Part shown: piece by piece, positions 1 through 64,000 of the stretch
How the letters are laid out: every line of letters begins with the position of its first letter
How positions within the stretch are numbered: position 1 is the stretch's first letter
Assembly: GCA_026625165.1 (NCBI GenBank)
Contig: CP112999.1
Coordinates: 248,001 to 312,000, forward strand
Direction of reading: 5' to 3'
Source: Methanoregula sp.
Lineage (GTDB): Archaea > Halobacteriota > Methanomicrobia > Methanomicrobiales > Methanospirillaceae
DNA: 64,000 bases
Notes under the pieces: model-generated
Databases searched by the model: none
What the model was told of the DNA's origin: nothing
Seen by the model: the letters and a program-made list of their open reading frames with translations, nothing else
Position numbers and translations under genes: made by a program

Positions 1-99
1 CGAGGAGTTCGGGCGGGGACGCTGGGCAATTGAAAAAGCGCTCCGGAAACTCTAAAACTTAATTAAAAAAAGGAAAAATTTGTGTAAGATTGTGAACGA

Positions 100-267
100 T
101 TAGAAACGGGGCTTCCTGTGCTTTGGAAGGCAATCCCTACAGTAAACTGGTCTTCCCTCTGTAGGCTTGAAGGGGACTTCACACTCTTTGCCGCAGTCTG
201 AACAGACTGTTTTTGTCATCTCGCGGGGGCCGAAATTCTTCGGGCCGCCAAAACCTCTTCTTTCCAT
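100..267 (-). CDS. Small CxxC-x17-CxxC zinc-ribbon protein
   Basis: A 55-residue basic protein with the pattern CSDC, exactly 17 residues, then CRDC, which is the signature of a small zinc-ribbon family (CxxC-x17-CxxC). Such proteins are presumed to bind one zinc ion; no reaction is known. I start at the internal ATG (MERRGFGG) because the longer reading frame upstream has no typical N-terminus. It lies 87 bp downstream of, and in the same direction as, the radical SAM gene at 355-1476, so the two may be co-transcribed. A role as the substrate peptide of that enzyme is possible but unproven. Confidence 0.7.
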   Translation of the reverse strand: MERRGFGGPKNFGPREMTKTVCSDCGKECEVPFKPTEGRPVYCRDCLPKHRKPRF

Positions 268-354
268 TGTTTTACTCACGCAGGTTTGACGCTGCGAATA
301 AATATCGACCCGCTGGGTATAAATACATCTGCATAGCTTTGCACTTAATGCCAT

Positions 355-1476
355 TTACGGGATAATCTCGCAGCCATTGTATTTCTCGTGGGAAAAATCA
401 GCCGGTGACAGAACGCCGCCTGCGACCATCGCCCGCACCTCCGGGAGCGCTCCTGTAAGCGCGTCATGCAGGTTCTCCACGGTGCCGCAGACAAGCTTCT
501 TTCCCTCGCCGGTCCACGGGTGCATGATATGTGCGTACAGGCACCTGCCGCCGCAGAAGTCCCGGATCCGGCACCCCGCGCAGTCCCCCCCGACGTCAAT
601 TTTGCGCAGGCCGGCGGGACTGGTTGTGCTGATATGCCCGAGGTAGTACTGCCGCATGCCGACCATGATGGGGCACGGTGCGATGTGCCCGTCGGTCATG
701 ATGCTGTAATTCGCATGGCCGGACCCGCAGCGCAGGGGGCTTGCCCGCCCGTTCAGGAGGTCGTCTATCGGGTCGACAAACGGGTACCAGCGCGGCACAC
801 GGTGGTGTTCGGCCATCAGGTCCACCCAGCGCCGTACGAGATCGCGGATGCCGGGGTTGTATCGCTCATTTACCCATGATGCAAACTTCCGGCTGGAGAA
901 ATCGTCTGCAAAGCCTGCGTCCAGCTGCCAGTGGATGGAAGAAAAGGAATGGTCGGGGTTGTCCCAGAGGCAGGTGACAGCATCGGCAATATCGGTGTCT
1001 TGTGTCACCGTCATCCTTGCGATCAGTTCTCCGGAGAACCCTGCTGCACGGATCCGGCGCACGTTTCCCATCACCTTCCGGTACGTCCCGGCCCCGCGGT
1101 GTGCATCGGTGAGCTCCTCCCTCCCGTCAAGGGAGACAAGGATGGTTGAGAAACGGTTCACGTACTCCGGTGAAAGCCGGTCGAGCAGGGTCCCGTTGGT
1201 CTGGATCATAAACCGCCGGACGGGGGCATTGTCCATGATCGTTTCTACAAGCTCCCGTTTCAGCAGGGGTTCGCCGCCGTAGAATGTGACCGTTGGCGAG
1301 GGGTCGTTTTCAAGGAACCGGTACAAGGTGTCGAGGTCATAGTCAAGGTCGGCCGGCAGCCCTTCATCGATGTCAACTGCGTTGCCAGCTCCCGCGATAC
1401 TCTCGTCAAACGCCCTCGCCCGGCAGTAGGAGCAGCAGAGGTTGCAGTCGTCGGTGAGGATAAGGTGGTAATACAA
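355..1476 (-). CDS. Radical SAM/SPASM enzyme, probable peptide- or protein-modifying type
   Basis: The 373-residue protein opens with the [4Fe-4S] motif C11-x3-C15-x2-C18 (DDCNLCCSYC), followed by the FYGGEPL segment that binds the methionyl end of SAM. The C-terminal third holds a SPASM-like cysteine cluster (CGSGH, APCPI, CAGCRIRDFCGGRC, LVCG) for extra iron-sulfur clusters. This architecture is typical of enzymes maturing ribosomally made peptides or proteins; it resembles the archaeal putative peptide-modifying family related to AF0577, an assignment made from memory. Translation appears to begin at TTG, with AGG about eight bases upstream. The neighbouring Cys-rich zinc ribbon is a candidate partner. 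Confidence 0.75.
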   Translation of the reverse strand: MYYHLILTDDCNLCCSYCRARAFDESIAGAGNAVDIDEGLPADLDYDLDTLYRFLENDPSPTVTFYGGEPLLKRELVETIMDNAPVRRFMIQTNGTLLDRLSPEYVNRFSTILVSLDGREELTDAHRGAGTYRKVMGNVRRIRAAGFSGELIARMTVTQDTDIADAVTCLWDNPDHSFSSIHWQLDAGFADDFSSRKFASWVNERYNPGIRDLVRRWVDLMAEHHRVPRWYPFVDPIDDLLNGRASPLRCGSGHANYSIMTDGHIAPCPIMVGMRQYYLGHISTTSPAGLRKIDVGGDCAGCRIRDFCGGRCLYAHIMHPWTGEGKKLVCGTVENLHDALTGALPEVRAMVAGGVLSPADFSHEKYNGCEIIP

Positions 1477-1658
1477 AAAAACCTATCATTGTTTGTTGTG
1501 AAAACCGATAAATATTGCAGCCATAAAATACGGTTGCCCGGACGCGATGCATGTTCTGGCCATCCCAATCTTTTTTTCAATTTGAAGACAGGTGCATAAA
1601 AAAAATTCCCGGTTCACGGACAACCATTTATGGGATGGAATTATTATCCTAATGAGAG

Positions 1659-2414
1659 ATGGACCGGATATTATTGGCCATCGTGCTTGTATTTCTTTGT
1701 GTCCTGTCTGAATATCCTCTTTTGTTCCCGGTGCAGGAAATACCGATGCCTGCCATTTCCCACCTGGCCGCCCCGGCTCTCAATATGACCCCGTATCCCT
1801 CAAATCAGACCGCAGTCCAAACAGCAGTCATAAATCCCGTGCCTGTAACCCTCCCTGCTCCAGCTCCTGTCCCTGCGTGCAGCAAAACCCCTCCCTCAAA
1901 GATCCTTAAAGACAGCAGGTTATGGTTCACGGTTACAGTCCCTGAAGACTGGAATGCAACCTCAGCATGGGAAGCGGGGGGCGGCACTTGGCAGGGACTG
2001 TATTTTTACACGTACCTCGGGGTTGAAGAATTTGATACGAATCGCAGTATATGGCGGATCAATTCTACAAAAATCTTCATTATGACCTATACCATCACCA
2101 GGAACCAGGACCAGGACTACCGGAATTATTATCGCGGGAACTGGGTCCCGGTCCCTGTTGAGTCAACCGAGACAATCAATGGGATCACGTTTGACAGGTT
2201 TGAATCAAAAGGGCAGGGGACCGCCGTAGCATACGTCGGAAAAAAGACGAGTGCAAATGGACGGGGGTATGCAACGCTGATCCGGTATTTTGTTTCGCAG
2301 GATGAATGCCAGGAAGATATCGAGGAGGTCGTGCACACCTTCAGGTACCTGAGCAGCCGGGAAATCGCCCTTGGGAATGTGACCGCAAATGAGATCTCGC
2401 TGTTTTATCCATAA
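1659..2414 (+). CDS. Predicted secreted protein, unknown function
   Basis: 251 residues. Residues 1-25 form a hydrophobic export signal or membrane anchor, followed by a proline- and alanine-rich linker (about 40-75) and a soluble domain of roughly 170 residues. The soluble part contains a KDSRLWFTVTVPEDWN stretch, resembling small secreted domains that often start with a phrase on protein velocity or fitness, but I do not recognise a family. Several N-x-S/T sites could be glycosylated in an archaeon. It stands alone between a divergent radical SAM gene and the F390 synthetase-like gene. A T-rich tract follows the stop codon. Confidence 0.6.
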   Translation: MDRILLAIVLVFLCVLSEYPLLFPVQEIPMPAISHLAAPALNMTPYPSNQTAVQTAVINPVPVTLPAPAPVPACSKTPPSKILKDSRLWFTVTVPEDWNATSAWEAGGGTWQGLYFYTYLGVEEFDTNRSIWRINSTKIFIMTYTITRNQDQDYRNYYRGNWVPVPVESTETINGITFDRFESKGQGTAVAYVGKKTSANGRGYATLIRYFVSQDECQEDIEEVVHTFRYLSSREIALGNVTANEISLFYP

Positions 2415-2544
2415 TTTTTTTAAAAAAAAAAATTTGGTTTTTTAAATATCCGGTAATAATCGGCAGGAGCAGGAAATAAAACGTTCTGCTCATTGCGGAT
2501 TTTTGCACACAACCTATAAGCACTCTTTTTCTCAATGTCTGGTA

Positions 2545-3906
2545 ATGGCAACGGGATTATTCTATAATGAGCGTATCGAGGCGATGGAACGAGGCGGGCT
2601 CGACGCACTCATCGATGAACGTGTCCGGTACACGGTCCGGTACGCAAACGGGCACTCGCCGTTCTACCGGCACTGGTTCCGGAAGAACCGGATCAATCCT
2701 GATAAGATCCGCACCCATGAAGACCTGCTCCGCCTCCCTGTTATCTCTGGCAAAAGCATCCGTGAGAACCAGCCGCCGGTTACCAGAAACTTCGGTTTCC
2801 TCTCTTCTGACCTAAAGGACGTGTTCACTATCCAGGAGACAAGCGGGACAAGCGGGACTCCCAAGAGTTTCTTTCTGACATGGGACGACTGGAAAAGGTA
2901 CGCTGAGAAGTACTCGCGGAGTTTTGTGTCGCAGGGGTTCTCCGGAAACGACCGGGTCGTGGTCTGCGCCAGTTACGGCATGAACGTGGGGGCAAACACG
3001 ATGACACTGGCGGCGCACCGGATCGGCATGACGATCATCCCGTTTGGCAGATGCGATTTTACCCCCAGGGTGCTCTCCAGTTACCGTCCCACGGCAATCG
3101 TGGGCAGCGTGTTCAAGCTGCTCCGGCTCGCACGCCGGCTCAAAGATGAAGGTGTCCGCCCGGCTGGCACGTCAATCGAGAGGCTGGTCGCGGGAGGGGA
3201 GAGCTTTGCCGATGAGTCGCGTGCGTACCTTGCGGAGCAGTGGGGTGTACCGGTCTACAATACTTACGGGAGCACGGAAGGGACGATGTGCGGGGAGTGC
3301 CAAAAATTATCCGGCCTCCACGTCCCTGAAGACCTCGTCCACCTTGACGTATACGACCCGCAGGTGAAGTCGTTTGTGCCGGACGGCGAGTGCGGGCGGG
3401 CAGTGCTCACAACGCTGCTTGAGGAAGGCACGAAGTGCGGCACGCTCCTGATCAATTACGATACCGAGGACACCACGGTCGTGCTCTCCCGGGAACGGTG
3501 TGGATGCGGGAGGACGCATATGCGGATCATCAACCCGCAGCGGGAGGCAGAGACATTCTGGTTGTTCGGGAATTCCATGAACCGGGTCGATGTGGAGGCC
3601 GGTGTCTTCCAGCCTGAAAACATGCAGTACCTCAACGGCGAGTACGAGGCGTTCCTGTATGACGGCGGATCGGACGATGAGGTGGTGATGCGGGTCAGTG
3701 TCGAATGTCCTGACCCGGACCGCTGCGACAGGCATGCGGTTGAAGAATCATTTACGTCGCGGTTTTTAAAATTCAAACCACTTCTTGCACAGCACTTCGC
3801 TGATGAGTCCTTCCAAATCATATTCAATTATACTGTTCCGGGAGGTCTTGAACTGCACAAGCTCAGGGGCCGGGCAAAACGGCTCGTTGACCGGCGCTCA
3901 GGGTAA
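2545..3906 (+). CDS. Coenzyme F390 synthetase-like AMP-forming ligase (phenylacetate-CoA ligase family)
   Basis: 453 residues from the ATG at 2545. A TTG start 42 bases upstream is possible, but a TATA-like AACCTATAAG lies about 30 bp before the chosen ATG, suggesting a short or absent leader. The adenylate-forming motif TSGTSGTPKSFFLTWDDW is near residue 105, and YGSTEGT, the second nucleotide-contacting motif, is near residue 240. Length and order match the PaaK/F390 synthetase branch of the ANL superfamily. In methanogens these enzymes adenylylate coenzyme F420 to F390 under oxidative stress; that substrate is inferred from family and host. A GC-rich hairpin with a T-tract follows. Confidence 0.65.
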   Translation: MATGLFYNERIEAMERGGLDALIDERVRYTVRYANGHSPFYRHWFRKNRINPDKIRTHEDLLRLPVISGKSIRENQPPVTRNFGFLSSDLKDVFTIQETSGTSGTPKSFFLTWDDWKRYAEKYSRSFVSQGFSGNDRVVVCASYGMNVGANTMTLAAHRIGMTIIPFGRCDFTPRVLSSYRPTAIVGSVFKLLRLARRLKDEGVRPAGTSIERLVAGGESFADESRAYLAEQWGVPVYNTYGSTEGTMCGECQKLSGLHVPEDLVHLDVYDPQVKSFVPDGECGRAVLTTLLEEGTKCGTLLINYDTEDTTVVLSRERCGCGRTHMRIINPQREAETFWLFGNSMNRVDVEAGVFQPENMQYLNGEYEAFLYDGGSDDEVVMRVSVECPDPDRCDRHAVEESFTSRFLKFKPLLAQHFADESFQIIFNYTVPGGLELHKLRGRAKRLVDRRSG

Positions 3907-3939
3907 TCCCCGGGCATGATAAAAAAAATTACCGGTACA

Positions 3940-3969
3940 CCGGGTGCCCGGCAATGCCCGGGATTTTTT
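3940..3969 (+). terminator. Hairpin plus T-tract after F390 synthetase-like gene
   Basis: CCGGG (3940-3944) pairs with CCCGG (3957-3961), followed by six T residues. The rest of the roughly 370-bp gap up to 4283 contains GC-rich palindromic scraps but no supportable gene. Confidence 0.4.
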
Positions 3970-4219
3970 CGCTCACCCTGATCGGCAGGCGCCCCGGGCA
4001 AAAATTTTACCGCCATAATCGCTGCGCATGGCGCGTGGATTGGATATCCGGCCAGACTGAGTGCGGCACATGATAAAAATACGCGCTTCCTGTTGCCGGT
4101 CCGGCATTCCGGGCAAATTGCACGGGTATTGAAACGGCGCGTTTTTGGCCGTTTGATATGCAAAATGACCGTTTTACCCCCTCCAAACCGGAAGTTCCGA
4201 CGGCTACCGGCGAGAAACC

Positions 4220-4226
4220 TTTTATA
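4220..4226 (+). promoter_or_regulatory. TATA box for the 71-aa repeat protein
   Basis: TTTTATA lies about 60 bp upstream of the ATG at 4284, predicting a leader of about 35 nt. GAGGTG, a good Shine-Dalgarno match, precedes the ATG by seven bases. Confidence 0.5.
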
Positions 4227-4283
4227 GTATCAGACGGAACATCTCATTATCAAAACTCCCGTCGGGGTTTTGAGGTGTTTTGA

Positions 4284-4499
4284 ATGGGACAGAAAGTTGG
4301 AAAGGAAAAAATCACCCGTGAGAAGGGTTACCTGTATTTTGTCGGAAAGGATGGATACGTCTGGGCAGCCCCCATGAAGTCCAACCCGGGCGGCAGGAAG
4401 AAGAAGGTCGGCTCCGAGAAAGTTGCAAAGGAAGCCGGCTATATGTACTACATCGGGAAGGACGGGTACGTCGCAAAAGCGAAGATGAAGAACGCATAA
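4284..4499 (+). CDS. Small basic protein with an internally duplicated GKDGYV motif
   Basis: 71 residues made of two similar halves. Each half reads roughly VG-x-EK-x3-E-x-GY-x-Y-x2-GKDGYV-x2-A-x-MK, centred near residues 20 and 60. The duplication, many lysines (about a quarter of the residues) and clear promoter and ribosome-binding site suggest a well-expressed small protein that may bind nucleic acid or another polyanion, but that is inference. It stands alone between unrelated genes. I do not recognise the family by name. Confidence 0.75.
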   Translation: MGQKVGKEKITREKGYLYFVGKDGYVWAAPMKSNPGGRKKKVGSEKVAKEAGYMYYIGKDGYVAKAKMKNA

Positions 4500-4667
4500 A
4501 CCTTTTTTCCCTTAATCACTTTTGCACCCCTCGCCCCTGTGGCGGGGGAAAACAACAAATCCTGCGGGATTGTACGCGTCCCGTCCGGTTGTCCTGGCAT
4601 TTTTTTATCGTATCTGCAAAGTCAACGACAGGTTCCACACCTGCGCATTATGCCCGTGGATACCGCA

Positions 4668-5543
4668 TCAGCGGCCAAACAGGTCTTTTCCGTCACGGGC
4701 CCGCAGGTTTGCCATAAACGTCCGTGCGAGCAGGGGTGTTACTGCCTGCGGGGGCAAACCCAGGGTCCCGGCGGTTCTCCGGCACAGGTCCATGGGGTCC
4801 GGTGTTCCCATGCCCGCTGCCGCGATAACTGCATCATGGATCTTCCGGAGCCATGCAAGGGCGTCGGTCATCCGCTGGTAAGCACAGATCCCCTCACGCG
4901 GTTCATCCCAGGATGAGAGCAGGACGTTGACCCCGTCAATATTTTTGAGTCTTTTTATCGACCGCACGGATGCCGGCACATCATCATAGACCGGCAGGTT
5001 GCCCGGCACCGGGACTGCATCGCCTGAGAATAGTATCCTCCCGCTTTTCAACAGCAGTGATACCGAACCCGGGGAATGACCGGGAGTATGGAACACCACG
5101 AGGTCAAGGAGGTGGTCCCCGTCAAGGTCGAGCACATCGCCGTCTTCAAGCACACGGCCGACGTTTGCCGGCCCACCGACAAGCACGTCAAAGCCCGGGA
5201 CCGGCCGCTCCCTGTTCTGTAAAGAAACATCTTCGATCCACCGCTGTTCAGCGGCATGGATTGCAACCGTGCAGCCTGTTGCCTGCTGGATTTCCTGCGT
5301 CGCCCCGATATGGTCCGGGTGTGCATGGGTCTGGACAATAAGGGATATCTCCGCAGGGTCGCGGCCGGTCGACCTGATGTAGTCAAAGATCACTCTCCCG
5401 CATCCTGCGACCCCGGTATCTACGAGCGTGATCGTCCTGCCGCAGATCATGAACACATTGACAAACCTGTCAAGTACGATGCCCGGTGCAACCGGAATTT
5501 TAAAAGGCAGCCGGAGGGCGTGGACGTGGGGGGAGACCTGCAT
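4668..5543 (-). CDS. MBL-fold metallo-hydrolase
   Basis: 291 residues with the metallo-beta-lactamase signature QTHAHPDHIG (HxHxDH) near residue 75 and downstream metal ligands including FHTPGHSPGSV and the SGDAVP aspartate, which together build a dinuclear metal site. The lead segment MICGRTITLVDTGV is typical of hydrolases of the glyoxalase II/quorum-lactonase branch. The C-terminal 90 residues (from about 200) are helical, as in members of about 290-320 residues. Substrate unknown. It lies downstream of, and in the same direction as, the ABC exporter genes would be if read from the right, but 190 bp separate them. Confidence 0.8.
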   Translation of the reverse strand: MQVSPHVHALRLPFKIPVAPGIVLDRFVNVFMICGRTITLVDTGVAGCGRVIFDYIRSTGRDPAEISLIVQTHAHPDHIGATQEIQQATGCTVAIHAAEQRWIEDVSLQNRERPVPGFDVLVGGPANVGRVLEDGDVLDLDGDHLLDLVVFHTPGHSPGSVSLLLKSGRILFSGDAVPVPGNLPVYDDVPASVRSIKRLKNIDGVNVLLSSWDEPREGICAYQRMTDALAWLRKIHDAVIAAAGMGTPDPMDLCRRTAGTLGLPPQAVTPLLARTFMANLRARDGKDLFGR

Positions 5544-5733
5544 GCGGACCCATAAAATATCTGGGAATGGTCAGTTATGAACCCTCTGCACGGTATTGTC
5601 GGGGGCGGGGTGCATTGGACCGCCCCCCGTTGTTCCCGAGTATCCTGCAAAATTTTCTTATGCCGGCCCGGGTGGCCGGCCCGGCCGGGGCACAGGGAAA
5701 AAAAGGGCGTTTGATTTTTTTAAAAAAAGATTG

Positions 5734-7530
5734 TCAGGTCCCGACATGCCCGGCAAGTTTTCCCCGGAACTGGCTCATGTACAGCTCGAAGTAGAAACCC
5801 TTCCCTGTCATGAGTTCGCGATGGCTCCCGCGTTCGATAATCTCACCCTTGTCAATTACAAGGATCTGGTCCGCGTGCCGGATCGTGGAGAGCCGGTGCG
5901 CAATGATAAACGAGGTCCTGCCGCGCTGCAGCTGGAGCAGCCCTTCCTGGATCAGCTTCTCGGTGCGGGTGTCGACGTTGCTTGTGGCTTCGTCAAGGAT
6001 CAGCATGCGGGGGTTTGCGACAATCGCCCGTGCGATGGTGATCATCTGCCGCTGGCCCTGCGAGAGGTTTGCTCCGCCGTCGGTCAGCAGGGTGTCATAG
6101 CCCTGCGGCTGCTGCATGATGAAGTCATGGGCGTTTGCCTGTTTTGCCGCGCTGATGCACTCCCCGTCTGTGGCCCCCTCCCTCGCGTACTTCAGGTTTG
6201 CCATGACCGTGTCGGTGAACAGGAACGGCTCCTGCAGCACCTGTGCGATCTGGACCCGGAGGGTGTCCTGCCGGACGGAGCGGATGTCCTGCCCGTCAAC
6301 CGTGATCGCCCCGTTCTCGATTTCGTAATAACGGGTGAGGATGTTGATGATCGTGCTCTTGCCGGCACCCGTCGGGCCACAGAGCCCGAAGACCTGTCCG
6401 GGCTGTGCATGGAATGTGTTTGCATGGAGTACCCTCCGGCCCGGGACATAGCTGAAATCGACCGCGTCGAACGCCACGTCGCCCCTGATGGCAGGCATCG
6501 CGGGGGCGGCGGGCAGATCGGCGACTACCGGCTTTTCGTCCATGATCTCAAAGACCCGTGCCGACCCGACGATCGCATTGAGGATCTGGGCGTACATGGA
6601 AAATATCTGTGAGAGCGGGCCCATGAGGTTGAACGAGAACCCGATGAACGATACGAGCACGCCGATCTCAAACCTCCCGTTGATCGCCATGATCCCGCCG
6701 ATGACAAGGAGCAGGATGCTCTGGAGGTTTGAGAACACGTTTGCGACCGGCTGGCTGACAAGCGCCGAGAACTGTGCCCTTTCGCCCGCCTCTGCGACTT
6801 CCCGGCTCAGCCTGGAAAACGTAAGGGACGAGGCCTTCTGCCGGCGGCTCGCGATCACGGTCTTTTCCCCGGAGAGCCATTCTTCACAATACCCGTTTAT
6901 GTCCCCGGTTTTCTGCTGGAGCAGGACGAACGCGGGGCCCGAGACTTTTGTGATCAGCCAGGAGATCCCGACAAGCCCGAGCACGACAAGGTAGGTGAAC
7001 GCGGTCAGAGCCGGGCTGATCCAGACCATGAGGATTGTCGTGATGATTACGGTCATCACCGACTGCATTGTCTGCAAAAAACCGATGCTCAGGTACTGCT
7101 CGATCACCTGGGTGTCGTTGGTGACCCGGCTCATGAGCTCGCCGATGGGGCGCCGGTCAAAGAAGCCCAGCGAGAGGGTATGGATGTGGGAGAAGAGGTC
7201 CATCCTCAGGCGGAGCAGGGCGTCCTGCGCAATATCGGCAAGGAGCCGCTGGGAGATTGCTCCGCTGATCCAGAGGATGATGCCGATGGCGGCAATCCCG
7301 TAGATCACCCGGTCCAGGGGCGCGGCCGGGCCGGGCCCCGCCGCCATGATCGTGGTGGCGTAGCCCATCAGCAGCGGGAGTGCCGAGAGCATAAGCGAGT
7401 ACAGGACCATGAGGACGAGCAGGAAGACAAGTTTCCCGGTATGGGGCCTTAAGTAGGCAGAGAACCTCTTTATGGTCGGGTATACCGGCGGCATCTGGCC
7501 TGGGTCTCCCACTGGGCGTGCAGCGATCAT
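5734..7530 (-). CDS. ABC exporter half-transporter, consensus-site subunit
   Basis: 598 residues: six membrane helices in the first 330 residues (ABC exporter fold) and a C-terminal nucleotide-binding domain with Walker A GPTGAGKST, signature LSQGQRQ, and Walker B ILILDEATSNVD with an intact catalytic glutamate. Its start overlaps the stop of the gene at 7527-9296 by four bases, so the two proteins are translated together and should form a heterodimer like TM287/288 or BmrCD. Substrate unknown; lipids, peptides or drugs are all possible. A GC-rich hairpin and A/T-rich tract lie downstream (5650-5733). Confidence 0.88.
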   Translation of the reverse strand: MIAARPVGDPGQMPPVYPTIKRFSAYLRPHTGKLVFLLVLMVLYSLMLSALPLLMGYATTIMAAGPGPAAPLDRVIYGIAAIGIILWISGAISQRLLADIAQDALLRLRMDLFSHIHTLSLGFFDRRPIGELMSRVTNDTQVIEQYLSIGFLQTMQSVMTVIITTILMVWISPALTAFTYLVVLGLVGISWLITKVSGPAFVLLQQKTGDINGYCEEWLSGEKTVIASRRQKASSLTFSRLSREVAEAGERAQFSALVSQPVANVFSNLQSILLLVIGGIMAINGRFEIGVLVSFIGFSFNLMGPLSQIFSMYAQILNAIVGSARVFEIMDEKPVVADLPAAPAMPAIRGDVAFDAVDFSYVPGRRVLHANTFHAQPGQVFGLCGPTGAGKSTIINILTRYYEIENGAITVDGQDIRSVRQDTLRVQIAQVLQEPFLFTDTVMANLKYAREGATDGECISAAKQANAHDFIMQQPQGYDTLLTDGGANLSQGQRQMITIARAIVANPRMLILDEATSNVDTRTEKLIQEGLLQLQRGRTSFIIAHRLSTIRHADQILVIDKGEIIERGSHRELMTGKGFYFELYMSQFRGKLAGHVGT

Positions 7531-9296
7531 GGCCCGCCCCCGGTAACGATCCCGCTGCCCAGCTGGGAATCGTAGATCTCCCTGTATTCCGGGCTCTGCG
7601 CCAGAAGGTCCTCGTGGCGCCCGGCCGCGATGATCCCGCCGTTCTCAAGGAGGATGATCCGGTCCGCTGCGATGACGGTGCTGATCCGCTGGGCTACGAT
7701 CAGCTTGGTGACGCCGGGGAACCGCTGGTTCACCGCGTCCTGGATCCGTGCTTCGGTCGCGACGTCGCAGGCGCTTGTGCTGTCGTCAAGGATCAGCACC
7801 TTCGGCTTCTGGGCAAGGGTGCGGGCAATGCACAGGCGCTGCCTTTGCCCCCCGGAAAAGTTTGTCCCGTGGCGTGCGACCGCCTCATCGTACCTGCCCG
7901 GGATGTTTGCAATAAACGTGTCTGCATCCGCGTCCCGGGCCGCAGCGACCATGTTCCCATCGGACTGGTCGGCCGCCCCAAATAGGATGTTCTCCCTGAC
8001 CGTTCCGGAGAAGAGGTTGGGCTGCTGGAGGCAGATCCCGACAATTTCGCGGAGCCGGTCCTGCGGGATGTCCCGGACATCGGTCCCGTCAATGGTGACC
8101 TGTCCCCGCGTGACATCATAGAACCGGGGGATGAGCTGGACCAGCGTGGACTTCCCCGACCCGGTCGGGCCTAAAAAGCCGACCGTCTCCCCGGGCTCCG
8201 CGGTAAAACTTATGTTTTTTAAAACAAGGGGGCCCGGTTTTCCATCGTTCCCGATGTATCCGAACTCCACGTTTTTAAAAACCACCTTCCCGTGCACGGA
8301 ACCCGCGCCTGGAACAATCGCACCAGGGCGGTCCCGGACCTCTGCCTCCGCGTCGATCACTTCAAAGATCCGGTGGAACGACGGGCGCGAGGCGGATATT
8401 GCCGGCAGCACGGCGCCGAGGATCATGAACGGCATGATCAGAAGGAAGAGGTACTGGACGGACGCGGTGACCTGTCCAAGCGAGAACCCGGTGCCGCGGA
8501 GGACCTGTGTACCGCCAAGGAAATAGATCGCACCGACAGCGACAATGACCACAAAGATCATCGTGGGGATGAGCAGGGCGATGACGTGCTGGGCTTTTAG
8601 GGATGCGGATTTCACTTCGCCGGCAACAGAAGCGAACCGTTCGTTCTCCAGCCGCTGCCGGACAAATGCCTTGACCACCCGGATGCCGGCCATGCTCTCC
8701 TGTAGCGCCTGGTTCAGCCCGTCATACTTCTTCTGCCTGAGGGTAAAGAGCGGGACGACGATGAGCAGGTAGTAGGAGAGGAGGATGGTGAAGATGGCGA
8801 GGATCACCACCATCAGCCAGACAAGGGATGGGGAACGGTAGGCGATAAGCAGGAAGGAGGTGACCAGCATGACGGGGACGAGCGGGAGGTTGAGGATGCC
8901 CTGCTGGATCGCGATCTTTGCGTTCTGGACATCGGTGGTGAGCCGGACCAGCAGGTCGCTTGGCCGGAGCCGGTCAAGGTCCCCGAACGAGAGCGCCTGC
9001 ACCCGGTCATATGCCCCGGTCCGGAGGTAGTGTGCGGTCTGCTCGGAAAATTTGACCGCGATCGCCGTATTGAGCACCTGGCATACCGCTGTGAGGACTG
9101 TGGCAAGGAACATGTAAAAGCCGATGGCGAGGATCGTGTTTGTGTCCTGCGCCATGATCCCGAGGTCGATGAGTTCCTGCGAAAGCGCCGGCACGGCCAG
9201 CGTCCCGATCGCCCCGCCCACCGTGAGCAGGAGCGAGAGCAAAAGCCACTTCCAGTGAGTCCTCCAGAGCGAAAAAATCCGCATATAATCGTTCAT
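7527..9296 (-). CDS. ABC exporter half-transporter, degenerate-site subunit
   Basis: 589 residues from the ATG at 9296, chosen because GGGGAGA sits six bases upstream; a TTG start five codons earlier is unlikely. It has six membrane helices, then Walker A GPTGSGKST, signature FSGGQRQR and Walker B ILILDDSTSACD. The catalytic glutamate is replaced by aspartate, the usual mark of the degenerate ATP site in heterodimeric exporters, whereas the partner keeps glutamate. This pairing, with the four-base overlap, strongly supports an asymmetric heterodimer in the cytoplasmic membrane. Confidence 0.88.
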   Translation of the reverse strand: MNDYMRIFSLWRTHWKWLLLSLLLTVGGAIGTLAVPALSQELIDLGIMAQDTNTILAIGFYMFLATVLTAVCQVLNTAIAVKFSEQTAHYLRTGAYDRVQALSFGDLDRLRPSDLLVRLTTDVQNAKIAIQQGILNLPLVPVMLVTSFLLIAYRSPSLVWLMVVILAIFTILLSYYLLIVVPLFTLRQKKYDGLNQALQESMAGIRVVKAFVRQRLENERFASVAGEVKSASLKAQHVIALLIPTMIFVVIVAVGAIYFLGGTQVLRGTGFSLGQVTASVQYLFLLIMPFMILGAVLPAISASRPSFHRIFEVIDAEAEVRDRPGAIVPGAGSVHGKVVFKNVEFGYIGNDGKPGPLVLKNISFTAEPGETVGFLGPTGSGKSTLVQLIPRFYDVTRGQVTIDGTDVRDIPQDRLREIVGICLQQPNLFSGTVRENILFGAADQSDGNMVAAARDADADTFIANIPGRYDEAVARHGTNFSGGQRQRLCIARTLAQKPKVLILDDSTSACDVATEARIQDAVNQRFPGVTKLIVAQRISTVIAADRIILLENGGIIAAGRHEDLLAQSPEYREIYDSQLGSGIVTGGGP

Positions 9297-9473
9297 ACAA
9301 TCTCTCCCCAAAAAACCGGACCTGTATCTGATCGATGCAGGTAAAACACCTTAATGATTCCGCACGGTTCTTGTACCGGCACCGGGGAGGCTCCTTTACA
9401 GGCCTAATTGACCGTTTATGTGTACCGCTGGCATGAAAGTCCCGTGCGGGGATTTTTTTTATTCCTTCTGTGA

Positions 9474-12299
9474 TTATTCCTTTTCTTTGACAACGATTGT
9501 GAATGCAGTCCCCGCCGTCCGGTCGAGTTCGATCGTCCCGGAGAGCTGCTCCACGAGTGAGATCACGAGCCGCAAGCCCAGCGACTTCGCATTGCGCCAG
9601 TCAAAATTATCCGGGATGCCAACACCGTCATCCTTGTAGATAAGGGTGAGGGTGTGATCCTGCCTCTGGATCGCAATGGAGATCTCCCCTTTTCTTCCAT
9701 CGGGAAATGCATGTTTTAAGGAGTTGGATACCAGTTCGTTGACGATAAGGCCGACAGGAATCGCAGTATTGATATCGACATTGATATCATGAATCCGGAT
9801 GTTGAGAATGATCCCCTTTTGGCTCATCCCGTAGAACCGGAACAGGCTGTCCCCGAGGAACCGGCAATAATTGTCAAGGTCAATCCCTGCAATATCCGTA
9901 GACTGGTACAGTTTTTCATGGACAAGCGCCATTGCCCTGATCCGGTTCTGGCTCTCCTTGATCACCTGGGAGATTTTCTCGTCCTCAATATACCGTGACT
10001 GGAGGTTTAAGAGGGAGATGATGATCTGGAGGTTGTTTTTTACCCGGTGGTGGATCTCGCGGAGCAGCAGCACCTTCTCCTCAAGGGAAGCGTTGAGTTT
10101 CTCAGTCCGCTCCATGACCCGCTGTTCGAGCGTTTTATTCAGTGAGCGTATCTCCTCTTCCATCAGCTTGCGTTCCGTGATATCCTGGTTTGCGCCGTGG
10201 GTTTTGATCGTCCTGCCATTGGCATCTTTCGTGATTCCGAAACGCACGACAATATGCCGGACCACACCGTCCCTGCGGATTATCCGGTGCTCCACCTGCG
10301 ATGTGAACCCGGGGTCTGTGGCCTCTATGGCTTTCTTCACTTCATCGGCGACTACATGCTGGTCATCCGGGTGGACAAATTCCCGGGCATACACTTCTGC
10401 CGGGATCTTATTTCCGCCTTCACGCTCTGCAGTGGTTCCATAGAGAGCGTAGAACCGGTCATCGAAAGTAAAGATCCCTGTCGCAACGTCAAATTCCCAG
10501 TTCACCAGGTGTGCAAGGTCCATCGCCTCGGCGAGCTGGACCCGGCTCTCCTTTAGCGCATCTGCGGCCCTTTTGCGATCGGTGATATCCTGCAGCAGGC
10601 TCAACAAATACTTGTCGCCTGCCAGATCGATCACATCTGCTGAGACAATCAAAGTGCCGATCTCCCCTGATCTCTTCCGGAATTGTGTCTCATAGTCCCG
10701 CACTTTACCTTCCTTACGGAGCAACTGTACAATATGATCTCGGTCTTTTGGATTGCCCCAGACGTTCAGTTCAAGCGTTGTATGGCCAACGACCTCCTCA
10801 CGCGTGTAGCCGAATAAACGCAGGAAGGCCGGGTTGACATCGATGGTTTTTCCGTCCGAGAGGCGTGTGATGGAAATCGCGATGGGACTGGCTTGAAAGA
10901 CAGTGAAGAAACGCAACTCGCTCTCCCGCAACTCCTCCTCTGCATGTTTGCGCTTGGTTATATCGATGTGCTGGATGACCGCATTGGTGATCTTTCCGCT
11001 GGCGTCTTTTACCGGAAAAATAGTCACATCAAGAATTACAGATGCCTGCCTGTCCAGTACCAGTGTTTTGAGCTTCCGGGTATCATAGGTAATCTGGAAG
11101 TTTGCAGGCTGCCCTTTTAAAAAGACGTCTTGGACTATTGGTAAGAAACCCTGTTCTAAAACGAGGTTATCACCTAATACATTGTATTTGCCGACCACAT
11201 CCGCCGGCGTGATCTTCAAGAGGTCGCAACATGCCTGGTTGATGCGGATGAGTGTGCCTTTCTCATCAGATATCCACATCGGCAGAGGGCTCTGGTCAAC
11301 CAGGCTGTTTAAAAACGAGAGGGAGTTCTGCAGTTCCAGTTCATCCTTCTTGCGCTCGGTGATGTCGATAATTACGGAAATATATGTCTTTGTGATCAGG
11401 AAGACAAGCCCGGCAATTAACCCAAGAATGACAAGACCGGTTATATAGAACAGGAGAAGCGGCCTCTGGATGGGGGCCGACCATCCGCCGGCAGGCATCC
11501 CTCCAATCTCCCATGTCCCGGTGCCGACCGGGAATTGCTGGATGACCGCATCCCCGGCAAAGAGCCCGGGGTCGCCATAGAACACCGTCCCGTCATGGTT
11601 CTTTACGGCGAGGGTCAGGCTCCCTGTCTGGCCCGAAAGCCCGGCTTCGGCAAGGATAGGGGGCATATCGACAACCATGGAGGAAAACCCCCAGAAGGTG
11701 TTGTTGACAAAGAGCGCATCGGTGATGACCAGCCCCAGTCCGCCCTGCCTCAGTTCGTGGGGCCCATGGATTACGATCTTTTTTGTTTCGATAGCAATGT
11801 TATTGTATTTCTGCACGTAGGAGCGGTTGTCGGTGAGCAGGTTGTGCCCCGGCACGTTCTCGTTTCCTTTGAGCGGGTACACGTATGTCTGGATACCTCC
11901 GGGGGCCACTCCAAAATTGCGGATGCCGGGGGTTGCAGTATAAAGCCCCGCTGCAAAGCTGTCATATGTTCTCGTGAGGGTTTCTTGTGAAGGGTCTGAT
12001 AGTACATACGCAGAGAGCCCCTCAACGAGCGATACCCGCCGGCTGAGTGCCTGCGAGAGCTGGCTGCCGTATTTCGAGAGGTCAACAGCGACAACGTTGC
12101 GTTCTTCAGTAATGAGTTGCTCCTCATACCATGTGCCCGCCATCCACCAGAGCGGCAGGAGCAGGAAGAGGACGATAAACAGGGTAATCAGGAATGCAGT
12201 TACCGCAGGATGGCGGGTGTAGAAGCCCTGCAGCCGTTCTTCTATGGTCAGTGAGCCAGCCCGTGGGGATCCATCCGCTCCGGATTCTCTTGGTTCCAT
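9474..12299 (-). CDS. Membrane sensor histidine kinase: CHASE-PAS-PAS-PAS-HisKA_2-HATPase
   Basis: 941 residues. Two membrane helices (about 35-58 and 283-306) flank an external CHASE-type ligand-binding domain. At least three PAS domains follow (about 330-440, 455-575, 590-710), then the dimerisation/phosphoacceptor segment EIHHRVKNNLQIIISLLN typical of HisKA_2 kinases, and a HATPase_c domain with N-box NSLKHAF and DDGVGIP. It should autophosphorylate on the histidine of EIHHRVKNN in response to an external signal. The last 35 residues nearly match those of the next kinase at 12401-14221, so the pair are paralogues transcribed in the same direction. Confidence 0.85.
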   Translation of the reverse strand: MEPRESGADGSPRAGSLTIEERLQGFYTRHPAVTAFLITLFIVLFLLLPLWWMAGTWYEEQLITEERNVVAVDLSKYGSQLSQALSRRVSLVEGLSAYVLSDPSQETLTRTYDSFAAGLYTATPGIRNFGVAPGGIQTYVYPLKGNENVPGHNLLTDNRSYVQKYNNIAIETKKIVIHGPHELRQGGLGLVITDALFVNNTFWGFSSMVVDMPPILAEAGLSGQTGSLTLAVKNHDGTVFYGDPGLFAGDAVIQQFPVGTGTWEIGGMPAGGWSAPIQRPLLLFYITGLVILGLIAGLVFLITKTYISVIIDITERKKDELELQNSLSFLNSLVDQSPLPMWISDEKGTLIRINQACCDLLKITPADVVGKYNVLGDNLVLEQGFLPIVQDVFLKGQPANFQITYDTRKLKTLVLDRQASVILDVTIFPVKDASGKITNAVIQHIDITKRKHAEEELRESELRFFTVFQASPIAISITRLSDGKTIDVNPAFLRLFGYTREEVVGHTTLELNVWGNPKDRDHIVQLLRKEGKVRDYETQFRKRSGEIGTLIVSADVIDLAGDKYLLSLLQDITDRKRAADALKESRVQLAEAMDLAHLVNWEFDVATGIFTFDDRFYALYGTTAEREGGNKIPAEVYAREFVHPDDQHVVADEVKKAIEATDPGFTSQVEHRIIRRDGVVRHIVVRFGITKDANGRTIKTHGANQDITERKLMEEEIRSLNKTLEQRVMERTEKLNASLEEKVLLLREIHHRVKNNLQIIISLLNLQSRYIEDEKISQVIKESQNRIRAMALVHEKLYQSTDIAGIDLDNYCRFLGDSLFRFYGMSQKGIILNIRIHDINVDINTAIPVGLIVNELVSNSLKHAFPDGRKGEISIAIQRQDHTLTLIYKDDGVGIPDNFDWRNAKSLGLRLVISLVEQLSGTIELDRTAGTAFTIVVKEKE

Positions 12300-12400
12300 C
12301 GCTACCTTTCAGATACAGACAACCCTGACGATCCAAAATAATCTTTTTTACAGATAATCTCATGGAACAGTATTTAATATCATAGATGCCGGTTTACGGT

Positions 12401-14221
12401 TCACTCTTTTTCCTTCACAACAATCGTAAACGCCGTCCCCGCCGTCCGGTCGAGTTCGATTGTGCCGTTAAGCTGCTCCACCAGCCCCATGACCAGCCGG
12501 AGCCCGAGTGATTGTTCATGTCTCCTCCAGTCCAGGTCTGCCGGCATCCCGATTCCCGTATCCTTGATCAGGAGCAAAATATTGTCATCTTCCCGGCGTC
12601 CTGCAATCGTAATCTCTCCGGTTGTGCCTTGTACAAACGCGTGCTTCAAGGAGTTTGAGATGAGTTCGTTGAGGATAAGGCTGAGGGGAATTGCCGAGGT
12701 AACCGGGACCTGTATATTGTTCGTTTCAATGTTCAGCCGGATTTGCTGAGGATCTGCATTATATGTCCTGAAAAGGCTCGTTCCCAAAAATCTGACGATT
12801 TCAGACAGTCCAATCCTGGAGATGTTTTCGGAACTGTATATCCTTTCGTGGACATGTGCCATCGCCATGATGCGGTTATGGAACTCTCCCATTGTATCCA
12901 GGAACTGCGGGTCTTTGATAGTCCTTGACTGGAGTCTGATGAGACTTAAGATTATCTGGAGGTTGTTATTCACCCGGTGATGGACTTCACGGAGCAGGAG
13001 CACTTTCTCTTCAAGCGAAGCGTTAAGCTTCTCGGTGCGTTCCGCAATTCCTTTCTCCAGTTCTTCGTTGAAATGCCTGAGCTGCTCTTCCGCACGTTTA
13101 AGCTCTGAAATATCCCGGATGATGGCGATGAGATACATGGAGTTGCCAATGGCAATTGTATCGGCGGTTACCGATGCATTGAACAGCTCACCGGATTTGC
13201 GTCGCTCGACTACCTCGTATTGGTGCACCCTGCCATGCTCCTTTAGCTGGTCGACGAAGGCATCCCGGTCTTCTTTTTTCAGCCAGATTCCCAGTTCGCC
13301 TGCAGATTTTCCGATCAACTCTTCATGGGAGTACCCGAAGATTGCCGTTGCTGCTTCGTTTACTTCAACAAACCGCCCGGAATCCAGTTCGCTGATCGTG
13401 ATCGCATCGGGTGCAGAGATGAACGCTTTTGTATATTTTTCCCGGACAATCCGCAACGCTTCTTCCGCCTGCCTGCGCCCGGTGATGTCGCGGACATTGC
13501 ACTGGATTATATCTGTATGATCAACAGTATAGACGGTACACACAAACTCGACAATAATCTCCTGGCCATTTTTTGCCACCAGCGGCAATTCTTTGTACCC
13601 GATGTTTTTTTCCGTCTGGAGGTCCAGGAACGCTTTTTTTACCAGGTCAGCGTCCCTGAAGATCCCGGTATCCAGGAGATTTTTTCCCAGTATTTCCTCA
13701 GGGGAGGACCCGATTAAGGTTAGCAGGAACGGATTTGCATTGATGATCTCTCCCGTCTCCGCATCGATGAGCAGTATCCCGTCATTTGCTGTTTCAAAGA
13801 GCTTGCGATAGCGTATTTCGGAGTTGCGAAGGGCTTCCTTTGCTGCCTTCAGTCCAACTGCCTGTTTGATTTTATCGACCAGATCGGCGAATTGCTTCTT
13901 TGGGTCATCTCCTTTCTGGACATAAAACCGTGCCCCGGTATTTAACGCCTCGATCACCGTGTCCTCGCATCCCTTTCCGGTAAAAATTATGAAAGGTATG
14001 TCACCATAGGTTGGAAGGATGCATTTGAGAAAAGCGACGCCGTCATATTCAGGCATGGCGTAATCGGAAACAATTACATCATACCGGGTTTTTTTCAGCT
14101 TTTTTACAGCCGTTTTTACTGAGTCTGCTGTATCTACCTCTATCTCACCCGATTTTTCGAGAAACAGCTTATATAAATCCAGTAATACCTGTTCGTCATC
14201 TACACAGAGAACTGAGATCAT
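12401..14221 (-). CDS. Cytoplasmic receiver-PAS-PAS-histidine kinase hybrid
   Basis: 606 residues without membrane helices. Residues 1-120 form a response-regulator receiver with acidic pocket D8/D9, phosphoacceptor D53 (IVSDYAMPEYDG) and conserved lysine in VQKGDD. Two PAS domains follow (about 135-255 and 265-380), then a HisKA_2 segment EVHHRVNNNLQ and a HATPase_c domain ending in the same GTAFTIVVKEKE as its neighbour. It probably receives a phosphate from a partner kinase, perhaps the membrane kinase immediately downstream, and passes the signal on. The sequence does not show which output regulator follows. Confidence 0.85.
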   Translation of the reverse strand: MISVLCVDDEQVLLDLYKLFLEKSGEIEVDTADSVKTAVKKLKKTRYDVIVSDYAMPEYDGVAFLKCILPTYGDIPFIIFTGKGCEDTVIEALNTGARFYVQKGDDPKKQFADLVDKIKQAVGLKAAKEALRNSEIRYRKLFETANDGILLIDAETGEIINANPFLLTLIGSSPEEILGKNLLDTGIFRDADLVKKAFLDLQTEKNIGYKELPLVAKNGQEIIVEFVCTVYTVDHTDIIQCNVRDITGRRQAEEALRIVREKYTKAFISAPDAITISELDSGRFVEVNEAATAIFGYSHEELIGKSAGELGIWLKKEDRDAFVDQLKEHGRVHQYEVVERRKSGELFNASVTADTIAIGNSMYLIAIIRDISELKRAEEQLRHFNEELEKGIAERTEKLNASLEEKVLLLREVHHRVNNNLQIILSLIRLQSRTIKDPQFLDTMGEFHNRIMAMAHVHERIYSSENISRIGLSEIVRFLGTSLFRTYNADPQQIRLNIETNNIQVPVTSAIPLSLILNELISNSLKHAFVQGTTGEITIAGRREDDNILLLIKDTGIGMPADLDWRRHEQSLGLRLVMGLVEQLNGTIELDRTAGTAFTIVVKEKE

Positions 14222-14611
14222 AGGTTTTTTCCGGTACTCGTAATTTCATTATGTTCTCTATTGCCAATCCTCTCTATGAGTAATATCCTGAGAGATAACT
14301 GACCTTTTTTGGCAGTTTTAAAGAATACCTTACGCCCGAATCAAAAATAATGAAGAGAGCATGTCTTCTGCCGGGGGTAAATTTCTTTGTGGTGGGGTCA
14401 ACGGATGAGATAATATGTTTTTTGAAATAGTTTTTTTATTTTTTTAGGTGAATTGGATTCCTGCCGGGTCTTGTATTGGTTGCCTGCGTGCGGTAAATGC
14501 CTGCGTAACGCTCCGTAGTTGTGGCATAATCAGAAGAGTGTCCACCCGGTCACATGAAGGTTTGTACGGTCGTCGGGATTCTCCTGTTTATGACGATTAA
14601 ATAAGAGAAGT
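14222..14611. other. Intergenic region without a recognisable gene
   Basis: 390 bp between the receiver-kinase start and an unknown gene. It contains a T-rich run on the + strand (14418-14452) and no reading frame with family support. The promoter of the leftward kinase pair probably lies in its first 100 bases. Confidence 0.5.
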
Positions 14612-14956
14612 TTAAGCATCCTCTTCAAATATGCCCGGAAAGTATTTTTCGAATTTCTGGTCCTTTTTACTGATTAAGTGCTCGTACCCGGCAAGCCCTG
14701 CACGCTCGATTAAGAAATTTTTGGCAGCTTCTTCTGACAGCAGGTTAAATACTGACTTTGAGCCCTCCTTCACCGACCATGTGTGGGTATAGTAATAGAT
14801 CGCGCCGGACTGTGCCATGTGTGCATAGAGGTCTGTGCGGGATGAAGACGGGGAACCTTTGATGGGGAGATTGTGCGGGGATTCATAGAGGCATTCATCA
14901 GCAGAAAGGTTCACAACGACTTTTTTTTGTTCGGGCGTCATCAACACGACAGACAT
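14612..14956 (-). CDS. Conserved-looking hypothetical protein
   Basis: 114 residues, soluble, with no motif I recognise. The N-terminal half contains an acidic loop (SADECLYESPHN) and a tyrosine-rich strand (AIYYYTHTWSV); the C-terminal half is helical (LLSEEAAKNFLIERAG). Coding potential is supported by an even amino-acid mix and clean ends, not by a family match. A start at the internal Met6 is possible. It is isolated, with about 370 bp of non-coding DNA on either side. Confidence 0.5.
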   Translation of the reverse strand: MSVVLMTPEQKKVVVNLSADECLYESPHNLPIKGSPSSSRTDLYAHMAQSGAIYYYTHTWSVKEGSKSVFNLLSEEAAKNFLIERAGLAGYEHLISKKDQKFEKYFPGIFEEDA

Positions 14957-15328
14957 GTTCCGGTCACTCCGCTTCGTCCTTTGCCAGTGCGTGATTGCCT
15001 ATTTGCACCAGGTGCTCATAATATTTGCCACGGGACCTTCCGGTTTGTCCTGTCACACCGGCCAGAAACAGGTGAGGCGGGCGGGACATTCATCCCGTAT
15101 GCCCGGAATGCGGGATGGCAATTTTTTAAAAAAAGATTGACGGTACTACGGTCACTGTACACTTTCCGGTAAGCAAAAGAAGGATCCTTTCGTCCGGAAT
15201 GCCCCAGAGTGGACCGGAACTCCCGGTGCAGGAAAATTTGCTGGCCGGGGTCTGGGGCTCTTTCTCAAATCACAAATTTCAGATAGTCTCAGGCCGGAAT
15301 AGTGTGTTGTTTACAATCCGGAGGAACC
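14957..15328. other. Intergenic region upstream of the PEGA gene
   Basis: About 370 bp without a supportable gene. It has an A/T-rich tract at 15120-15137 and the Shine-Dalgarno GGAGG just before 15329. Confidence 0.5.
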
Positions 15329-17101
15329 ATGAGACATCTTGTAATGCTTTTCTGCATCCTGCTTGTCAGTGCATTTGCATTGCCTGCGGCTGCTTCCGTG
15401 GGAACAGTCACGACAGAACCGGGATTTATCCATGGCGTGACCATGGAGCCGACGACGGAACCGACCACCGAACCGACAACAAAGGCGCCCACAACCGAAC
15501 CGACAAGAGAACCGACAAAGGAGCCGACGCCCCCCCCGACTGTTGTAACAACTCCGGCCGGCCCGCAGGTCGGCTGGGTGACGATCGCCTCGACGCCCTC
15601 CGGTGCATCCGTCACCCTTGATGGCAAATCCGTGGGTGTCACGCCCGTTGCCGGCCTTGAAGTGGGGGCCGGAACCTCGCATTCCGTGAAGATCTCGATG
15701 AGCGGGTACGAGCCGTACCAGACCAGCTTAAGCGTCGGCGCCGGCGAACAGGCGGCTGTTGACGGGACGCTCAAGCCGATCGCCACTCCCGGACCGACCA
15801 GAGTGCCTACGGCAGTCCCGACCTCCCCTCTCGGGCCGGTCGGCGCCGACAAGGGCTGGTTCCGGGTGAACTGCAACGTGAACGGGGCGCAGGCATTGCT
15901 TGACAATGGCGCTGCAGGTTCCTGCACGATAGCGCAGGGGACATGCAGCATCGAGATCGCAACTACAGGCACACCGGTCAGCTCCTTCACCGTGACAAAA
16001 TCCGGTTACCAGACCTATACAAACACGGTTACGCGGATGCCGGCAAAAGGTGAGACGGTTGACCTGTACGCGACTCTCAACCCGGTCCCGGTCCCAAGCT
16101 ACGGGAGCATCCAGGTGGCATCCAGTCCATCCGGTGCAGTCGCGACGCTTGACGGGGGTTCATGGCAGTATACCCCGTGCACGTTCAGCTCGGTGATCGC
16201 GGGCTCCAGCCACACCGTGCAGGTCAGCCTGAGCGGTTACCAGCCATATACCACAACGACCTATGTTGGTGGAGGCCAGACGGCCTACGTGAGTATCAGC
16301 CTTGTGCCCAACCCCCCGTACCCGAATACCGGGTCGCTCAACGTTGCCACCTCGCCCAAAGGGGCGGACATCTACGTTGACGGCACATACCTGGCGCAAA
16401 GCCCCCATGTCATCCCCGGTCTCGCTCCCGGGAGCCATTCGGTGCGGCTGCACAAGGCAGGGTATGACGAGTACATCAATACCTTCACCATCTATGCAGG
16501 CCAGCAGACCCCGGTCTCCGTGACCCTGAACCCCCAGTACTCCAGCGTCGGTTCCATCGAGGTGTCATCCGTCCCGGCGGGTTCGTCGCTTTACCTTGAC
16601 GGGCACTACATGGGCCTGACGCCGTCCGGCGATTATTTTGATCTTACGAGCCTTGTCCCCGGCTACCACACCGTCCTGCTCCGGCACACGAACTACCAGG
16701 ACTATTCCCAGACGGTATATGTCAGCGGTGGAAAGGTTGTGACCGTGAATGCGGTGCTTACCCAGATCGTTCCCGGGCCGACCCCCTTCGTTAACGGCCA
16801 GATCGTGGCGGCATCCGTCCCTGCAGGCGCCGAACTCTTCCTTGACAACGTGTACAAGGGCATCACTCCTGTCACCCTTTCGGACATTCCCGCTGGATCG
16901 CACGTCGTCACCATGAAAGAGGCAGGGTACACGGACAATGTCCAGACCGTTACGGTTGTCGGCGGCCAGAGCACCGCGGTTGCCGCAACCCTTTCCGAAG
17001 TGGCGCCGACAGCTGCGCCGACAAAGTCACCGGTGAGCCTTGTACCGGTGATCGGTGCGCTCGCGGTACTGGGTGCGGTGCTGTTTGTCAGGCGCCGCTG
17101 A
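15329..17101 (+). CDS. Secreted surface protein with six PEGA repeats and a C-terminal membrane anchor
   Basis: 590 residues from the ATG at 15329, preceded by GGAGG at ideal spacing. A signal peptide (residues 1-22, ending LPAAAS) is followed by a threonine/proline/glutamate linker built of TTEPT-like repeats. Six PEGA repeats of about 70-95 residues each follow (starting near GWVTIAST, GWFRVNCN, GSIQVASS, GSLNVATS, GSIEVSSV and GQIVAASV). The protein ends with a second short Thr/Pro linker, a hydrophobic helix and an RRR tail, an arrangement like archaeal C-terminal sorting or anchoring signals. PEGA proteins are cell-surface structural or adhesion proteins. The Thr-rich linkers are likely glycosylated. 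Confidence 0.85.
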   Translation: MRHLVMLFCILLVSAFALPAAASVGTVTTEPGFIHGVTMEPTTEPTTEPTTKAPTTEPTREPTKEPTPPPTVVTTPAGPQVGWVTIASTPSGASVTLDGKSVGVTPVAGLEVGAGTSHSVKISMSGYEPYQTSLSVGAGEQAAVDGTLKPIATPGPTRVPTAVPTSPLGPVGADKGWFRVNCNVNGAQALLDNGAAGSCTIAQGTCSIEIATTGTPVSSFTVTKSGYQTYTNTVTRMPAKGETVDLYATLNPVPVPSYGSIQVASSPSGAVATLDGGSWQYTPCTFSSVIAGSSHTVQVSLSGYQPYTTTTYVGGGQTAYVSISLVPNPPYPNTGSLNVATSPKGADIYVDGTYLAQSPHVIPGLAPGSHSVRLHKAGYDEYINTFTIYAGQQTPVSVTLNPQYSSVGSIEVSSVPAGSSLYLDGHYMGLTPSGDYFDLTSLVPGYHTVLLRHTNYQDYSQTVYVSGGKVVTVNAVLTQIVPGPTPFVNGQIVAASVPAGAELFLDNVYKGITPVTLSDIPAGSHVVTMKEAGYTDNVQTVTVVGGQSTAVAATLSEVAPTAAPTKSPVSLVPVIGALAVLGAVLFVRRR

Positions 17102-17195
17102 TCTCATCCTTTTTTTACCGGGAATATACCGGAAATTTTTTTTGCAATCACTGGTGATGTTCTGTGGACAAGGTTATCCTGACAGGTAAGGCAGC

Positions 17196-17828
17196 ATGAA
17201 ATACGTGGATATGGACAAAATTTACCGGACCGTTCCGCCCGACCAGATCCCGTGGAACAGCCAGGACCCGCCGGACGCCCTTGTGGAGCTTGCAGAAAGC
17301 GGGACTCTAAAGCCGTGCCGGACGGTGGACCTCGGGTGCGGTGCCGGCAACTACGCGATATACCTTGCCGGTCTCGGGTTCGATGTGACGGGCGTCGACA
17401 GCTCCCAGGCCGCAATATCCCTTGCCCGGAAGAACGCACAGGCGCGGGGGGCGCGGTGCCGGTTCATCGTCGCGGACCTGCTTGGAGACCTGCATGAACT
17501 CCGCGAAACGTTTGACTTTGGTTTCGACTGGGAATTCCTGCACCACATCTTCCCGGAAGACCGGGAGACGTACATGAAAAATGTCGCCGGGCTCCTCAGT
17601 CCGGGCGCCGTATACTTCTCCGTGTGTTTCAGTGAGGACGACCCCCAGTTCGGCGGCACGGGAAAGTTCCGCCAGACAAGGATGGGGACGACACTGTATT
17701 TTTCCTCGGAGCCCGAGCTGCGGGACCTTTTTCTGCCGTACTTTTTTATAAAGGAATTATCCACGATCGGGTTTTCCGGCAGGTACGGGCCCCACCGTGC
17801 GGTCCGGGTGCTGGCAGAACGGCGCTGA
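17196..17828 (+). CDS. Class I SAM-dependent methyltransferase
   Basis: 210 residues with the SAM-binding glycine loop VDLGCGAGNYAIYLA (motif I, near residue 45), the acidic residue after strand 2 (VTGVDSS) and the FDWEFLHHIFPEDR segment at motif IV. The protein has the compact form of methyltransferases acting on small molecules or metalloids. The substrate is not indicated. It shares the fold and several segments with the methyltransferase at 20483-21061, so the two may be distant paralogues. Confidence 0.8.
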   Translation: MKYVDMDKIYRTVPPDQIPWNSQDPPDALVELAESGTLKPCRTVDLGCGAGNYAIYLAGLGFDVTGVDSSQAAISLARKNAQARGARCRFIVADLLGDLHELRETFDFGFDWEFLHHIFPEDRETYMKNVAGLLSPGAVYFSVCFSEDDPQFGGTGKFRQTRMGTTLYFSSEPELRDLFLPYFFIKELSTIGFSGRYGPHRAVRVLAERR

Positions 17829-17847
17829 TCTCCCTCCAATAATCCGC

Positions 17848-18459
17848 CTACACCACGATTATCCTGTCCGGGAACCGGATGGTCACCTCGTCCGAGATCA
17901 CCTCGGTCTCCAGCGTGAGCGTCTCCTTTAAGCATTTGTATGCAAGCGCACCGCAGTCTGCATTGATCGTGACGGGCTCGCTCTTATCCTGCCTTGCGTC
18001 AAGGTCGCCGATGCACTGGCTGAGGGTGTCGCCGCCGTTCAATTCAATTGTGTCCCCCCTGCTGTTGTGCATGCGAAGCGAGATGCAGACATTATGCGCT
18101 TTTGTGTCACCGGTATTGATGATCCTTGCCGTCAGGTCCCTGCAGGTCAGGCCGCAGCTGACCAGGTCGCCGGACTCTAAGAGGAAGTCGACCGGTTTTT
18201 TTGTTGGTCCCGGTGCTGCCTGGCCATGCGTTGTAACGGCGGCAGGCTGCTGGTTTTGCGATCCGGCAATGCCCAGCGGGGTCGGGACCGGGGATACATC
18301 CGGGGGCGGGGAAGGTGTGCCGGGCTTTAGCAGTCCGCCGGCCAGCACTATGGCAACCACCGCAATAACGATTACCGCGCCGGCGATGAGCAGCAGGATT
18401 TTTGTATCCGGCACCGGGCTGTCAGGTATCTGCAGTAAGGGAGGGTCTTTTTGTACCAT
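17848..18459 (-). CDS. Membrane-anchored extracytoplasmic protein, unknown function
   Basis: 203 residues: one membrane helix (about 20-45, ILLLIAGAVIVIAVVAIVLAG as a hydrophobic run), a Pro/Thr/Ser linker, then an outside domain of about 120 residues with four cysteines (CGLTCRDL, CIS, CIGD, CGALAYKC). The linker composition and helix placement are common in methanogen surface or lipoprotein-like proteins that carry FxLYD- or CARDB-like beta domains; I cannot name the family. It is convergent with the methyltransferase gene upstream. Confidence 0.6.
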   Translation of the reverse strand: MVQKDPPLLQIPDSPVPDTKILLLIAGAVIVIAVVAIVLAGGLLKPGTPSPPPDVSPVPTPLGIAGSQNQQPAAVTTHGQAAPGPTKKPVDFLLESGDLVSCGLTCRDLTARIINTGDTKAHNVCISLRMHNSRGDTIELNGGDTLSQCIGDLDARQDKSEPVTINADCGALAYKCLKETLTLETEVISDEVTIRFPDRIIVV

Positions 18460-18568
18460 CTATGCTCTTTTATTAGTTTACACAGGGTACCTGATGGATA
18501 TTCCTGTTTTGCCGGCACACCCGTCCCGGCACAAAACCACAATACCTAAAACAGCAAACCCATCATGT

Positions 18569-18934
18569 ATGAACCAGTGGGTCAAAGACACCGCTGGCCT
18601 TGGCTCAGGCCTCTGGCTGGCCGGGTACCTCGCATCGCTCCTGCTCTTCTTCTCCCCGTTTGCGGCCATCATGGGCTGGATACTCCTTGCCGTCTTTTCC
18701 CCGGTCACCATCGCGGTCGCGTGGTGGTGGTTCCAGGCACGGGACCTTGCCCTTTCCTATTACGCCAAAGTCGGGGTTGCGTGGACAGCGATCGCTGTCG
18801 TGCTCGATTACCTGTTCATCGTCCTGCTCTTCCAGGCCACCTATTACGGCCCGGATGTGTTTGTGTATTATGCCATGACATTTCTGATCCCGGTAGGTGT
18901 CGGCTGGTACCTGCGCCGGGTAGCGGGGAAATAA
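18569..18934 (+). CDS. Small integral membrane protein with four predicted helices
   Basis: 121 residues with four hydrophobic segments (about 12-30, 34-54, 68-90, 98-115) joined by short loops. The start at MNQWVKD is chosen because the reading frame upstream only runs antisense through the neighbouring gene. No strong Shine-Dalgarno is visible, so the mRNA may be leaderless. Its stop is 17 bp before the flavodoxin gene, which suggests co-transcription and perhaps a membrane redox context; that is inference. Confidence 0.65.
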   Translation: MNQWVKDTAGLGSGLWLAGYLASLLLFFSPFAAIMGWILLAVFSPVTIAVAWWWFQARDLALSYYAKVGVAWTAIAVVLDYLFIVLLFQATYYGPDVFVYYAMTFLIPVGVGWYLRRVAGK

Positions 18935-18951
18935 AAGGGGGACTTGTGCCA

Positions 18952-19434
18952 ATGAAATCACTCGTGGTTGTGTTTTCCTATCATCACAAAAATACTGAAA
19001 AGGTCGCAAACGCCATCGCAAACGTGCTTGATGCACCCGTAAAAACTCCGCGGCAGGTCAACCCTGAAGAGCTCCGGGAGTACGACCTGGTTGGTTTCGG
19101 CTCAGGAATATATGGAGCAACATTCGATCCATCTGTCCTCAAGCTTGCCGACAGGCTGCCGCAGGTCACGGGCAAAAAAGCATTCCTCTTCTCGACGTAC
19201 GGGGCCCCGGCCTTTGTTGCAAACAGGGAGTTTATTGAGAAAAATCACGAGCAGATCCGAAAAAAACTCCATGTGAAAGGGTACACGGTCATCGGCGAAT
19301 TCGGGTGTGCCGGGTGGAACACGAACAGTTTCCTGAAATTTTTCGGGGGACTGAACAAGGGCAGGCCTGATGCCCAAGACCTCCGGAATGCAGAAGATTT
19401 TGCCCGGGACTTAAAGGAGAAAGTCCAGAAATAA
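18952..19434 (+). CDS. Flavodoxin family protein
   Basis: 160 residues with the flavodoxin N-terminal phosphate-binding strand-loop (VVVFSYHHKNTEKVANAIA), the YDLVGFGSGIYG segment and the FSTYGAPAF loop that flanks the FMN ring. It should bind FMN and carry electrons in the cytoplasm. I start at MKSLVVV because AAAGGGGG precedes it at about ten bases. It lies directly after a four-helix membrane protein and ahead of an EFR1-type flavodoxin/ferredoxin gene, forming a small redox cluster. Confidence 0.85.
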   Translation: MKSLVVVFSYHHKNTEKVANAIANVLDAPVKTPRQVNPEELREYDLVGFGSGIYGATFDPSVLKLADRLPQVTGKKAFLFSTYGAPAFVANREFIEKNHEQIRKKLHVKGYTVIGEFGCAGWNTNSFLKFFGGLNKGRPDAQDLRNAEDFARDLKEKVQK

Positions 19435-19575
19435 GTGGCAATCACTGGCAAACAGGATAACAAAATCCATAAACCCAAAAGAATAAAAAATGACAGACCG
19501 TGCTGCAGATGCGTTACAAGGCAAACCTGAAGTTGGACGCCGGGTTTTGCAGACATGCTTTGTGAGGGAAAAACC

Positions 19576-20373
19576 ATGAAGACCATCATCTATTATTTTA
19601 CCGGTACCGGGAACTCGCTTGCCGTTGCAAAGAAGATCTGCGGGAGCCTTGGTGACTGCGAACCCGTACCGATCGCTTCATTTGACGTAACAAAAGAGGA
19701 GATCGTCCCTCGCGCCGACCGCGTTGGCATTGTCTGCCCGGTCTACTTCCTCGGGCTCCCCACCATCGTGGCCCGGTTTGCTGAAAAGCTCGACCTCTCC
19801 CGCTCCGGGTACACGTTTGCCGTTGTCACGTTCGGGGGTTCCGGCGGGTCGGCGGCGCTGCGGCAGCTTGACGGGATCTTAAAAGCGCGACCGGGCCGCG
19901 GGCTCGACGCGGGCTTCAAGGTGCACATGCCCGGCAACTACATCCTGATGTACAGTTCCCCGGCCGGGGACAAGCGCAGCAGGATCCTTGCATGGGCTGA
20001 CGAGCAGGTCGCAGCAATCACAAAGGAGATCGACAATGGCATCATGCAAAAACTGCCGTACTCGCCATTTGCACAACTCTTCCATGCCCTGATGTACCCG
20101 CGGTTCGCCCGCACCGTCCATGATTCGGACAGGAAATTTACGGTGACTGGTGCCTGCACCTCCTGCGGGACCTGCGTCGAGATCTGCCCTGCAGGCAATA
20201 TCGACCTTGTTGATGGCAGGCCGTCCTGGAAACACCACTGCGAACTCTGCTGTGCCTGCATCCACCTCTGCCCGGCAAAAGCAATCGAAGCGGGCCCGGC
20301 CACGGCCAGACGGGAGAGCTACCGGAACCCGTCCGTGAGTGTTGCGGAGCTGAAACGAAGTACAAAGAAGTAA
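19576..20373 (+). CDS. EFR1-type protein: flavodoxin domain fused to two [4Fe-4S] ferredoxin motifs
   Basis: 265 residues. The N-terminal flavodoxin-like domain starts IIYYFTGTGNSLAVAK, with the FMN-phosphate loop TGTGNS. The C-terminal ferredoxin domain has two clusters: CTSCGTCVEICP and CELCCACIHLCP, each with four cysteines. Such EFRO1 proteins occur widely in anaerobes and are thought to shuttle electrons between flavin and ferredoxin partners. The start at 19576 is supported by GAGGGA six to ten bases upstream. Probably part of a local redox group with the flavodoxin gene 140 bp upstream. Confidence 0.87.
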   Translation: MKTIIYYFTGTGNSLAVAKKICGSLGDCEPVPIASFDVTKEEIVPRADRVGIVCPVYFLGLPTIVARFAEKLDLSRSGYTFAVVTFGGSGGSAALRQLDGILKARPGRGLDAGFKVHMPGNYILMYSSPAGDKRSRILAWADEQVAAITKEIDNGIMQKLPYSPFAQLFHALMYPRFARTVHDSDRKFTVTGACTSCGTCVEICPAGNIDLVDGRPSWKHHCELCCACIHLCPAKAIEAGPATARRESYRNPSVSVAELKRSTKK

Positions 20374-20482
20374 GGCCGGCGGGAAGCGCAGGACTGGCAG
20401 GCGGCCTGCTGACAAAGGGGATCCTGTGCTGTTAAGTCTCGTGAAGAAATAGTGATAAGCAAACCCGAACCTATGGTGAGGT

Positions 20483-21061
20483 ATGGAGTTCTTTGATGCT
20501 GCGTACCGGGGCACACCCCCCTGGGACATCGGCAGGCCCCAGAAGGAGTTCGTTGAGCTGGCCCGGCGGGGAGAAGTGGCGGGATCGGTCCTTGATATCG
20601 GGTGCGGGACCGGGGAGCAGGCCCTCTTCTTTGCACAAAGAGGTCATGAGGTGTGGGGGATCGACTCCACCCCCCTCGCTATCCGGAAGGCACAGGAAAA
20701 AGCTGCCCTCAGGGACCTCCGGGTGAATTTTCTTGTCATGGACGCAACAGACCTTCCCCGGCTGGACAGGGCGTTTGATACCGTCACCGATTGCGGTTTC
20801 TTCCATACCCTTTCCGATGAAGACCGCCCGGTCTTTGCACGCAACCTTGCAGCCGTCCTGAATTCGGCCGGGAACTACTTCATGCTCTGCTTCTCCGACA
20901 GGGAGCCCGCCGGGTACGGCCCGCGGAGGATTAAGGATAAGGAGATACGGGACTGCTTTTCTGGCGGGTGGACCATCAGGTACATCAGGCCGGCGGTCTT
21001 TGAGAGCCGCACCCGGGCCGAAGGGTCCCGTGCGTGGTTGTCTTCGATATCAAAGAAATGA
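20483..21061 (+). CDS. Class I SAM-dependent methyltransferase
   Basis: 192 residues with the SAM loop LDIGCGTGEQALFFAQRG near residue 40, the acid at VWGIDSTP and the motif IV region FDTVTDCGFFHTL. The short N-terminus (FFDAAYRGTPPWDIGRPQ) is typical of the thiopurine/small-molecule methyltransferase-like group. GGTGAGGT precedes the ATG. Substrate unknown. It is the last ordinary chromosomal gene before the accessory island. Confidence 0.82.
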   Translation: MEFFDAAYRGTPPWDIGRPQKEFVELARRGEVAGSVLDIGCGTGEQALFFAQRGHEVWGIDSTPLAIRKAQEKAALRDLRVNFLVMDATDLPRLDRAFDTVTDCGFFHTLSDEDRPVFARNLAAVLNSAGNYFMLCFSDREPAGYGPRRIKDKEIRDCFSGGWTIRYIRPAVFESRTRAEGSRAWLSSISKK

Positions 21062-21782
21062 CCGATGGTTGAGGGGGCCGCGGGCAGGGACCGGTCCGCA
21101 GGTCTGCTGTGTGATCCCCCGGCACATCATCGCTATCTGCCGCACCTCCCACTCCCGTTAAAAAATCTCCCAGTAAAACCGGATTTATTGCCAGTCAATG
21201 CCGCGCTCAGATCGCGGCAGCTTGTTGTCTGACATATCCGGGCCTGATACTGGCTCCGATTGCCCTGTCAGACACAGGATGACTTCCAAATTTTTCACAC
21301 CGACCACAGAGCATATATCTCCCGGTATCTTTGTTTTATTTAACACACATGACCGAAGATTTCTGCAACAGAACAGCGAGGAGGATCCGGAAGATCGGCT
21401 ATGCAAAAAAATTATCTGTCCGCATCGCCCGGTCCTGCTATATTTTTATGCTGTTTTTGCGCGGGTTAATGGGACCATTCGGAGTCTCATTTCATGGATT
21501 GAATTATCTTTCCTCCGGTTCCGGGAAATTTTTTTCGGGCGCCCGGGCCGGTATGATCTCACCCGTCTCTTTTTCTATACCTCGATGACCGCCGGTCCGG
21601 CGGGCTTAATCTCCTGAAACGGCCGAACGGCGTAGCCTGCCGTCCGCCCGGGTCTGGGGCTCATGAGTCACTGCCTAGCCGTGGCTCCGGCCGGGCCGGC
21701 ACCTGAATTTGTGCAATGCGGAGCGGAGGCTCTCTTTTGCAGGGGAACGGGGGTTGAACAAATTTTAGGAACGGTGATTGAT
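21062..21782. other. Long gap at the left edge of the island, with inverted repeats
   Basis: About 720 bp without a gene I can support; a 79-codon frame from 21349 has no family features. Two inverted repeats stand out: TGCCGCG/CGCGGCA (21199-21219, 7-nt loop) and TGTCTGAC/GTCAGACA (21226-21233 with 21267-21274). They could be regulatory, part of an unannotated RNA, or an island boundary. GGTGA at about 21772 is the ribosome-binding site of the next gene. Confidence 0.45.
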
Positions 21783-22157
21783 ATGGAAAATAATGAGATT
21801 GGCAATCAGGATGTGGCCGAGCCGGACCAGGTCGTGTCCGGTACGGCCGGGACCGGACAGGAGAACGAAGAACTCAGGTGGATGAACAGGCATGTACCGC
21901 CGGACCATAAAATGGCCGGGCAAAAGACTGAGGTCATCGGTCTGGTAGTGCTGTACAAGAAGCCGGTGAATGCCGGCAGGAGCCAGGATCCCGCGGATTG
22001 TGCCGTAAAATCCGGACAGGAACACCTGCCGGAATTTTCCGGAGATCTCATCTTCTCCCTGTACGAGAGGCAGGAGCGGATCGCACAACGGCTGAACAAA
22101 AAGATCGAACGGCTCGACCGGAGGATTACGGCGCTTGAAGGGCGGGGGCGGGACTAA
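21783..22157 (+). CDS. Unknown protein with C-terminal coiled coil, first of a coupled trio
   Basis: 124 residues. The first 45 are acidic and polar, the middle is mixed, and the last 35 (from LYERQERIAQ to the end) form a charged heptad-like helix that should coil with a partner or with itself. GGTGA precedes the ATG at good spacing. The stop codon overlaps the next start (TAATG), so translation is coupled. I recognise no family. Island position and company suggest a mobile or defence-related module, which is inference. Confidence 0.55.
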   Translation: MENNEIGNQDVAEPDQVVSGTAGTGQENEELRWMNRHVPPDHKMAGQKTEVIGLVVLYKKPVNAGRSQDPADCAVKSGQEHLPEFSGDLIFSLYERQERIAQRLNKKIERLDRRITALEGRGRD

Positions 22158-22384
22158 TGCCCCGGAGGCCGACCAGAACGGAGGAGGGTGTCCCGCTCTT
22201 TTTAGTCCCGCACGTGATGATGCAGGGGATCCGGAAGCATGGCGGGGAAGTGGAGTGGGCGGAGGTACGGAAGGCGAGCCATCACTACTACACCGTGAGC
22301 ATCCGGACGCGGCCGGTGAAGCGGGAGTTCCGGGGCGTATGCCGGGAGCAGGTACCGGCTCCTGCAGAAGGGGAAACGGTATGA
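22157..22384 (+). CDS. Small unknown protein, second of a coupled trio
   Basis: 75 residues, basic, beginning MPRRPTRTEEGVPLFLVPH. The start overlaps the previous stop by one base (TAATG) and its own stop overlaps the next start (ATGA). GGGGGCGGG just upstream serves as ribosome-binding site. The segment HHYYTVSIRTRPVKREFRG suggests a beta-rich fold. No family recognised. The two overlaps are the best evidence that it is translated. Confidence 0.5.
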   Translation: MPRRPTRTEEGVPLFLVPHVMMQGIRKHGGEVEWAEVRKASHHYYTVSIRTRPVKREFRGVCREQVPAPAEGETV

Positions 22385-22791
22385 CGAGGGGGCGGCCGTC
22401 AACGACCGGCATTAAGGGAGCGGCAGCTGTTGCCCGGGCAAGGGGGGAGTTCATTCCCTTCAGCCACAGCCCGGAGGGTATCTTCAGCTTCATGATCCGG
22501 ACCCCGTGCGCCATGATCTTTGTCCGGGTCCAGTACGTCAATGTCCTCCATGTGCCGGTTGCAAAAATCCAGGAGATGCACCGCGACCTGATCCCGGAGC
22601 TCCGAGCCCGGTCCGGCCCGGCACCGGCCGAGCTCTGGCCGTACAACAAGCACGGCTCCTACCGGTACTTCCGGGTCGGGAATACCGGGCTGATCGAACT
22701 GGACAGCTGCGGGAATGTGCCAGCTGCAGGACGACCGGGCGACCGAACGGAACCGGAAGAAACAGGTGGTTCAAAGGAGGGTGTGGCCTGA
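22381..22791 (+). CDS. Unknown protein, third of a coupled trio
   Basis: 136 residues starting MTRGRPSTTGIKGAAA within the ATGA overlap. A basic N-terminus is followed by a compact hydrophobic domain (FMIRTPCAMIFVRVQYVNV, then AKIQEMHRDLIPELRAR, then WPYNKHGSYRYFRVG) that looks like a small alpha/beta fold with a conserved-looking HGSYRYFRVG motif. The last 25 residues are acidic and disordered. Function unknown; a nucleic-acid-binding or nuclease-like role is possible but no catalytic set is evident. Confidence 0.55.
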   Translation: MTRGRPSTTGIKGAAAVARARGEFIPFSHSPEGIFSFMIRTPCAMIFVRVQYVNVLHVPVAKIQEMHRDLIPELRARSGPAPAELWPYNKHGSYRYFRVGNTGLIELDSCGNVPAAGRPGDRTEPEETGGSKEGVA

Positions 22792-22891
22792 CCCCCCACT
22801 ATAGGTTTACCAAAGCCCATTCCGGCAGGGTCGATTTTGTCTCTTGAGGAGACCGGGATCCTATATGACAGTCCTCCAACGGTGGCCTGAC

Positions 22892-22909
22892 TCCGGGCTA
22901 TCGCCCGGA
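22892..22909 (+). terminator. Strong hairpin downstream of the trio
   Basis: TCCGGGC (22892-22898) pairs perfectly with GCCCGGA (22903-22909) around a TATC loop, and five T residues follow at 22915. It may terminate the trio transcript, or belong to the hairpin-rich stretch that continues to 23030. Confidence 0.45.
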
Positions 22910-22926
22910 ACCGTGTTTTTGGCCCC

Positions 22927-23032
22927 AATCCGGGGATAATTCCCCAAAAACCGGGGATAAGTCCCCATTTCCGGCAGGTTTTCAGGCGTATTTTCCAGGA
23001 AACAAATATCAATAAACCAGCAGACGATCGGG
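22927..23032 (+). repeat. 105-bp direct repeat, copy 1
   Basis: This segment recurs at 23205-23310 with about 85% identity by eye. It starts with two tandem hairpins, GGGG-ATAATT-CCCC and GGGG-ATAAGT-CCCC, separated by AAAAACC, and continues with TTTTCCAGGAAACAAATATC and an ACCAGC..GCGATCGGG tail. It lies in a 580-bp gap (22792-23372) that holds no gene. Confidence 0.75.
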
Positions 23033-23204
23033 AGGCAGATCATACCACGGGTGGTGGAAACAGGTTTACCCCACTTTTTCCGGAGGGCCCCGGGAGTGAT
23101 CCGGAGGGAGCAAACTCTCCTGGAGGACCGCGGTCTCCCGGCACCCTGGTTCTCCGACGGTGGAGATTTCCAAGGCCATAGGCCAGGGCAGGATTTTTGA
23201 TGTG

Positions 23205-23310
23205 GATCCGGGGGTAATTGTCTAAAAACCGGGGATAAGTCCCTATTTCCGGCTGGTTTTCAGGTGTATTTTCCAGGAAACAAATATCAAAAAACCAGCT
23301 GGCGATCGGG
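23205..23310 (+). repeat. 105-bp direct repeat, copy 2
   Basis: Second copy of the segment at 22927-23032. The first of its two small hairpins has decayed (the CCCC arm is now TGTC), while the rest is well preserved. The spacer between copies (23033-23204) is GC-rich with further short palindromes. Confidence 0.75.
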
Positions 23311-23372
23311 GGTTGGGACGGGCTGGAATATGTGAGATGAGAGAGAAGGAGGGTTTGAAGGGATCGACCCTA

Positions 23373-23786
23373 TCAAATGTATTCAATAAGATCGCTCGTT
23401 GTATACACTTTCAATAAATCCTGCTGAAAAAAATGCCGGTCCTCAGTCCAGATGGCATCAAGCCCAAGTGCTAACCCGACTGCGAGAAACGGGGCATCCT
23501 TCCCATCGATCGGTTCCATGATATGCATTGCACGGGGATATTCCGGTTCAAAATCTTTGAAAGGAACCAGTATCACCCGGGAAAGCAGGATATCCATGAG
23601 AACCGTAAAATCAGGTCCGGACATCTTTGCTTTTTTCATGAGGTACGCGCGATGTTTCAGGAGCTCGGTCCCGATATAATCCGGAGCGTAAAAGGAAAAA
23701 TGATCGTGCAGGATAATCTTCCGGGACACGGAGTCCTTTAACAGGCCGGCCATGATCCGGTTTGTATCGATGACAAGTTTCAACAA
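23373..23786 (-). CDS. PIN-domain ribonuclease, probable toxin
   Basis: 137 residues with the PIN acidic set: D7 (LVIDTNRIM), a glutamate near residue 41, D97 in the PIDGKDAPFLAVGLALG segment and the TEDRHF aspartate near residue 115. PIN proteins of this length are RNA-cleaving toxins of VapBC-like modules. The gene directly upstream at 23830-24090 encodes a small DNA-binding-type protein in the same direction, the expected antitoxin. Confidence 0.82.
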   Translation of the reverse strand: MLKLVIDTNRIMAGLLKDSVSRKIILHDHFSFYAPDYIGTELLKHRAYLMKKAKMSGPDFTVLMDILLSRVILVPFKDFEPEYPRAMHIMEPIDGKDAPFLAVGLALGLDAIWTEDRHFFQQDLLKVYTTSDLIEYI

Positions 23787-23829
23787 AATCCCCCGCGGGT
23801 CATTTGAGTCATGATCCCTGTTGAGAGAT

Positions 23830-24090
23830 TCAGGTTAAATCCGGTTTCCTGCCGGTAGTACGGGAGGCTTTGCTCTTGTAATGTTTCAGGATGCCTGATT
23901 TCACTTTCTCATCAAGCGCCATGATATCGTCTTCGGTAAGCTCGCTCTCGGCGGTCATCGAGTTTAAGAGCGCAATTTTTTTCGCGTAGTCCTCGATTGC
24001 CCTTCGTGCAATCTCGCTCCACCGGACTTCCTTGTGCGATTTTACGATTTTGTACACATTTTCCGGCAGGGAGAGGGTCATGTTCGGCAT
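23830..24090 (-). CDS. Antitoxin of the PIN toxin, ribbon-helix-helix type
   Basis: 86 residues beginning MPNMTLSLPENVYKIVKSH, a typical strand-helix start of ribbon-helix-helix DNA-binding proteins (WSEIARRAIEDYAKK as second helix). The C-terminal half is acidic then basic, suited to wrapping the toxin. I start at 24090 because a TATA-like TTAAATA on this strand (24121-24127) and an inverted repeat lie just upstream, placing transcription start close to this ATG. Stop to toxin start is 43 bp. Confidence 0.75.
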   Translation of the reverse strand: MPNMTLSLPENVYKIVKSHKEVRWSEIARRAIEDYAKKIALLNSMTAESELTEDDIMALDEKVKSGILKHYKSKASRTTGRKPDLT

Positions 24091-24099
24091 CAGTTCACC

Positions 24100-24115
24100 A
24101 CACATCTTTATGTGT
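24100..24115. promoter_or_regulatory. Likely operator of the PIN toxin-antitoxin operon
   Basis: ACACAT-CTTT-ATGTGT, a perfect 6-bp inverted repeat, sits between the TATA-like element and the antitoxin start, where antitoxins usually bind to repress their own operon. Confidence 0.55.
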
Positions 24116-24246
24116 ATCCACATATTTAAGTGGTTTTGTCCATGCGGGACCCGGAGATCCGGGATATTAAAATACCTCCAACCAAAATCTCCCAGGCCCG
24201 GGCCCCCTGTTTTCCGGAGGGCCCCGGGACCAAAGTTCGAAGCAGA

Positions 24247-25032
24247 TCACGTCACCGGGAGCACGGAAATAATCTTCCTGACAACATTCTCGAAATCCTC
24301 ACCCGAACACCCGATGGTGATACCGGCATACTTCTCGTACAGCGGGACCCTCTGATCATACATCTCGCGGAGGTTTTGGCCCGCGACAAGGACAATCCCC
24401 CGGGTCGTGATGTTCCTGAGCCTTCTTTCCATCTCCTCAAAGGAGATCTTCAGGTACACGACGACGCCACCATTCTTCAGGTGCTCCATCGCTTTCCTGC
24501 TGAACACAACACTGCCGCCCGTAGCAACAACGGCATTGTCAAAATGCCGGGACAGGACCGTCCTCTCTTCAAGGTCCAGGAACGCACGGGGCCCGTCCGT
24601 GTCGATAAAATCGAAAATCCTGTTTTCATCCGATCTGGATTTTCTCAAAAGGTTTTTTGCGACAGCCGGAGCAAACGGCCAAGAGAAGAATCAAAGGGAT
24701 TCTACGAATTGTCGAACCACGAAGTGGTGAGACTGGAGAAGAACTCATCAGAGTTCTCCGAGTAGTGTTAACACAACAAATTCCTAAATAGACCATGCGG
24801 CGTAATTCTTACGCCGCAGTCTCACATCTTCGATGTGGGACTTTCTCCGCCTCTTTTGAGGCTGCGATCGGTCGTACTTGGTGTGTTCAACACTATATCC
24901 TGCAGGAGCCGCCCGGAATCCTCCTGGACCACGATATCGGTATCGATGAATGTCTTTTTTGGCCTTTGCAAGGATCACTCCCACGGTGCTCTTGCCTGCG
25001 CCGGGCATGCCGATGAGGATGATGTTGGTCAT
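24247..25032 (-). pseudogene. Shikimate kinase-like gene, frameshifted and interrupted by hairpin arrays
   Basis: The N-terminal part (from the ATG at 25032) encodes NIILIGMPGAGKSTVGVILAKA, with the P-loop of shikimate kinase. A frameshift at the AAAAAA run near 24965 then puts KKTFIDTDIVVQ, with the conserved D of the shikimate site, in another frame up to about 24894. The C-terminal part resumes at about 24606 (DTDGPRAFLDLEE, ATGGSVV, then YLKISFEEMERRL to the end at 24247). The roughly 290 bp between, where the family needs almost nothing, hold two hairpin arrays and other palindromic DNA. The gene cannot make a normal enzyme. Confidence 0.8.
24680..24862. repeat. Hairpin arrays inside the shikimate kinase pseudogene
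   Basis: Six stem-loops follow one another. Stems: AGAATC/GATTCT (24687-24703), ACCAC/GTGGT (24716-24728), AGAACTC/GAGTTCT (24740-24757, loop ATCA), GCGGCGTAA/TTACGCCGC (24797-24817, loop TTC), CACATC/GATGTG (24823-24837, loop TTC), GCCTC/GAGGC (24849-24862). The first three read in the minus orientation and the last three in the plus orientation of the family consensus, with spacer AGTCTCA in both. Confidence 0.75.
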
Positions 25033-25187
25033 GGGTCTCCGGATTTTGTCTCCACCCGTTGATAGTAATTCCTCTTTCTCCCGGTATATATCAAGAGTAA
25101 TGATGAGGGGTACAATCGGCCGGGAGTTGCACGCTGCAGGATGATCCCCCTGCCCGCAGGGACAGCCGCTATGAGACACGACACATC

Positions 25188-25193
25188 TTTATA
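25188..25193 (+). promoter_or_regulatory. TATA box of the zinc-ribbon gene
   Basis: TTTATA lies 25 bp upstream of the ATG at 25216, the spacing expected for a leaderless archaeal transcript. Confidence 0.55.
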
Positions 25194-25215
25194 GAAAATG
25201 TGGCAACCAATCCAC

Positions 25216-25356
25216 ATGGAAAAAACTCCCCAGGCACTGCGGGTGAAACACGACCGCCATATCTGTGAGAAATGTTCAGACACCAACATCGTCATGAAGC
25301 CCGATGGCGGGTACCGCTGCAGGCGCTGCGGGTACGACAGCGGGAAAGGGAAGTAA
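25216..25356 (+). CDS. Small zinc-ribbon protein
   Basis: 46 residues with two Cys pairs, CEKC (residues 17-20) and CRRC (35-38), spaced as in a zinc ribbon, and a basic N-terminus. Transcription probably starts at the ATG (TATA box 25 bp away). Function unknown; such proteins often bind RNA, DNA or ribosomes. A second stretch, WRELIDLLKNKRDYLTNLLDAE, is encoded immediately downstream in a different frame (25357-25457) and may be a remnant of a longer protein or an overlapping gene. Confidence 0.6.
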   Translation: MEKTPQALRVKHDRHICEKCSDTNIVMKPDGGYRCRRCGYDSGKGK

Positions 25357-25457
25357 GGGAGAGCGGGTGGCGGGAGCTCATCGATCTGCTCAAAAACAAA
25401 CGGGATTACCTGACAAATCTTCTCGACGCAGAGATCATCCGGATTGAGGGGGGATAA
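25272..25457 (+). CDS. Possible overlapping small ORF
   Basis: 61 codons starting inside the zinc-ribbon gene. Only the last 35 residues (helical, WRELIDLLKNKRDYLTNLL) look protein-like; the first half is an out-of-frame reading of the zinc ribbon. It may be a real small helical protein that uses an unidentified start, or a relic. Confidence 0.25.
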   Translation: MFRHQHRHEARWRVPLQALRVRQREREVRESGWRELIDLLKNKRDYLTNLLDAEIIRIEGG

Positions 25458-25549
25458 AAAGTGGATCAACGGAAAAATTGCAGGCCATTACAAGGACCTT
25501 GTACAACGCCACGTAGCTGAGTATTCTCTCTGGATCTGGGCGGGGGTAA

Positions 25550-25990
25550 TTATCTATTTGATACTTCATCTGAAGCAACTTTTTTAGCAGTATTGAGTTT
25601 TACCTGAATGTCCTCTGTTAATACTGCATGATGAATTTCAATATCCTGTGGCATTCTTCCATTTAATTTTTCATTTTCCCAATATTGAACCATATCCTTT
25701 TCAGTAAATATCAATAATTTGCGCTTAACGTTCTGAAGAAGGAGAAGGAAATAAAGATCAGCACGGATTTTATGCAATTTGCCAATAGCCCGCTTGCCTC
25801 GTGCAGTAACAGCACTACTAGTGGAAATATTGGCTACAATTGTGTTCTCTTTATTTACTGCATCAAATTTGAAATCGCCTCCAGATGAAAGCTTAAGTTT
25901 CTTTGTTTCAAAATCCTCCTTAAAATGGTCTGGCATCCAGTATTTACGGATCCATCTTTCGACTTCGCGTTGTACTGTAGTATCTGCCAT
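25550..25990 (-). CDS. Unknown protein of the HNH-HIT operon
   Basis: 146 residues, soluble and charged. The middle (GDFKFDAVNKENTIVANIS, then LHKIRADLYFLLLLQ, then KLLIFTEKDMVQYW) has the strand-turn-strand-helix feel of a PD-(D/E)xK nuclease core, but a lysine at the catalytic place is not clear, so this is a weak suggestion. It starts nine bases after the HIT gene stop, in the same direction, so it belongs to a three-gene operon divergent from DISARM. Confidence 0.6.
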   Translation of the reverse strand: MADTTVQREVERWIRKYWMPDHFKEDFETKKLKLSSGGDFKFDAVNKENTIVANISTSSAVTARGKRAIGKLHKIRADLYFLLLLQNVKRKLLIFTEKDMVQYWENEKLNGRMPQDIEIHHAVLTEDIQVKLNTAKKVASDEVSNR

Positions 25991-25999
25991 AAGTGATTC

Positions 26000-26389
26000 T
26001 CAATCCTCTATTCTGTAATCCTTTTTTGCCGGTATCACACCCCGCACACCACCCCTTGGTTTCTTTACGTCGCCTCTGTATCGTGGGATGACGTGGAGGT
26101 GGCAGTGCATTACCGTCTGTCCAGCGGCCTCTCCAATGTTGAACCCAACATTGTAACCGTCCGGTGAGAAGTTGGACTCGACCACGCCTCTGCAATCATG
26201 GGCAAGGGCCATGAGAGCATTGCGTTCATCCTCAGTCAGATCGAAGAAATCCTGCACATGCCGGAAGGGGATCACGAGCATGTGACCCTTGCTGACCGGG
26301 TACCGGTCATATCGCACGTAGCAGAGATCGTTTCTGATGACGATGTCTGCATCGGCCGGTGAGCAGAAGGGGCAGGTCACAGGCTCCAT
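26000..26389 (-). CDS. HIT-family nucleotide hydrolase or transferase
   Basis: 129 residues with the histidine triad HCHLHVIPR near residue 100, the N-terminal CPFC zinc-binding pair and the GHMLVIPFRH segment. HIT proteins cleave nucleotide conjugates such as Ap4A or AMP-lysine through a histidine-AMP intermediate. Its start overlaps the end of the HNH nuclease gene by 13 bases, implying coupled translation. A HIT protein in tight linkage with a nuclease suggests a role in nucleotide signalling or repair of adenylylated ends, which is inference. Confidence 0.85.
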   Translation of the reverse strand: MEPVTCPFCSPADADIVIRNDLCYVRYDRYPVSKGHMLVIPFRHVQDFFDLTEDERNALMALAHDCRGVVESNFSPDGYNVGFNIGEAAGQTVMHCHLHVIPRYRGDVKKPRGGVRGVIPAKKDYRIED

Positions 26390-27528
26390 GCGTCGTACCC
26401 CCGAACATTGATGAGGTAATCACATTTTTCCATAAGATGTTCGAGTGCAACATCTTGCCAGCCGGACGGAAGCGTTGTTGTCCCAACCAGCGAGAGGCCG
26501 ATCTCGCGGTTAAACCGTTTCGGATATTCTAAGCGGAGCAGATCCCATGTCCGGGTAATATCTGCTTTGCGTTGTTCAATGAATTCCGGTGCTGGAATTT
26601 TGTCTCTCTTCTTTGCGTTCACTACATCAGAGGACGGCAGCAAGTTCCATAAATCATTGTTCTTCCATACCGAGAACGGGATCATGTGATCGATATGGAG
26701 TGACGAAAGTTTTGTGATCGACTTTCCCGACCATACGCAATCGATGAAATTGTTTTTCCGGAACATGACATCAAAGAATGACCGTGCAGCCAGAACATCC
26801 CGCTCCGTGATGGGATATGTCCGGAGTTTTTCCAGGACGAACTCGACACTCACCGCCCCTTTGCTTGCAGAGCGGGTGAACTGCGCCCACTGGAAGAGGA
26901 GTGAATCATCACCGGTGATGAAGCTGCCGAGGTACTGGAAGACTGCATAGAGATCTTTTGGAAACGAGAAATACCCGAGATTGTGAACCAGCAGCTCCTG
27001 GTTTATGGGAACACCTGCCGGAATCCTCCGCACTCCCCCTTCGTCTCTGAAGAGTGAATAGTGCTGCTTGTAAACCGAATACCCCAGATGCTTCATGGGC
27101 ATGTTTGTTATTGTTGTCTTCAGGTCAGCAACAAGGTCCCTGAAAGCCGGTGATATATCCGGAGGAACAGTTCCGTTCACATAATCGTTATAAAATGCGG
27201 AGAAGCCACCGCGTGTATCATAATATTCTGTCACCTTCCGGAACGACTTCCTGAACGCGATCCGGTATTGGGAATGCTCACTCTCGCCATTCTTCTGTGG
27301 AATGAATTCCGGTCCCGCTATCAGAGGATAATAATAGAGCAGCCATTTTTCCACCAGCAGCCCGAGGGGAAACGCGACCCGGCCCCCTGCATCGTGTTTC
27401 AGGTGGCTGTATTCCTGAGAGATCTCGATTGCGCCACGCAGGAGTGCGAACTTGTACGTGGCGTCCTTGCTATCGCGCTCGATGATGGTGTTTATGGATT
27501 TGAAATGGTCGAGGTTGAGCTTATCCAT
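26377..27528 (-). CDS. HNH endonuclease
   Basis: 383 residues. The C-terminal nuclease motif is HIDHMIPFSVWKNNDLWNLLP followed by NAKKRDK (near residues 275-315), a standard HNH metal site for cutting DNA. The N-terminal 270 residues are helical and unfamiliar. The start is close to the DISARM promoter region, from which this operon runs in the opposite direction. Likely a defence nuclease with a HIT-family partner. Sequence composition is intermediate between chromosome and the A+T-rich DISARM genes. Confidence 0.8.
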   Translation of the reverse strand: MDKLNLDHFKSINTIIERDSKDATYKFALLRGAIEISQEYSHLKHDAGGRVAFPLGLLVEKWLLYYYPLIAGPEFIPQKNGESEHSQYRIAFRKSFRKVTEYYDTRGGFSAFYNDYVNGTVPPDISPAFRDLVADLKTTITNMPMKHLGYSVYKQHYSLFRDEGGVRRIPAGVPINQELLVHNLGYFSFPKDLYAVFQYLGSFITGDDSLLFQWAQFTRSASKGAVSVEFVLEKLRTYPITERDVLAARSFFDVMFRKNNFIDCVWSGKSITKLSSLHIDHMIPFSVWKNNDLWNLLPSSDVVNAKKRDKIPAPEFIEQRKADITRTWDLLRLEYPKRFNREIGLSLVGTTTLPSGWQDVALEHLMEKCDYLINVRGYDAWSL

Positions 27529-27659
27529 GAATGAAGTGAGTATTGTTTTTGAGATAATTGATTTTTCCTTTTAATAAAAACTAGATATATTTATCGTTAT
27601 GGCTATGTAAATTACCTGATTGTATAGTCTGGTATGTTATCGATCAAAATCAGGTTCCG

Positions 27660-30155
27660 ATGATTTCAATGGCGGAAAGTGCAGATTTAGTTTCTGATTG
27701 GGAAAATTATTTCAGAAACTTAAAAGATAGTGCGATTCTCTGGAGTCTTGATCATGGATACCTCAATTTCAGCGGATTTCCAATATATTTGCATTCAATT
27801 GATCGCCAGTCTCTCCTTTTTTTTAAAGCTTCAATTGCAAAAAACAAATCCTCTGTTCTAGTTTACCCATCGGCCAATCTGACAATTACCTCTCTTTTAG
27901 CACTTGAGGCTCTCTATTTTCGCCTTCATGAAGAGCGTCTGCCATCGGGAAGAGATTGTCTGATTATTTTCAGTAGCCGCGTTGATTTGCGGAGAGAGAT
28001 AAAGGAAAATTTCGTTCACCTGAGAGCCAGCGCAATGCCGCTGTATACTGATGCATTTCCTATTGGAAGAATATCCTCTGAAGGCGATTTATTGAAAATC
28101 ACAAAATCCTCCGGCTTTCCCAAATTGCTAATCTCTCCTGGGCCGGCAGCATTGCCTAACAGCGAGGTATCGAAAAAAATTTTTGGAGCTATTATTGAAG
28201 CAACATCAGATTTAACAGAAGAACAGCTGGAAGATTTGGTCAAATGGGCTGAAAAAAATGAAGTGCCTTTCATTTTTACCATATCCCCAGATCCCCCAAC
28301 AAAATCTGCCATCCTTATGATTGAAAAAGGATATCCTTACTGGGGTTGGGAGCCGCAGTCACTTGCAAAAGACTGCTCTTATGACGAAAAAGATTTCAAA
28401 GCCGGACATTTTTACCGCGAACAGCCATTCAGCAAGAATTTCGATGAGCTCCAAAACAAAGCATCAGGATTGAAAAAGATCATTATTCCGGTAAAAGAGG
28501 ATCAACTTAATAGTCTTCTCATTGAATTGCGGAAAATCTATTTTGAGCTGTCAAAAGCCTCCAACTCAATTGAATCTCCTACGACAAAAGAAATTGCAAA
28601 AAGATTTCTTGGTTGCATATATGCACTCGAGGAAATGGCTTCGCCTCTGACTTATGCAGAAATTGAACTTAGGAAACGATGGGGTGTAATTCCTGTTAAA
28701 AACCGGATATATGCATTAAAAGGCCTTTGCGAATCTGCGAGATCTGAAAACCAGGTTTTTGCATCTTTTGCGGCTCATTCTGTCGATAAAATTATTGAAG
28801 CATATTCATATATGGAAGAAAAAAAGAGCGGCAAACATCTAATAATCCTTCAAATAATCAAAGAAGCCACAGCTTCGGGAAAATCTGTCCTTTTTGTCTC
28901 GAAAAATGAAGCGCTCAATGAAGCCCTGAAAAATTATCTTGAAATTGAAAAGGGATTCAATATCACAAACCTTCATAATCAGAAAATTGACTTCATTACT
29001 GCAAGCAGACTCGGCAGAGAGTCTTTGACCCCGAATTTTGTTGACACCTGCGTTCTCTATGGATGCCCCAGATATTATCAGCGGGATATTTTTTCATATG
29101 CCAAAGCTCGCCGGATAGGAATTATTGCGTATGAATCAGAAATCCCTGCCATCAAATATCTGCAGAACGAGATCGACGTGATGCAGAAATACTTCACGAA
29201 TTCCGCTAAAATAAAAATTGCAAAAACCATTTTAGGGGCTGTTCCAAAGATCTCCGACGCTCCCCAGAAAAATGAAAGCAATCAGGAAAAAACCAGTTTA
29301 ATATTCCTTGAGCCGCAGGATGCTGAAATGGGGGGCTTTACACCCGAAGCCATTTTTTCCGATTTCCTCTCACTCGATTTATCTATTGACTTTGATTATG
29401 CAAATGAAGCTGAGGCAAAATCTGCTGATCAGAGGCTGAAGGGCGATTCTGATTTTGTTGTTGGGGCAAAAATCCTATTGGAACGCGGCCGCTATATCCT
29501 CCTCCATGCGGAAAAACAGGTTCAAATCTATGATCAATCAACGGAGAAGGTCAAAGACCGCGTGGCAAAAAACCTCAGGAGAAATGATCTGCTGATTCTT
29601 GTCGAAAATTCTACACGCAAATCGCTGGCTGCATCAATCATCAGCAAAGTTGAGACCCTGCCGTCAATGATGCAGGTAGTGATATTTCAGAAGGCATGGT
29701 CGCATTATCTCAAACAAGCGCTTGAAGAAAGCGGGGACAATTTCTATCAAGTAATTGAAAAACTCACTGCACAAGGAGCCAAAGAGCCAAAATCGCCTGC
29801 TGCAATCTACCTTTGGATCAATGGAGCTATCATCGGACCGCATGATCTTGAAAATATCCGCCGGATGGGTATTGTTTACAATAAACCATTCCTTGTTGCT
29901 CATTTCAATGAGATTGTCGGTGCGGTTAAGAGATTAAGGTCGATTCATCGCAGTCTTTCGCGGCGCTTAAACCGTTTGATCCCTCAAGCAGGAATTGAGG
30001 CTGATCAGGGACATTCTGAAAATCCAGCAATTGATGAAGAGCTTGATCTTTATCTTGAGGATTTTGCGAATATCGTATCGATGGAGAGAATTGAATCTGT
30101 AGAGATTATTGAAAAAACACCTGCCGGGATGCTTGACAAAATTGTAACGGGATGA
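27660..30155 (+). CDS. drmE: DISARM class 2 protein DrmE
   Basis: 831 residues with no obvious enzyme motif; the assignment rests on position, length and association. In class 2 DISARM the order is drmE, drmA, drmB, drmC, drmMII, and this gene sits just before drmA with a 7-bp gap. Several segments (LLVYPSANLTITSLLALEA near residue 70, VLFVSKNEALNEALKNYL near 420) resemble eroded helicase-like or Rossmann strands. DrmE's role within DISARM is unknown. AGGTT precedes the ATG. The gene is A+T-rich compared with the chromosome, a sign of transfer. Confidence 0.7.
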   Translation: MISMAESADLVSDWENYFRNLKDSAILWSLDHGYLNFSGFPIYLHSIDRQSLLFFKASIAKNKSSVLVYPSANLTITSLLALEALYFRLHEERLPSGRDCLIIFSSRVDLRREIKENFVHLRASAMPLYTDAFPIGRISSEGDLLKITKSSGFPKLLISPGPAALPNSEVSKKIFGAIIEATSDLTEEQLEDLVKWAEKNEVPFIFTISPDPPTKSAILMIEKGYPYWGWEPQSLAKDCSYDEKDFKAGHFYREQPFSKNFDELQNKASGLKKIIIPVKEDQLNSLLIELRKIYFELSKASNSIESPTTKEIAKRFLGCIYALEEMASPLTYAEIELRKRWGVIPVKNRIYALKGLCESARSENQVFASFAAHSVDKIIEAYSYMEEKKSGKHLIILQIIKEATASGKSVLFVSKNEALNEALKNYLEIEKGFNITNLHNQKIDFITASRLGRESLTPNFVDTCVLYGCPRYYQRDIFSYAKARRIGIIAYESEIPAIKYLQNEIDVMQKYFTNSAKIKIAKTILGAVPKISDAPQKNESNQEKTSLIFLEPQDAEMGGFTPEAIFSDFLSLDLSIDFDYANEAEAKSADQRLKGDSDFVVGAKILLERGRYILLHAEKQVQIYDQSTEKVKDRVAKNLRRNDLLILVENSTRKSLAASIISKVETLPSMMQVVIFQKAWSHYLKQALEESGDNFYQVIEKLTAQGAKEPKSPAAIYLWINGAIIGPHDLENIRRMGIVYNKPFLVAHFNEIVGAVKRLRSIHRSLSRRLNRLIPQAGIEADQGHSENPAIDEELDLYLEDFANIVSMERIESVEIIEKTPAGMLDKIVTG

Positions 30156-30162
30156 TGGAATT

Positions 30163-33100
30163 ATGACAACAATTAATGGAGCGGACAATTCTGTCCGTGG
30201 AAGATTTGCATCAGCATTACTCACTCGAATAAGAAGGCGTGCTGATGGCTCTGATCATGATCGTGTATTCGATGACAAGCCGTCAAAGAAATTATTTATC
30301 GGCAACCTGAGCCCTAAAAAAAGCCTGTCTGCAGTTTCATCAATTTATTCAAAAACGGCTCCTTCATCCGCGGGTTTTGATGTCCTTATCAATAAAGCAG
30401 ACATTAAGCGTGCTGTCCTCTCAATCAAGGTATCAGCAGCTTTATATTACAAAGTATATCCAACACGAGAAGAACAGCATGAATGTTTTGACCAACAAGA
30501 GAGAGGCGTTTTCAGTCGGGGCCTTGATAGCCAGGATGCGGAATTTTCTGGAGAGGAGGGAGATTCCTCTGATTCTGGTTATCACCTTCGGGCTGTGTAT
30601 AAAAAAATCAAACCGGAACCCGTTCTGATTGAAAAAAGCATTTCAACATTAGTAGGTCCGGATTTTTCTGGCGAAGGTTCGTTCACTGAAGTTGATAAAA
30701 TCGTCAAAAATGCAAAGGAAGCCTTCGAAGCTGATGCCAGCAGATACCGGCAGAGAGCCCATACGGCAAGAGATGCCGCGGGAAGGGAACGAGAGGAAAT
30801 GGTTCCCAAAAGCGCTCTTGAGTCTGATGAGTCGTGGAAGTCATATCTAAAGGCGTGGGGGGACAAGATACCCGATCCCAAATGGAAAATGCAGTTAGCA
30901 TACCGGATTTCGGACTTCAATGCAGAACGCATCAAGCTGACTCTGATCCTTGAGAATGCATGTGAGGAAAATATTGAGCGGAGCGATATTGAAAATTCAT
31001 TATTTGAAACATTCCTTGCGGCCATTCCGAAAAATTTCACCTTCAAGGATTATATCCTCGATTACCTGAAAGATGATTACAAATATGACGGCAATATTCA
31101 TGCTGGCGGAATAAACTGCTCCACTGTAACGGAAGGTAATGCGATATTCATCGAGCATATGCCGGTTTTCATTCAAAAAAAATACAAATCAAAAGAGCCG
31201 ATAAACCCAGAATTTAAAGTGCTGTCAGAAAATCCCATCCCTCTTCTCGAAGCCCTTCATTTAAAGATGAAAAGGGCGGTGGTTGATCTTGAATCTGATT
31301 ATCAAAGAAGAACCGATCTAACTGCCGAAGGGAAACGGCGCTTCCGGGATGATATTGATCAATTCATTGCTGAGGCAGGCAGGTTCAAGGCAGGCATCGA
31401 AGCGCTTAAAAAGAGCAAAGAGGCGATGGAAGCGTTTTCGCTCATGAACGGAGCATTTGCACAATCGAGCAAAGGGTTTTCTTTATGGCACCTATTCCAG
31501 ATTGTCTTCATTGTTATGGAAATTCCGGACATTTTAGCTGCATCTGGATACGGCAGCTCTGATACTGTGAATGATGTTGATTTAATATACTTCCCCACCG
31601 GCGGCGGGAAAACTGAGGCTTATCTCGGTCTTGTAGTCTTCACAATATTTTTCGACCGGCTGCGAGGCAAATGTGACGGAGTATCTGCAATCACCCGCTT
31701 TCCGCTTAGGCTGCTCTCGCTGCAGCAGCTGCAGCGGATTGCAGATATTTTCGCCCAAGCAGAAAAATTGCGCAGAAGCCATAAGATAATTAGTTCAAAA
31801 GAATACGCACCCTTCAGCACCGGATATTATGTTGGCGAGGCCAACACACCTAACAAATTATATGAGGCCGGCTCGAAATATGGTGAGAGAAAAGATGCGA
31901 TAAGCCCAATCAATTCCGATCCAGCTCTTCAGGAAAAGTATAAAATAATTTCTCGCTGCCCCTTCTGCGGCAAAGATTCTGTTGCCATACGGGGAGATAC
32001 TGAATCTCTACGCATTATTCACCAATGCACAAACTCAAGTTGCAGAGAGGAGATTCCGGTTTATATTTCAGATCAGGAAGTCTACAGATATCTTCCAACA
32101 TTCATAATATCAACTCTTGACAAGCTTGCCTCAGCTGGATCGAGTAAAGAATTTAAGTCAATTTTCGGAAAAGTCACAGGAAAGTGCCCACGCCACGGAT
32201 ATGTATCGGGAGATCACTGCCTATATTGGAAAAAACCATATTTTTTCGATGATCCGAACCTCTGTACGATCGATAGTTATCTGCCAGTTGATTTGCATGA
32301 TCCAGTTCCTACTCTCATAATTCAGGATGAGATGCATCTTATTCGCGAATCGCTCGGGACCTATGATTCACATTATGAAACATTTCTTGAACATTACATG
32401 AAGGAACTCTCTGGTGGAAAACCTGTAAAAATTATTGGGTCCTCAGCAACCATGACTGAATATTGGGAGCAGATTCGCCAGCTCTATATGAAGAGGGGGC
32501 ATCAGTTCCCGTCAAACAGGTCTTTCTATGCTGAAGAAGATCAAAATGAAACCGCACGGCTGATTGCGGGGGTTATGCCGCATAATAAAACCGTAATTTT
32601 TGCTGTCCTTGACGTCATCAAATTCTTCTATAAAGAAATTCAGGAGATGAAAAGGCAGCCGCAAAAAGCATTGGAAATGGATATTGGTTTTTCATCTGAA
32701 GAAGAAGTGATCTCAACTCTCAAAGATTATGACTTGGGGTTGAGCTACAATCTTGTCAAACTTGAGGGGGATGCGATCAGCCAGTCAATAAAAACGATGG
32801 TCAATGTTGATCTGAAAAGAGACGGAATCCGTGAAATGGCAACAGCTCGGATGACGGGGGATGTCACCTTCAGTGATGTTAAAGAGATTCTTTCAACCGT
32901 TGAAAGCGCAGAACCCGACTCCCATCTTGATTTGATTGTTGCCACGAGCATGATCTCTCATGGAGTAGATATTGATAAAATGAATTTCATGGTTTTCCGC
33001 GGGATGCCGAGAAATACTGCTGAATATATTCAGGCATACAGCCGAGTTGGAAGGCGCTATCCCGGGATCATATTCGTCGTTTTCAATCCTGCAAGGGAGC

Positions 33101-33591
33101 GGGATCAAAGCTATTACAAATATTTTGAAAAATACCATGAGTACAAAGACATTCTCGTAGAGCCTGTGCCGCTGAACCGATGGGCAAAATTTGCAATCAA
33201 CCGGACACTGCCGGGAATTTTTTCTGCCTGTGTAATAAATTTCCTGGATGGCCAAAGCGGAAAAAGCCCGTATATGTCAAATGATTTTCGGAAGGCATTT
33301 GACAGCAGAATAATCTCAACGGAGCAGATAACCGATTTCATCCTTTCGTGCTACCAGTGCGCTGGGCAGGATATGGGGCCGTTTTTTGAAGGATATATCT
33401 GCCAGAAAATTCAGGATTATATCGATCAAATTCTCAGTCAGGATGAAAATTCTTTTATTCCGTTTTCACTATCTGACAAGCCAATGAGCAGCCTTCGCGA
33501 TACGGACATCCCCATTGAAATATCCCCTACAAGAGAAAGTTTCGATCCAATGAGAATGGTCAGTGTGCAACATTCAAGGAGCGTGGAATAA
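30163..33591 (+). CDS. drmA: DISARM helicase DrmA
   Basis: 1142 residues. Superfamily 2 helicase motifs are visible: Walker A FPTGGGKTEAY (about 478), DExH-like box IIQDEMHLI (about 720), SSATMTEY, and the late motifs TSMISHGVDIDKMN and AYSRVGRRYPG. Cysteine clusters between Walker A and box II (CPFCGK...CTNSSC, CPRHGY..HC) likely bind zinc. DrmA with DrmB binds DNA, and the complex discriminates against unmethylated or free-ended phage DNA in studied systems. The stop overlaps the drmB start (TAATG). Confidence 0.88.
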   Translation: MTTINGADNSVRGRFASALLTRIRRRADGSDHDRVFDDKPSKKLFIGNLSPKKSLSAVSSIYSKTAPSSAGFDVLINKADIKRAVLSIKVSAALYYKVYPTREEQHECFDQQERGVFSRGLDSQDAEFSGEEGDSSDSGYHLRAVYKKIKPEPVLIEKSISTLVGPDFSGEGSFTEVDKIVKNAKEAFEADASRYRQRAHTARDAAGREREEMVPKSALESDESWKSYLKAWGDKIPDPKWKMQLAYRISDFNAERIKLTLILENACEENIERSDIENSLFETFLAAIPKNFTFKDYILDYLKDDYKYDGNIHAGGINCSTVTEGNAIFIEHMPVFIQKKYKSKEPINPEFKVLSENPIPLLEALHLKMKRAVVDLESDYQRRTDLTAEGKRRFRDDIDQFIAEAGRFKAGIEALKKSKEAMEAFSLMNGAFAQSSKGFSLWHLFQIVFIVMEIPDILAASGYGSSDTVNDVDLIYFPTGGGKTEAYLGLVVFTIFFDRLRGKCDGVSAITRFPLRLLSLQQLQRIADIFAQAEKLRRSHKIISSKEYAPFSTGYYVGEANTPNKLYEAGSKYGERKDAISPINSDPALQEKYKIISRCPFCGKDSVAIRGDTESLRIIHQCTNSSCREEIPVYISDQEVYRYLPTFIISTLDKLASAGSSKEFKSIFGKVTGKCPRHGYVSGDHCLYWKKPYFFDDPNLCTIDSYLPVDLHDPVPTLIIQDEMHLIRESLGTYDSHYETFLEHYMKELSGGKPVKIIGSSATMTEYWEQIRQLYMKRGHQFPSNRSFYAEEDQNETARLIAGVMPHNKTVIFAVLDVIKFFYKEIQEMKRQPQKALEMDIGFSSEEEVISTLKDYDLGLSYNLVKLEGDAISQSIKTMVNVDLKRDGIREMATARMTGDVTFSDVKEILSTVESAEPDSHLDLIVATSMISHGVDIDKMNFMVFRGMPRNTAEYIQAYSRVGRRYPGIIFVVFNPARERDQSYYKYFEKYHEYKDILVEPVPLNRWAKFAINRTLPGIFSACVINFLDGQSGKSPYMSNDFRKAFDSRIISTEQITDFILSCYQCAGQDMGPFFEGYICQKIQDYIDQILSQDENSFIPFSLSDKPMSSLRDTDIPIEISPTRESFDPMRMVSVQHSRSVE

Positions 33592-35420
33592 TGAAGAGAG
33601 GAAAAAGCCAAGTCATTTTCCGGTATCTGCCAGAATGCGTCATCGATCATTCAGATACACAGGCAATTGCAAAAATATCTTCTTGGGATGCTGTCAAATC
33701 GGAATCAATTAATGAATCCCGCCTTGCATCTGAAGTGCTCAGCCGTATGGAGCGGTTCAGAAAAAGGCGGGGATATCCTCAAAAACCCCATTCCGGCTCT
33801 TTTGTTTTTCTGGAGCCGAGCTCAATAGAGGCTGAGCTTTTTCCGCTCACCTTTGTTTGCGAAGGCTGCGGCAAGGCGTATTCATTCGATAAAATTGAAA
33901 GGTTCCGCTATCAATTCGAAAAAAGAAGCTACCGCTGCACATGCGGTGGAAATTTGCGTCAGCTTGACATGATAAGTTATCATGGATGCGGGAAGATATC
34001 GGGTCTTCAGGTTCGAGCATGCGCAACTCATGGATATGATTTCATAACTCTTGAAACAAACAACAGCAGCCGCACGTCCAACTGGCGCTGGCGGTGCAAG
34101 ATCTGCGGTGCTGAATCTGGCAAAGTTATGGGATGGTGCAGTGACTGCGATCAGCGGATGGAGACGGCACCATTCAGAAAAAGCCAAGTGTTCTATCCCC
34201 ATTCAATCTCATTAATCAATACTGCAGGATTCGCAAATCCGAGAGATTACGAAAATCTTGATCTTCTGAAATTATTTATAGCGAATTATCTCGGGATCAT
34301 TTCTGGGGATGAATTCAATAATTTTCAAAGAACGTCAAAAACGGATTCAAGAAATGCTGACTCTGACCGTGTCAGGCAGGATCTCATACAAAAAGGCGTC
34401 CCTAAAGATCTCATCGACACGATTATCGGTACATTGGATGGAACAGACCAGCAGACGAGGCGCGGTGATGCTATTCATCAAGTTGACAGCATCATTACGG
34501 GAGACGGCGAAAAGCTTCGGACGCTCGTATCCTCTCTTCAAAGTTTTCGGGATACCATCAAACTCCCCGGAGCAAAAGACATTGACAATGTTTTGCATGA
34601 GGCGCGGAGCAGAAATGATCCAAACCTTGATCGAATTCTCCGATTTCCAGATCGTCTCAAACAAGCGGGCATCAGTGAAGCATATGTAGTCAGTGATCTG
34701 CCGGTTGTATCCGCGGTTTTTGGGTATTCCCGATCAACGACAAATCCACAGGAATGCACATTGAGGGGTTTTAATCCGGATAAAAAATATGCGGATAAAA
34801 CTCCGGTATACGTAAACCCGACAGAAACTGAGGGCATTGTCCTGATCTTTGACCGCTGGAGGATTCTCCGCTGGCTTCAGGAGAACAAGATCGTTTCAGA
34901 TATCCCAGACAAAGACGATGAGAGAGGCCTCAAGCAATGGTTCCTGACGCGGATCCATCAAGAAGACATCCCCATTTATGACGAGATTCCTGATATGCTG
35001 GCTGAAACCAAGAATGTGTACACCCTCATTCATACTATGTCGCATGTGCTTGTCAGAAAGGCTGCAGGCCTCGTTGGCATGGATAAGGACTCTCTTGCAG
35101 AGATTATTTTCCCGAACGTTCCTGCCATTGCCATTTACACAAACAATTCGCACGATTTCCAGATCGGAGGAATGCACACATTATTTGAAACCGGCATTAT
35201 CCCATGGATTGATATGGCGATGGAAAGTGTTGAGACTTGCCTGTATGATCCGGTCTGCATTTCATCGGATGCCTCATGCCATGCATGCCTCCATCTCAGC
35301 GAGATATCATGCATGCACTTCAACCGCGATCTTGGGCGGCATTATCTGATCGGGAGGAAAGACAGCCGCGGCCGGATGCATGGATATTGGGAGAATGAAT
35401 TCCTGAGAAGGCTACAATAA
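33591..35420 (+). CDS. drmB: DISARM protein DrmB (DUF1998)
   Basis: 609 residues. The C-terminal DUF1998 domain is recognisable from HTMSHVLVRKAAGLVG, IAIYTNNSHDFQIGGMHTLF and the cysteine cluster CLYDPVC..CHACLHL..C (about 540-590). N-terminal zinc-ribbon-like cysteines (CEGCGK, CTCGG, CKICGA, CSDC) lie between residues 85 and 190. DrmB associates with the DrmA helicase. One-base overlaps at both ends (TAATG) bind it translationally to drmA and drmC. Confidence 0.88.
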   Translation: MKRGKSQVIFRYLPECVIDHSDTQAIAKISSWDAVKSESINESRLASEVLSRMERFRKRRGYPQKPHSGSFVFLEPSSIEAELFPLTFVCEGCGKAYSFDKIERFRYQFEKRSYRCTCGGNLRQLDMISYHGCGKISGLQVRACATHGYDFITLETNNSSRTSNWRWRCKICGAESGKVMGWCSDCDQRMETAPFRKSQVFYPHSISLINTAGFANPRDYENLDLLKLFIANYLGIISGDEFNNFQRTSKTDSRNADSDRVRQDLIQKGVPKDLIDTIIGTLDGTDQQTRRGDAIHQVDSIITGDGEKLRTLVSSLQSFRDTIKLPGAKDIDNVLHEARSRNDPNLDRILRFPDRLKQAGISEAYVVSDLPVVSAVFGYSRSTTNPQECTLRGFNPDKKYADKTPVYVNPTETEGIVLIFDRWRILRWLQENKIVSDIPDKDDERGLKQWFLTRIHQEDIPIYDEIPDMLAETKNVYTLIHTMSHVLVRKAAGLVGMDKDSLAEIIFPNVPAIAIYTNNSHDFQIGGMHTLFETGIIPWIDMAMESVETCLYDPVCISSDASCHACLHLSEISCMHFNRDLGRHYLIGRKDSRGRMHGYWENEFLRRLQ

Positions 35421-36304
35421 TGGTCTACGAAATAGCAACCCGTTTGAAGGATCCTGTTGCAGTAAGTAAAGTTGAGAAATTATTGAAATCTATGCAAAAG
35501 GGCTCTCTGATAATTCGAGGCACAGATATATTGGATAAATTGGAGCATTCATGTCCAGAAGCGGCAAATCCCGCGATGCTGTATGATCTCATGCACGCAG
35601 GAGTGCTCAAAAAAGAATCAGCGGCAGCAAGCATCGAGGATTATCATTTTAAATTTGACTTCAGAAGATTATCATCGATATTTCAGAAAGAAATTTTTGC
35701 AGCTGAAGTGATTCGGGATTTTGAGAGAAGAAATATCAGTGAGAATTCTCTTGAAATTTCCTATGCTGCGACAATTCCGCCGAAATTCAGCATCAGCAAT
35801 TTTGAAATTAAAGAAATTTATCCAAGCCTCATACGGATTATTGCTGCGGCGAATCATAATTTGTGGATAATCAATCCATTTTTTGATGAGTATGGTGCAA
35901 AGAAATTGCTTCCATCACTTGTCGGTGCTGCAAAAAATGGGATAACGATTCGGATCCTTGGGCGTGAAATCTGCCGAGGATCCGAACATGAATTCATTAA
36001 GCCGATCGAATACATTGCCGCTGAGTTCAGCGATGAGAATCTATCTGAACATCTTGAGATCCGGGATTTTTATCACATGGATAAAAAAGGGAATCAAATC
36101 TATGCCCTTCATACAAAAATGATGATTGCTGATGATATGTTTGCATATATCGGTAGCGCAAATCTCACAAAACACAGTTTAAAAAATAATTTTGAAATTG
36201 GAGTCATTCTGAAAGGACCTGGAGTAAAGCCACTGGTTGGACTTACTGTTCATGTATGGGACAATTCATCCCATGTTGATTTAGATAAAGTGAAAACCGT
36301 TTGA
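35420..36304 (+). CDS. drmC: DISARM phospholipase-D-family protein DrmC
   Basis: 294 residues with one HKD motif near residue 230 (HTKMMIADDMFAYIGSANLT), the PLD-superfamily catalytic signature also used by nucleases such as BfiI. The N-terminal 120 residues hold a helical domain. DrmC is reported to be dispensable for some DISARM systems. It begins in the stop codon of drmB and ends 20 bp before the methyltransferase gene. Confidence 0.87.
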   Translation: MVYEIATRLKDPVAVSKVEKLLKSMQKGSLIIRGTDILDKLEHSCPEAANPAMLYDLMHAGVLKKESAAASIEDYHFKFDFRRLSSIFQKEIFAAEVIRDFERRNISENSLEISYAATIPPKFSISNFEIKEIYPSLIRIIAAANHNLWIINPFFDEYGAKKLLPSLVGAAKNGITIRILGREICRGSEHEFIKPIEYIAAEFSDENLSEHLEIRDFYHMDKKGNQIYALHTKMMIADDMFAYIGSANLTKHSLKNNFEIGVILKGPGVKPLVGLTVHVWDNSSHVDLDKVKTV

Positions 36305-36324
36305 GGATAAATGGATGAATAAAC

Positions 36325-37479
36325 ATGGCTGACCTAAAAAATGGTATTTTAGATATTTTTTGCGGGGCGGGCGGTCTCAGCCTTGGATTTCTTTATGAGG
36401 GATTTGATATTGTTTATTCCAGCGATATTGATTCACAATCGATTGAAACGATCAGCTGCAACCATAAGAAAATTCAATCAGCAAGAGGGCAGGAGAACTA
36501 TCATTACTCTGAAGTTGAAGATATCCGCCATCTGGATGCTGAAAAAGTAAAGAGAATTTTTAGAGAGCGCGGCTATCGAGTTCAGGGAATAATTGGAGGC
36601 CCGCCATGCCAAGGTTTCTCCAATGCCAACAAACAAACTCGATTTATCGACAATCCAAATAATTCCCTATTCAAGGAATATCTGCGCCTTATAAAAGGTC
36701 TTGATCCTGATTTTATCGTTTTTGAAAATGTTGTCGGTTTTTTATCAATGGGAAAAGGGAAAATCAAAGAAGAAATTATTTCTGCGTTAAGTGATTTGGG
36801 CTATACTGCCAAAGACAAAGTTATAGATTCAGCATGGTGCAGGGTCCCTCAACACCGCAGGCGTGTTTTCATCGTAGGGATAAAACCTGAAAAAGCAAAA
36901 GATGAGTATAGAGATAAGATCAGCTTTCCTGGAAAGACAAAGAAAGATTTCATTACTGTTAAACAAGCAATATCGGATTTGCCGATAATCGGGATGGGGG
37001 AGAAGCGGGCAATTCAACGATATGCAAAAAAATCTTCAATAAATGACTACACAAAACAAATGAGAGCGGCGTCAAATCTGAATATTAAATCAAGTGCTGT
37101 TCTCAATCATGTTACAACTCAGAGCAATGACCTTGTCCTTCAACGATACAAACACATCCCTCAAGGAGGAAATTGGCAAGATCTGCCAGATTATCTGCTG
37201 AAAAACTATGCAGATAAATTCCGCTGCCATTCATACATTTACAGAAGACTTGAAGACAACAAGCCAAGCATTACAGTGAGCAATTTCAGGAAATGCATGT
37301 TTATACATCCTACTCAGAACCGTGGACTTTCTATCAGAGAGGCGGCACGTCTGCAGTCATTTCCTGATTGGTATGAATTCAAAGGATCAATGCATGGATC
37401 TCAGCAACAGGTTGCTTGTGCAGTGCCACCATTGATGGCAAAATCTGTAGCACAAAAAATTAAGAAAATGCTGAAATGA
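36325..37479 (+). CDS. drmMII: DISARM DNA cytosine-5 methyltransferase DrmMII
   Basis: 384 residues with the C5-methyltransferase motifs in order: I DIFCGAGGLSLGF (residues 10-22), IV GGPPCQGFSNAN with the catalytic cysteine (about 92), VI FENVVGFLSMGKG, VIII QHRRRVFIVGI, then a target-recognition region and motif IX-X near RAARLQSFPDWYEF. In class 2 DISARM it marks host DNA so that the restriction machinery spares it. Target sequence cannot be read from here. The next gene encodes a Vsr repair enzyme, as expected beside a 5mC methyltransferase. Confidence 0.92.
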   Translation: MADLKNGILDIFCGAGGLSLGFLYEGFDIVYSSDIDSQSIETISCNHKKIQSARGQENYHYSEVEDIRHLDAEKVKRIFRERGYRVQGIIGGPPCQGFSNANKQTRFIDNPNNSLFKEYLRLIKGLDPDFIVFENVVGFLSMGKGKIKEEIISALSDLGYTAKDKVIDSAWCRVPQHRRRVFIVGIKPEKAKDEYRDKISFPGKTKKDFITVKQAISDLPIIGMGEKRAIQRYAKKSSINDYTKQMRAASNLNIKSSAVLNHVTTQSNDLVLQRYKHIPQGGNWQDLPDYLLKNYADKFRCHSYIYRRLEDNKPSITVSNFRKCMFIHPTQNRGLSIREAARLQSFPDWYEFKGSMHGSQQQVACAVPPLMAKSVAQKIKKMLK

Positions 37480-37489
37480 TTCGATTATT

Positions 37490-37897
37490 ATGACTGACTG
37501 CTATTCGAAGGAAATCCGAAGCAGAGTAATGTCAAATATTCATTCAAAGAATACACTCCCTGAATTGCAGTTAAGGAAACTTCTTTGGAGCAAGGGGTTC
37601 CGTGGGTATAGGATCCATAATAAAAACCTGCCTGGAAAACCGGATATTATTTTTTCGTCGAAAAAGGTGGCTATATTCATAGATGGCTGTTTTTGGCATG
37701 GTTGTCCAGATTGTTATGTTAAACCAAAATCGAACAAGAAGTATTGGCTGCCAAAAATTCAACAAAACATTGAACGAGATCTGAAAAACAAAAAATCTTT
37801 AGAGTCAATGGGGTGGTTTGTGATCAGGATTTGGGAACATGAATTGAAAATTGATGCCCAATCTGTCTTTAAAAAAATAAGCGAATATCTTCAATAA
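37490..37897 (+). CDS. vsr: Very short patch repair endonuclease Vsr
   Basis: 135 residues matching Vsr: RSRVMSNIHSKNTLPELQLRK at the N-terminus, the catalytic DIIF and VAIFIDGCFWHGCPDC region with zinc-binding His/Cys, and the C-terminal WFVIRIWEHEL. Vsr nicks beside T:G mismatches that arise when 5-methylcytosine deaminates. It follows the methyltransferase gene by ten bases, so it repairs damage caused by DrmMII methylation. Confidence 0.9.
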   Translation: MTDCYSKEIRSRVMSNIHSKNTLPELQLRKLLWSKGFRGYRIHNKNLPGKPDIIFSSKKVAIFIDGCFWHGCPDCYVKPKSNKKYWLPKIQQNIERDLKNKKSLESMGWFVIRIWEHELKIDAQSVFKKISEYLQ

Positions 37898-37910
37898 AAA
37901 GTGAGACATT

Positions 37911-39203
37911 TCATTCAAATAGTAATTCTTCAGGCCGTCGGTTTTTAACTTTGTTCTCGTACTGCGTATCGACATCTGCGAGGAACGATTCAATACTCGG
38001 ATACCCGTCGTCGTGAACGATTTTCAAGGCAGTTTCGGCAAGTTTTTTTCCATTGATCAGAAGGATCGGGTAACTGTCCTCAATGATCTCTCGCTGTACT
38101 GACTCTGAGAAATAACTCGTCGTAACGTACGCACCAACCCAACCTCTCTTTAATCGAGCAACGGTCCGTGCAATATGCGTCCCGCTCGTCGGTGTATCTG
38201 GAGATTCGCATTTTGCTTGTCCGAGAAGGATCACCTTAACTTTTCCAAAGCCAAAACCGATATCCAATCGTCCATAAAAATCCGCACCGTGATCGCGACT
38301 TCCCGGAGTGATCCACCCCTCCTTGTACATCCCGCCAGTCTCTTTAATATACCGTGCGGTGATTATTGATGCCAATGCTTCAAACCGGCTTTTCTTTGTA
38401 TAAAACTCATAAATCTTGTTGAGTGCTATCTCTTCTCTGCTATTGGGATTTGGCTGTTGCTCGGCAGTGGTTGCAACAAGCAACTTGGAAACATATCGTC
38501 TATTTCTCTCTAACGATTTGGGCCCGTTCTTTATCCAATTCTTCCATGACTCTGGGGCTTTGCTAAGGGTATTTTCAATCGTTATTTCAGGATTTCTTCT
38601 GTCATTAATCCAGTCCCATTCAAATTCCTCATGCTCTTTTCCCATATCGAAAATTACAAAATCAAAAGCATAATTGGGAAAGGCCCTTTCTTTTGCTCGG
38701 TCATATTGCGTGATCAGTTCGACATTTTGGATAATTCCAAACCCATTGAATTCAACATATCCTTTCGCCTTGTCGTTTCGGCTTACGGCACGATAAAAAA
38801 GAAGGGGGATAGCGTGCATCCTCAATTGATTGTCTAACGTTGAATGAATTTTATAGGCATCCAATAGTACTTTGTTTCCCGGTGCTTCGGCGGGATTTTT
38901 TCCAGGCTCTTTATTGTCGCCATAATAACGGATATGTCCGTTATCTGGATCGAACGTATCCTGCCAAGGAGTATCATGACTGCCAATCTTGTGCGGGCTG
39001 CTTCGTATCAGAATCGCTGGCCTTCTTGATCCCTCAGGAACGCGAATAAATCCTATCGGATTAATGCCGCTATCGAGTTGTGCTAATGCTTGTCCTTGTA
39101 GACAGGTTGTGAAAAAATGATTGGGATAACCATCAATCTCAGCAGATTCTGGACTGTAAGGGCGAGCATATCTGAAAACCTCTCCAATTTTTAGCTTTGA
39201 CAT
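37911..39203 (-). CDS. AspBHI/Mrr-like restriction endonuclease, probably modification-dependent
   Basis: 430 residues from the ATG at 39203 (GGAG eight bases upstream). The C-terminal nuclease core shows the Mrr-type PD-(D/E)xK pattern: HGADFYGRLD with the acidic residues, then VILLGQAKCE with the QxK end, near residues 315-345. The N-terminal half (RRPAILIRSSPHKIGSHDTPW, YYGDNKEPGKNP) resembles the AspBHI/MspJI N-terminal reader of modified cytosine, from memory. It is convergent with vsr, 13 bp apart. A nuclease of this type next to a C5-methyltransferase must avoid the host's own mark. Confidence 0.75.
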   Translation of the reverse strand: MSKLKIGEVFRYARPYSPESAEIDGYPNHFFTTCLQGQALAQLDSGINPIGFIRVPEGSRRPAILIRSSPHKIGSHDTPWQDTFDPDNGHIRYYGDNKEPGKNPAEAPGNKVLLDAYKIHSTLDNQLRMHAIPLLFYRAVSRNDKAKGYVEFNGFGIIQNVELITQYDRAKERAFPNYAFDFVIFDMGKEHEEFEWDWINDRRNPEITIENTLSKAPESWKNWIKNGPKSLERNRRYVSKLLVATTAEQQPNPNSREEIALNKIYEFYTKKSRFEALASIITARYIKETGGMYKEGWITPGSRDHGADFYGRLDIGFGFGKVKVILLGQAKCESPDTPTSGTHIARTVARLKRGWVGAYVTTSYFSESVQREIIEDSYPILLINGKKLAETALKIVHDDGYPSIESFLADVDTQYENKVKNRRPEELLFE

Positions 39204-39423
39204 ATGAAATCTCCAATCAAACGGAATTTTCTCCAGATTTATCAATTACTCATTGAATCCAGATTATTTTTAACCTTGATAAATTTCTCTAATGGGTTTT
39301 TTACGACAAATGGAAATTATCATTCAATCTCGGCATTAAATGTGAATCATAAAAGTCAATTCACTCACTAGAGAACTACAAATATATCTCCAATCTAAAG
39401 ACCATCATGCAGGAGTCGGGTAT

Positions 39424-40080
39424 TTGAATCGATGTGAAGGATGTAAACTCCAAAAACGTGATATCGAACACAGAATATGCATCCCTCCCCCTACAGGGAA
39501 AATACGAGGATGTCTTATATCAAGGGATCCGACAACCGAATTCAGAAAGCCATTGAAAGAATACCGGCAAATTTCAAGTGACCATAAAGGCATTTTGTGG
39601 CTGAATGCTCCACCCTGCTGGCTCTGTCAGAAGATCAAGGATTTCATGGGATTTAATGAGAATTCTCAAGACCTGATCAAATTGCGGAAATTTCTCAATT
39701 ATGAATGCTACTGGACACACCTGCATAAATGCCCCACATTCAAACCAGCAAATAATGATCTTCTGAACCAATTGGATAATGAGAGACAGTACTATCCTTC
39801 TTTTCATTATCACACCGCTAAGTATTGTGCGGACCAGTGGTTTGAATTCGAATTCAAGAAATACGGGTTAAAAGACAAAATTATCATCACCCTTGGAAGG
39901 GATGTTGAAAGATATTTCAAGCAACGGCCATTGCGACATCCCGATGAAACCAGTACTCGAATCATTACCCTACCCCATCCATCAAGTGCGAACTGTGGAA
40001 ATGGCTGGTCATGGAACAAGAATTCAGGACAAAAGGAATTAGTCGTCAAAGAGATTGCCCAATTGTTGCAGTTACTCTAA
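39424..40080 (+). CDS. Uracil-DNA-glycosylase-superfamily protein
   Basis: 218 residues starting at TTG with GGAGTCGGG upstream. Features of the UDG fold: a CEGC...C cysteine lead as in family 4-type enzymes, LISRDPT in the place of the catalytic-loop motif (GEAPG in family 4), YWTHLHKCPT at the second strand, LGRDVERYF and the final HPSSAN in the leucine/histidine-loop position. The active-site loop is unusual, so activity on uracil is not certain. It ends the DISARM-linked block and is a candidate for repair of deaminated cytosine or of phage-modified bases. Confidence 0.6.
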   Translation: MNRCEGCKLQKRDIEHRICIPPPTGKIRGCLISRDPTTEFRKPLKEYRQISSDHKGILWLNAPPCWLCQKIKDFMGFNENSQDLIKLRKFLNYECYWTHLHKCPTFKPANNDLLNQLDNERQYYPSFHYHTAKYCADQWFEFEFKKYGLKDKIIITLGRDVERYFKQRPLRHPDETSTRIITLPHPSSANCGNGWSWNKNSGQKELVVKEIAQLLQLL

Positions 40081-40156
40081 ATATAAACCGGAAATTTAAC
40101 GATCAGGTACAGGACTTGCAGAGAATCGCAAATTATCTGAGACAATAATTCTCACT

Positions 40157-40177
40157 AAGGAACGTTTCACGTTCCTT
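40157..40177. repeat. Hairpin upstream of the duplicated gene pair
   Basis: AAGGAACG (40157-40164) pairs with CGTTCCTT (40170-40177) around TTTCA. Next to it is AATTAT/ATAATT with a GTCTCA-containing loop on the minus strand. Possibly a member of the hairpin-array family. The gap from 40081 to 40559 holds no gene, only this and the hairpins listed next. Confidence 0.55.
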
Positions 40178-40302
40178 CCAACCGGCCACAATAACCGCCC
40201 CATTTCCCAATCCAGCCAATAATTTTCATCCGTTTTTCCCAAAAACCGTTTCATAATCAAAGCAGATACTCCCCGACGTCCTATACTAATATGTCCAAAG
40301 GA

Positions 40303-40352
40303 GTTCTGCAGAACCCCGCGGACGAGAAGAATGACGGTGTCATTCTTCGCTG
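40303..40352 (-). repeat. Hairpin array (GAAGAATGAC stem)
   Basis: On the minus strand: GACAGC, then stem GAAGAATGAC/GTCATTCTTC (40326-40348 on +, 3-nt loop), then TCGTC, then GTTC-TGCA-GAAC (40303-40314). The GACAGC-GAAGA start and TCTTC-TCGTC end match those in the arrays at 43507-43611 and 43848-43902. Confidence 0.75.
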
Positions 40353-40384
40353 TCAAAGGGGCCCTGGAGACACCAAGCAAAAAC

Positions 40385-40451
40385 GGTTCAAAAACGCCCG
40401 GGAACAACGGATGGCGGAGTCATCCTTCACGATTCCCGGGCCGTGTGAACC
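40385..40451. repeat. Three-tier nested inverted repeat
   Basis: GGTTCA/TGAACC (40385-40390 with 40446-40451) encloses CCCGGGAA/TTCCCGGG (40397-40404 with 40433-40440), which encloses GGATG/CATCC (40409-40413 with 40421-40425). It lies about 110 bp upstream of the gene at 40560, so it could be an RNA structure in the leader or a boundary of inserted DNA. Confidence 0.6.
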
Positions 40452-40497
40452 TGTTTAAAAAACAGAAAAAATGGAGGTTCTGACGATCTCGGAACTC

Positions 40498-40543
40498 GAA
40501 GAATTCTCGCGAATTCTTCTCAACCTCGAGGTCTGAAGACCTC
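40498..40543 (+). repeat. Hairpin array just upstream of the unknown gene at 40560
   Basis: Stem GAAGAATTC/GAATTCTTC (40498-40519, loop TCGC), spacer TCAACCTC, then stem GAGGTC/GACCTC (40528-40543, loop TGAA), followed by TTCGGAGACAAC. It fits the array consensus and ends 17 bp before the start codon, so it would be in the mRNA leader or just upstream of it. Confidence 0.75.
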
Positions 40544-40559
40544 TTCGGAGACAACAAAC

Positions 40560-41063
40560 ATGGCAGATTTCGTACAATCAAGCGAAACAAAGAACGCGGT
40601 CCGCACCCTTGCGGCCCCGATATCGGACGTGACAACGTTCGATGGTATCGTACAGCAGGTCATCGCCACAAACCCCTTCGGGTGCGTGGACTACATGACC
40701 GCAGGAACAAACCACCCGGGGGTTGAGAAGACCCGGGAAGCACACACGGTACGGCTCGTGTACCAGGACACCAACGCAAAGACCACAGGGACCGGTACCC
40801 ACCGGTTCAACAGCGTGGCCGGCTACACGGCCGGCTCAGCCGTCCTGATGGCGGCAGCCGAACTGACCGCAGCACACACGGGCACACCGGCACATGACCC
40901 GGCGGACGACTCGTTCTCCACAACGGTCCGGTGCCACGACCCCAACGGCGAGCTGTACAACGTGACGTTCAGCCGCGACCGGGTCACGGTCCAGTCCTAT
41001 TCGGACGACGCGATCCTCGCAAAGGTCGAGACCTGGGCGGACACCGTGCCGCAGCTGGCCTGA
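40560..41063 (+). CDS. Unknown 167-aa protein, intact parent copy of a duplicated pair
   Basis: 167 residues, soluble, rich in Thr, Ala, Asp and Val, with no family I recognise. It opens MADFVQSSETKNAVRTLA and its last 75 residues recur, interrupted by a hairpin array, at 43338-43662. The alternating strand pattern (TVRLVYQD, FSTTVRCHD, LYNVTFSRDRVTV) suggests a beta-rich fold. It is followed after 12 bp by a 39-residue membrane protein gene. The pair might encode a virus-derived or surface component; that is inference. Codon use is strongly GC-rich, unlike the DISARM genes. Confidence 0.65.
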   Translation: MADFVQSSETKNAVRTLAAPISDVTTFDGIVQQVIATNPFGCVDYMTAGTNHPGVEKTREAHTVRLVYQDTNAKTTGTGTHRFNSVAGYTAGSAVLMAAAELTAAHTGTPAHDPADDSFSTTVRCHDPNGELYNVTFSRDRVTVQSYSDDAILAKVETWADTVPQLA

Positions 41064-41075
41064 GAAGGAAGGATC

Positions 41076-41195
41076 ATGGACAACGAAGTTCTGATAACGG
41101 CAGCATTCCTCGGTGCAGGATTGCTGGCCTACGTCATCATCCCCGGTCTCCTCGTCATCTGGGACCGGGTACTCGACTACATGGGCGGGTACTGA
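41076..41195 (+). CDS. 39-aa single-helix membrane protein, intact parent copy
   Basis: 39 residues: MDNEVLITAAF, then a hydrophobic helix through AYVIIPGLLVIW, ending DRVLDYMGGY. GGAAGGATC precedes the ATG. It is clearly translated, because its sequence is conserved as protein in the second copy at 43678-43938 despite two hairpin-array insertions there. It probably sits in the membrane and works with the 167-residue protein encoded immediately upstream. Confidence 0.7.
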   Translation: MDNEVLITAAFLGAGLLAYVIIPGLLVIWDRVLDYMGGY

Positions 41196-41224
41196 GAAGA
41201 GAACGAAGTGTGAAATCAACCGGG

Positions 41225-41265
41225 GCAGGGTTAACTCCCTGCTCCTCCGTTTTTATTTTTTTGAT
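41225..41265 (+). terminator. Terminator of the gene pair
   Basis: GCAGGG (41225-41230) pairs with CCCTGC (41237-41242), followed by T-rich DNA. The preceding GTGAAATCAACCGGGGCAGG is shared with terminators near 43984, 44608 and 46057, so this is a repeated cassette. Confidence 0.65.
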
Positions 41266-41402
41266 GAGTCCAGACCGGGAACGGGTACGGAGTTGACGCG
41301 ACCGGCCATGACCTATGCGCATCCCGGCAGACCGGCCAACTCGCAACATTTCAAATAGTTCCAGGGAAATATATTGCTGACAGGAAACCAGAGGTGAACA
41401 GT

Positions 41403-41555
41403 ATGGCAAAACCCATCGAGATTGGGCTGGTGCTGGAGGGGGATGACGCCCGGAGGTTCCACAAATACATGGAAGACCCGAAGATTACAAAAGAAGGGCG
41501 TAAACTCATCCGCGAAGCCATCAAAATCGCAAAGAAAGAAAAACTCTATGCCTGA
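41403..41555 (+). CDS. Small antitoxin of the GNAT module
   Basis: 50 residues, MAKPIEIGLVLEGDDARRFHKYM then a basic helix ending KKEKLYA. The start fits the strand-helix pattern of ribbon-helix-helix or DUF1778-like antitoxins, which pair with acetyltransferase toxins. Its last codons overlap the toxin start (ATGCCTGA), so the two are translated together. Confidence 0.65.
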   Translation: MAKPIEIGLVLEGDDARRFHKYMEDPKITKEGRKLIREAIKIAKKEKLYA

Positions 41556-42102
41556 GCTTACCTATTTTGATTTGGTTTTCAAGCCTCTCGATGCAACTGA
41601 CGATGTATCTTCTTTTCATTCAACTGAGCAGGAACTGGACGATTTTTTAACAGAAGATGCGCTCAATAACCAGGCGAACCGGCTCTCTGCAACATTTCTT
41701 GCCTTCTGGAATGACGACGTGGTTGGATACTTCACATTGATCAACGACAGCATTGTCGCAGAAGCGGTTCATGAGTCGGACCGCGAACCCACCTGGGAAT
41801 ACCGCAAATATCCTGCAATCAAGATCGCCAGGATGGCACGCCACCGCGATTTCGATGGTTATGGTATCGGTACCAGCATGCTCCTCCGGATTTTTATCAT
41901 CGTCCTGCATGTCTCGCAATTTACCGGCTGCCGTATCATAACGGTTGATTCCAAGCCCGGCGCAGCCGGCTGGTACCAAAAGAAGGGTTTTACCCTCGCA
42001 CAGATGAAACCGCGTGAAGATACTGTACCACTCTATATGGACTTCCACCGGTTTGTGTCCGAGGAAGAGCAGCGTGTACTAACATCCCTTCACGACTTTT
42101 AA
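41548..42102 (+). CDS. GNAT acetyltransferase, probable toxin
   Basis: 184 residues starting MPELTYFDLVFKPL. The acetyl-CoA loop is RHRDFDGYGIGTSMLLRIF (near residues 97-115) and the fold ends with the usual SKPGAAGWYQKKGF strand. GNAT toxins such as TacT acetylate the amino group of charged tRNA and stop translation; family and gene arrangement (small antitoxin overlapping upstream) support this, though the exact substrate is inferred. Confidence 0.8.
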   Translation: MPELTYFDLVFKPLDATDDVSSFHSTEQELDDFLTEDALNNQANRLSATFLAFWNDDVVGYFTLINDSIVAEAVHESDREPTWEYRKYPAIKIARMARHRDFDGYGIGTSMLLRIFIIVLHVSQFTGCRIITVDSKPGAAGWYQKKGFTLAQMKPREDTVPLYMDFHRFVSEEEQRVLTSLHDF

Positions 42103-42179
42103 AATAATTTTCCTTGTCCTTTGCGTAACAAGCCCACGCCGGTTGTGGGGCGGGACAGGGAAATTGCAAAAAAAGAAAG

Positions 42180-42287
42180 TTACGCCCGGGACCTCTTCTT
42201 CCTGCGTTCCTTAATCCCGGCAATGACCTTGTCAAAATCCTTAGGAAGCCACTGCTTACGCTCTTTTGTATAATCTTTCATCTGCAT
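42180..42287 (-). pseudogene. C-terminal fragment of the PIN-module antitoxin family
   Basis: 35 codons, MQMKDYTKERKQWLPKDFDK onward. They match the C-terminal half of the neighbouring antitoxin at 42316-42531 (DYTKERHEWLPDDLD). The N-terminal half is missing, so this is probably a remnant of a tandem duplicate. A perfect hairpin ACTGAAC/GTTCAGT (42301-42320) lies just upstream. Confidence 0.55.
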
Positions 42288-42315
42288 GGATGGCCTGCCG
42301 ACTGAACGGATCGGT

Positions 42316-42531
42316 TCAGTGGTGCGGTTTTTTCATCTTTTGTTTTTTCTGCCGTTCAAGCAATCTTCCCTTTACGGTATCGAGATCGTCAGGCAGCCAC
42401 TCATGACGCTCTTTGGTATAGTCCCCGGTCCCGGTCTCGTAGCTCTGGATGAACCGTGCCATGTCGACCGGCCCGAGTGTCTTTGTAAGTGCGTGAATAC
42501 CCTCTTTCCGTATTTCACTGATTGTTTTCAT
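42316..42531 (-). CDS. Antitoxin partner of the interrupted PIN gene
   Basis: 71 residues, MKTISEIRKEGIHALTKTLG, then DMARFIQSYETGTGDYTKERHEWLPDD and a basic tail. Small proteins with this GDYT-ERHEWL signature are encoded next to PIN-domain toxins in many prokaryotes. It overlaps the PIN gene by 17 bp. Related fragments occur at 42180-42287 and 46983-47057, so the family has been duplicated and broken repeatedly in this island. Confidence 0.65.
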   Translation of the reverse strand: MKTISEIRKEGIHALTKTLGPVDMARFIQSYETGTGDYTKERHEWLPDDLDTVKGRLLERQKKQKMKKPHH

Positions 42532-43030
42532 CGGCTGACACCTCCATGAGCCAGTGCACCGGGTTCTCCACCCGGACTGTTATTGCCGGATCTCTCCTGG
42601 CAAAACTAATAATCCTATTGTCAGTTGTAAGAAGAATAGCTTTTCCGCTCTGTGCGCATGCAAGATGGAGCGCATCATATAATTTCAGGCCCGATCTCTG
42701 GAATTTTGTCACGTGCTGGAATATCGTCTCATCCAATTCGATATACTCGTTAATAAGCGCCAGTTTCTGTTCTACTTTCATCCGCTTCTCGACATCCGGT
42801 ATCAGGGTAATCTCATCATCGATAGCAACACTCCCGACGAGTTCCCAGTCACGGGTACACCGGTCAAGGATTGATAAGATCGCTTCAGCCTATGAGTGGG
42901 TCGTCAGGACCCCGAAGATGAGAAGATTTCATCAGAAATCTTCGCTATCAAGCCGGATTTTTTTATTCTGGAGATCGTCAAATGGCCGGCACAGGCAGCA
43001 TACATCGAGGTAGATTTTTATGTGTGCCAT
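42515..43030 (-). pseudogene. PIN-domain toxin gene interrupted by a hairpin array
   Basis: Read from the ATG at 43030: MAHIKIYLDVCCLCRPFDDL to KKIRL, the usual start of this PIN family (catalytic D in YLDVCC). Then 60 bp of hairpin array (42890-42949), then AEAILSILDRCTRDWELVG to the end with the remaining PIN acids (KLYDALHLACA, LLTTDNRI). Relatives read RLEAEA directly, so the net gain is about 57 bp. The frame before and after is the same, but the array contains stops TGA, TGA and TAG in that frame. The remaining downstream frame (42515-42781) alone would be a truncated protein. Confidence 0.8.
42890..42949 (-). repeat. Hairpin array inside the PIN toxin gene
   Basis: Sense order (minus strand): GATAGC, stem GAAGATTTC/GAAATCTTC with loop TGAT, spacer TCATCTTCG, stem GGGTC/GACCC with loop CTGAC, then ACTCATAG. 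On + coordinates the stems are 42922-42943 and 42898-42912. This is one of the clearest members of the family. Confidence 0.85.
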
Positions 43031-43062
43031 TCTGGTTGTCTATTCTCCTGCGCTGCCAATAA

Positions 43063-43308
43063 ATGATCGCATCTGTTCTTCTGGACAGATCCCATGTCAA
43101 AAAGTATGATCCCCGGTTGATGATAGTATCCGGTGTAGAGTCCCAGTACTATACCACAAGCGAGGTAACCGCCGTTTTTGAGGATACCCTTGCAAAACAG
43201 GTCCCGCGTTTCCTCGTGAAATACCAGGGCGTCGTGGACCGTCTTGATACGAAAAAGGTACGGAAAATTAAGGATACGTATCTGGAACTGACAAAAAGAA
43301 ATGAATAA
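43063..43308 (+). CDS. Unknown 81-aa protein, perhaps truncated
   Basis: 81 residues with a protein-like body (YDPRLMIVSGVESQYYTTSE, then VTAVFEDTLAKQVPRFLVKY, then a lysine-rich helix to the end). The first ten residues look weaker, and the promoter region is shared with the divergent PIN gene, so a 5' truncation is possible. No family recognised. It ends 29 bp before the breakpoint of the duplicated segment at 43338. Confidence 0.45.
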   Translation: MIASVLLDRSHVKKYDPRLMIVSGVESQYYTTSEVTAVFEDTLAKQVPRFLVKYQGVVDRLDTKKVRKIKDTYLELTKRNE

Positions 43309-43337
43309 CCGTTTTGCCCGGACGACATTGTCCCTGT

Positions 43338-43662
43338 AGCCGTCCTGATGGCGGCAGCCGAACTGACCGCAGCACACACGGGCACACCGGCACATGACCC
43401 GGGGAACGACTCGTTCTCCACAACGGTCCGGTGCCACGACCCCAACGGCGAGCTGTACAACGTGACGTTCAGCCGCGACCGGGTCACGGTAACGTCCTAC
43501 TCGGACAGCGAAGACCTTGCGGTCTTCTCGTGCTCCGGGTCTTTCGACCCTACGCAATTCGAAGCCCGATGGCTTCTCCTGTCTCATTTCTGAAGAAATT
43601 CGACACAACGCATCCTCGCAAAGGTCGAGACCTGGGCGGACACCGTGCCGGCCCTGGCGTAG
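43338..43662 (+). pseudogene. 5'-truncated second copy of the 167-aa gene, interrupted by a hairpin array
   Basis: From 43338 the sequence matches 40838-41063 closely (VLMAAAELTAAHTGTPAHDP on). After TCGGAC (43506) it carries 105 bp where the parent copy has six (net 99 bp), then resumes with ILAKVETWADTVP in the same frame and ends at TAG. The array contains an in-frame TGA at 43591. The N-terminal 93 codons of the parent are absent; the breakpoint is sharp. Confidence 0.85.
43507..43611 (+). repeat. Hairpin array with four stems, insertion relative to the parent copy
   Basis: Stems in order: GAAGACC/GGTCTTC (43510-43527, loop TTGC), GGGTC/GACCC (43537-43550, loop TTTC), GAAGCC/GGCTTC (43561-43576, loop CGAT), ATTTC/GAAAT (43586-43599, loop TGAA). 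Spacers are TCGTGCTCC, TACGCAATTC, TCCTGTCTC and TCGACACAACGC. The parent gene at 41001-41020 shows the empty site. Confidence 0.9.
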
Positions 43663-43686
43663 GGGAGGTCGGAGATCATGGAAAAT

Positions 43687-43785
43687 GTTGAGGTTCGCAG
43701 AGCCGAAACAGGAGAATGTCGAAAGTCATCAGACTTGAGACATGAGAAGACTAAAAAAGTCTTCGAAGAACCCGGTTCTTCGACC
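43687..43785 (-). repeat. Hairpin array, stop-free in the host frame
   Basis: On the minus strand: stem built from GAAGAACC/GGTTCTTC (43765-43781), then GAAGACT/AGTCTTC (43746-43764), spacer TCATGTCTCA, stem AAGTC/GACTT with loop TGAT (43722-43735), then TCGACATTCTCC. The spacer and final motif recur almost unchanged at 46067-46128. Confidence 0.85.
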
Positions 43786-43847
43786 GAAGTGCAGATAACA
43801 CTGATCTTCCTCGGCGCCGGAATCCTGGCGTACGTGGTCATCCCCGG

Positions 43848-43902
43848 GTTTTCGTATTCCGAACCGTAGGTGAGGACGAGAAGAACGAAGTTCTTCGCTG
43901 TC
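43848..43902 (-). repeat. Hairpin array, second insertion in the 39-aa gene copy
   Basis: On the minus strand: GACAGC, stem GAAGAAC/GTTCTTC (43880-43896, loop TTC), TCGTCCTC, then TTCG/CGAA (43851-43863). It replaces 13 bp of the parent sequence by 55 bp, a net gain of 42 bp. Confidence 0.8.
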
Positions 43903-43983
43903 TGGGACAGGGTCCTCGATTACATAGCCGGGTACTAAAAAGAACGAACGGGTTGTTCACATTCGTGTGAAGATCGAGCCATC

Positions 43984-44016
43984 GGCAGGGGAGAGATCCC
44001 CTGCCCCATTTTTTTT
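43984..44016 (+). terminator. Terminator after the second gene pair
   Basis: GGCAGGGG (43984-43991) pairs with CCCCTGCC (43998-44005) around AGAGAT, followed by ATTTTTTTT. Same cassette as at 44608 and, interrupted, at 46057. Confidence 0.75.
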
Positions 44017-44048
44017 AAGGGACAAATTCAGCTGGCCACACAAGCTCC

Positions 44049-44054
44049 TTTATA
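44049..44054 (+). promoter_or_regulatory. TATA box of the RelBE-like module
   Basis: TTTATA lies 33 bp upstream of the antitoxin ATG at 44087, and AGGA three bases before the ATG is a possible ribosome-binding site. Confidence 0.5.
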
Positions 44055-44086
44055 GTCTCCAACATAAACACTGGTGTGATACAGGA

Positions 44087-44287
44087 ATGACCGCAATACC
44101 CCGGAAATATATCACCGACGCCCGGAACCAGAAGCAGGCGGTAATTGTCGATCTTGAAACCTTCAACCGGATGGAATCCATTATCGAAGATAACGGTCTT
44201 GCAAAATTCATGGAGGAAGCAGAAGGGGATGAAACCCTGTCAGTCCACGAAGCCAGAAAATTCTATAAATCATTGAAAAAGGATTGA
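44087..44287 (+). CDS. RelB/Phd-like antitoxin
   Basis: 66 residues, MTAIPRKYITDARNQKQAVI then VDLETFNRMESIIEDNG, the pattern of Phd/RelB-type antitoxins (a YI-D strand, then a helix with ETF-R-E), ending in an acidic-basic tail that binds the toxin. It is followed after one base by a RelE-family toxin gene. The start at 44087 is favoured by the TATA spacing; a longer frame from 43967 runs over a terminator. Confidence 0.75.
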   Translation: MTAIPRKYITDARNQKQAVIVDLETFNRMESIIEDNGLAKFMEEAEGDETLSVHEARKFYKSLKKD

Positions 44288-44288
44288 G

Positions 44289-44561
44289 ATGCCGGCCTGC
44301 AAATATAAGAAAATTTTCCTCAAAGACCTGGCATCGTTGCCCAAACGTTATCGCTCCCGGATCGAGCGGCTGGTGTTTGATGAGATCCCGGCCCCGGAGG
44401 ATATTTTTCTCGATTTTGATATCCACAAGATGAGAGGATATGATTATTACTACCGCATTCGTACGGGAAAATACCGCATCGGATGCAAGGTAACCACAGA
44501 GAACGGGATCATCTTTTACCGGGTAAAGAGCCGGGAAGAAATTTACCGGGTCTTTCCTTGA
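44289..44561 (+). CDS. RelE/ParE-family toxin
   Basis: 90 residues with the RelE core: FLKDLASLPKRYRSRIERLV, then HKMRGYDYYYRIRTGKYRIGCKV and the final YRVKSREEIYRVFP. The arginines and tyrosine near the C-terminus are those used for mRNA cleavage on the ribosome in RelE relatives. Clear operon with the antitoxin gene one base upstream. Confidence 0.85.
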   Translation: MPACKYKKIFLKDLASLPKRYRSRIERLVFDEIPAPEDIFLDFDIHKMRGYDYYYRIRTGKYRIGCKVTTENGIIFYRVKSREEIYRVFP

Positions 44562-44607
44562 GTCATAAAAAGAACCGCACTTTCCATTCAGGGTGAAATC
44601 AACCGGG

Positions 44608-44638
44608 GCAGGGGAGAGATCCCCTGCTCCATTTTTTT
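44608..44638 (+). terminator. Terminator of the RelBE-like module
   Basis: GCAGGGG (44608-44614) pairs with CCCCTGC (44621-44627) around AGAGAT, then CC and ATTTTTTT. The preceding GGTGAAATCAACCGG is shared with 41209-41224. Confidence 0.75.
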
Positions 44639-44776
44639 AAAGATCTTTTTGGGGACCCCAAATATTCAGATATAGTACACATGCAGATTTTTCAAACGCG
44701 CTCTCACTGATAATCTCCCTGTCCTATCACGAGAAAAACGATACGGAGAGGTGGGTGATGGCTCCTGAAAAAAAGC

Positions 44777-45103
44777 TTAATCCAGATCCAGCAGGTCCCG
44801 TATGAGGGCGACAATTGCCAGCCTCTGCTGTTCACTGATTGCGCCGATCCGGTGCTGGAACCGGTCCCGGTCCAAAGCAACGATCTGGAATACAAGTGCG
44901 ATACTCTCATCATCAAGGCCGTTGTGGGGTGTCGGTGTAATGGTAAGCGTGTGGGAGAATCTGGCAGTACTGAGCGTTGTCGTACATGGTACAGCAATGG
45001 TCAGGCCATTTGCATCTCCTACGATAATCGCGGGGCGGATTCCCCTCTGCTCATGCCCTTTTGCATCTGAGAGATCCACAAGCCAGATATCGCCGTTCTT
45101 CAT
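44777..45103 (-). CDS. PemK/MazF-family toxin
   Basis: 108 residues: KNGDIWLVDLSDAKGHEQRGIRPA with the GDIW strand and RP-A motif of MazF/PemK, then VPCTTTLSTARFSH and a C-terminal helix (EQQRLAIVALIRDLLDLD). MazF-type toxins cleave single-stranded RNA at short sites. No standard small antitoxin is beside it; instead a 176-residue protein gene ends three bases upstream and an HTH gene precedes that. Confidence 0.85.
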   Translation of the reverse strand: MKNGDIWLVDLSDAKGHEQRGIRPAIIVGDANGLTIAVPCTTTLSTARFSHTLTITPTPHNGLDDESIALVFQIVALDRDRFQHRIGAISEQQRLAIVALIRDLLDLD

Positions 45104-45106
45104 CCA

Positions 45107-45637
45107 TCACTTCTCCAGTGATTTTAAGGATGCACGCTGCCAGATGCCGGTCTCCTTTTTCAGCTCTTCGAGGTCCCCGGGAGTGGGCCGGAACAGGAAC
45201 TCCTTTGCTTTTGATATTCCGAGAGCGATCTGGGCCTCCGAATAGAAGGGTTTCAACCTCTTGACCTGCCTTAACGCTTCGAGCGGATCGCAGTTCTGCC
45301 GTAGTGCGTAATACCCATACGTTGCTCCGACTTCGAGAGGAACGGGCTTTAACCCGAAGATCCTGCCGAGCTCTCCAGCGGTCTCCCTCTCCGCAGAGCT
45401 GAGCCGGGATTCCGTGGTTAAATGCTCGAAATCTCCCTGAAATTCAAACAGATCCTGAGTCAGATCCGGAGAATATGGTCCCCGGACATAAATGCTGCAG
45501 GGATATCCAAGATTGATGCCCCTGAGTTCAAGAAGACAGACGACTTTTTGTGCAACCAGCCGGTCATCGAACCGTGAGACAGCGAATTCAAAGCCAAGTT
45601 CCTTGAAGAAGGCAATTACTTTTTTGTGTTTTTCCAT
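45107..45637 (-). CDS. Panacea/YwgA-like protein, candidate antitoxin
   Basis: 176 residues. FFKELGFEFAVSRFDDRLV and then LGYPCSIYVRGPYSPDLTQDLFEF resemble the GPYS-x2-L signature of Panacea or YwgA-like domains, which neutralise toxins in several TA systems; the similarity is by eye. The start at 45637 has GGAG seven bases upstream; ATG at 45643 forms an ATGA overlap with the HTH gene and is also possible. Its stop is three bases from the PemK start, so it is the likely partner of that toxin. Confidence 0.6.
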   Translation of the reverse strand: MEKHKKVIAFFKELGFEFAVSRFDDRLVAQKVVCLLELRGINLGYPCSIYVRGPYSPDLTQDLFEFQGDFEHLTTESRLSSAERETAGELGRIFGLKPVPLEVGATYGYYALRQNCDPLEALRQVKRLKPFYSEAQIALGISKAKEFLFRPTPGDLEELKKETGIWQRASLKSLEK

Positions 45638-45639
45638 AT

Positions 45640-45966
45640 TCATGCTCCGCAGTGGAGGAACCTGCACAGCCAGGCTTTTGTTCTTTTCCATTCATCCTGT
45701 CCTTCGGGCGTGATGATATAGAGTTCGAGTTCTTTACCTTCCGAGGTGATCTTCTCTGAAGTGAGGTAGCCCATGTCTTTTAAGACATTGAGGTTTGCGA
45801 ATAATACTCCATCATTGATGTCAAGCGCCGCTTTGAGTTCGCGATACGTAGCCCCGTCAAGCCCGAGAGCGGCAAGGCTTGCAAGCAGTTTGAATCGAAC
45901 GAGGGAGAATACTTTTGAATTGAGCGCTTCGGATTCGTTTAAGATGGAGAGGATGTCATTCTGCAT
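45640..45966 (-). CDS. Winged-helix transcriptional regulator
   Basis: 108 residues with a winged helix: LVRFKLLASLAALGLDGATY, REL-AALDINDGVLFANLNVLK (recognition helix) and the wing YLTSEKITSEGKELELYIIT. This fits the small HTH_34-type DNA-binding proteins. The ATG at 45966 has AGGAGAG eight bases upstream; an in-frame GTG lies seven codons earlier. First gene of the HTH, Panacea-like, PemK operon, so it probably represses it. Confidence 0.75.
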   Translation of the reverse strand: MQNDILSILNESEALNSKVFSLVRFKLLASLAALGLDGATYRELKAALDINDGVLFANLNVLKDMGYLTSEKITSEGKELELYIITPEGQDEWKRTKAWLCRFLHCGA

Positions 45967-46056
45967 TTTTGGTTCTCTCCTTTTCACAATGATTGGTTAC
46001 CCGGGTTATTTACTTTACTATTTACTTAAAGTTTAAAGTAAATGAAAGAAGGGGTC

Positions 46057-46148
46057 GGGGCAGGGGAGAATGTTGAAGGTCATCAGACCTGAAACATGAG
46101 AAGAGTTCATCAGTACTCTTCGAACTATCCCCCCCCCTCCTTTTTTTT
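46057..46148 (+). terminator. Terminator cassette split by a hairpin array
   Basis: GGGGCAGGGGAGA (46057-46069) and the CCCCCCCC run (46129-46136) followed by T8 correspond to the two halves of the terminator seen intact at 43984-44016 and 44608-44638. The middle is replaced by a hairpin array (46067-46128), an insertion into non-coding DNA. Confidence 0.65.
46067..46128 (-). repeat. Hairpin array inside a terminator
   Basis: Plus coordinates: stem AGGTC/GACCT (46077-46090, loop ATCA) and stem GAAGAGT/ACTCTTC (46100-46121). On the minus strand it reads GATAGTTC, GAAGAGT stem, TCATGTTTCA, AGGTC stem with loop TGAT, then TCAACATTCTCC, nearly the same spacers as the array at 43687-43785 but with other stem bases. 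Confidence 0.85.
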
Positions 46149-46217
46149 GGATGAGTCCTTACCGGGAACTCTTCTTCCTGCGGGGCTGCGATTGTTTTAA
46201 AAGATACTTCAAGCAGG

Positions 46218-46610
46218 TCAGTACGAAATAACCCCAAGGCCAGGGACCTTCTCAAAATGCCGGTCACGGGCGATGACCATCGAATCGTGTGCGAGGGCAA
46301 AGGCCGCGATCACCTCATCAAAATCTCCGATCCGGACCCCCTGCCGCGCAAGCGTGGCAGAAAGGTACCCAAAGGCATGATACACCGCATCGGTAAACGG
46401 CAGCTCCTCCCAGAGGTTTAAAAAAATGAGAGCCTCTTTGATATTTTCCTCAACACAAACCGAATTATACGCCCCGTAATAGAGTTCAAGGATTGAAACG
46501 GGAGTCATCGATGGAGAGATGCCCCTGTCCTCAATATCCTTAAGGCATGCCATGGCACACGGATCATGACGGATCAGGTCGATGATAAATGAGGTATCAG
46601 CGACCGGCAT
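46218..46610 (-). CDS. vapC: VapC-like PIN toxin
   Basis: 130 residues with the PIN acids: D5 in VADTSFIIDL, E42 in SILELYYGA, D96 in RIGDFDEVIAAFAL and D114 in VIARDRHFEKVPGL. This is the standard VapC ribonuclease fold, cutting RNA. It is translationally coupled to the VapB gene (TGATG overlap). Confidence 0.9.
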   Translation of the reverse strand: MPVADTSFIIDLIRHDPCAMACLKDIEDRGISPSMTPVSILELYYGAYNSVCVEENIKEALIFLNLWEELPFTDAVYHAFGYLSATLARQGVRIGDFDEVIAAFALAHDSMVIARDRHFEKVPGLGVISY

Positions 46611-46837
46611 CAGAAACTGACCTTTCGCAAAGAGCGGGATCGCATCTCTTTTGAAGCACGTTCAATCGAATCAGCAAGATCCGGGTTTGCCCCGATCTCT
46701 TCCAGTACTTCGGAGAGTCTCTTTCGTTTTGGATAATGCTCGATAATCACATCCGAAAAGCTCATCTTGTCCCCCCTCTTGAGACTTTTGAGCCGGTCAT
46801 AGGCCTCATCCGTGATGCTGATCGTCCGGGTCGACAT
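46610..46837 (-). CDS. vapB: VapB-type antitoxin
   Basis: 75 residues starting [20 protein letters not shown], the archaeal VapB family (DUF217) pattern, with [24 protein letters not shown] following. It binds its promoter and the VapC toxin encoded in the overlapping gene downstream. The start at 46837 is chosen because the upstream extension is low-quality and a TATATAATT-like element lies at about 46859-46867. Confidence 0.85.
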
Positions 46838-46982
46838 GATTATGTCTGTGTATGTATGTGTATATAATTCCGATCCCGATATGCTCCGGATGGGACCCGC
46901 CGGGCCCTGCAGGATCCGGCCGCTTTTTAAAAACCACCCCCATTTATCAGGTCCATTACTCCCAGATGGAGATGAAGTGAGC

Positions 46983-47057
46983 ATGGAAACTGTAACGATC
47001 GCCCAAATCCAGAGCGAGGGATATATGGCCCTTGTTGATGCACTCGGACAAAGATGA
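46983..47057 (+). pseudogene. N-terminal fragment of the PIN-module antitoxin family
   Basis: 24 codons, [22 protein letters not shown], matching the start of the antitoxin at 42316-42531 (MKTISEIRKEGIHALTKTLG). It then stops, without the GDYT-ERHEWL part. GATGAAGTGAGC lies just upstream. A decayed TA remnant. Confidence 0.55.
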
Positions 47058-47098
47058 TGCAATCCGGTTTATCCGGAGTTACGATACAGGGCCCTTTG

Positions 47099-47968
47099 TT
47101 ATCCGGGCGACCGGACGACAATCACCGGCCGTGTTGCGTTCATGGCCACGTCCTGCACCGTGCTCCCGACAAGGAAATCGTGAAGGCAGCCTTTCCCGAA
47201 TGAGCTGATGCAGATGACCGACACATCCTCCTCTTCGGCAACCCTGACAATCACTCCGGCAGGGTCGCCGGTCTTCACAATCGCCCTGCACCGGATGCCC
47301 TGTGATGCAAGGCTGTCGCGGGCTGCGCCGATCCGGGCCTCCGCCTCCTTTTTTGCCTCTTTTGTCCCGCCGGTTGCCTTGCCCCCCGGTACGACATGGA
47401 GGAGGATGACCTCTCCTGCCCCCGCGACCCTGCCGGCAAGGGCTGTTGCATGTCCGGAGAACCGTGAAAAATCTGTCGGGCAGAGGACCCGTGAAAAGAG
47501 CCTTGGACAGAACTTTTCATAAGTCCGGCCGGTCAGGGTCTCGGTGATCTTGTGGCGCATGAACAGGACGTTTATACCGCCGGTGCGGCACAGGAGCGTC
47601 GACGGGATACTGCCAAGGAGCACCCCTGCCTTCACGCCCTTTACGTGAGCGCTGACAACGACAAGGCCGGCACCCCGCTTCTGTGCCGTTGCCAGTATCC
47701 CGTCTGCAATATCGGGCGATACCGTTGTCTCCAGCGACACCCTGATGCCCGGGTTGAGTGTTTTAAGGTAGTGCTGCGCCTCCGCAAGGGTCTTTTCAGC
47801 TGCCTGTTTTGCCAGAGTATCGGCGAGATCCGCCCCCATCGGGTAACCGGTCTCTCTGACAACGTGGAGCAGGATGACTTCCCGCACCTGCGGTATACCG
47901 GCGATACAATCGAGCATAATCTCTGCACGCTCTGAAAAATCTGTCGGGAAAAGCACCTTCTCAAACAT
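47099..47968 (-). CDS. Tandem universal stress protein
   Basis: 289 residues made of two UspA domains (about 1-145 and 155-289). Each starts with the usual strand and phosphate-binding context (VLFPTDFSERA; VLCPTDFSRFSG). The second domain ends in ISSFGKGCLHDFLVGSTVQDVAM, matching the G-x2-G-x9-G-S/T ATP-binding pattern, while the first has a similar but weaker set. UspA proteins bind ATP and act in stress tolerance in the cytoplasm. Monocistronic. Confidence 0.88.
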   Translation of the reverse strand: MFEKVLFPTDFSERAEIMLDCIAGIPQVREVILLHVVRETGYPMGADLADTLAKQAAEKTLAEAQHYLKTLNPGIRVSLETTVSPDIADGILATAQKRGAGLVVVSAHVKGVKAGVLLGSIPSTLLCRTGGINVLFMRHKITETLTGRTYEKFCPRLFSRVLCPTDFSRFSGHATALAGRVAGAGEVILLHVVPGGKATGGTKEAKKEAEARIGAARDSLASQGIRCRAIVKTGDPAGVIVRVAEEEDVSVICISSFGKGCLHDFLVGSTVQDVAMNATRPVIVVRSPG

Positions 47969-48232
47969 ACTTCACCCCGGCAGCAGCACCATCCGGCCTT
48001 GCAACAGGTACCATGAAATGCCAACCCCGCTTTCAAACAATACATACGGTTTTCGATATTTAAGGATATCTGGGTGGGGTTTTTTGGTGCGGCACCGGGA
48101 TAAAAAAAAATTCATTGTTACACTTGTAAAAAATCCCCGCGCCCCGGCTCCGCTCCCACCGGCACGAAAAAATCCTGCCGGTCGTGCGGGACCGGCCCCA
48201 CTGCCCTCAATATATGATAAAACAAATTTTTT

Positions 48233-48442
48233 TTAGTCTTCCTCCCTCTCCACGTGCTCCGGCCAGATGTAATCATCAACCGCCGGGTCCTGCAGGTCCT
48301 CATACATGTCCCGGAGATCACGGCCGGGATCCTGGTCCGGGTTTTCTGGATCCCACCCGTCATCGTACCTGCCACGCCCTGCATGCTCCTGCCAGTCACG
48401 GCCGCCACGGCGCGCCGCACGGCCTTTTCCCGCTCCCCGCAT
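48233..48442 (-). CDS. Small acidic protein, unknown function
   Basis: 69 residues, MRGAGKGRAARRGGRDWQEH then an acidic, tryptophan- and tyrosine-containing tail (DDYIWPEHVEREED). GAGGTG seven bases before the ATG is a good ribosome-binding site. The sharp charge split is typical of small regulatory or chaperone-like proteins, but the family is unknown. It stands alone between the stress-protein and peptidase genes. Confidence 0.5.
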   Translation of the reverse strand: MRGAGKGRAARRGGRDWQEHAGRGRYDDGWDPENPDQDPGRDLRDMYEDLQDPAVDDYIWPEHVEREED

Positions 48443-48539
48443 CACCACGCACCTCACCGGCTGTTTATTGTAAAAACAAAAATCAATGATTTTTTTAGGA
48501 TTAAAAGTTTTTTAATAAGCAGCGGATCGATCCGGGCGC

Positions 48540-49919
48540 TCACCCTGGAGGCGCGGCCCGCTCCCCCAGCGCCAAAAGAAGCAGTGCCTGTGTGACGATC
48601 ATGTTCTCAACCTCGATGAGACTGACGCTCTCGTTTGGCCCGTGGATCGCAGACCGTTCATGGTCCTCGCAGCCCCAGAGGACGAACTCTGCGCCCGGGA
48701 CTGCACGCGACAGCACGTTTAACAGCGGGATCGTACCCCCGCCGCCGATCTCCTGGACCGGCCTGCGGTAGACCGCCTCCAGCACCTTTTTTGCAGCTTC
48801 ATAGCCTCGCCCGCCGGTCGGGCAGATGAAACCTGATGATGTCCAGATGTCGCCGACCTCCACCTGCACGTGCCACGGGGCAACCGCCCGGAGATGGCCT
48901 GTGAGGAGCCGGACCTCCCGCTGCGGGTCAGATCCCGGCGCAATGCGCATGCTGATACGGGCACGGGCCTGCGGGATGAGGATATTTGCAGCATCCCTGA
49001 CCGAAGGGGCATCGATCCCGATCACCGTGACCGACGGCTTCTGCCAGACTCTGGAGCTGATAGAGCCCGTACCGATCGTGTCAACACCGTCGGCCATGCC
49101 GGACAGCTTCCGGTACAGGTCTTCAGGGAATTCAGTTGCGGCCCCGGGATACAAAAAAAGATCGGGAATGGCAACATCGCCGCGTTCATCATGAAGGGTG
49201 GCAAGCATCCTGATGAGGGCGACCAGTGCGTCCGGGGCCGGGCCGCCGAACACGCCCGAATGGACCGCGTGACCAAGAGTCCTGACGGTGACGACACAGG
49301 AAACATCGCCCCGCAGGGTCGTGCTCAGGACCGGTTTTCCGGCTTCCAGCTTGCCCATATCAGTTATGACGAACAGGTCGCACCGGAACAGTTCCGGGTT
49401 CGCCCCGACAAACGCGCCAAGGTGACTCCCTGTCTCCTCCTCGCCCTCGATAATCACTTTTATCCCGACAGGGGGCCTTCCTCCAAGCGCCCTTAATGTC
49501 CCGGCGATGGTAATAATCCCCGACTTGTTGTCAGCGGCCCCCCGCCCGTAGAGGCGCCCGTCCCTGATCACCGGTGCCCACGGGCCGGTCTCCCAGCCGT
49601 CCTCCTCCCGTGCCGGCTGGACATCGTAATGGGAGTACAGGAGCACCACGGGTGCCCCCGGCGGGGCAGCGATCTCGCCGTACACGGCAGGGTACCCTCC
49701 GGGAATCTCGAGCAGGCGGGCGTCCGCCAGTCCATAGCGTCTTAAAAGGTCCACGGTCGCTGCAGCCATCCGGTGCACCGGTTCCGGGGGATAACCCGGG
49801 AACGCCACCGATGGTATAGCGACAAGGTCCCTGAAATCTTCGATGATGCCGGGCATGAACGCCCGGACGTTCCTGAACATCTCGCCGATGGCTCCGGGAT
49901 CCGGGACAGTGGGCTCCAT
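48540..49919 (-). CDS. M20-family metallopeptidase (dipeptidase-like)
   Basis: 459 residues from the ATG at 49919, with GGAG five bases upstream. The metal and catalytic residues are visible: SHYDVQP (H and D), GRGAADNKSG (bridging D), IEGEEETGS (catalytic E pair) and a C-terminal HGPNESV histidine. This is the long M20 form (ArgE/DapE/carnosinase-like). It probably cleaves dipeptides or N-acyl amino acids; the exact substrate is not evident. A TATATATC element lies about 20 bp upstream of the start. Confidence 0.87.
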   Translation of the reverse strand: MEPTVPDPGAIGEMFRNVRAFMPGIIEDFRDLVAIPSVAFPGYPPEPVHRMAAATVDLLRRYGLADARLLEIPGGYPAVYGEIAAPPGAPVVLLYSHYDVQPAREEDGWETGPWAPVIRDGRLYGRGAADNKSGIITIAGTLRALGGRPPVGIKVIIEGEEETGSHLGAFVGANPELFRCDLFVITDMGKLEAGKPVLSTTLRGDVSCVVTVRTLGHAVHSGVFGGPAPDALVALIRMLATLHDERGDVAIPDLFLYPGAATEFPEDLYRKLSGMADGVDTIGTGSISSRVWQKPSVTVIGIDAPSVRDAANILIPQARARISMRIAPGSDPQREVRLLTGHLRAVAPWHVQVEVGDIWTSSGFICPTGGRGYEAAKKVLEAVYRRPVQEIGGGGTIPLLNVLSRAVPGAEFVLWGCEDHERSAIHGPNESVSLIEVENMIVTQALLLLALGERAAPPG

Positions 49920-50194
49920 CTCTTCTCCGGATATATATCCGCCCGGGCAGATGAACACTACCGTTTGTGTCCCGCACCCCGTGGACCGGGCAACGTTGTG
50001 CACCCCGGCCTTTCCGGGAAACAAGCCCTCCGCACCGGTACGCTTCCCGTGCCAGGTGTTTACAGCCGGGAAATAAAAGTGCCGGTTTTTTTTTAAAAAA
50101 AATGCACCGTCACAAAACACAAAAACAGTATGCAATCGTACAAGGCAGGTCTTGTTGCCGGACTGCCGCGGACGGGAAAAAATCTTATTTTTAC

Positions 50195-50231
50195 ATATCT
50201 CCGAATGGAAAAGTTAATAGACCGGAGATAT
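50195..50231. promoter_or_regulatory. Perfect inverted repeat upstream of the kdp operon
   Basis: ATATCTCCG (50195-50203) and CGGAGATAT (50223-50231), spaced by 19 bp, about 90 bp upstream of the TATA box. Likely a regulator binding site for the kdp operon, or a hairpin in a longer transcript. Confidence 0.5.
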
Positions 50232-50321
50232 CCCGTGCCGGACTACCGGGAGACGACGAATAGACCGGGCCGGATCAGATAATTGTTTATTTTGCGATCG
50301 CAGAAAAGCTATCAAAGTGCG

Positions 50322-50328
50322 TATATAC
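50322..50328 (+). promoter_or_regulatory. TATA box of the kdp operon
   Basis: TATATAC lies about 80 bp upstream of the kdp ATG, predicting a leader of about 55 nt. Confidence 0.55.
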
Positions 50329-50405
50329 TAACAATCTGAACCCTTGTACAGTGAACACTCCTGTCGTGGCAGTCCGGAGTGCATCACGATTGAGGCTGTC
50401 AGTGC

Positions 50406-52814
50406 ATGCCTGCAGAACCGGTTAAGTCAATGATGAAAAAGCAGGTACGGCCTGCAATCCTGGTCTTTATACTGCTCACGGTCCTCGTGGGCATCCTCTA
50501 CCCCCTGGTCATCACCGGTATCGCGCAGATTGCATTTCCGGCACAGGCAAACGGCAACCTCATCGTTCATGACGGGAAGGTTGCCGGTTCGGCATTGATC
50601 GGGCAGCCATTCACATCCCCTAAGTACTTCTGGGGCCGCCCGTCTGCTACAACCCCGGTACCTTATAATGCAATGGGCTCATCCGGATCGAACCTCGGGC
50701 CCACAAACCCGGCGCTTGCGGATATGGTGAAAGCCCGTGCCGATGCTCTCCGTCAGGCCGATCCGGCAAATACCCAACCGATCCCGGTCGACCTCGTCAC
50801 CGCATCGGGAAGCGGGCTTGACCCCGATATATCAGTGGCAGCGGCATACTACCAGGTACCCCGCGTCGCCCGGGAGCGCAACCTGAGCGGACAGGACGTA
50901 ACGGCGCTTGTCAGCCGGTATGCCGAACCCCGCCAGTTCTGGATCTTCGGCGAGCCCCATGTCAATGTCCTTTCGCTCAACCTTGCCCTCGATGACCTGG
51001 CCGCGTCCCCGGTCTCCTCCCCGGCCGGGGATACCCCCCTCCCGCAGCCGTCCGACGGTCGTCTTGCAGACTGGGCAGTGCTGGTGCTCTTCTTTGGCAT
51101 CTTTGTCGTGACCGTCGTCCCACTGGGAAGGTTCATGTGGCGGGTGTTTACCGGGAAGAAGAACCTTCTCTCCCCGCTGATCGATCCCATCGAACGCTGG
51201 TTCCTCACGACGGCAGGGCCGGGAGCAGGCGACGAGATGGACTGGAAGATGTTCTCGGTCGCAATGATGGTCTTTTCCGCCATCTGTATCGTGTCTGTAT
51301 TCCTGCTCCTGGAAGTGCAGCAGTTCCTTTGGCTCAATCCCGCCGGAGCCGGCCCTCTCCCGTGGGACCTCTCGCTCAACACCGCGGTCAGCTTTGCCAC
51401 CAATACCAACTGGCAGGCGTACGTACCTGAGACCACGGTCAGTTACCTGACGCAGATGCTCGGGCTTGCCGTGCAGAACTTCGTCTCTGCGGCAGTGGGA
51501 ATGGCAGTCCTTGTCGGCCTCATTTTCGGGCTCTCGCGGAAGTCTGCATCAACGATCGGGAACTTCTGGGTGCTGCTCATCAGGAGCGTCATGATCCTCC
51601 TTCCCCTCAGCATAATCATCGCGCTCATCCTCGTCTCGCAGGGGAGCGTCCAGGCGTTCTCCGGCCCCGTCACCGTGCCGCTCCTCGATCCGGTGAAGGA
51701 TGCCACCGGCGCACTCGTCACGACCCAGACAATCCCGCTCGGGCCCGCTGCGTCGCAGGTAGCGATCAAGATGCTCGGCACCAACGGCGGCGGGTTCTTT
51801 TCTGCAAACTCAGCCCACCCGTTCGAGAACCCTTCGCCGTTTTCCAATTTTGTTGAAGTCGTGGCGATCCTCCTGGTCCCTTCAGCGCTCTGCTACACGT
51901 TCGGGAAGATGGTCGGGGCGGGACGCAAGGGCATCAGTATCCTTCTTGCCATGACACTCATGTTCATCCCGCTTCTCGGGTTTGCCATCTGGGCGGAACA
52001 GGGCGGGAACCCTGCTTTGAGCGGGATGGGGATCGATCAAGGCACGACCGGTATCCAGCCGGGCGGCAACATGGAGGGCAAGGAAGTGCGGTTCGGGGTC
52101 ATGCCGTCGGCGCTCTTTGCGGTCACAACTACCGTGACGTCCTGCGGGGCGGTAAACTCGATGCACGACTCCTTCACCCCGCTTGGGGGCCTTGTGCCCC
52201 TGTTTGGCATGATGCTGGGGGAAGTCGTGTATGGTGGCGTCGGATCCGGCCTGTACGGGATGCTTGTCTTTGTCATCATCGCCATGTTCATCGCCGGCCT
52301 CATGGTCGGTCGTACCCCCGAATACCTTGGCAAGAAGATCGAGCCGCACGAGATGAAACTTGCCACCATTATCATCCTCATCCCCATCTTTCTCATTCTC
52401 ATCGGTATGGCGGCAGCGGTTTCGACCGATGCAGGAAGGTCTGCCGTCCTCAATTCGGGCCCCCACGGGTTTTCCGAGATCATGTACGCGTTTACTTCCC
52501 CGTCAGAGAACAACGGGAGCGCCTTTGCAGGCCTGTCTGCGAACAACCTGTTCTATAATATTGCAACTGCCGCCTGCATGTTTATCGGACGGTATGCAGT
52601 CGCCATCCTGACACTTGCATTAGCCGGGTCATTTGCTGCAAAGAAGATTGTCCCTGTAAGCGGGGGCACGCTGCGCGAATTCCGCCCGCTCTTCATCATA
52701 TGGCTTATCTTCGTCGTGCTCATCATCGGGGCGCTCAGTTTCTTCCCGGTACTTGCACTTGGTCCAGTCGTCGAACATCTCATCCGGGTGGCAGGGGGTG
52801 TGGCCCATGTCTGA
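50406..52814 (+). CDS. kdpC-kdpA: KdpC-KdpA fusion, potassium pump
   Basis: 802 residues. Residues about 10-195 are KdpC: one membrane helix ([20 protein letters not shown]) and the outside domain with [11 protein letters not shown] and the GSGLDPDIS segment. Residues about 215-802 are KdpA, with the K+ channel signatures [23 protein letters not shown] and GGVGSGLYG. KdpC is outside at its C-end and KdpA begins outside, so the fusion is topologically sensible. An alternative start, MMKKQVRP at 50430, would match KdpC of other species. The stop overlaps the kdpB start by eight bases. Confidence 0.9.
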
Positions 52815-54912
52815 CTTCAAACCGGTCCGGGACCCCCACTCCGTCCTGCCGGCCCTCTATCGCAGGGCGGTTATCGACGCGGTATATAAACTAAACCCGC
52901 GGTTCATGATCCGCAACCCTGTCATGTTTACTGTCGAGGTCGGAAGCGTGCTCACGACCCTCCTTTTCCTCCAGTCCCTCTCCGGGACCGGTGAGGAGCC
53001 GGCAGGGTTCATCGGGGCGATCGCCGCGTGGCTCTGGTTCACGGTGCTCTTTGCCAACTTCGCCGAGGCCCTCGCAGAAGGGAGGGGCAAGGCGCAGGCG
53101 GAATCATTACGGAAGATGCGGCAGGACACGCTTGCAAAGAAGCTGTATCCCGGGTACAGGATCGTGAAAGGGAGAGAGCCGGCAGAGCCTGATTATACAA
53201 TTGTCTCGTCCTCAACGCTGCACAAGACAGATCTCTTCTATGTCAGGGCCGGCGACACCATCCCGGTTGACGGCGAGGTTGTGGAAGGCGTCGCGTCAGT
53301 CAACGAGAGCGCGATCACCGGCGAGAGTGCACCGGTCATCCGCGAATCCGGAGGGGACCGGAGTGCAGTTACCGGCGGCACGGTGATCCTCTCCGACTGG
53401 CTGATCATCCAGGCAAGCGCAAACCCCGGCGAAGGGTTCCTCGACCACATGATCTGCCTGATTGAAGGCGCAAAGCGGCAGAAGACCCCAAACGAGATCG
53501 CGCTCAACATCCTTCTCATCGGGCTGACCTCGGTCTTTATTGTCATATGCGCAACGCTGTACACTTTCTCGCGGTACAGCGTGGAGGCCGCGGGGGCAGG
53601 TGTCCCGGTCACGGTCACCGTGCTCGTCGCGCTGTTTGTCTGCCTCGCCCCGACAACGATTGGCGGGCTGCTCTCCGCCATCGGGATCGCCGGCATGGAC
53701 CGGCTCATCCGCCGGAACGTTATCACTACGTCCGGGAAAGCCATCGAGGCTGCCGGGGACGTTGACGTCCTGCTGCTGGACAAGACGGGCACCATTACGC
53801 TCGGGAACCGGCAGGCGGTAGAGCTGATCCCGGTCGACGGGACGGGGATCATGGATCTCGCGGAGACGGCGCAGCTGGCATCCTTCTCGGACGAGACACC
53901 GGAAGGGCGCAGTATCGTTGTGCTGATGAAGGAGAAGTACGGGTTGCGGGGCAGGAGCGTCGGGGTATCAGGGTGTGCACCTGAGATGAAGTTCATCCCG
54001 TTCTCAAGCCATACGCGGATGAGCGGCGTCGACTTTGGGGACATGCATATCAGGAAAGGGGCAGCAGACGCGGTGTTTGCTCACATCCAGAGATGCGGGC
54101 AGTCATCCGTATCGGAGGAACTGAAACATGCAGTCGACGTCATCGCGCAGGCGGGAGGGACGCCGCTCGTCGTGACCAGGAACGGTAAGGCGCTCGGGGT
54201 CATCTACTTAAAAGACATCGTCAAGGGCGGGATCAAGGAACGTTTCTCCCAGCTGCGCAGGATGGGGATCAAGACCGTGATGATTACAGGAGACAACCGG
54301 CTCACCGCCGCGACGATCGCCGCCGAAGCCGGGGTGGACGATTTCCTTGCGGAAGCAACTCCCGAGAGCAAGCTCCGGCTGATCCGCGAATACCAGGCCG
54401 GGGGCCGGATGGTTGCCATGACCGGTGACGGGACAAACGATGCCCCGGCGCTTGCTCAGGCCGATGTTGCTGTTGCCATGAACACCGGTACCCAGCCGGC
54501 CCGGGAGGCAGCGAATATGGTCGACCTTGACTCTAATCCCACGAAACTGATCGAGATCGTGGAGATCGGAAAGCAGCTCCTGATGACACGGGGGGCCCTG
54601 ACCACGTTCTCGATCGCAAACGACATGGCAAAGTACTTCGCCATCATCCCCGTTGCCTTCATGTCAACGTACCCGGCACTCGTGGCGCTCAATATCATGG
54701 GCCTCCGGCACGGGATCCTCGCTGCCGTGATCTTCAACGCGCTGATTATAGTCGCTTTAATCCCGCTGGCGCTCCACGGTGTCGCCTACCGCCCCATGAC
54801 GGCAGAAGAGGCTTTGCGGAAAAACATCGTCATCTATGGCATCGGCGGGCTTATCGCCCCGTTCATCGGAATAAAGGTTATCGATATGCTGCTCTTACTC
54901 ATGGGTGTGTAG
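52807..54912 (+). CDS. kdpB: Potassium-transporting ATPase subunit KdpB
   Basis: A P-type ATPase of about 701 residues starting [10 protein letters not shown]. The phosphorylated aspartate is in [10 protein letters not shown], the TGES loop in ITGESAPV, and the hinge is [17 protein letters not shown]. It uses ATP to drive K+ uptake through the KdpA part of the complex. The ATG overlaps the end of the KdpC-KdpA gene, so the subunits are made together. Expression is likely induced by low potassium. Confidence 0.93.
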
Positions 54913-54917
54913 ATTGT

Positions 54918-56894
54918 ATGGTCGTCCCTGATCAGCGCCCCGATCCGGATGTCCTCCTTGCCCGCGTGCAGGGCGAGGAGCGGCATAAACGGCGGGGGAA
55001 GCTGAAGATATTCCTTGGCTACGTCGCGGGTGTAGGCAAAACATACGGCATGCTGCAGGCGGCGCACCTCCGCAAACAGGAGGGAATCGACGTGAAGCTG
55101 GGGTATGTCGAGACCCACGGCAGGCCGGAGACGGAAGAGTTGCTCGAAGGCCTGGATGCGATCCCGCAAAAGATGGTGGAATACCGTAACGTTCAGCTTG
55201 CCGAGATGGATATTGATGCAATCCTCTCTGCCAGACCGCAGCTCGTTCTTGTGGATGAACTTGCCCACACCAACGCGCCGGGGTCACGCCACCTGAAGCG
55301 GTACCAGGACGTCGAAGAGATCCTTGATGCAGGGATCGACGTCTATACAACGCTCAACATCCAGCACCTTGAGAGCCTTAATGACGTTGTGGCGCAGATC
55401 ACCGGTGTCACCGTCAAAGAGACCATCCCGGACCGGGTGATTGACGAAGCGTCCGAGATCGAACTGGTCGACCTCCCGCCGCAGGAACTCCTCCAGAGGT
55501 TAAAGGAGGGGAAGGTATATGTCCCCGAACTCGCCGCGCAGGCCATCGAGAAATTCTTCAACGAGGGGAACCTGTATGCCCTCCGGGAACTCACGCTCCG
55601 CCGGGCTGCCGAACGGATCGACGAACAGATGCTCGCCTACATGGAGATCCGTGCGATCTCCGGGCCATGGGCGGCAAAGGAGAACATCCTTGTCTGCATC
55701 GGCCCGAGCCCGCTCTCGGAACGGCTTGTGAGGGTTGCACGGCGGCAGGCGGACCGCATGAACGCCCGCTGGACAGCGATCTATGTCGAGACGCCGTCAC
55801 ACCGCGGGCTCAGGAACGAGGCAAAGGAGCAGGCCTGGCGGTCCCTCCAGCTGGCAGAAAAACTGGGTGCAAAAACGGTTACGGTCTTCGGGCTTAATGT
55901 TGCTGACACGACGATCGGGTATGCCCGGAAACATAATATAACGCGGATCATCATCGGGAAAACCCTGCGTCCGCGGTGGCAGGAATTTGTGTTCGGCTCT
56001 GTTGTCGACCAGCTGATCCATAACAGCGGCAAAATTGATGTCCATGTCATCAGCAGCAGTGATACCCCTCCAAAGAAAATTGTTGAACTGGAGACCCTCC
56101 TTCCTGCAACGCCCCCGCACGGGTTCATCAACAGTTTCGCGCTCATCGCCATTGTAACGGTCATCGGGTGGCTGGTAAAATCGATCATATCCCCGGCGAA
56201 CCTGATGATGCTGTATGTCCTTGCCGTCGTTGTTGCCGCTTACCGGTGGGGAATGCGCCCGGCAATTTTTACTGCGGTGATCGGGATACTGGCCTTTGAC
56301 TTTGTTTTCATTCCCCCGTTTTTCACGTTCAGGGTGAGCGATATCGAGTATTTCATCACCTTAACCGGAATGATCAGCGTTGGTGCACTGGTCAGCCTCC
56401 TCGTTGCACGGGTGCGCGAACATGCACTTGCTGCTCAGGCCCGCGAGAACGAGACAAGTACATTATACGCACTTTCCCAGGACCTCGCAACTGCAGTGGA
56501 TACCGGCTCAATCATCGCCGTGGTTGGAAAGCACATCAGCGAGATCTTCGGGTGGGAGAGCACATTTCTTCTCCCGGATGAGACCGGAACCGTTGTCCAC
56601 CCTGCAGGTTTCGGGATCAGTCTTGAGGCTGATGATATTGCGGTGGCGACCTGGGCATACAAACACGGAACGGTCGCGGGCTATGATACCGACACGCTGC
56701 ACGGGTCACGGCTCAGGTACATCCCGGTCCAGACATCGCAGGGGACCCTTGGGATCATGGGAGTGAAGCCCGCTGAAGTGGATGGGATCATCACGCCCGA
56801 ACAGGCACGTATCCTAACGGCATTTGCCAACCAGGCGGCACTAGCGCTTGAACGGGTGAAACTGTCAGGGACTGCCGTACACCACATACCATGA
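54918..56894 (+). CDS. kdpD: Short KdpD sensor without histidine kinase domain
   Basis: 658 residues. The N-terminal KdpD domain has the ATP-binding loop GYVAGVGKTYGML and VDELAHTNAPGSRHLKRYQDVE (residues 35-215). A universal-stress-type domain (about 245-370), four membrane helices (DUF4118, about 395-490) and a GAF domain (about 510-650) follow. The chain then ends: no HisKA or HATPase is present. Such truncated KdpD proteins must act differently from the E. coli sensor, perhaps by direct protein contact with the pump. It begins five bases after kdpB and is probably translated with it. Confidence 0.88.
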   Translation: MVVPDQRPDPDVLLARVQGEERHKRRGKLKIFLGYVAGVGKTYGMLQAAHLRKQEGIDVKLGYVETHGRPETEELLEGLDAIPQKMVEYRNVQLAEMDIDAILSARPQLVLVDELAHTNAPGSRHLKRYQDVEEILDAGIDVYTTLNIQHLESLNDVVAQITGVTVKETIPDRVIDEASEIELVDLPPQELLQRLKEGKVYVPELAAQAIEKFFNEGNLYALRELTLRRAAERIDEQMLAYMEIRAISGPWAAKENILVCIGPSPLSERLVRVARRQADRMNARWTAIYVETPSHRGLRNEAKEQAWRSLQLAEKLGAKTVTVFGLNVADTTIGYARKHNITRIIIGKTLRPRWQEFVFGSVVDQLIHNSGKIDVHVISSSDTPPKKIVELETLLPATPPHGFINSFALIAIVTVIGWLVKSIISPANLMMLYVLAVVVAAYRWGMRPAIFTAVIGILAFDFVFIPPFFTFRVSDIEYFITLTGMISVGALVSLLVARVREHALAAQARENETSTLYALSQDLATAVDTGSIIAVVGKHISEIFGWESTFLLPDETGTVVHPAGFGISLEADDIAVATWAYKHGTVAGYDTDTLHGSRLRYIPVQTSQGTLGIMGVKPAEVDGIITPEQARILTAFANQAALALERVKLSGTAVHHIP

Positions 56895-57027
56895 TTGCCG
56901 TGTGCGGTTTTTTTCCGGTTCATCGCTAAAAAGCAGGAATAGCAAAAAAGAAACCGTGTATACTGGAGCCGGGAAATACCATCCCGGTCCCTTTTTGTTC
57001 TCTTTGGCTGTGTACGCACACCGCAAT

Positions 57028-58221
57028 TCAGGGGAGGTCATGCACCCTGAGCAGCGAAGATGTCCATTTTCGGTTTGTCCAGAGGGCGCACCCGCCATCC
57101 GTTTCCGTCAGCATTGCGTGGTTCTCCCGTATCCGTCGAAGGAAATCCGACTGCAGGGCTTCTTTTAAGGAGACTTTGGTAAGGTCTGCGTCAGAGAACG
57201 GGGCGGCAGGACACGGTTCAAGGCTGCCTGCGGCACTGACATGGACAAACCCTCTTCCCGCCGACAGGCAGCCCCCGAACTTCTCCTCGTCACCGGGAAA
57301 CCCGATGAAGACCGCAGGCAGCCGGGTATTGAATGCATTGAGGCATTTGGCGAGGTTTTCCCGCTGGGCGCCGGTAAGTACAAGACCTTCTGTCCCGGGT
57401 TGGATCGGGACATATTCGACAAATGTAAAGATCCTGCACCCGGAATCGATCATCATCCGGACAAATTTCTCATCGGTCACCAGTGCATGGTTGGACCGGG
57501 TCACGGTCACCGAGCACCCGAAAAAAATATGGTGTTCCTCAAGCATCGCGGACGCACGCATCAGCTTGCGGTATACTCCCTCCCCGCGACGGTTATCGGT
57601 CTCCTTCTCAAAGCCTTCAAAGCTGAGCACAGGGATGATATTCTTTCGTTCTGCAAGGGCGGCTGTTGTCTTCTCATCAATAAGGAGGCCATTGGAAAAT
57701 ACTGCAAAAATGATTTTGGGGAATTTTTGTGCCAGCGCAAGGATCTCATCCTTCCTGACCAGCGGTTCGCCCCCGGCAAAGACGACAAACGAAACCCCGA
57801 GGTCTCCGGCCTGTCCGATGACAGATGCGAGCTGGTCAGGGCTCATCTCAGGTGCCGGCTCCTGGTGCCGGCCTCTCATATAACAGCCTTTACAGGAAAG
57901 GTTGCACCGTCTGGTAATGCTCACGATCATGGCTGCAGGGACACAGATGCCCTGCCGGTCGAACCGGCAGCGACGGGCAGCTGCTTCTTTTTGTGAGATT
58001 ATGGTTCTTGCGGCAAAAAAGAGAAGCGAGGGATCGGCCATTACAATCTTTGCTGCCTGTCTGAGGGTGGCGGTTATCCCGTCATCAAGGACACGGCGGT
58101 AATCGTGGCTATCTCTCTTTTTTTCCGGCTGGCTCTTCATGGAGCGGGACGATGGTGACCCTGCTGCAGATCTTAACGGTGCAGCTACGGTCTTATCCGG
58201 GATTCCCGCGGACGTTTTCAT
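57028..58221 (-). CDS. Radical SAM protein with C-terminal SPASM-like region
   Basis: 397 residues from the ATG at 58221 (GGGGGAG upstream). The cluster motif CNLSCKGC is near residue 110, followed by the VFAGGEPLVRKDE segment. The C-terminal part contains GGCLSAGRGFVHVSAAGSLEPCPAAPFSD, a shortened SPASM-like set. The first 90 residues are a helical domain, not typical of short radical SAM proteins. It lies 35 bp downstream of, and in the same direction as, a TetR gene, so the two form an operon. Substrate unknown. Confidence 0.8.
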   Translation of the reverse strand: MKTSAGIPDKTVAAPLRSAAGSPSSRSMKSQPEKKRDSHDYRRVLDDGITATLRQAAKIVMADPSLLFFAARTIISQKEAAARRCRFDRQGICVPAAMIVSITRRCNLSCKGCYMRGRHQEPAPEMSPDQLASVIGQAGDLGVSFVVFAGGEPLVRKDEILALAQKFPKIIFAVFSNGLLIDEKTTAALAERKNIIPVLSFEGFEKETDNRRGEGVYRKLMRASAMLEEHHIFFGCSVTVTRSNHALVTDEKFVRMMIDSGCRIFTFVEYVPIQPGTEGLVLTGAQRENLAKCLNAFNTRLPAVFIGFPGDEEKFGGCLSAGRGFVHVSAAGSLEPCPAAPFSDADLTKVSLKEALQSDFLRRIRENHAMLTETDGGCALWTNRKWTSSLLRVHDLP

Positions 58222-58256
58222 ACTCTTCTCCCCCTCAAATGAGCCTCTCATTAAAA

Positions 58257-58844
58257 TTATTCGTGGACCCGGACCAGGTCGTCGACCGCGTCCAGCCAGA
58301 CACCTTTTGCCTCTGCCGGGTCCATGCCGAGCATCACGTCAAACATCAGGCCGTTGACGAGCGCATCGCAGGCAACAGCGAGGACTCGTGAATTGACGGA
58401 CGGGTGGATGAGCCCTTTTTCTTTCTGTGCTTCAATGAACTGCCCGATTACGGCGAGGTCGCCGTTCCGGTCCTCAAGGAGAATCGCGCGGAGGGCCTCG
58501 TTGTGCACTGCGACTGCCATGACATCATGGTACATCTCCATGGATTTGTTGATATACGCAAGCAGGGAATCAAAGAGCAGGGAAGCACCCTCCATCATCT
58601 CCTGCCCCTCAAACGACCGCTCGAGGATCCCGGCGAGTTCCTGCCGCTGGAATTCAGCGACCGCCGCAAAAAGGTCGGCCTTGCTCTTATAGTACTGGTA
58701 GATCGAGGCCTTGGTCACCCCGAGCCGTGCTGCAATATCATCCATCTTCGTGGCGGAAAACCCCTTCTCCATGAAAAGTGCTGAAGCTTGTGCAACGATC
58801 TTCTTTTCAATTTCTTCCCGGTACCCGGGATACATTTTTGGCAT
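58257..58844 (-). CDS. TetR-family transcriptional regulator
   Basis: 195 residues. The N-terminal helix-turn-helix is the TetR signature: IVAQASALFMEKGFSATKMDDIA, RLGVTKASIYQYYKSKADLF (residues 15-60), followed by an all-helical ligand-binding domain. It is divergent from the CARDB-ABC operon with a palindrome between them, so it probably controls that operon and its own, as exporter regulators of this family do. Confidence 0.9.
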   Translation of the reverse strand: MPKMYPGYREEIEKKIVAQASALFMEKGFSATKMDDIAARLGVTKASIYQYYKSKADLFAAVAEFQRQELAGILERSFEGQEMMEGASLLFDSLLAYINKSMEMYHDVMAVAVHNEALRAILLEDRNGDLAVIGQFIEAQKEKGLIHPSVNSRVLAVACDALVNGLMFDVMLGMDPAEAKGVWLDAVDDLVRVHE

Positions 58845-58876
58845 AGTTCCCTCCTGAACATTATTGTTACTTGAAG

Positions 58877-58909
58877 TTATTAAAATTACCCAGAGTAAGT
58901 TTAATAACC
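58877..58909. promoter_or_regulatory. 33-bp palindrome between TetR and ABC operons
   Basis: GTTATTAAA (58877-58885) and TTTAATAAC (58901-58909) flank TTAC-CCAGA-GTAA, giving an almost perfect two-tier dyad. It covers A/T-rich TATA-like DNA of both divergent promoters, as expected of a TetR operator. Confidence 0.75.
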
Positions 58910-58954
58910 CTTGGTTACTAACATAGTGAGAACAGACCTAAAAACGAGGAGACA

Positions 58955-60259
58955 ATGGTCAATACACAGAAGTTCAGACAGACCCGGCTCGGGGCGTTTG
59001 CGACATGGTTTGTGATTGCCGCGTGCTTCATCATCCTGCTGGCCGGCATCCCTGCCGCCCGGGCAGAGGGCGACCAGCCGACCGTGTACATCGAGAGCTA
59101 CACGGTCACCCCGCAGGTGCTTGCACCCGGTGATCATGGCACGGTTGCGGTTGTCATCAAAAACACTGCCGGCAGTGCGACACTCACGGAACTGACCGGC
59201 CAGAGCACCGGCGGAGGGACCGCATCCACGCGGGTCGTCGATATCCCAACCCAGATCGACGCGATCAGCCTCGAAGGGAACGGGATTTCGGTGCTCTCCG
59301 AAACGTACCGCCGGTTCGGCTCAATCGGCCCCGGCCAGTCGGCAACCGTCACCTTTGCCATACAGGCGCCAAACAAGGAGGGCATCTATTTCCCCGAAGT
59401 GTGGGTGGATATCAATGGCGGCAAGAGCGTCCGGTACCCGGTGCCGGTCAACGTGAATTCAAGGAACCAGGTGATGCGGGCGCCCACGATCGTCGTCGGG
59501 AAATCCCTGCCTGACAATATCAACCCGGGCGAAAGTTTCCCGGTTGTGCTCGACCTGAATAATGCCGGAACACTGCGGGCAGGCCAGGTCCTCCTCTCGG
59601 TCAACACGAGCTCAAGCTCCATCGGTGTCATGGGTTCCAGCACGATTGTAGTCGGGGACCTCGAAGGCGGGGCATCAAAGACGGTCACCATTGACTTTAT
59701 AACCGACAAGAAGGCCCCAATAGGCTTGCAGAATATCCTCCTCACCTTCGACTACCAGCTCCCGGACGGGACCACAAAGCGCCAGGCCGAAGCGATCGAA
59801 GTATTCTTCAAGGGCAGGGCCGAGCTGGGTTTTGTCTCGGTCGATACCAGCCCCCCGCGGCTGGCCGAGAACACCCCGTTTGACCTGACGATCCGGATCG
59901 AGAACACCGGTACCGGCGAGGCAAAGCAGGTCTCGGCAACCATCGACCTGCCGGCTGAAGGTACAAAAGAGGCCTTCATCGGGAAGATCAAGCCGGGGAA
60001 CGACGCACCGGCCATATTCCTCCTTGAAGGGCTCAAAGGCGGCAACTACCCGTATACCCTGGCCATCACCTACACGGATGACATGGGTGTCCACACGCTC
60101 ACACGGCAGATGAACATGCGGGTGCCACCGGCTGATAATTCCGGCACCGTCATCTTCGGGCTGGTCATTCTCGTCATCCTCGGGGTTGTCGGGTACCGGT
60201 ACTGGTACCTGCCCCGGACCAACGGCAACGGCAAATTCCCATGGGACAAAAAGAACTGA
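58955..60259 (+). CDS. Secreted CARDB/COG1361-type protein of an ABC operon
   Basis: 434 residues: signal/anchor helix (about 18-38, ending PAARAEG), three or more CARDB-like beta domains (the N-terminal TVTPQVLAPGDHGTVAVV, the middle FPVVLDLNNAGTLRAGQVLL, and PFDLTIRIENTGTGEAKQVS), and a C-terminal membrane helix (VIFGLVILVILGVVGY). Overlaps the permease gene by 19 bases. Such proteins accompany archaeal MacB-like ABC systems and may gather substrate outside the membrane. Confidence 0.8.
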   Translation: MVNTQKFRQTRLGAFATWFVIAACFIILLAGIPAARAEGDQPTVYIESYTVTPQVLAPGDHGTVAVVIKNTAGSATLTELTGQSTGGGTASTRVVDIPTQIDAISLEGNGISVLSETYRRFGSIGPGQSATVTFAIQAPNKEGIYFPEVWVDINGGKSVRYPVPVNVNSRNQVMRAPTIVVGKSLPDNINPGESFPVVLDLNNAGTLRAGQVLLSVNTSSSSIGVMGSSTIVVGDLEGGASKTVTIDFITDKKAPIGLQNILLTFDYQLPDGTTKRQAEAIEVFFKGRAELGFVSVDTSPPRLAENTPFDLTIRIENTGTGEAKQVSATIDLPAEGTKEAFIGKIKPGNDAPAIFLLEGLKGGNYPYTLAITYTDDMGVHTLTRQMNMRVPPADNSGTVIFGLVILVILGVVGYRYWYLPRTNGNGKFPWDKKN

Positions 60260-61461
60260 AAGTCGCGTTCCTGCTGGCGCTGCGCTCGCTCCAGCGGGGA
60301 AGCCGCTCAAGCACGATCTTAACCGTCCTGATCATCGGGATGTGCTTCACCAACATGATCTTCCTCCCCTCCATGTTCAGCGGGATCGGGCAGGGCATCA
60401 CAAAACAGCTGGTGGACTATGAGACCTCAAACGTCCTCGTCAGCCCCAAATCGGGCGAGCAGTACATCAACGACCTTGATGCTACGCTCGACCTGATCAA
60501 CGGCATGCCGGGTGTGCAGCGGGCATCCCCCCAGTTCTCGAAGGGGGCGACCTTCAAGTACCGGCAGCGGGTCCTCGGCGTTTCCGTGCGTGCCATCTCT
60601 CCCATGGACGAGAAGGAAGTATCCCCGGTATACACGAAGATGGTTGCCGGCAGTTACCTCGGGGAAGGAGATACCGGCGAGATCATTATAGGGAAACCGA
60701 TGGCCGGTGATGCCACCGTCCGGCAGGAAGACGAATTCCAGCCGTCGCTGGGCGGGGTCCGGGTCGGGGACTCGGTGACGGTCGAGTATGGCAACGGGTA
60801 TACGAAAGAATACCGGGTCAAAGGGATCTACTACACCGGCTGGAGCCCGGTTGACAACGCCGCGTTTGTGTCCTGGACTGACATGGAACAGGTGGAAGGA
60901 AAGGCGCTGGACAGGGCAGATTACATCACCGTGAGAGCGAAACCCGGCTATACCGAGCAGTTCATAAAAAACGAGCTCCTTGCGTATGGCGTTGGCGTGA
61001 ACGGCAAGGTCCAGACCATGACGGACCTGCTCAGTAAAAGCGTGGGCAAGGTACTCCAGAGTTTCGCCATCATCAACATGGTGTCCTTGATTGTCAGTGT
61101 CATCATTACTACGGTCGTGCTCTTCATCGTCATAACCATCAAGACCCTCAACAGCCGCAAGCAGATCGGGATCTTAAAAGCTATCGGCGTGGACAAGGAG
61201 GTCATCATGCACAACTACGGCTTCCAGGTGATGATCCTCGGCGTCCTTGGCATCATCCTTGGGATCATCATCACGCTCGCGCTCGCAGCATACATGTCGG
61301 TACACCCCATCGTGACTCCCGAATGGTCTGCCTACCTCTATATCACCCCGTGGGACATCCTGATCAATTCCGTGATCCTGTTCTGTGCAGCAGTCGTTGC
61401 AGGGTATGTCCCCGCTTACCAGGTCTCCCGCGAGGAGATCCAGTCTGCCATGAGGGCCTGA
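60241..61461 (+). CDS. MacB/FtsX-type ABC transporter permease
   Basis: 406 residues. One membrane helix near the N-terminus (TILTVLIIGMCFTNMIFLPS), an outside MacB-like core domain (about 50-260), and three C-terminal helices of the FtsX type (SLIVSVIITTVVLFIVITIK, then VMILGVLGIILGIIITLAL, then the last). It works with the ATPase encoded just downstream. Substrate unknown; lipoprotein release or export are typical roles of the fold. Confidence 0.87.
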   Translation: MGQKELKVAFLLALRSLQRGSRSSTILTVLIIGMCFTNMIFLPSMFSGIGQGITKQLVDYETSNVLVSPKSGEQYINDLDATLDLINGMPGVQRASPQFSKGATFKYRQRVLGVSVRAISPMDEKEVSPVYTKMVAGSYLGEGDTGEIIIGKPMAGDATVRQEDEFQPSLGGVRVGDSVTVEYGNGYTKEYRVKGIYYTGWSPVDNAAFVSWTDMEQVEGKALDRADYITVRAKPGYTEQFIKNELLAYGVGVNGKVQTMTDLLSKSVGKVLQSFAIINMVSLIVSVIITTVVLFIVITIKTLNSRKQIGILKAIGVDKEVIMHNYGFQVMILGVLGIILGIIITLALAAYMSVHPIVTPEWSAYLYITPWDILINSVILFCAAVVAGYVPAYQVSREEIQSAMRA

Positions 61462-61462
61462 T

Positions 61463-62158
61463 ATGATCGAGATTACCGACCTGCGGAGGATCTACCACAT
61501 GGGAAATGTGGAGGTAAAAGCCCTTGATGGCGTGACACTCAACATCGAGAAAGGAGAGTTCCTCGGCATCATGGGAGCAAGCGGGAGCGGCAAGACAACG
61601 CTGCTCCACATGGTGGGGCTCCTGGACCTCCCCACATCCGGCCGGATCAAGATTGACGGGCTGGATGTCCTGCGCCTGACCGATTACGAGAAGACCATGT
61701 TCCGTCTCTACAAGCTCGGCTATGTCTTCCAGGACTATGCACTGGTCCCAGACCTTACCGTGATGGAGAATGTTTCCCTGCCGGCGATGCTCCGGAAAGA
61801 CCGGAGCGAAGAGCAGGTGAAAAAGGACAGTTACGGGATCCTGCAGAGGATCGGCCTGTGCGACCGGCGGGACCACCTGCCCCGGGAACTCTCCGGCGGC
61901 CAGCAGCAGCGCGTCTCGATCGCCCGTGCGATGGTGAACAAGCCCGACATCCTCTTTGCCGACGAGCCGTGCGCCAACCTTGACTCGGAGAACTCGAAAA
62001 TGGTGCTCGAACTCTTCCACGAGATCAACGAGGAGATGCAGCAGACCATCATCATGGTATCCCACGAGGACTGGCACAAGGACTATTTCCACCGGATCGT
62101 CCGGCTCAAGGACGGAAAGATCACGAGCGACGGGACGAACGGGACAAAGGGCGGGTGA
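61463..62158 (+). CDS. ABC transporter ATP-binding protein (MacB/LolD type)
   Basis: 231 residues with Walker [11 protein letters not shown]-loop at [11 protein letters not shown], signature [15 protein letters not shown], Walker [13 protein letters not shown] and the H-loop MVSHED. It powers the FtsX-type permease whose gene ends one base before its start. Regulated together with it, presumably by the divergent TetR. Confidence 0.92.
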
Positions 62159-62286
62159 CTCCGGGAGAGAGTGTCCAAAATGAAATATAAGATATTGTCA
62201 AAAATATTTTTTTTAGTTAAGGACTCGCAGTCAACTGTGGATTATTTAAAAAAAAAAATTATGAAAAAAGGGAAACCGGGGATTTC

Positions 62287-63903
62287 CTAGTATCCGCCCA
62301 TGCCTCCGGGCGGAGTCGGGGCCTCTTTTGCCTTTGAAGACGCGATGACATCGTCGATCCGCAGGATCATGACCGCTGCATCGGCGGCACTCGAGATCGC
62401 CTGCGTCTTTACCCGGAGCGGTTCGACAACCCCGGCTTTGAGCATATCGGCCGGTTTACCCGCAGTGACGTCAAGGCCGTAGGTCGCGTGGCCTTTCTCG
62501 TGGGCAGACCTTAGCGCGACGATCATGTCGATCGGGTCAAGCCCGGAGTTTTCCGCAAGCGTCCGGGGGATGACTTCAAAGGCTGACGCAAACCTTTCAA
62601 TGGCGAGCTGCCTGCGGCCTCCCTGTGTTACGGCGTACTCCCTCAGCCGCATCGAGAGCTCGATCTCGGGCGCCCCGCCCCCGGCAACCATCCTGCCGTC
62701 CTCGACAACGTCCTTGACTACCATGAGCCCGTCATGGACGGAACGCTCGAGCTCGTCGACAACGTGCTGCGTCCCGCCATGGATGATGATCGAGACTGCC
62801 TTTGGGTTTTTGCACTCAGACACCGTGATCATCTCCTCGCCTGCCACCTTTTTTTCAAGGACAAGCCCCGCACTGCCGATATCCGCTGCTGCGGCCGCGT
62901 CGATACTGTTCACAATGGATGCCCCGGTTGCCCGGGACAGGTTCTCCATGTCACTCTTTTTCAACCGGCGGACTGCAAGCACCTTTGCTTTTGCAAGGTA
63001 ATGCTGGGCAACATCATCGATCCCTTTCTGGCAGAACACGACATTGGCCCCGCTTGCGATAACCTTGTCAACCATCGACCGGACCATGTGGGCTTCCTCG
63101 TCAAGGAACGCCTGGGACTGTGACGGGTCCGCGATATTGATCTTCGCGTTCACCTCGGTCTTTTTGAACTCGATTGCAGCATTCAGCAGGAGGATCCGTG
63201 CATCCCGTACCTCTTTTGGCATCCCGGGGTGCATGCGCTCCTTGTCAATGACAATGCCGTCGATAATTGTCGAGTCCTCGATTGCACCCCCTACCTTTTT
63301 TACCACGCTGATATGGTCGATGTTGACCTTGCCGTCCGGGTCCTGAACAACCGTAACCGCCCTGACCATGAACCCGCAGAACTGGTCCTTGGCAGATTCC
63401 GCAAGCCGGCTCGTAAAGGCGGTCTCGGCAATGCTTTTTAACATCGCCTCGTCGTCCGGCCGGATCTCAAGTGCAAGAGCGGAAAGGATCTCCTGCGCCT
63501 TCCTTGCTCCCTGCAGGTATCCTTCCGCTATAACGGTCGGGTGGATCTTCTGTAAAAGGAGCTCTTCTGCATTCCGCAGGAGTTCTCCTGCAAGCACGAC
63601 GGCGGTCGTGGTACCGTCCCCGGTCTCGTCGTCCTGCGTCTTTGCAACCTCAACCATCATCTTTGCGACCGGGTGTTCGATATCCATCTCTTTTAGAATT
63701 GTCGCGCCGTCGTTGGTGATCACGATATCGCCGATCCCGTCAATCAGCATCTTGTCCATCCCGTTTGGCCCCAGTGTCGACCGGACCGCGTGGGCAACCG
63801 CCTTTGCTGCGGCAAAGTTTCCGGACTGCGCCTCCTGCCCCCGGGTCCGCCTTGCGCCTTCCCGGAGGATCAGGATGGGTTGTCCGCCAAGTTGTTGTGA
63901 CAT
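62287..63903 (-). CDS. Thermosome (group II chaperonin) subunit
   Basis: 538 residues, a full-length chaperonin. Visible landmarks: [27 protein letters not shown] (ATP site), the [12 protein letters not shown] motif with catalytic D, and the C-terminal GGMGGY tail. Forms eight- or nine-fold double-ring folding machines in the archaeal cytoplasm. GAGGAGGA about nine bases upstream is its ribosome-binding site. Convergent with the ABC operon. The 128-bp gap (62159-62286) is A/T-rich with poly-T and poly-A tracts on both strands, suited to termination from either side. Confidence 0.95.
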
Positions 63904-64000
63904 GTTTCTCTCTTCCTCCTCTCAATCGCAGGGGCCGGCCGGCTCCTGCCATTTTTACTGATTAATAGCCGGTATGGTTGCATAACGGTATCGGACTTAA

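What the first reader, a model, noticed from the sequence alone, without database searches (positions are those of the whole stretch)
43338..43938. Before-and-after evidence: three array insertions in one duplicated segment
The segment 43338-43938 is a partial copy of 40838-41195. Its parent has no arrays in the coding parts; the copy has one in the first gene (43507-43611) and two in the second (43687-43785 and 43848-43902). Everything else aligns closely, so the arrays are insertions and not ancestral sequence. Three independent insertions within 600 bp of a recent copy, and none in the parent's coding sequence, suggest that the second copy is a tolerant or preferred target.
Basis: seen in the sequence. 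Interest (0 to 1): 0.75.

Follow-up and report, generated by a model that had tools for sequence, protein, structure and literature searches.

The report
Archaeal two-hairpin elements inserted in genes
Three short DNA pieces that fold into pairs of hairpins have been inserted into a worn-out gene duplicate of a Methanoregula-like archaeon, and they belong to a previously uncatalogued repeat family of this archaeal order whose folded shape is kept although its sequence keeps changing.

Summary
The segment 43338-43938 carries three insertions (net 99, 99 and 42 bp). The syntenic locus of a related species (L064) has the same truncated copy without any of them, and no other homologue found carries them, so they are insertions. 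The 'arrays' are units of a structured interspersed element. Hairpin A is N4-GA-stem/loop/stem-GA-N4, with a 2x2 tandem GA/GA internal loop. An RGA linker joins it to hairpin B, GAAGnnn/loop/nnnCTTC. Stem letters change freely but stay paired. About 44 units (26 loci) lie in this 2.17-Mb genome. Matches occur in 58 of 232 genomes of the order and in no genome outside it among 295 sampled across the phylum; Rfam has no match. Five insertions are seen against empty sites, and near-identical copies sit in unrelated flanks elsewhere, so the family disperses. No Y1 transposase or reverse transcriptase is found in the window's genome or in most element-rich genomes; the mover is unknown. The copy is not recent: the truncation predates the species split, and its near-identity to the parent is gene conversion. 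'Tolerant target' is plausible. 'Preferred target' is only suggested, for the whole gene family rather than this copy.

The parts
43338..43938 (+). truncated copy of the two-gene operon (last ~74 codons of the 167-aa gene plus the small gene), partly overwritten by the parent through gene conversion
   Evidence: syntenic with L064:3377-3729; 6/165 mismatches to parent, 20/165 to the orthologous copy
43508..43606 (-). insertion 1 (net 99 bp), two A-B units on the minus strand, in gene 1 of the copy; brings an in-frame TGA
   Evidence: (hits 43508-43556 and 43559-43605)
43685..43783 (+). insertion 2 (net 99 bp), A hairpin, A-B unit and extra B hairpin, after codon 2 of gene 2 of the copy; frame kept, no stop
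   Evidence: (hits 43686-43715 and 43717-43766)
43857..43898 (+). insertion 3 (net 42 bp), exactly one A-B unit, in gene 2 of the copy; brings an in-frame TAG
   Evidence: (hit 43857-43898)
40560..41063 (+). parent gene 1, 167 aa, multi-copy family of Methanomicrobiales, no arrays inside
41076..41195 (+). parent gene 2, 39 aa, one hydrophobic segment, no arrays inside
40496..40550 (-). A-B unit in the leader of the parent operon, also present in the orthologous leader of L054; L055 has a unit with other, still paired stem letters
40303..40350 (+). further inserted hairpin unit in the parent's leader, flanked by TGTCCAAAGG / TGTCAAAGG; absent from L054 at that place
46071..46123 (+). A-B unit between genes
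24710..24761 (+). A-B unit at the 3' end of an open frame

Best explanation
The arrays are one to two units, with some partial ones, of a small, non-coding, dispersed element of Methanomicrobiales. Shown: each unit is two adjacent hairpins on one strand, A (outer stem, tandem GA/GA, inner stem, loop mostly GNA or NTCA) and B (GAAG...CTTC) joined by RGA. Stem letters are replaced in pairs, while the unpaired GA/GA, the linker and the GAAG/CTTC clamp are kept. Units are gained at new sites singly or in tandem: three here, one in a paralogous gene at G000:1279 kb, one in the parent's leader. Near-identical longer copies lie in unrelated flanks in G048. Inferred: the folded single strand, not its sequence, is what the copying machinery recognises. 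I think the strand is more likely DNA than RNA (PyGAPu tandem GA and GNA triloops are, from general knowledge, very stable in DNA; GNRA loops are absent from A). Units would be copied into new sites when DNA is single-stranded, by a host enzyme or an unrecognised trans-acting one, often at TGTC- or CTTCGA-like microhomology, and then multiply in tandem. The duplicate operon kept three because it was already dispensable.
For: Empty orthologous site for all three. Fourth filled/empty pair at G000:1279 kb: 52 bp = one unit, absent from the G000 paralogue and from G005. Fifth in the parent leader with a 9-10 bp flanking repeat. GA/GA enrichment. Pairing in units chosen only by unpaired anchors: A 34 of 90 against a shuffled mean of 2.3 (maximum 6); B 87 of 103 against 32 (maximum 47). 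YGAR on both strands in 16 of 18; A loops GNA 7 of 8 triloops, NTCA 7 of 9 tetraloops, GNRA 0. Dispersed copies in G048: 92-93% over ~174 bp at three places, 75 bp at 100% at two, with unrelated flanks. Tandem identical units. Census.
Against: No mobilising enzyme was identified. No constant target-site duplication: TGTC-like at site 1, 7 bp TCTTCGA at 1279 kb, 9-10 bp in the leader, none at site 2. The inserts have no close source copy among the sequences held (at best about 90% over ~30 bp). The DNA-versus-RNA argument rests on loop types recalled from general knowledge, and B hairpins do include a few GNRA loops. Part of the sequence used was fetched with the covariance model, so that test is not fully independent; the seed test is circular for pairing.
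Confidence: 0.62

Rival explanations
1. Ordinary MITE or REP-type element moved in trans by a known transposase (Y1/RAYT or DDE).
For: Small, non-coding, dispersed, hairpin-rich; one site has a 9-10 bp flanking repeat.
Against: No Y1 transposase in the window's genome or in the other element-rich genomes searched (G004, G005, G038, G048, G060). No conserved terminal inverted repeats or constant target-site duplication; stems differ from unit to unit while REP/MITE copies share sequence. DDE families were not searched.
Confidence: 0.15
2. Copying through RNA: transcripts of the units are reverse transcribed and inserted, as proposed for Allomyces double-hairpin elements.
For: Structure conserved rather than sequence; duplications at the borders are inconstant.
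Against: No reverse transcriptase domain (PF00078) in G000, G005, G048, G038 or G060; G004 has one. A donor enzyme from a virus or neighbour cannot be excluded.
Confidence: 0.1
3. The units are not mobile as such: they arise or are reshaped by replication slippage and hairpin-templated repair, which keeps the arms complementary.
For: Explains paired changes, tandem growth and microhomology at junctions.
Against: Hairpin-templated repair would also turn the unpaired GA/GA into pairs, yet it is the most constant feature; near-identical dispersed copies with unrelated flanks exist.
Confidence: 0.13

Closest known systems
Double-hairpin elements / repetitive hairpin-forming elements of fungal, algal and sponge mitochondrial DNA (Paquin et al. 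2000 as cited in PMC2800124)
   Same: Two adjacent hairpins, dispersed, inferred mobile, no constant flanking duplication, mover unknown
   Different: Mitochondrial; tandem GA/GA, RGA linker and GAAG/CTTC clamp not known to me from them; no sequence comparison was possible
Rickettsia palindromic elements (reviewed in PMC10969869)
   Same: Palindromic pieces inserted inside protein-coding genes; net length a multiple of three at all three sites here
   Different: Inserts 1 and 3 carry in-frame stops and the 1279-kb insertion is 52 bp, so no open-frame rule; other organism group
REP/REPIN elements with RAYT (Y1) transposases
   Same: Short interspersed hairpins, mostly between genes, sometimes in tandem
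   Different: No Y1 transposase in the element-rich genomes tested; stems not conserved in sequence
BOX elements of Streptococcus (from general knowledge)
   Same: Modular structured repeats with a variable number of internal units
   Different: BOX modules are conserved in sequence; not compared by sequence here

Membership tests
REP/REPIN-RAYT | RAYT-type Y1 transposase in the genome | tested here: not met
   PF01797: none in G000, G004, G005, G048, G038, G060; control genomes positive
REP/REPIN-RAYT | conserved palindrome sequence with a tetranucleotide such as GTAG at its foot | tested here: not met
   stems vary freely between units; constant letters are GA/GA, RGA, GAAG/CTTC
MITE | terminal inverted repeats and target-site duplication of constant length | tested here: not met
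   five filled/empty pairs, flanking repeats of 0, ~4, 7 and 9-10 bp
MITE | a matching autonomous DDE transposon | not tested
   DDE families were not searched
Rickettsia palindromic element | insertion inside coding genes that leaves the frame open | tested here: not met
   net 99, 99, 42 bp, but TGA and TAG in inserts 1 and 3 and 52 bp at 1279 kb
Mitochondrial double-hairpin element | two adjacent hairpins, dispersed, with empty sites in relatives | tested here: met
Mitochondrial double-hairpin element | sequence or descent relation to the mitochondrial elements | not testable with these tools
   no alignment of those elements was at hand
Retroelement | reverse transcriptase in the element-rich genomes | tested here: not met
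   PF00078 absent from G000, G005, G048, G038, G060
Any Rfam family | covariance-model match over the units | tested here: not met
   only DUF3800-X elsewhere, at gathering score and at E<=1

The most novel reading that the evidence does not exclude
A mobile module recognised by shape alone: a two-hairpin single strand with tandem sheared G-A pairs whose stem sequence is free to change, so that new sequence variants keep arising and dispersing in one archaeal order without a transposase of their own.
Probability: 0.3. Interest if true: 0.85.

Novelty: new variant of a known kind. Interest (0 to 1): 0.62.

Why it matters
Short hairpin repeats are common, but a prokaryotic family in which folding geometry, down to a 2x2 GA/GA internal loop, is kept while stem sequence turns over is unusual, and sequence-based repeat finders miss it (Tandem Repeats Finder reported none of these arrays).

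Tried and rejected
CRISPR-like array: rejected, no constant repeat with unique spacers; the units are hairpins with changing stems. Simple tandem repeats: TRF finds none here. Known RNA family: no Rfam match. REP/RAYT: no Y1 transposase. Retroelement: no RT in five of the element-rich genomes. 'Length a multiple of three means selection on frame': three of three here (1 in 27 by chance) but contradicted by stops and by the 52-bp insertion at 1279 kb. CGACA as target-site duplication: not exact. Loop counts were faulty (lazy pattern, palindromic anchor) and were replaced. Literature searches found no description of this family; the library holds only open-licence papers. The idea that the 167-aa gene moves the units was dropped because the gene is also multi-copy in genomes without units.

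Full report
Setting. The window is bases 248001-312000 of a single-contig 2.17-Mb genome (G000). Relatives named by the genome scan are mostly Methanoregula sp. MAGs: G004 = PtaU1.Bin051, G002 = a Lake Pavin sediment MAG, G005 = an Alinen sediment bin, and L064 is a contig of the Lake Pavin MAG 52_8.

Observation. Window 40560-41195 holds a two-gene operon: a 167-aa protein (no Pfam, NCBIfam or PDB match) and a 39-aa hydrophobic protein. Window 43338-43938 is a copy lacking the start and first 93 codons of gene 1. Relative to the parent it has three extra blocks.

Before and after. L064 is syntenic with this part of the window: 41210-42567 (92%), 43130-43510 (90%) and 43984-44559 (90%) match L064 382-1746, 3176-3550 and 3766-4341. 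It holds the same truncated copy between the same neighbours, reading TACTCGGACAACGCGATCC, ATGGAAACCGAAG and CCCCGGGTTACTCGTAATCTGGGAC across the three sites, without any insert. Net lengths in the window are 99, 99 and 42 bp. All other homologues read through site 1 and site 3 uninterrupted. So the inserts came after the split of the two species. The truncation itself is older than the split.

What the arrays are. Folding the inserts and other array-like places shows the same unit. Hairpin A: about 4 bp, then GA opposite GA, then 3-7 bp, then a loop. Linker: one base plus GA. Hairpin B: GAAG, 2-6 more pairs, a loop, CTTC, then GA or GC. In 464 kb of this genome GA/GA is the leading 2x2 internal loop in such hairpins (11, plus 11 seen as TC/TC from the other strand), against 14 loops of scattered types in shuffled sequence. 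When units are picked only by the unpaired anchors, A is fully paired in 34 of 90 against 2.3 expected and B in 87 of 103 against 32. Some of those sequences had been fetched by the model, so this is strong but not fully independent; the seed alignment's covariation is circular because the seeds were chosen as hairpins. The tandem GA stands in PyGAPu context on both strands in 16 of 18 A hairpins; A loops are GNA (7 of 8 triloops) or NTCA (7 of 9 tetraloops), with no GNRA.

Census. A covariance model of ten units finds 44 hits at E<0.01 in G000, forming 26 loci; eight hits lie in the window, five of them in the copy. In a 61-genome set, 24 genomes match, with up to 87 hits in G048. In the order, 58 of 232 genomes match at E<=1e-4; in a phylum-wide sample of 295, all 18 positives belong to this order. 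Presence is patchy within a genus: G048 is rich, while G011 of the same genus has none. Rfam has no match.

Dispersal. Two more filled/empty pairs were found. At G000:1279 kb a 52-bp insertion equal to one A-B unit sits in a gene whose G000 paralogue at 1281 kb and relative in G005 lack it; TCTTCGA flanks it. In the parent's leader, ATATGTCAAAGGGG of L054 and L055 appears as ATATGTCCAAAGG-unit-TGTCAAAGGGG. The leader also carries an A-B unit shared with L054; at the matching leader of L055 the A stem letters differ but still pair, though whether that unit is inherited or a separate insertion is open. In G048, pieces of about 174 bp containing the unit are 92-93% alike at three places, and a 75-bp piece is identical at two, with unrelated flanks. 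Identical units also occur head to tail.

Mechanism. Shown: insertion, unit boundaries, conservation of geometry, dispersal. Inferred: that the folded strand is recognised and that it is DNA. The latter rests on general knowledge that PyGAPu tandem GA and GNA triloops are very stable in DNA; it is a lead, not a test. The known movers tested are absent: no Y1 transposase in the element-rich genomes, no RT domain in five of them. Flanking repeats vary (0, ~4, 7, 9-10 bp), which argues against one transposase with a fixed cut and fits microhomology-assisted copying.

Why here. Gene 1 of the copy is a remnant and inserts 1 and 3 bring stops, so tolerance is enough to explain survival of three inserts. 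Units also lie close to other members of the 167-aa gene family: 4 of 9 loci within 300 bp in G000 and 2 of 7 in G048, rising to 6 of 9 and 4 of 7 within 600 bp, against 0.13-0.20 expected by uniform placement. Two of the G000 loci are duplicates of each other, one is the finding itself, and uniform placement ignores the preference for intergenic DNA, so a target preference is a suggestion only.

Comparison. By working and anatomy the closest known kind is the mitochondrial double-hairpin element, for which mobility without flanking duplication was reported (PMC2800124 and the reference there). Insertion in genes recalls Rickettsia palindromic elements (PMC10969869), but the open-frame rule fails here. 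It is not filed under either.

Noticed in passing
window 40560-41195 and homologues L001-L020: 167-aa protein plus 39-aa hydrophobic protein: multi-copy family (10 matches in G000; 37 of 41 genomes have it) without any Pfam, NCBIfam or PDB match. A structure model (pLDDT 87) gives only weak matches to triphosphate-tunnel proteins (best E 3e-3, TM 0.26).
   Followed up: partly
window 40400-40440; L055 and L063 leaders upstream of the same gene: The leaders of the 167-aa gene share another hairpin, GGATGACTCCGCCATCC (one variant GGGTGACTCCGCCATCC), in three species; possibly a leader regulator or another module.
   Followed up: no
G048 2275403-2275573, 2658723-2658896, 2709522-2709692 (L150, L152, L153): In G048 the A-B unit is part of longer modular elements that begin near GGTAATGCAG and end in GGGGGG, with interchangeable hairpins.
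   Followed up: partly
G000:205748-206348 and 1586658-1587258: Two similar copies of the 167-aa gene with downstream arrays that score identically, apparently a duplication that carried its array along.
   Followed up: no
L037:12586-12659 (G000 about 1282.6 kb), minus: Match to Rfam DUF3800-X RNA, 58 bits, in a region dense with these units and decayed genes.
   Followed up: no
window 42515-45103: Cluster of toxin-antitoxin-like genes around the copy: PIN domain, RelB-like, ParE-like and PemK/MazF-like.
   Followed up: no
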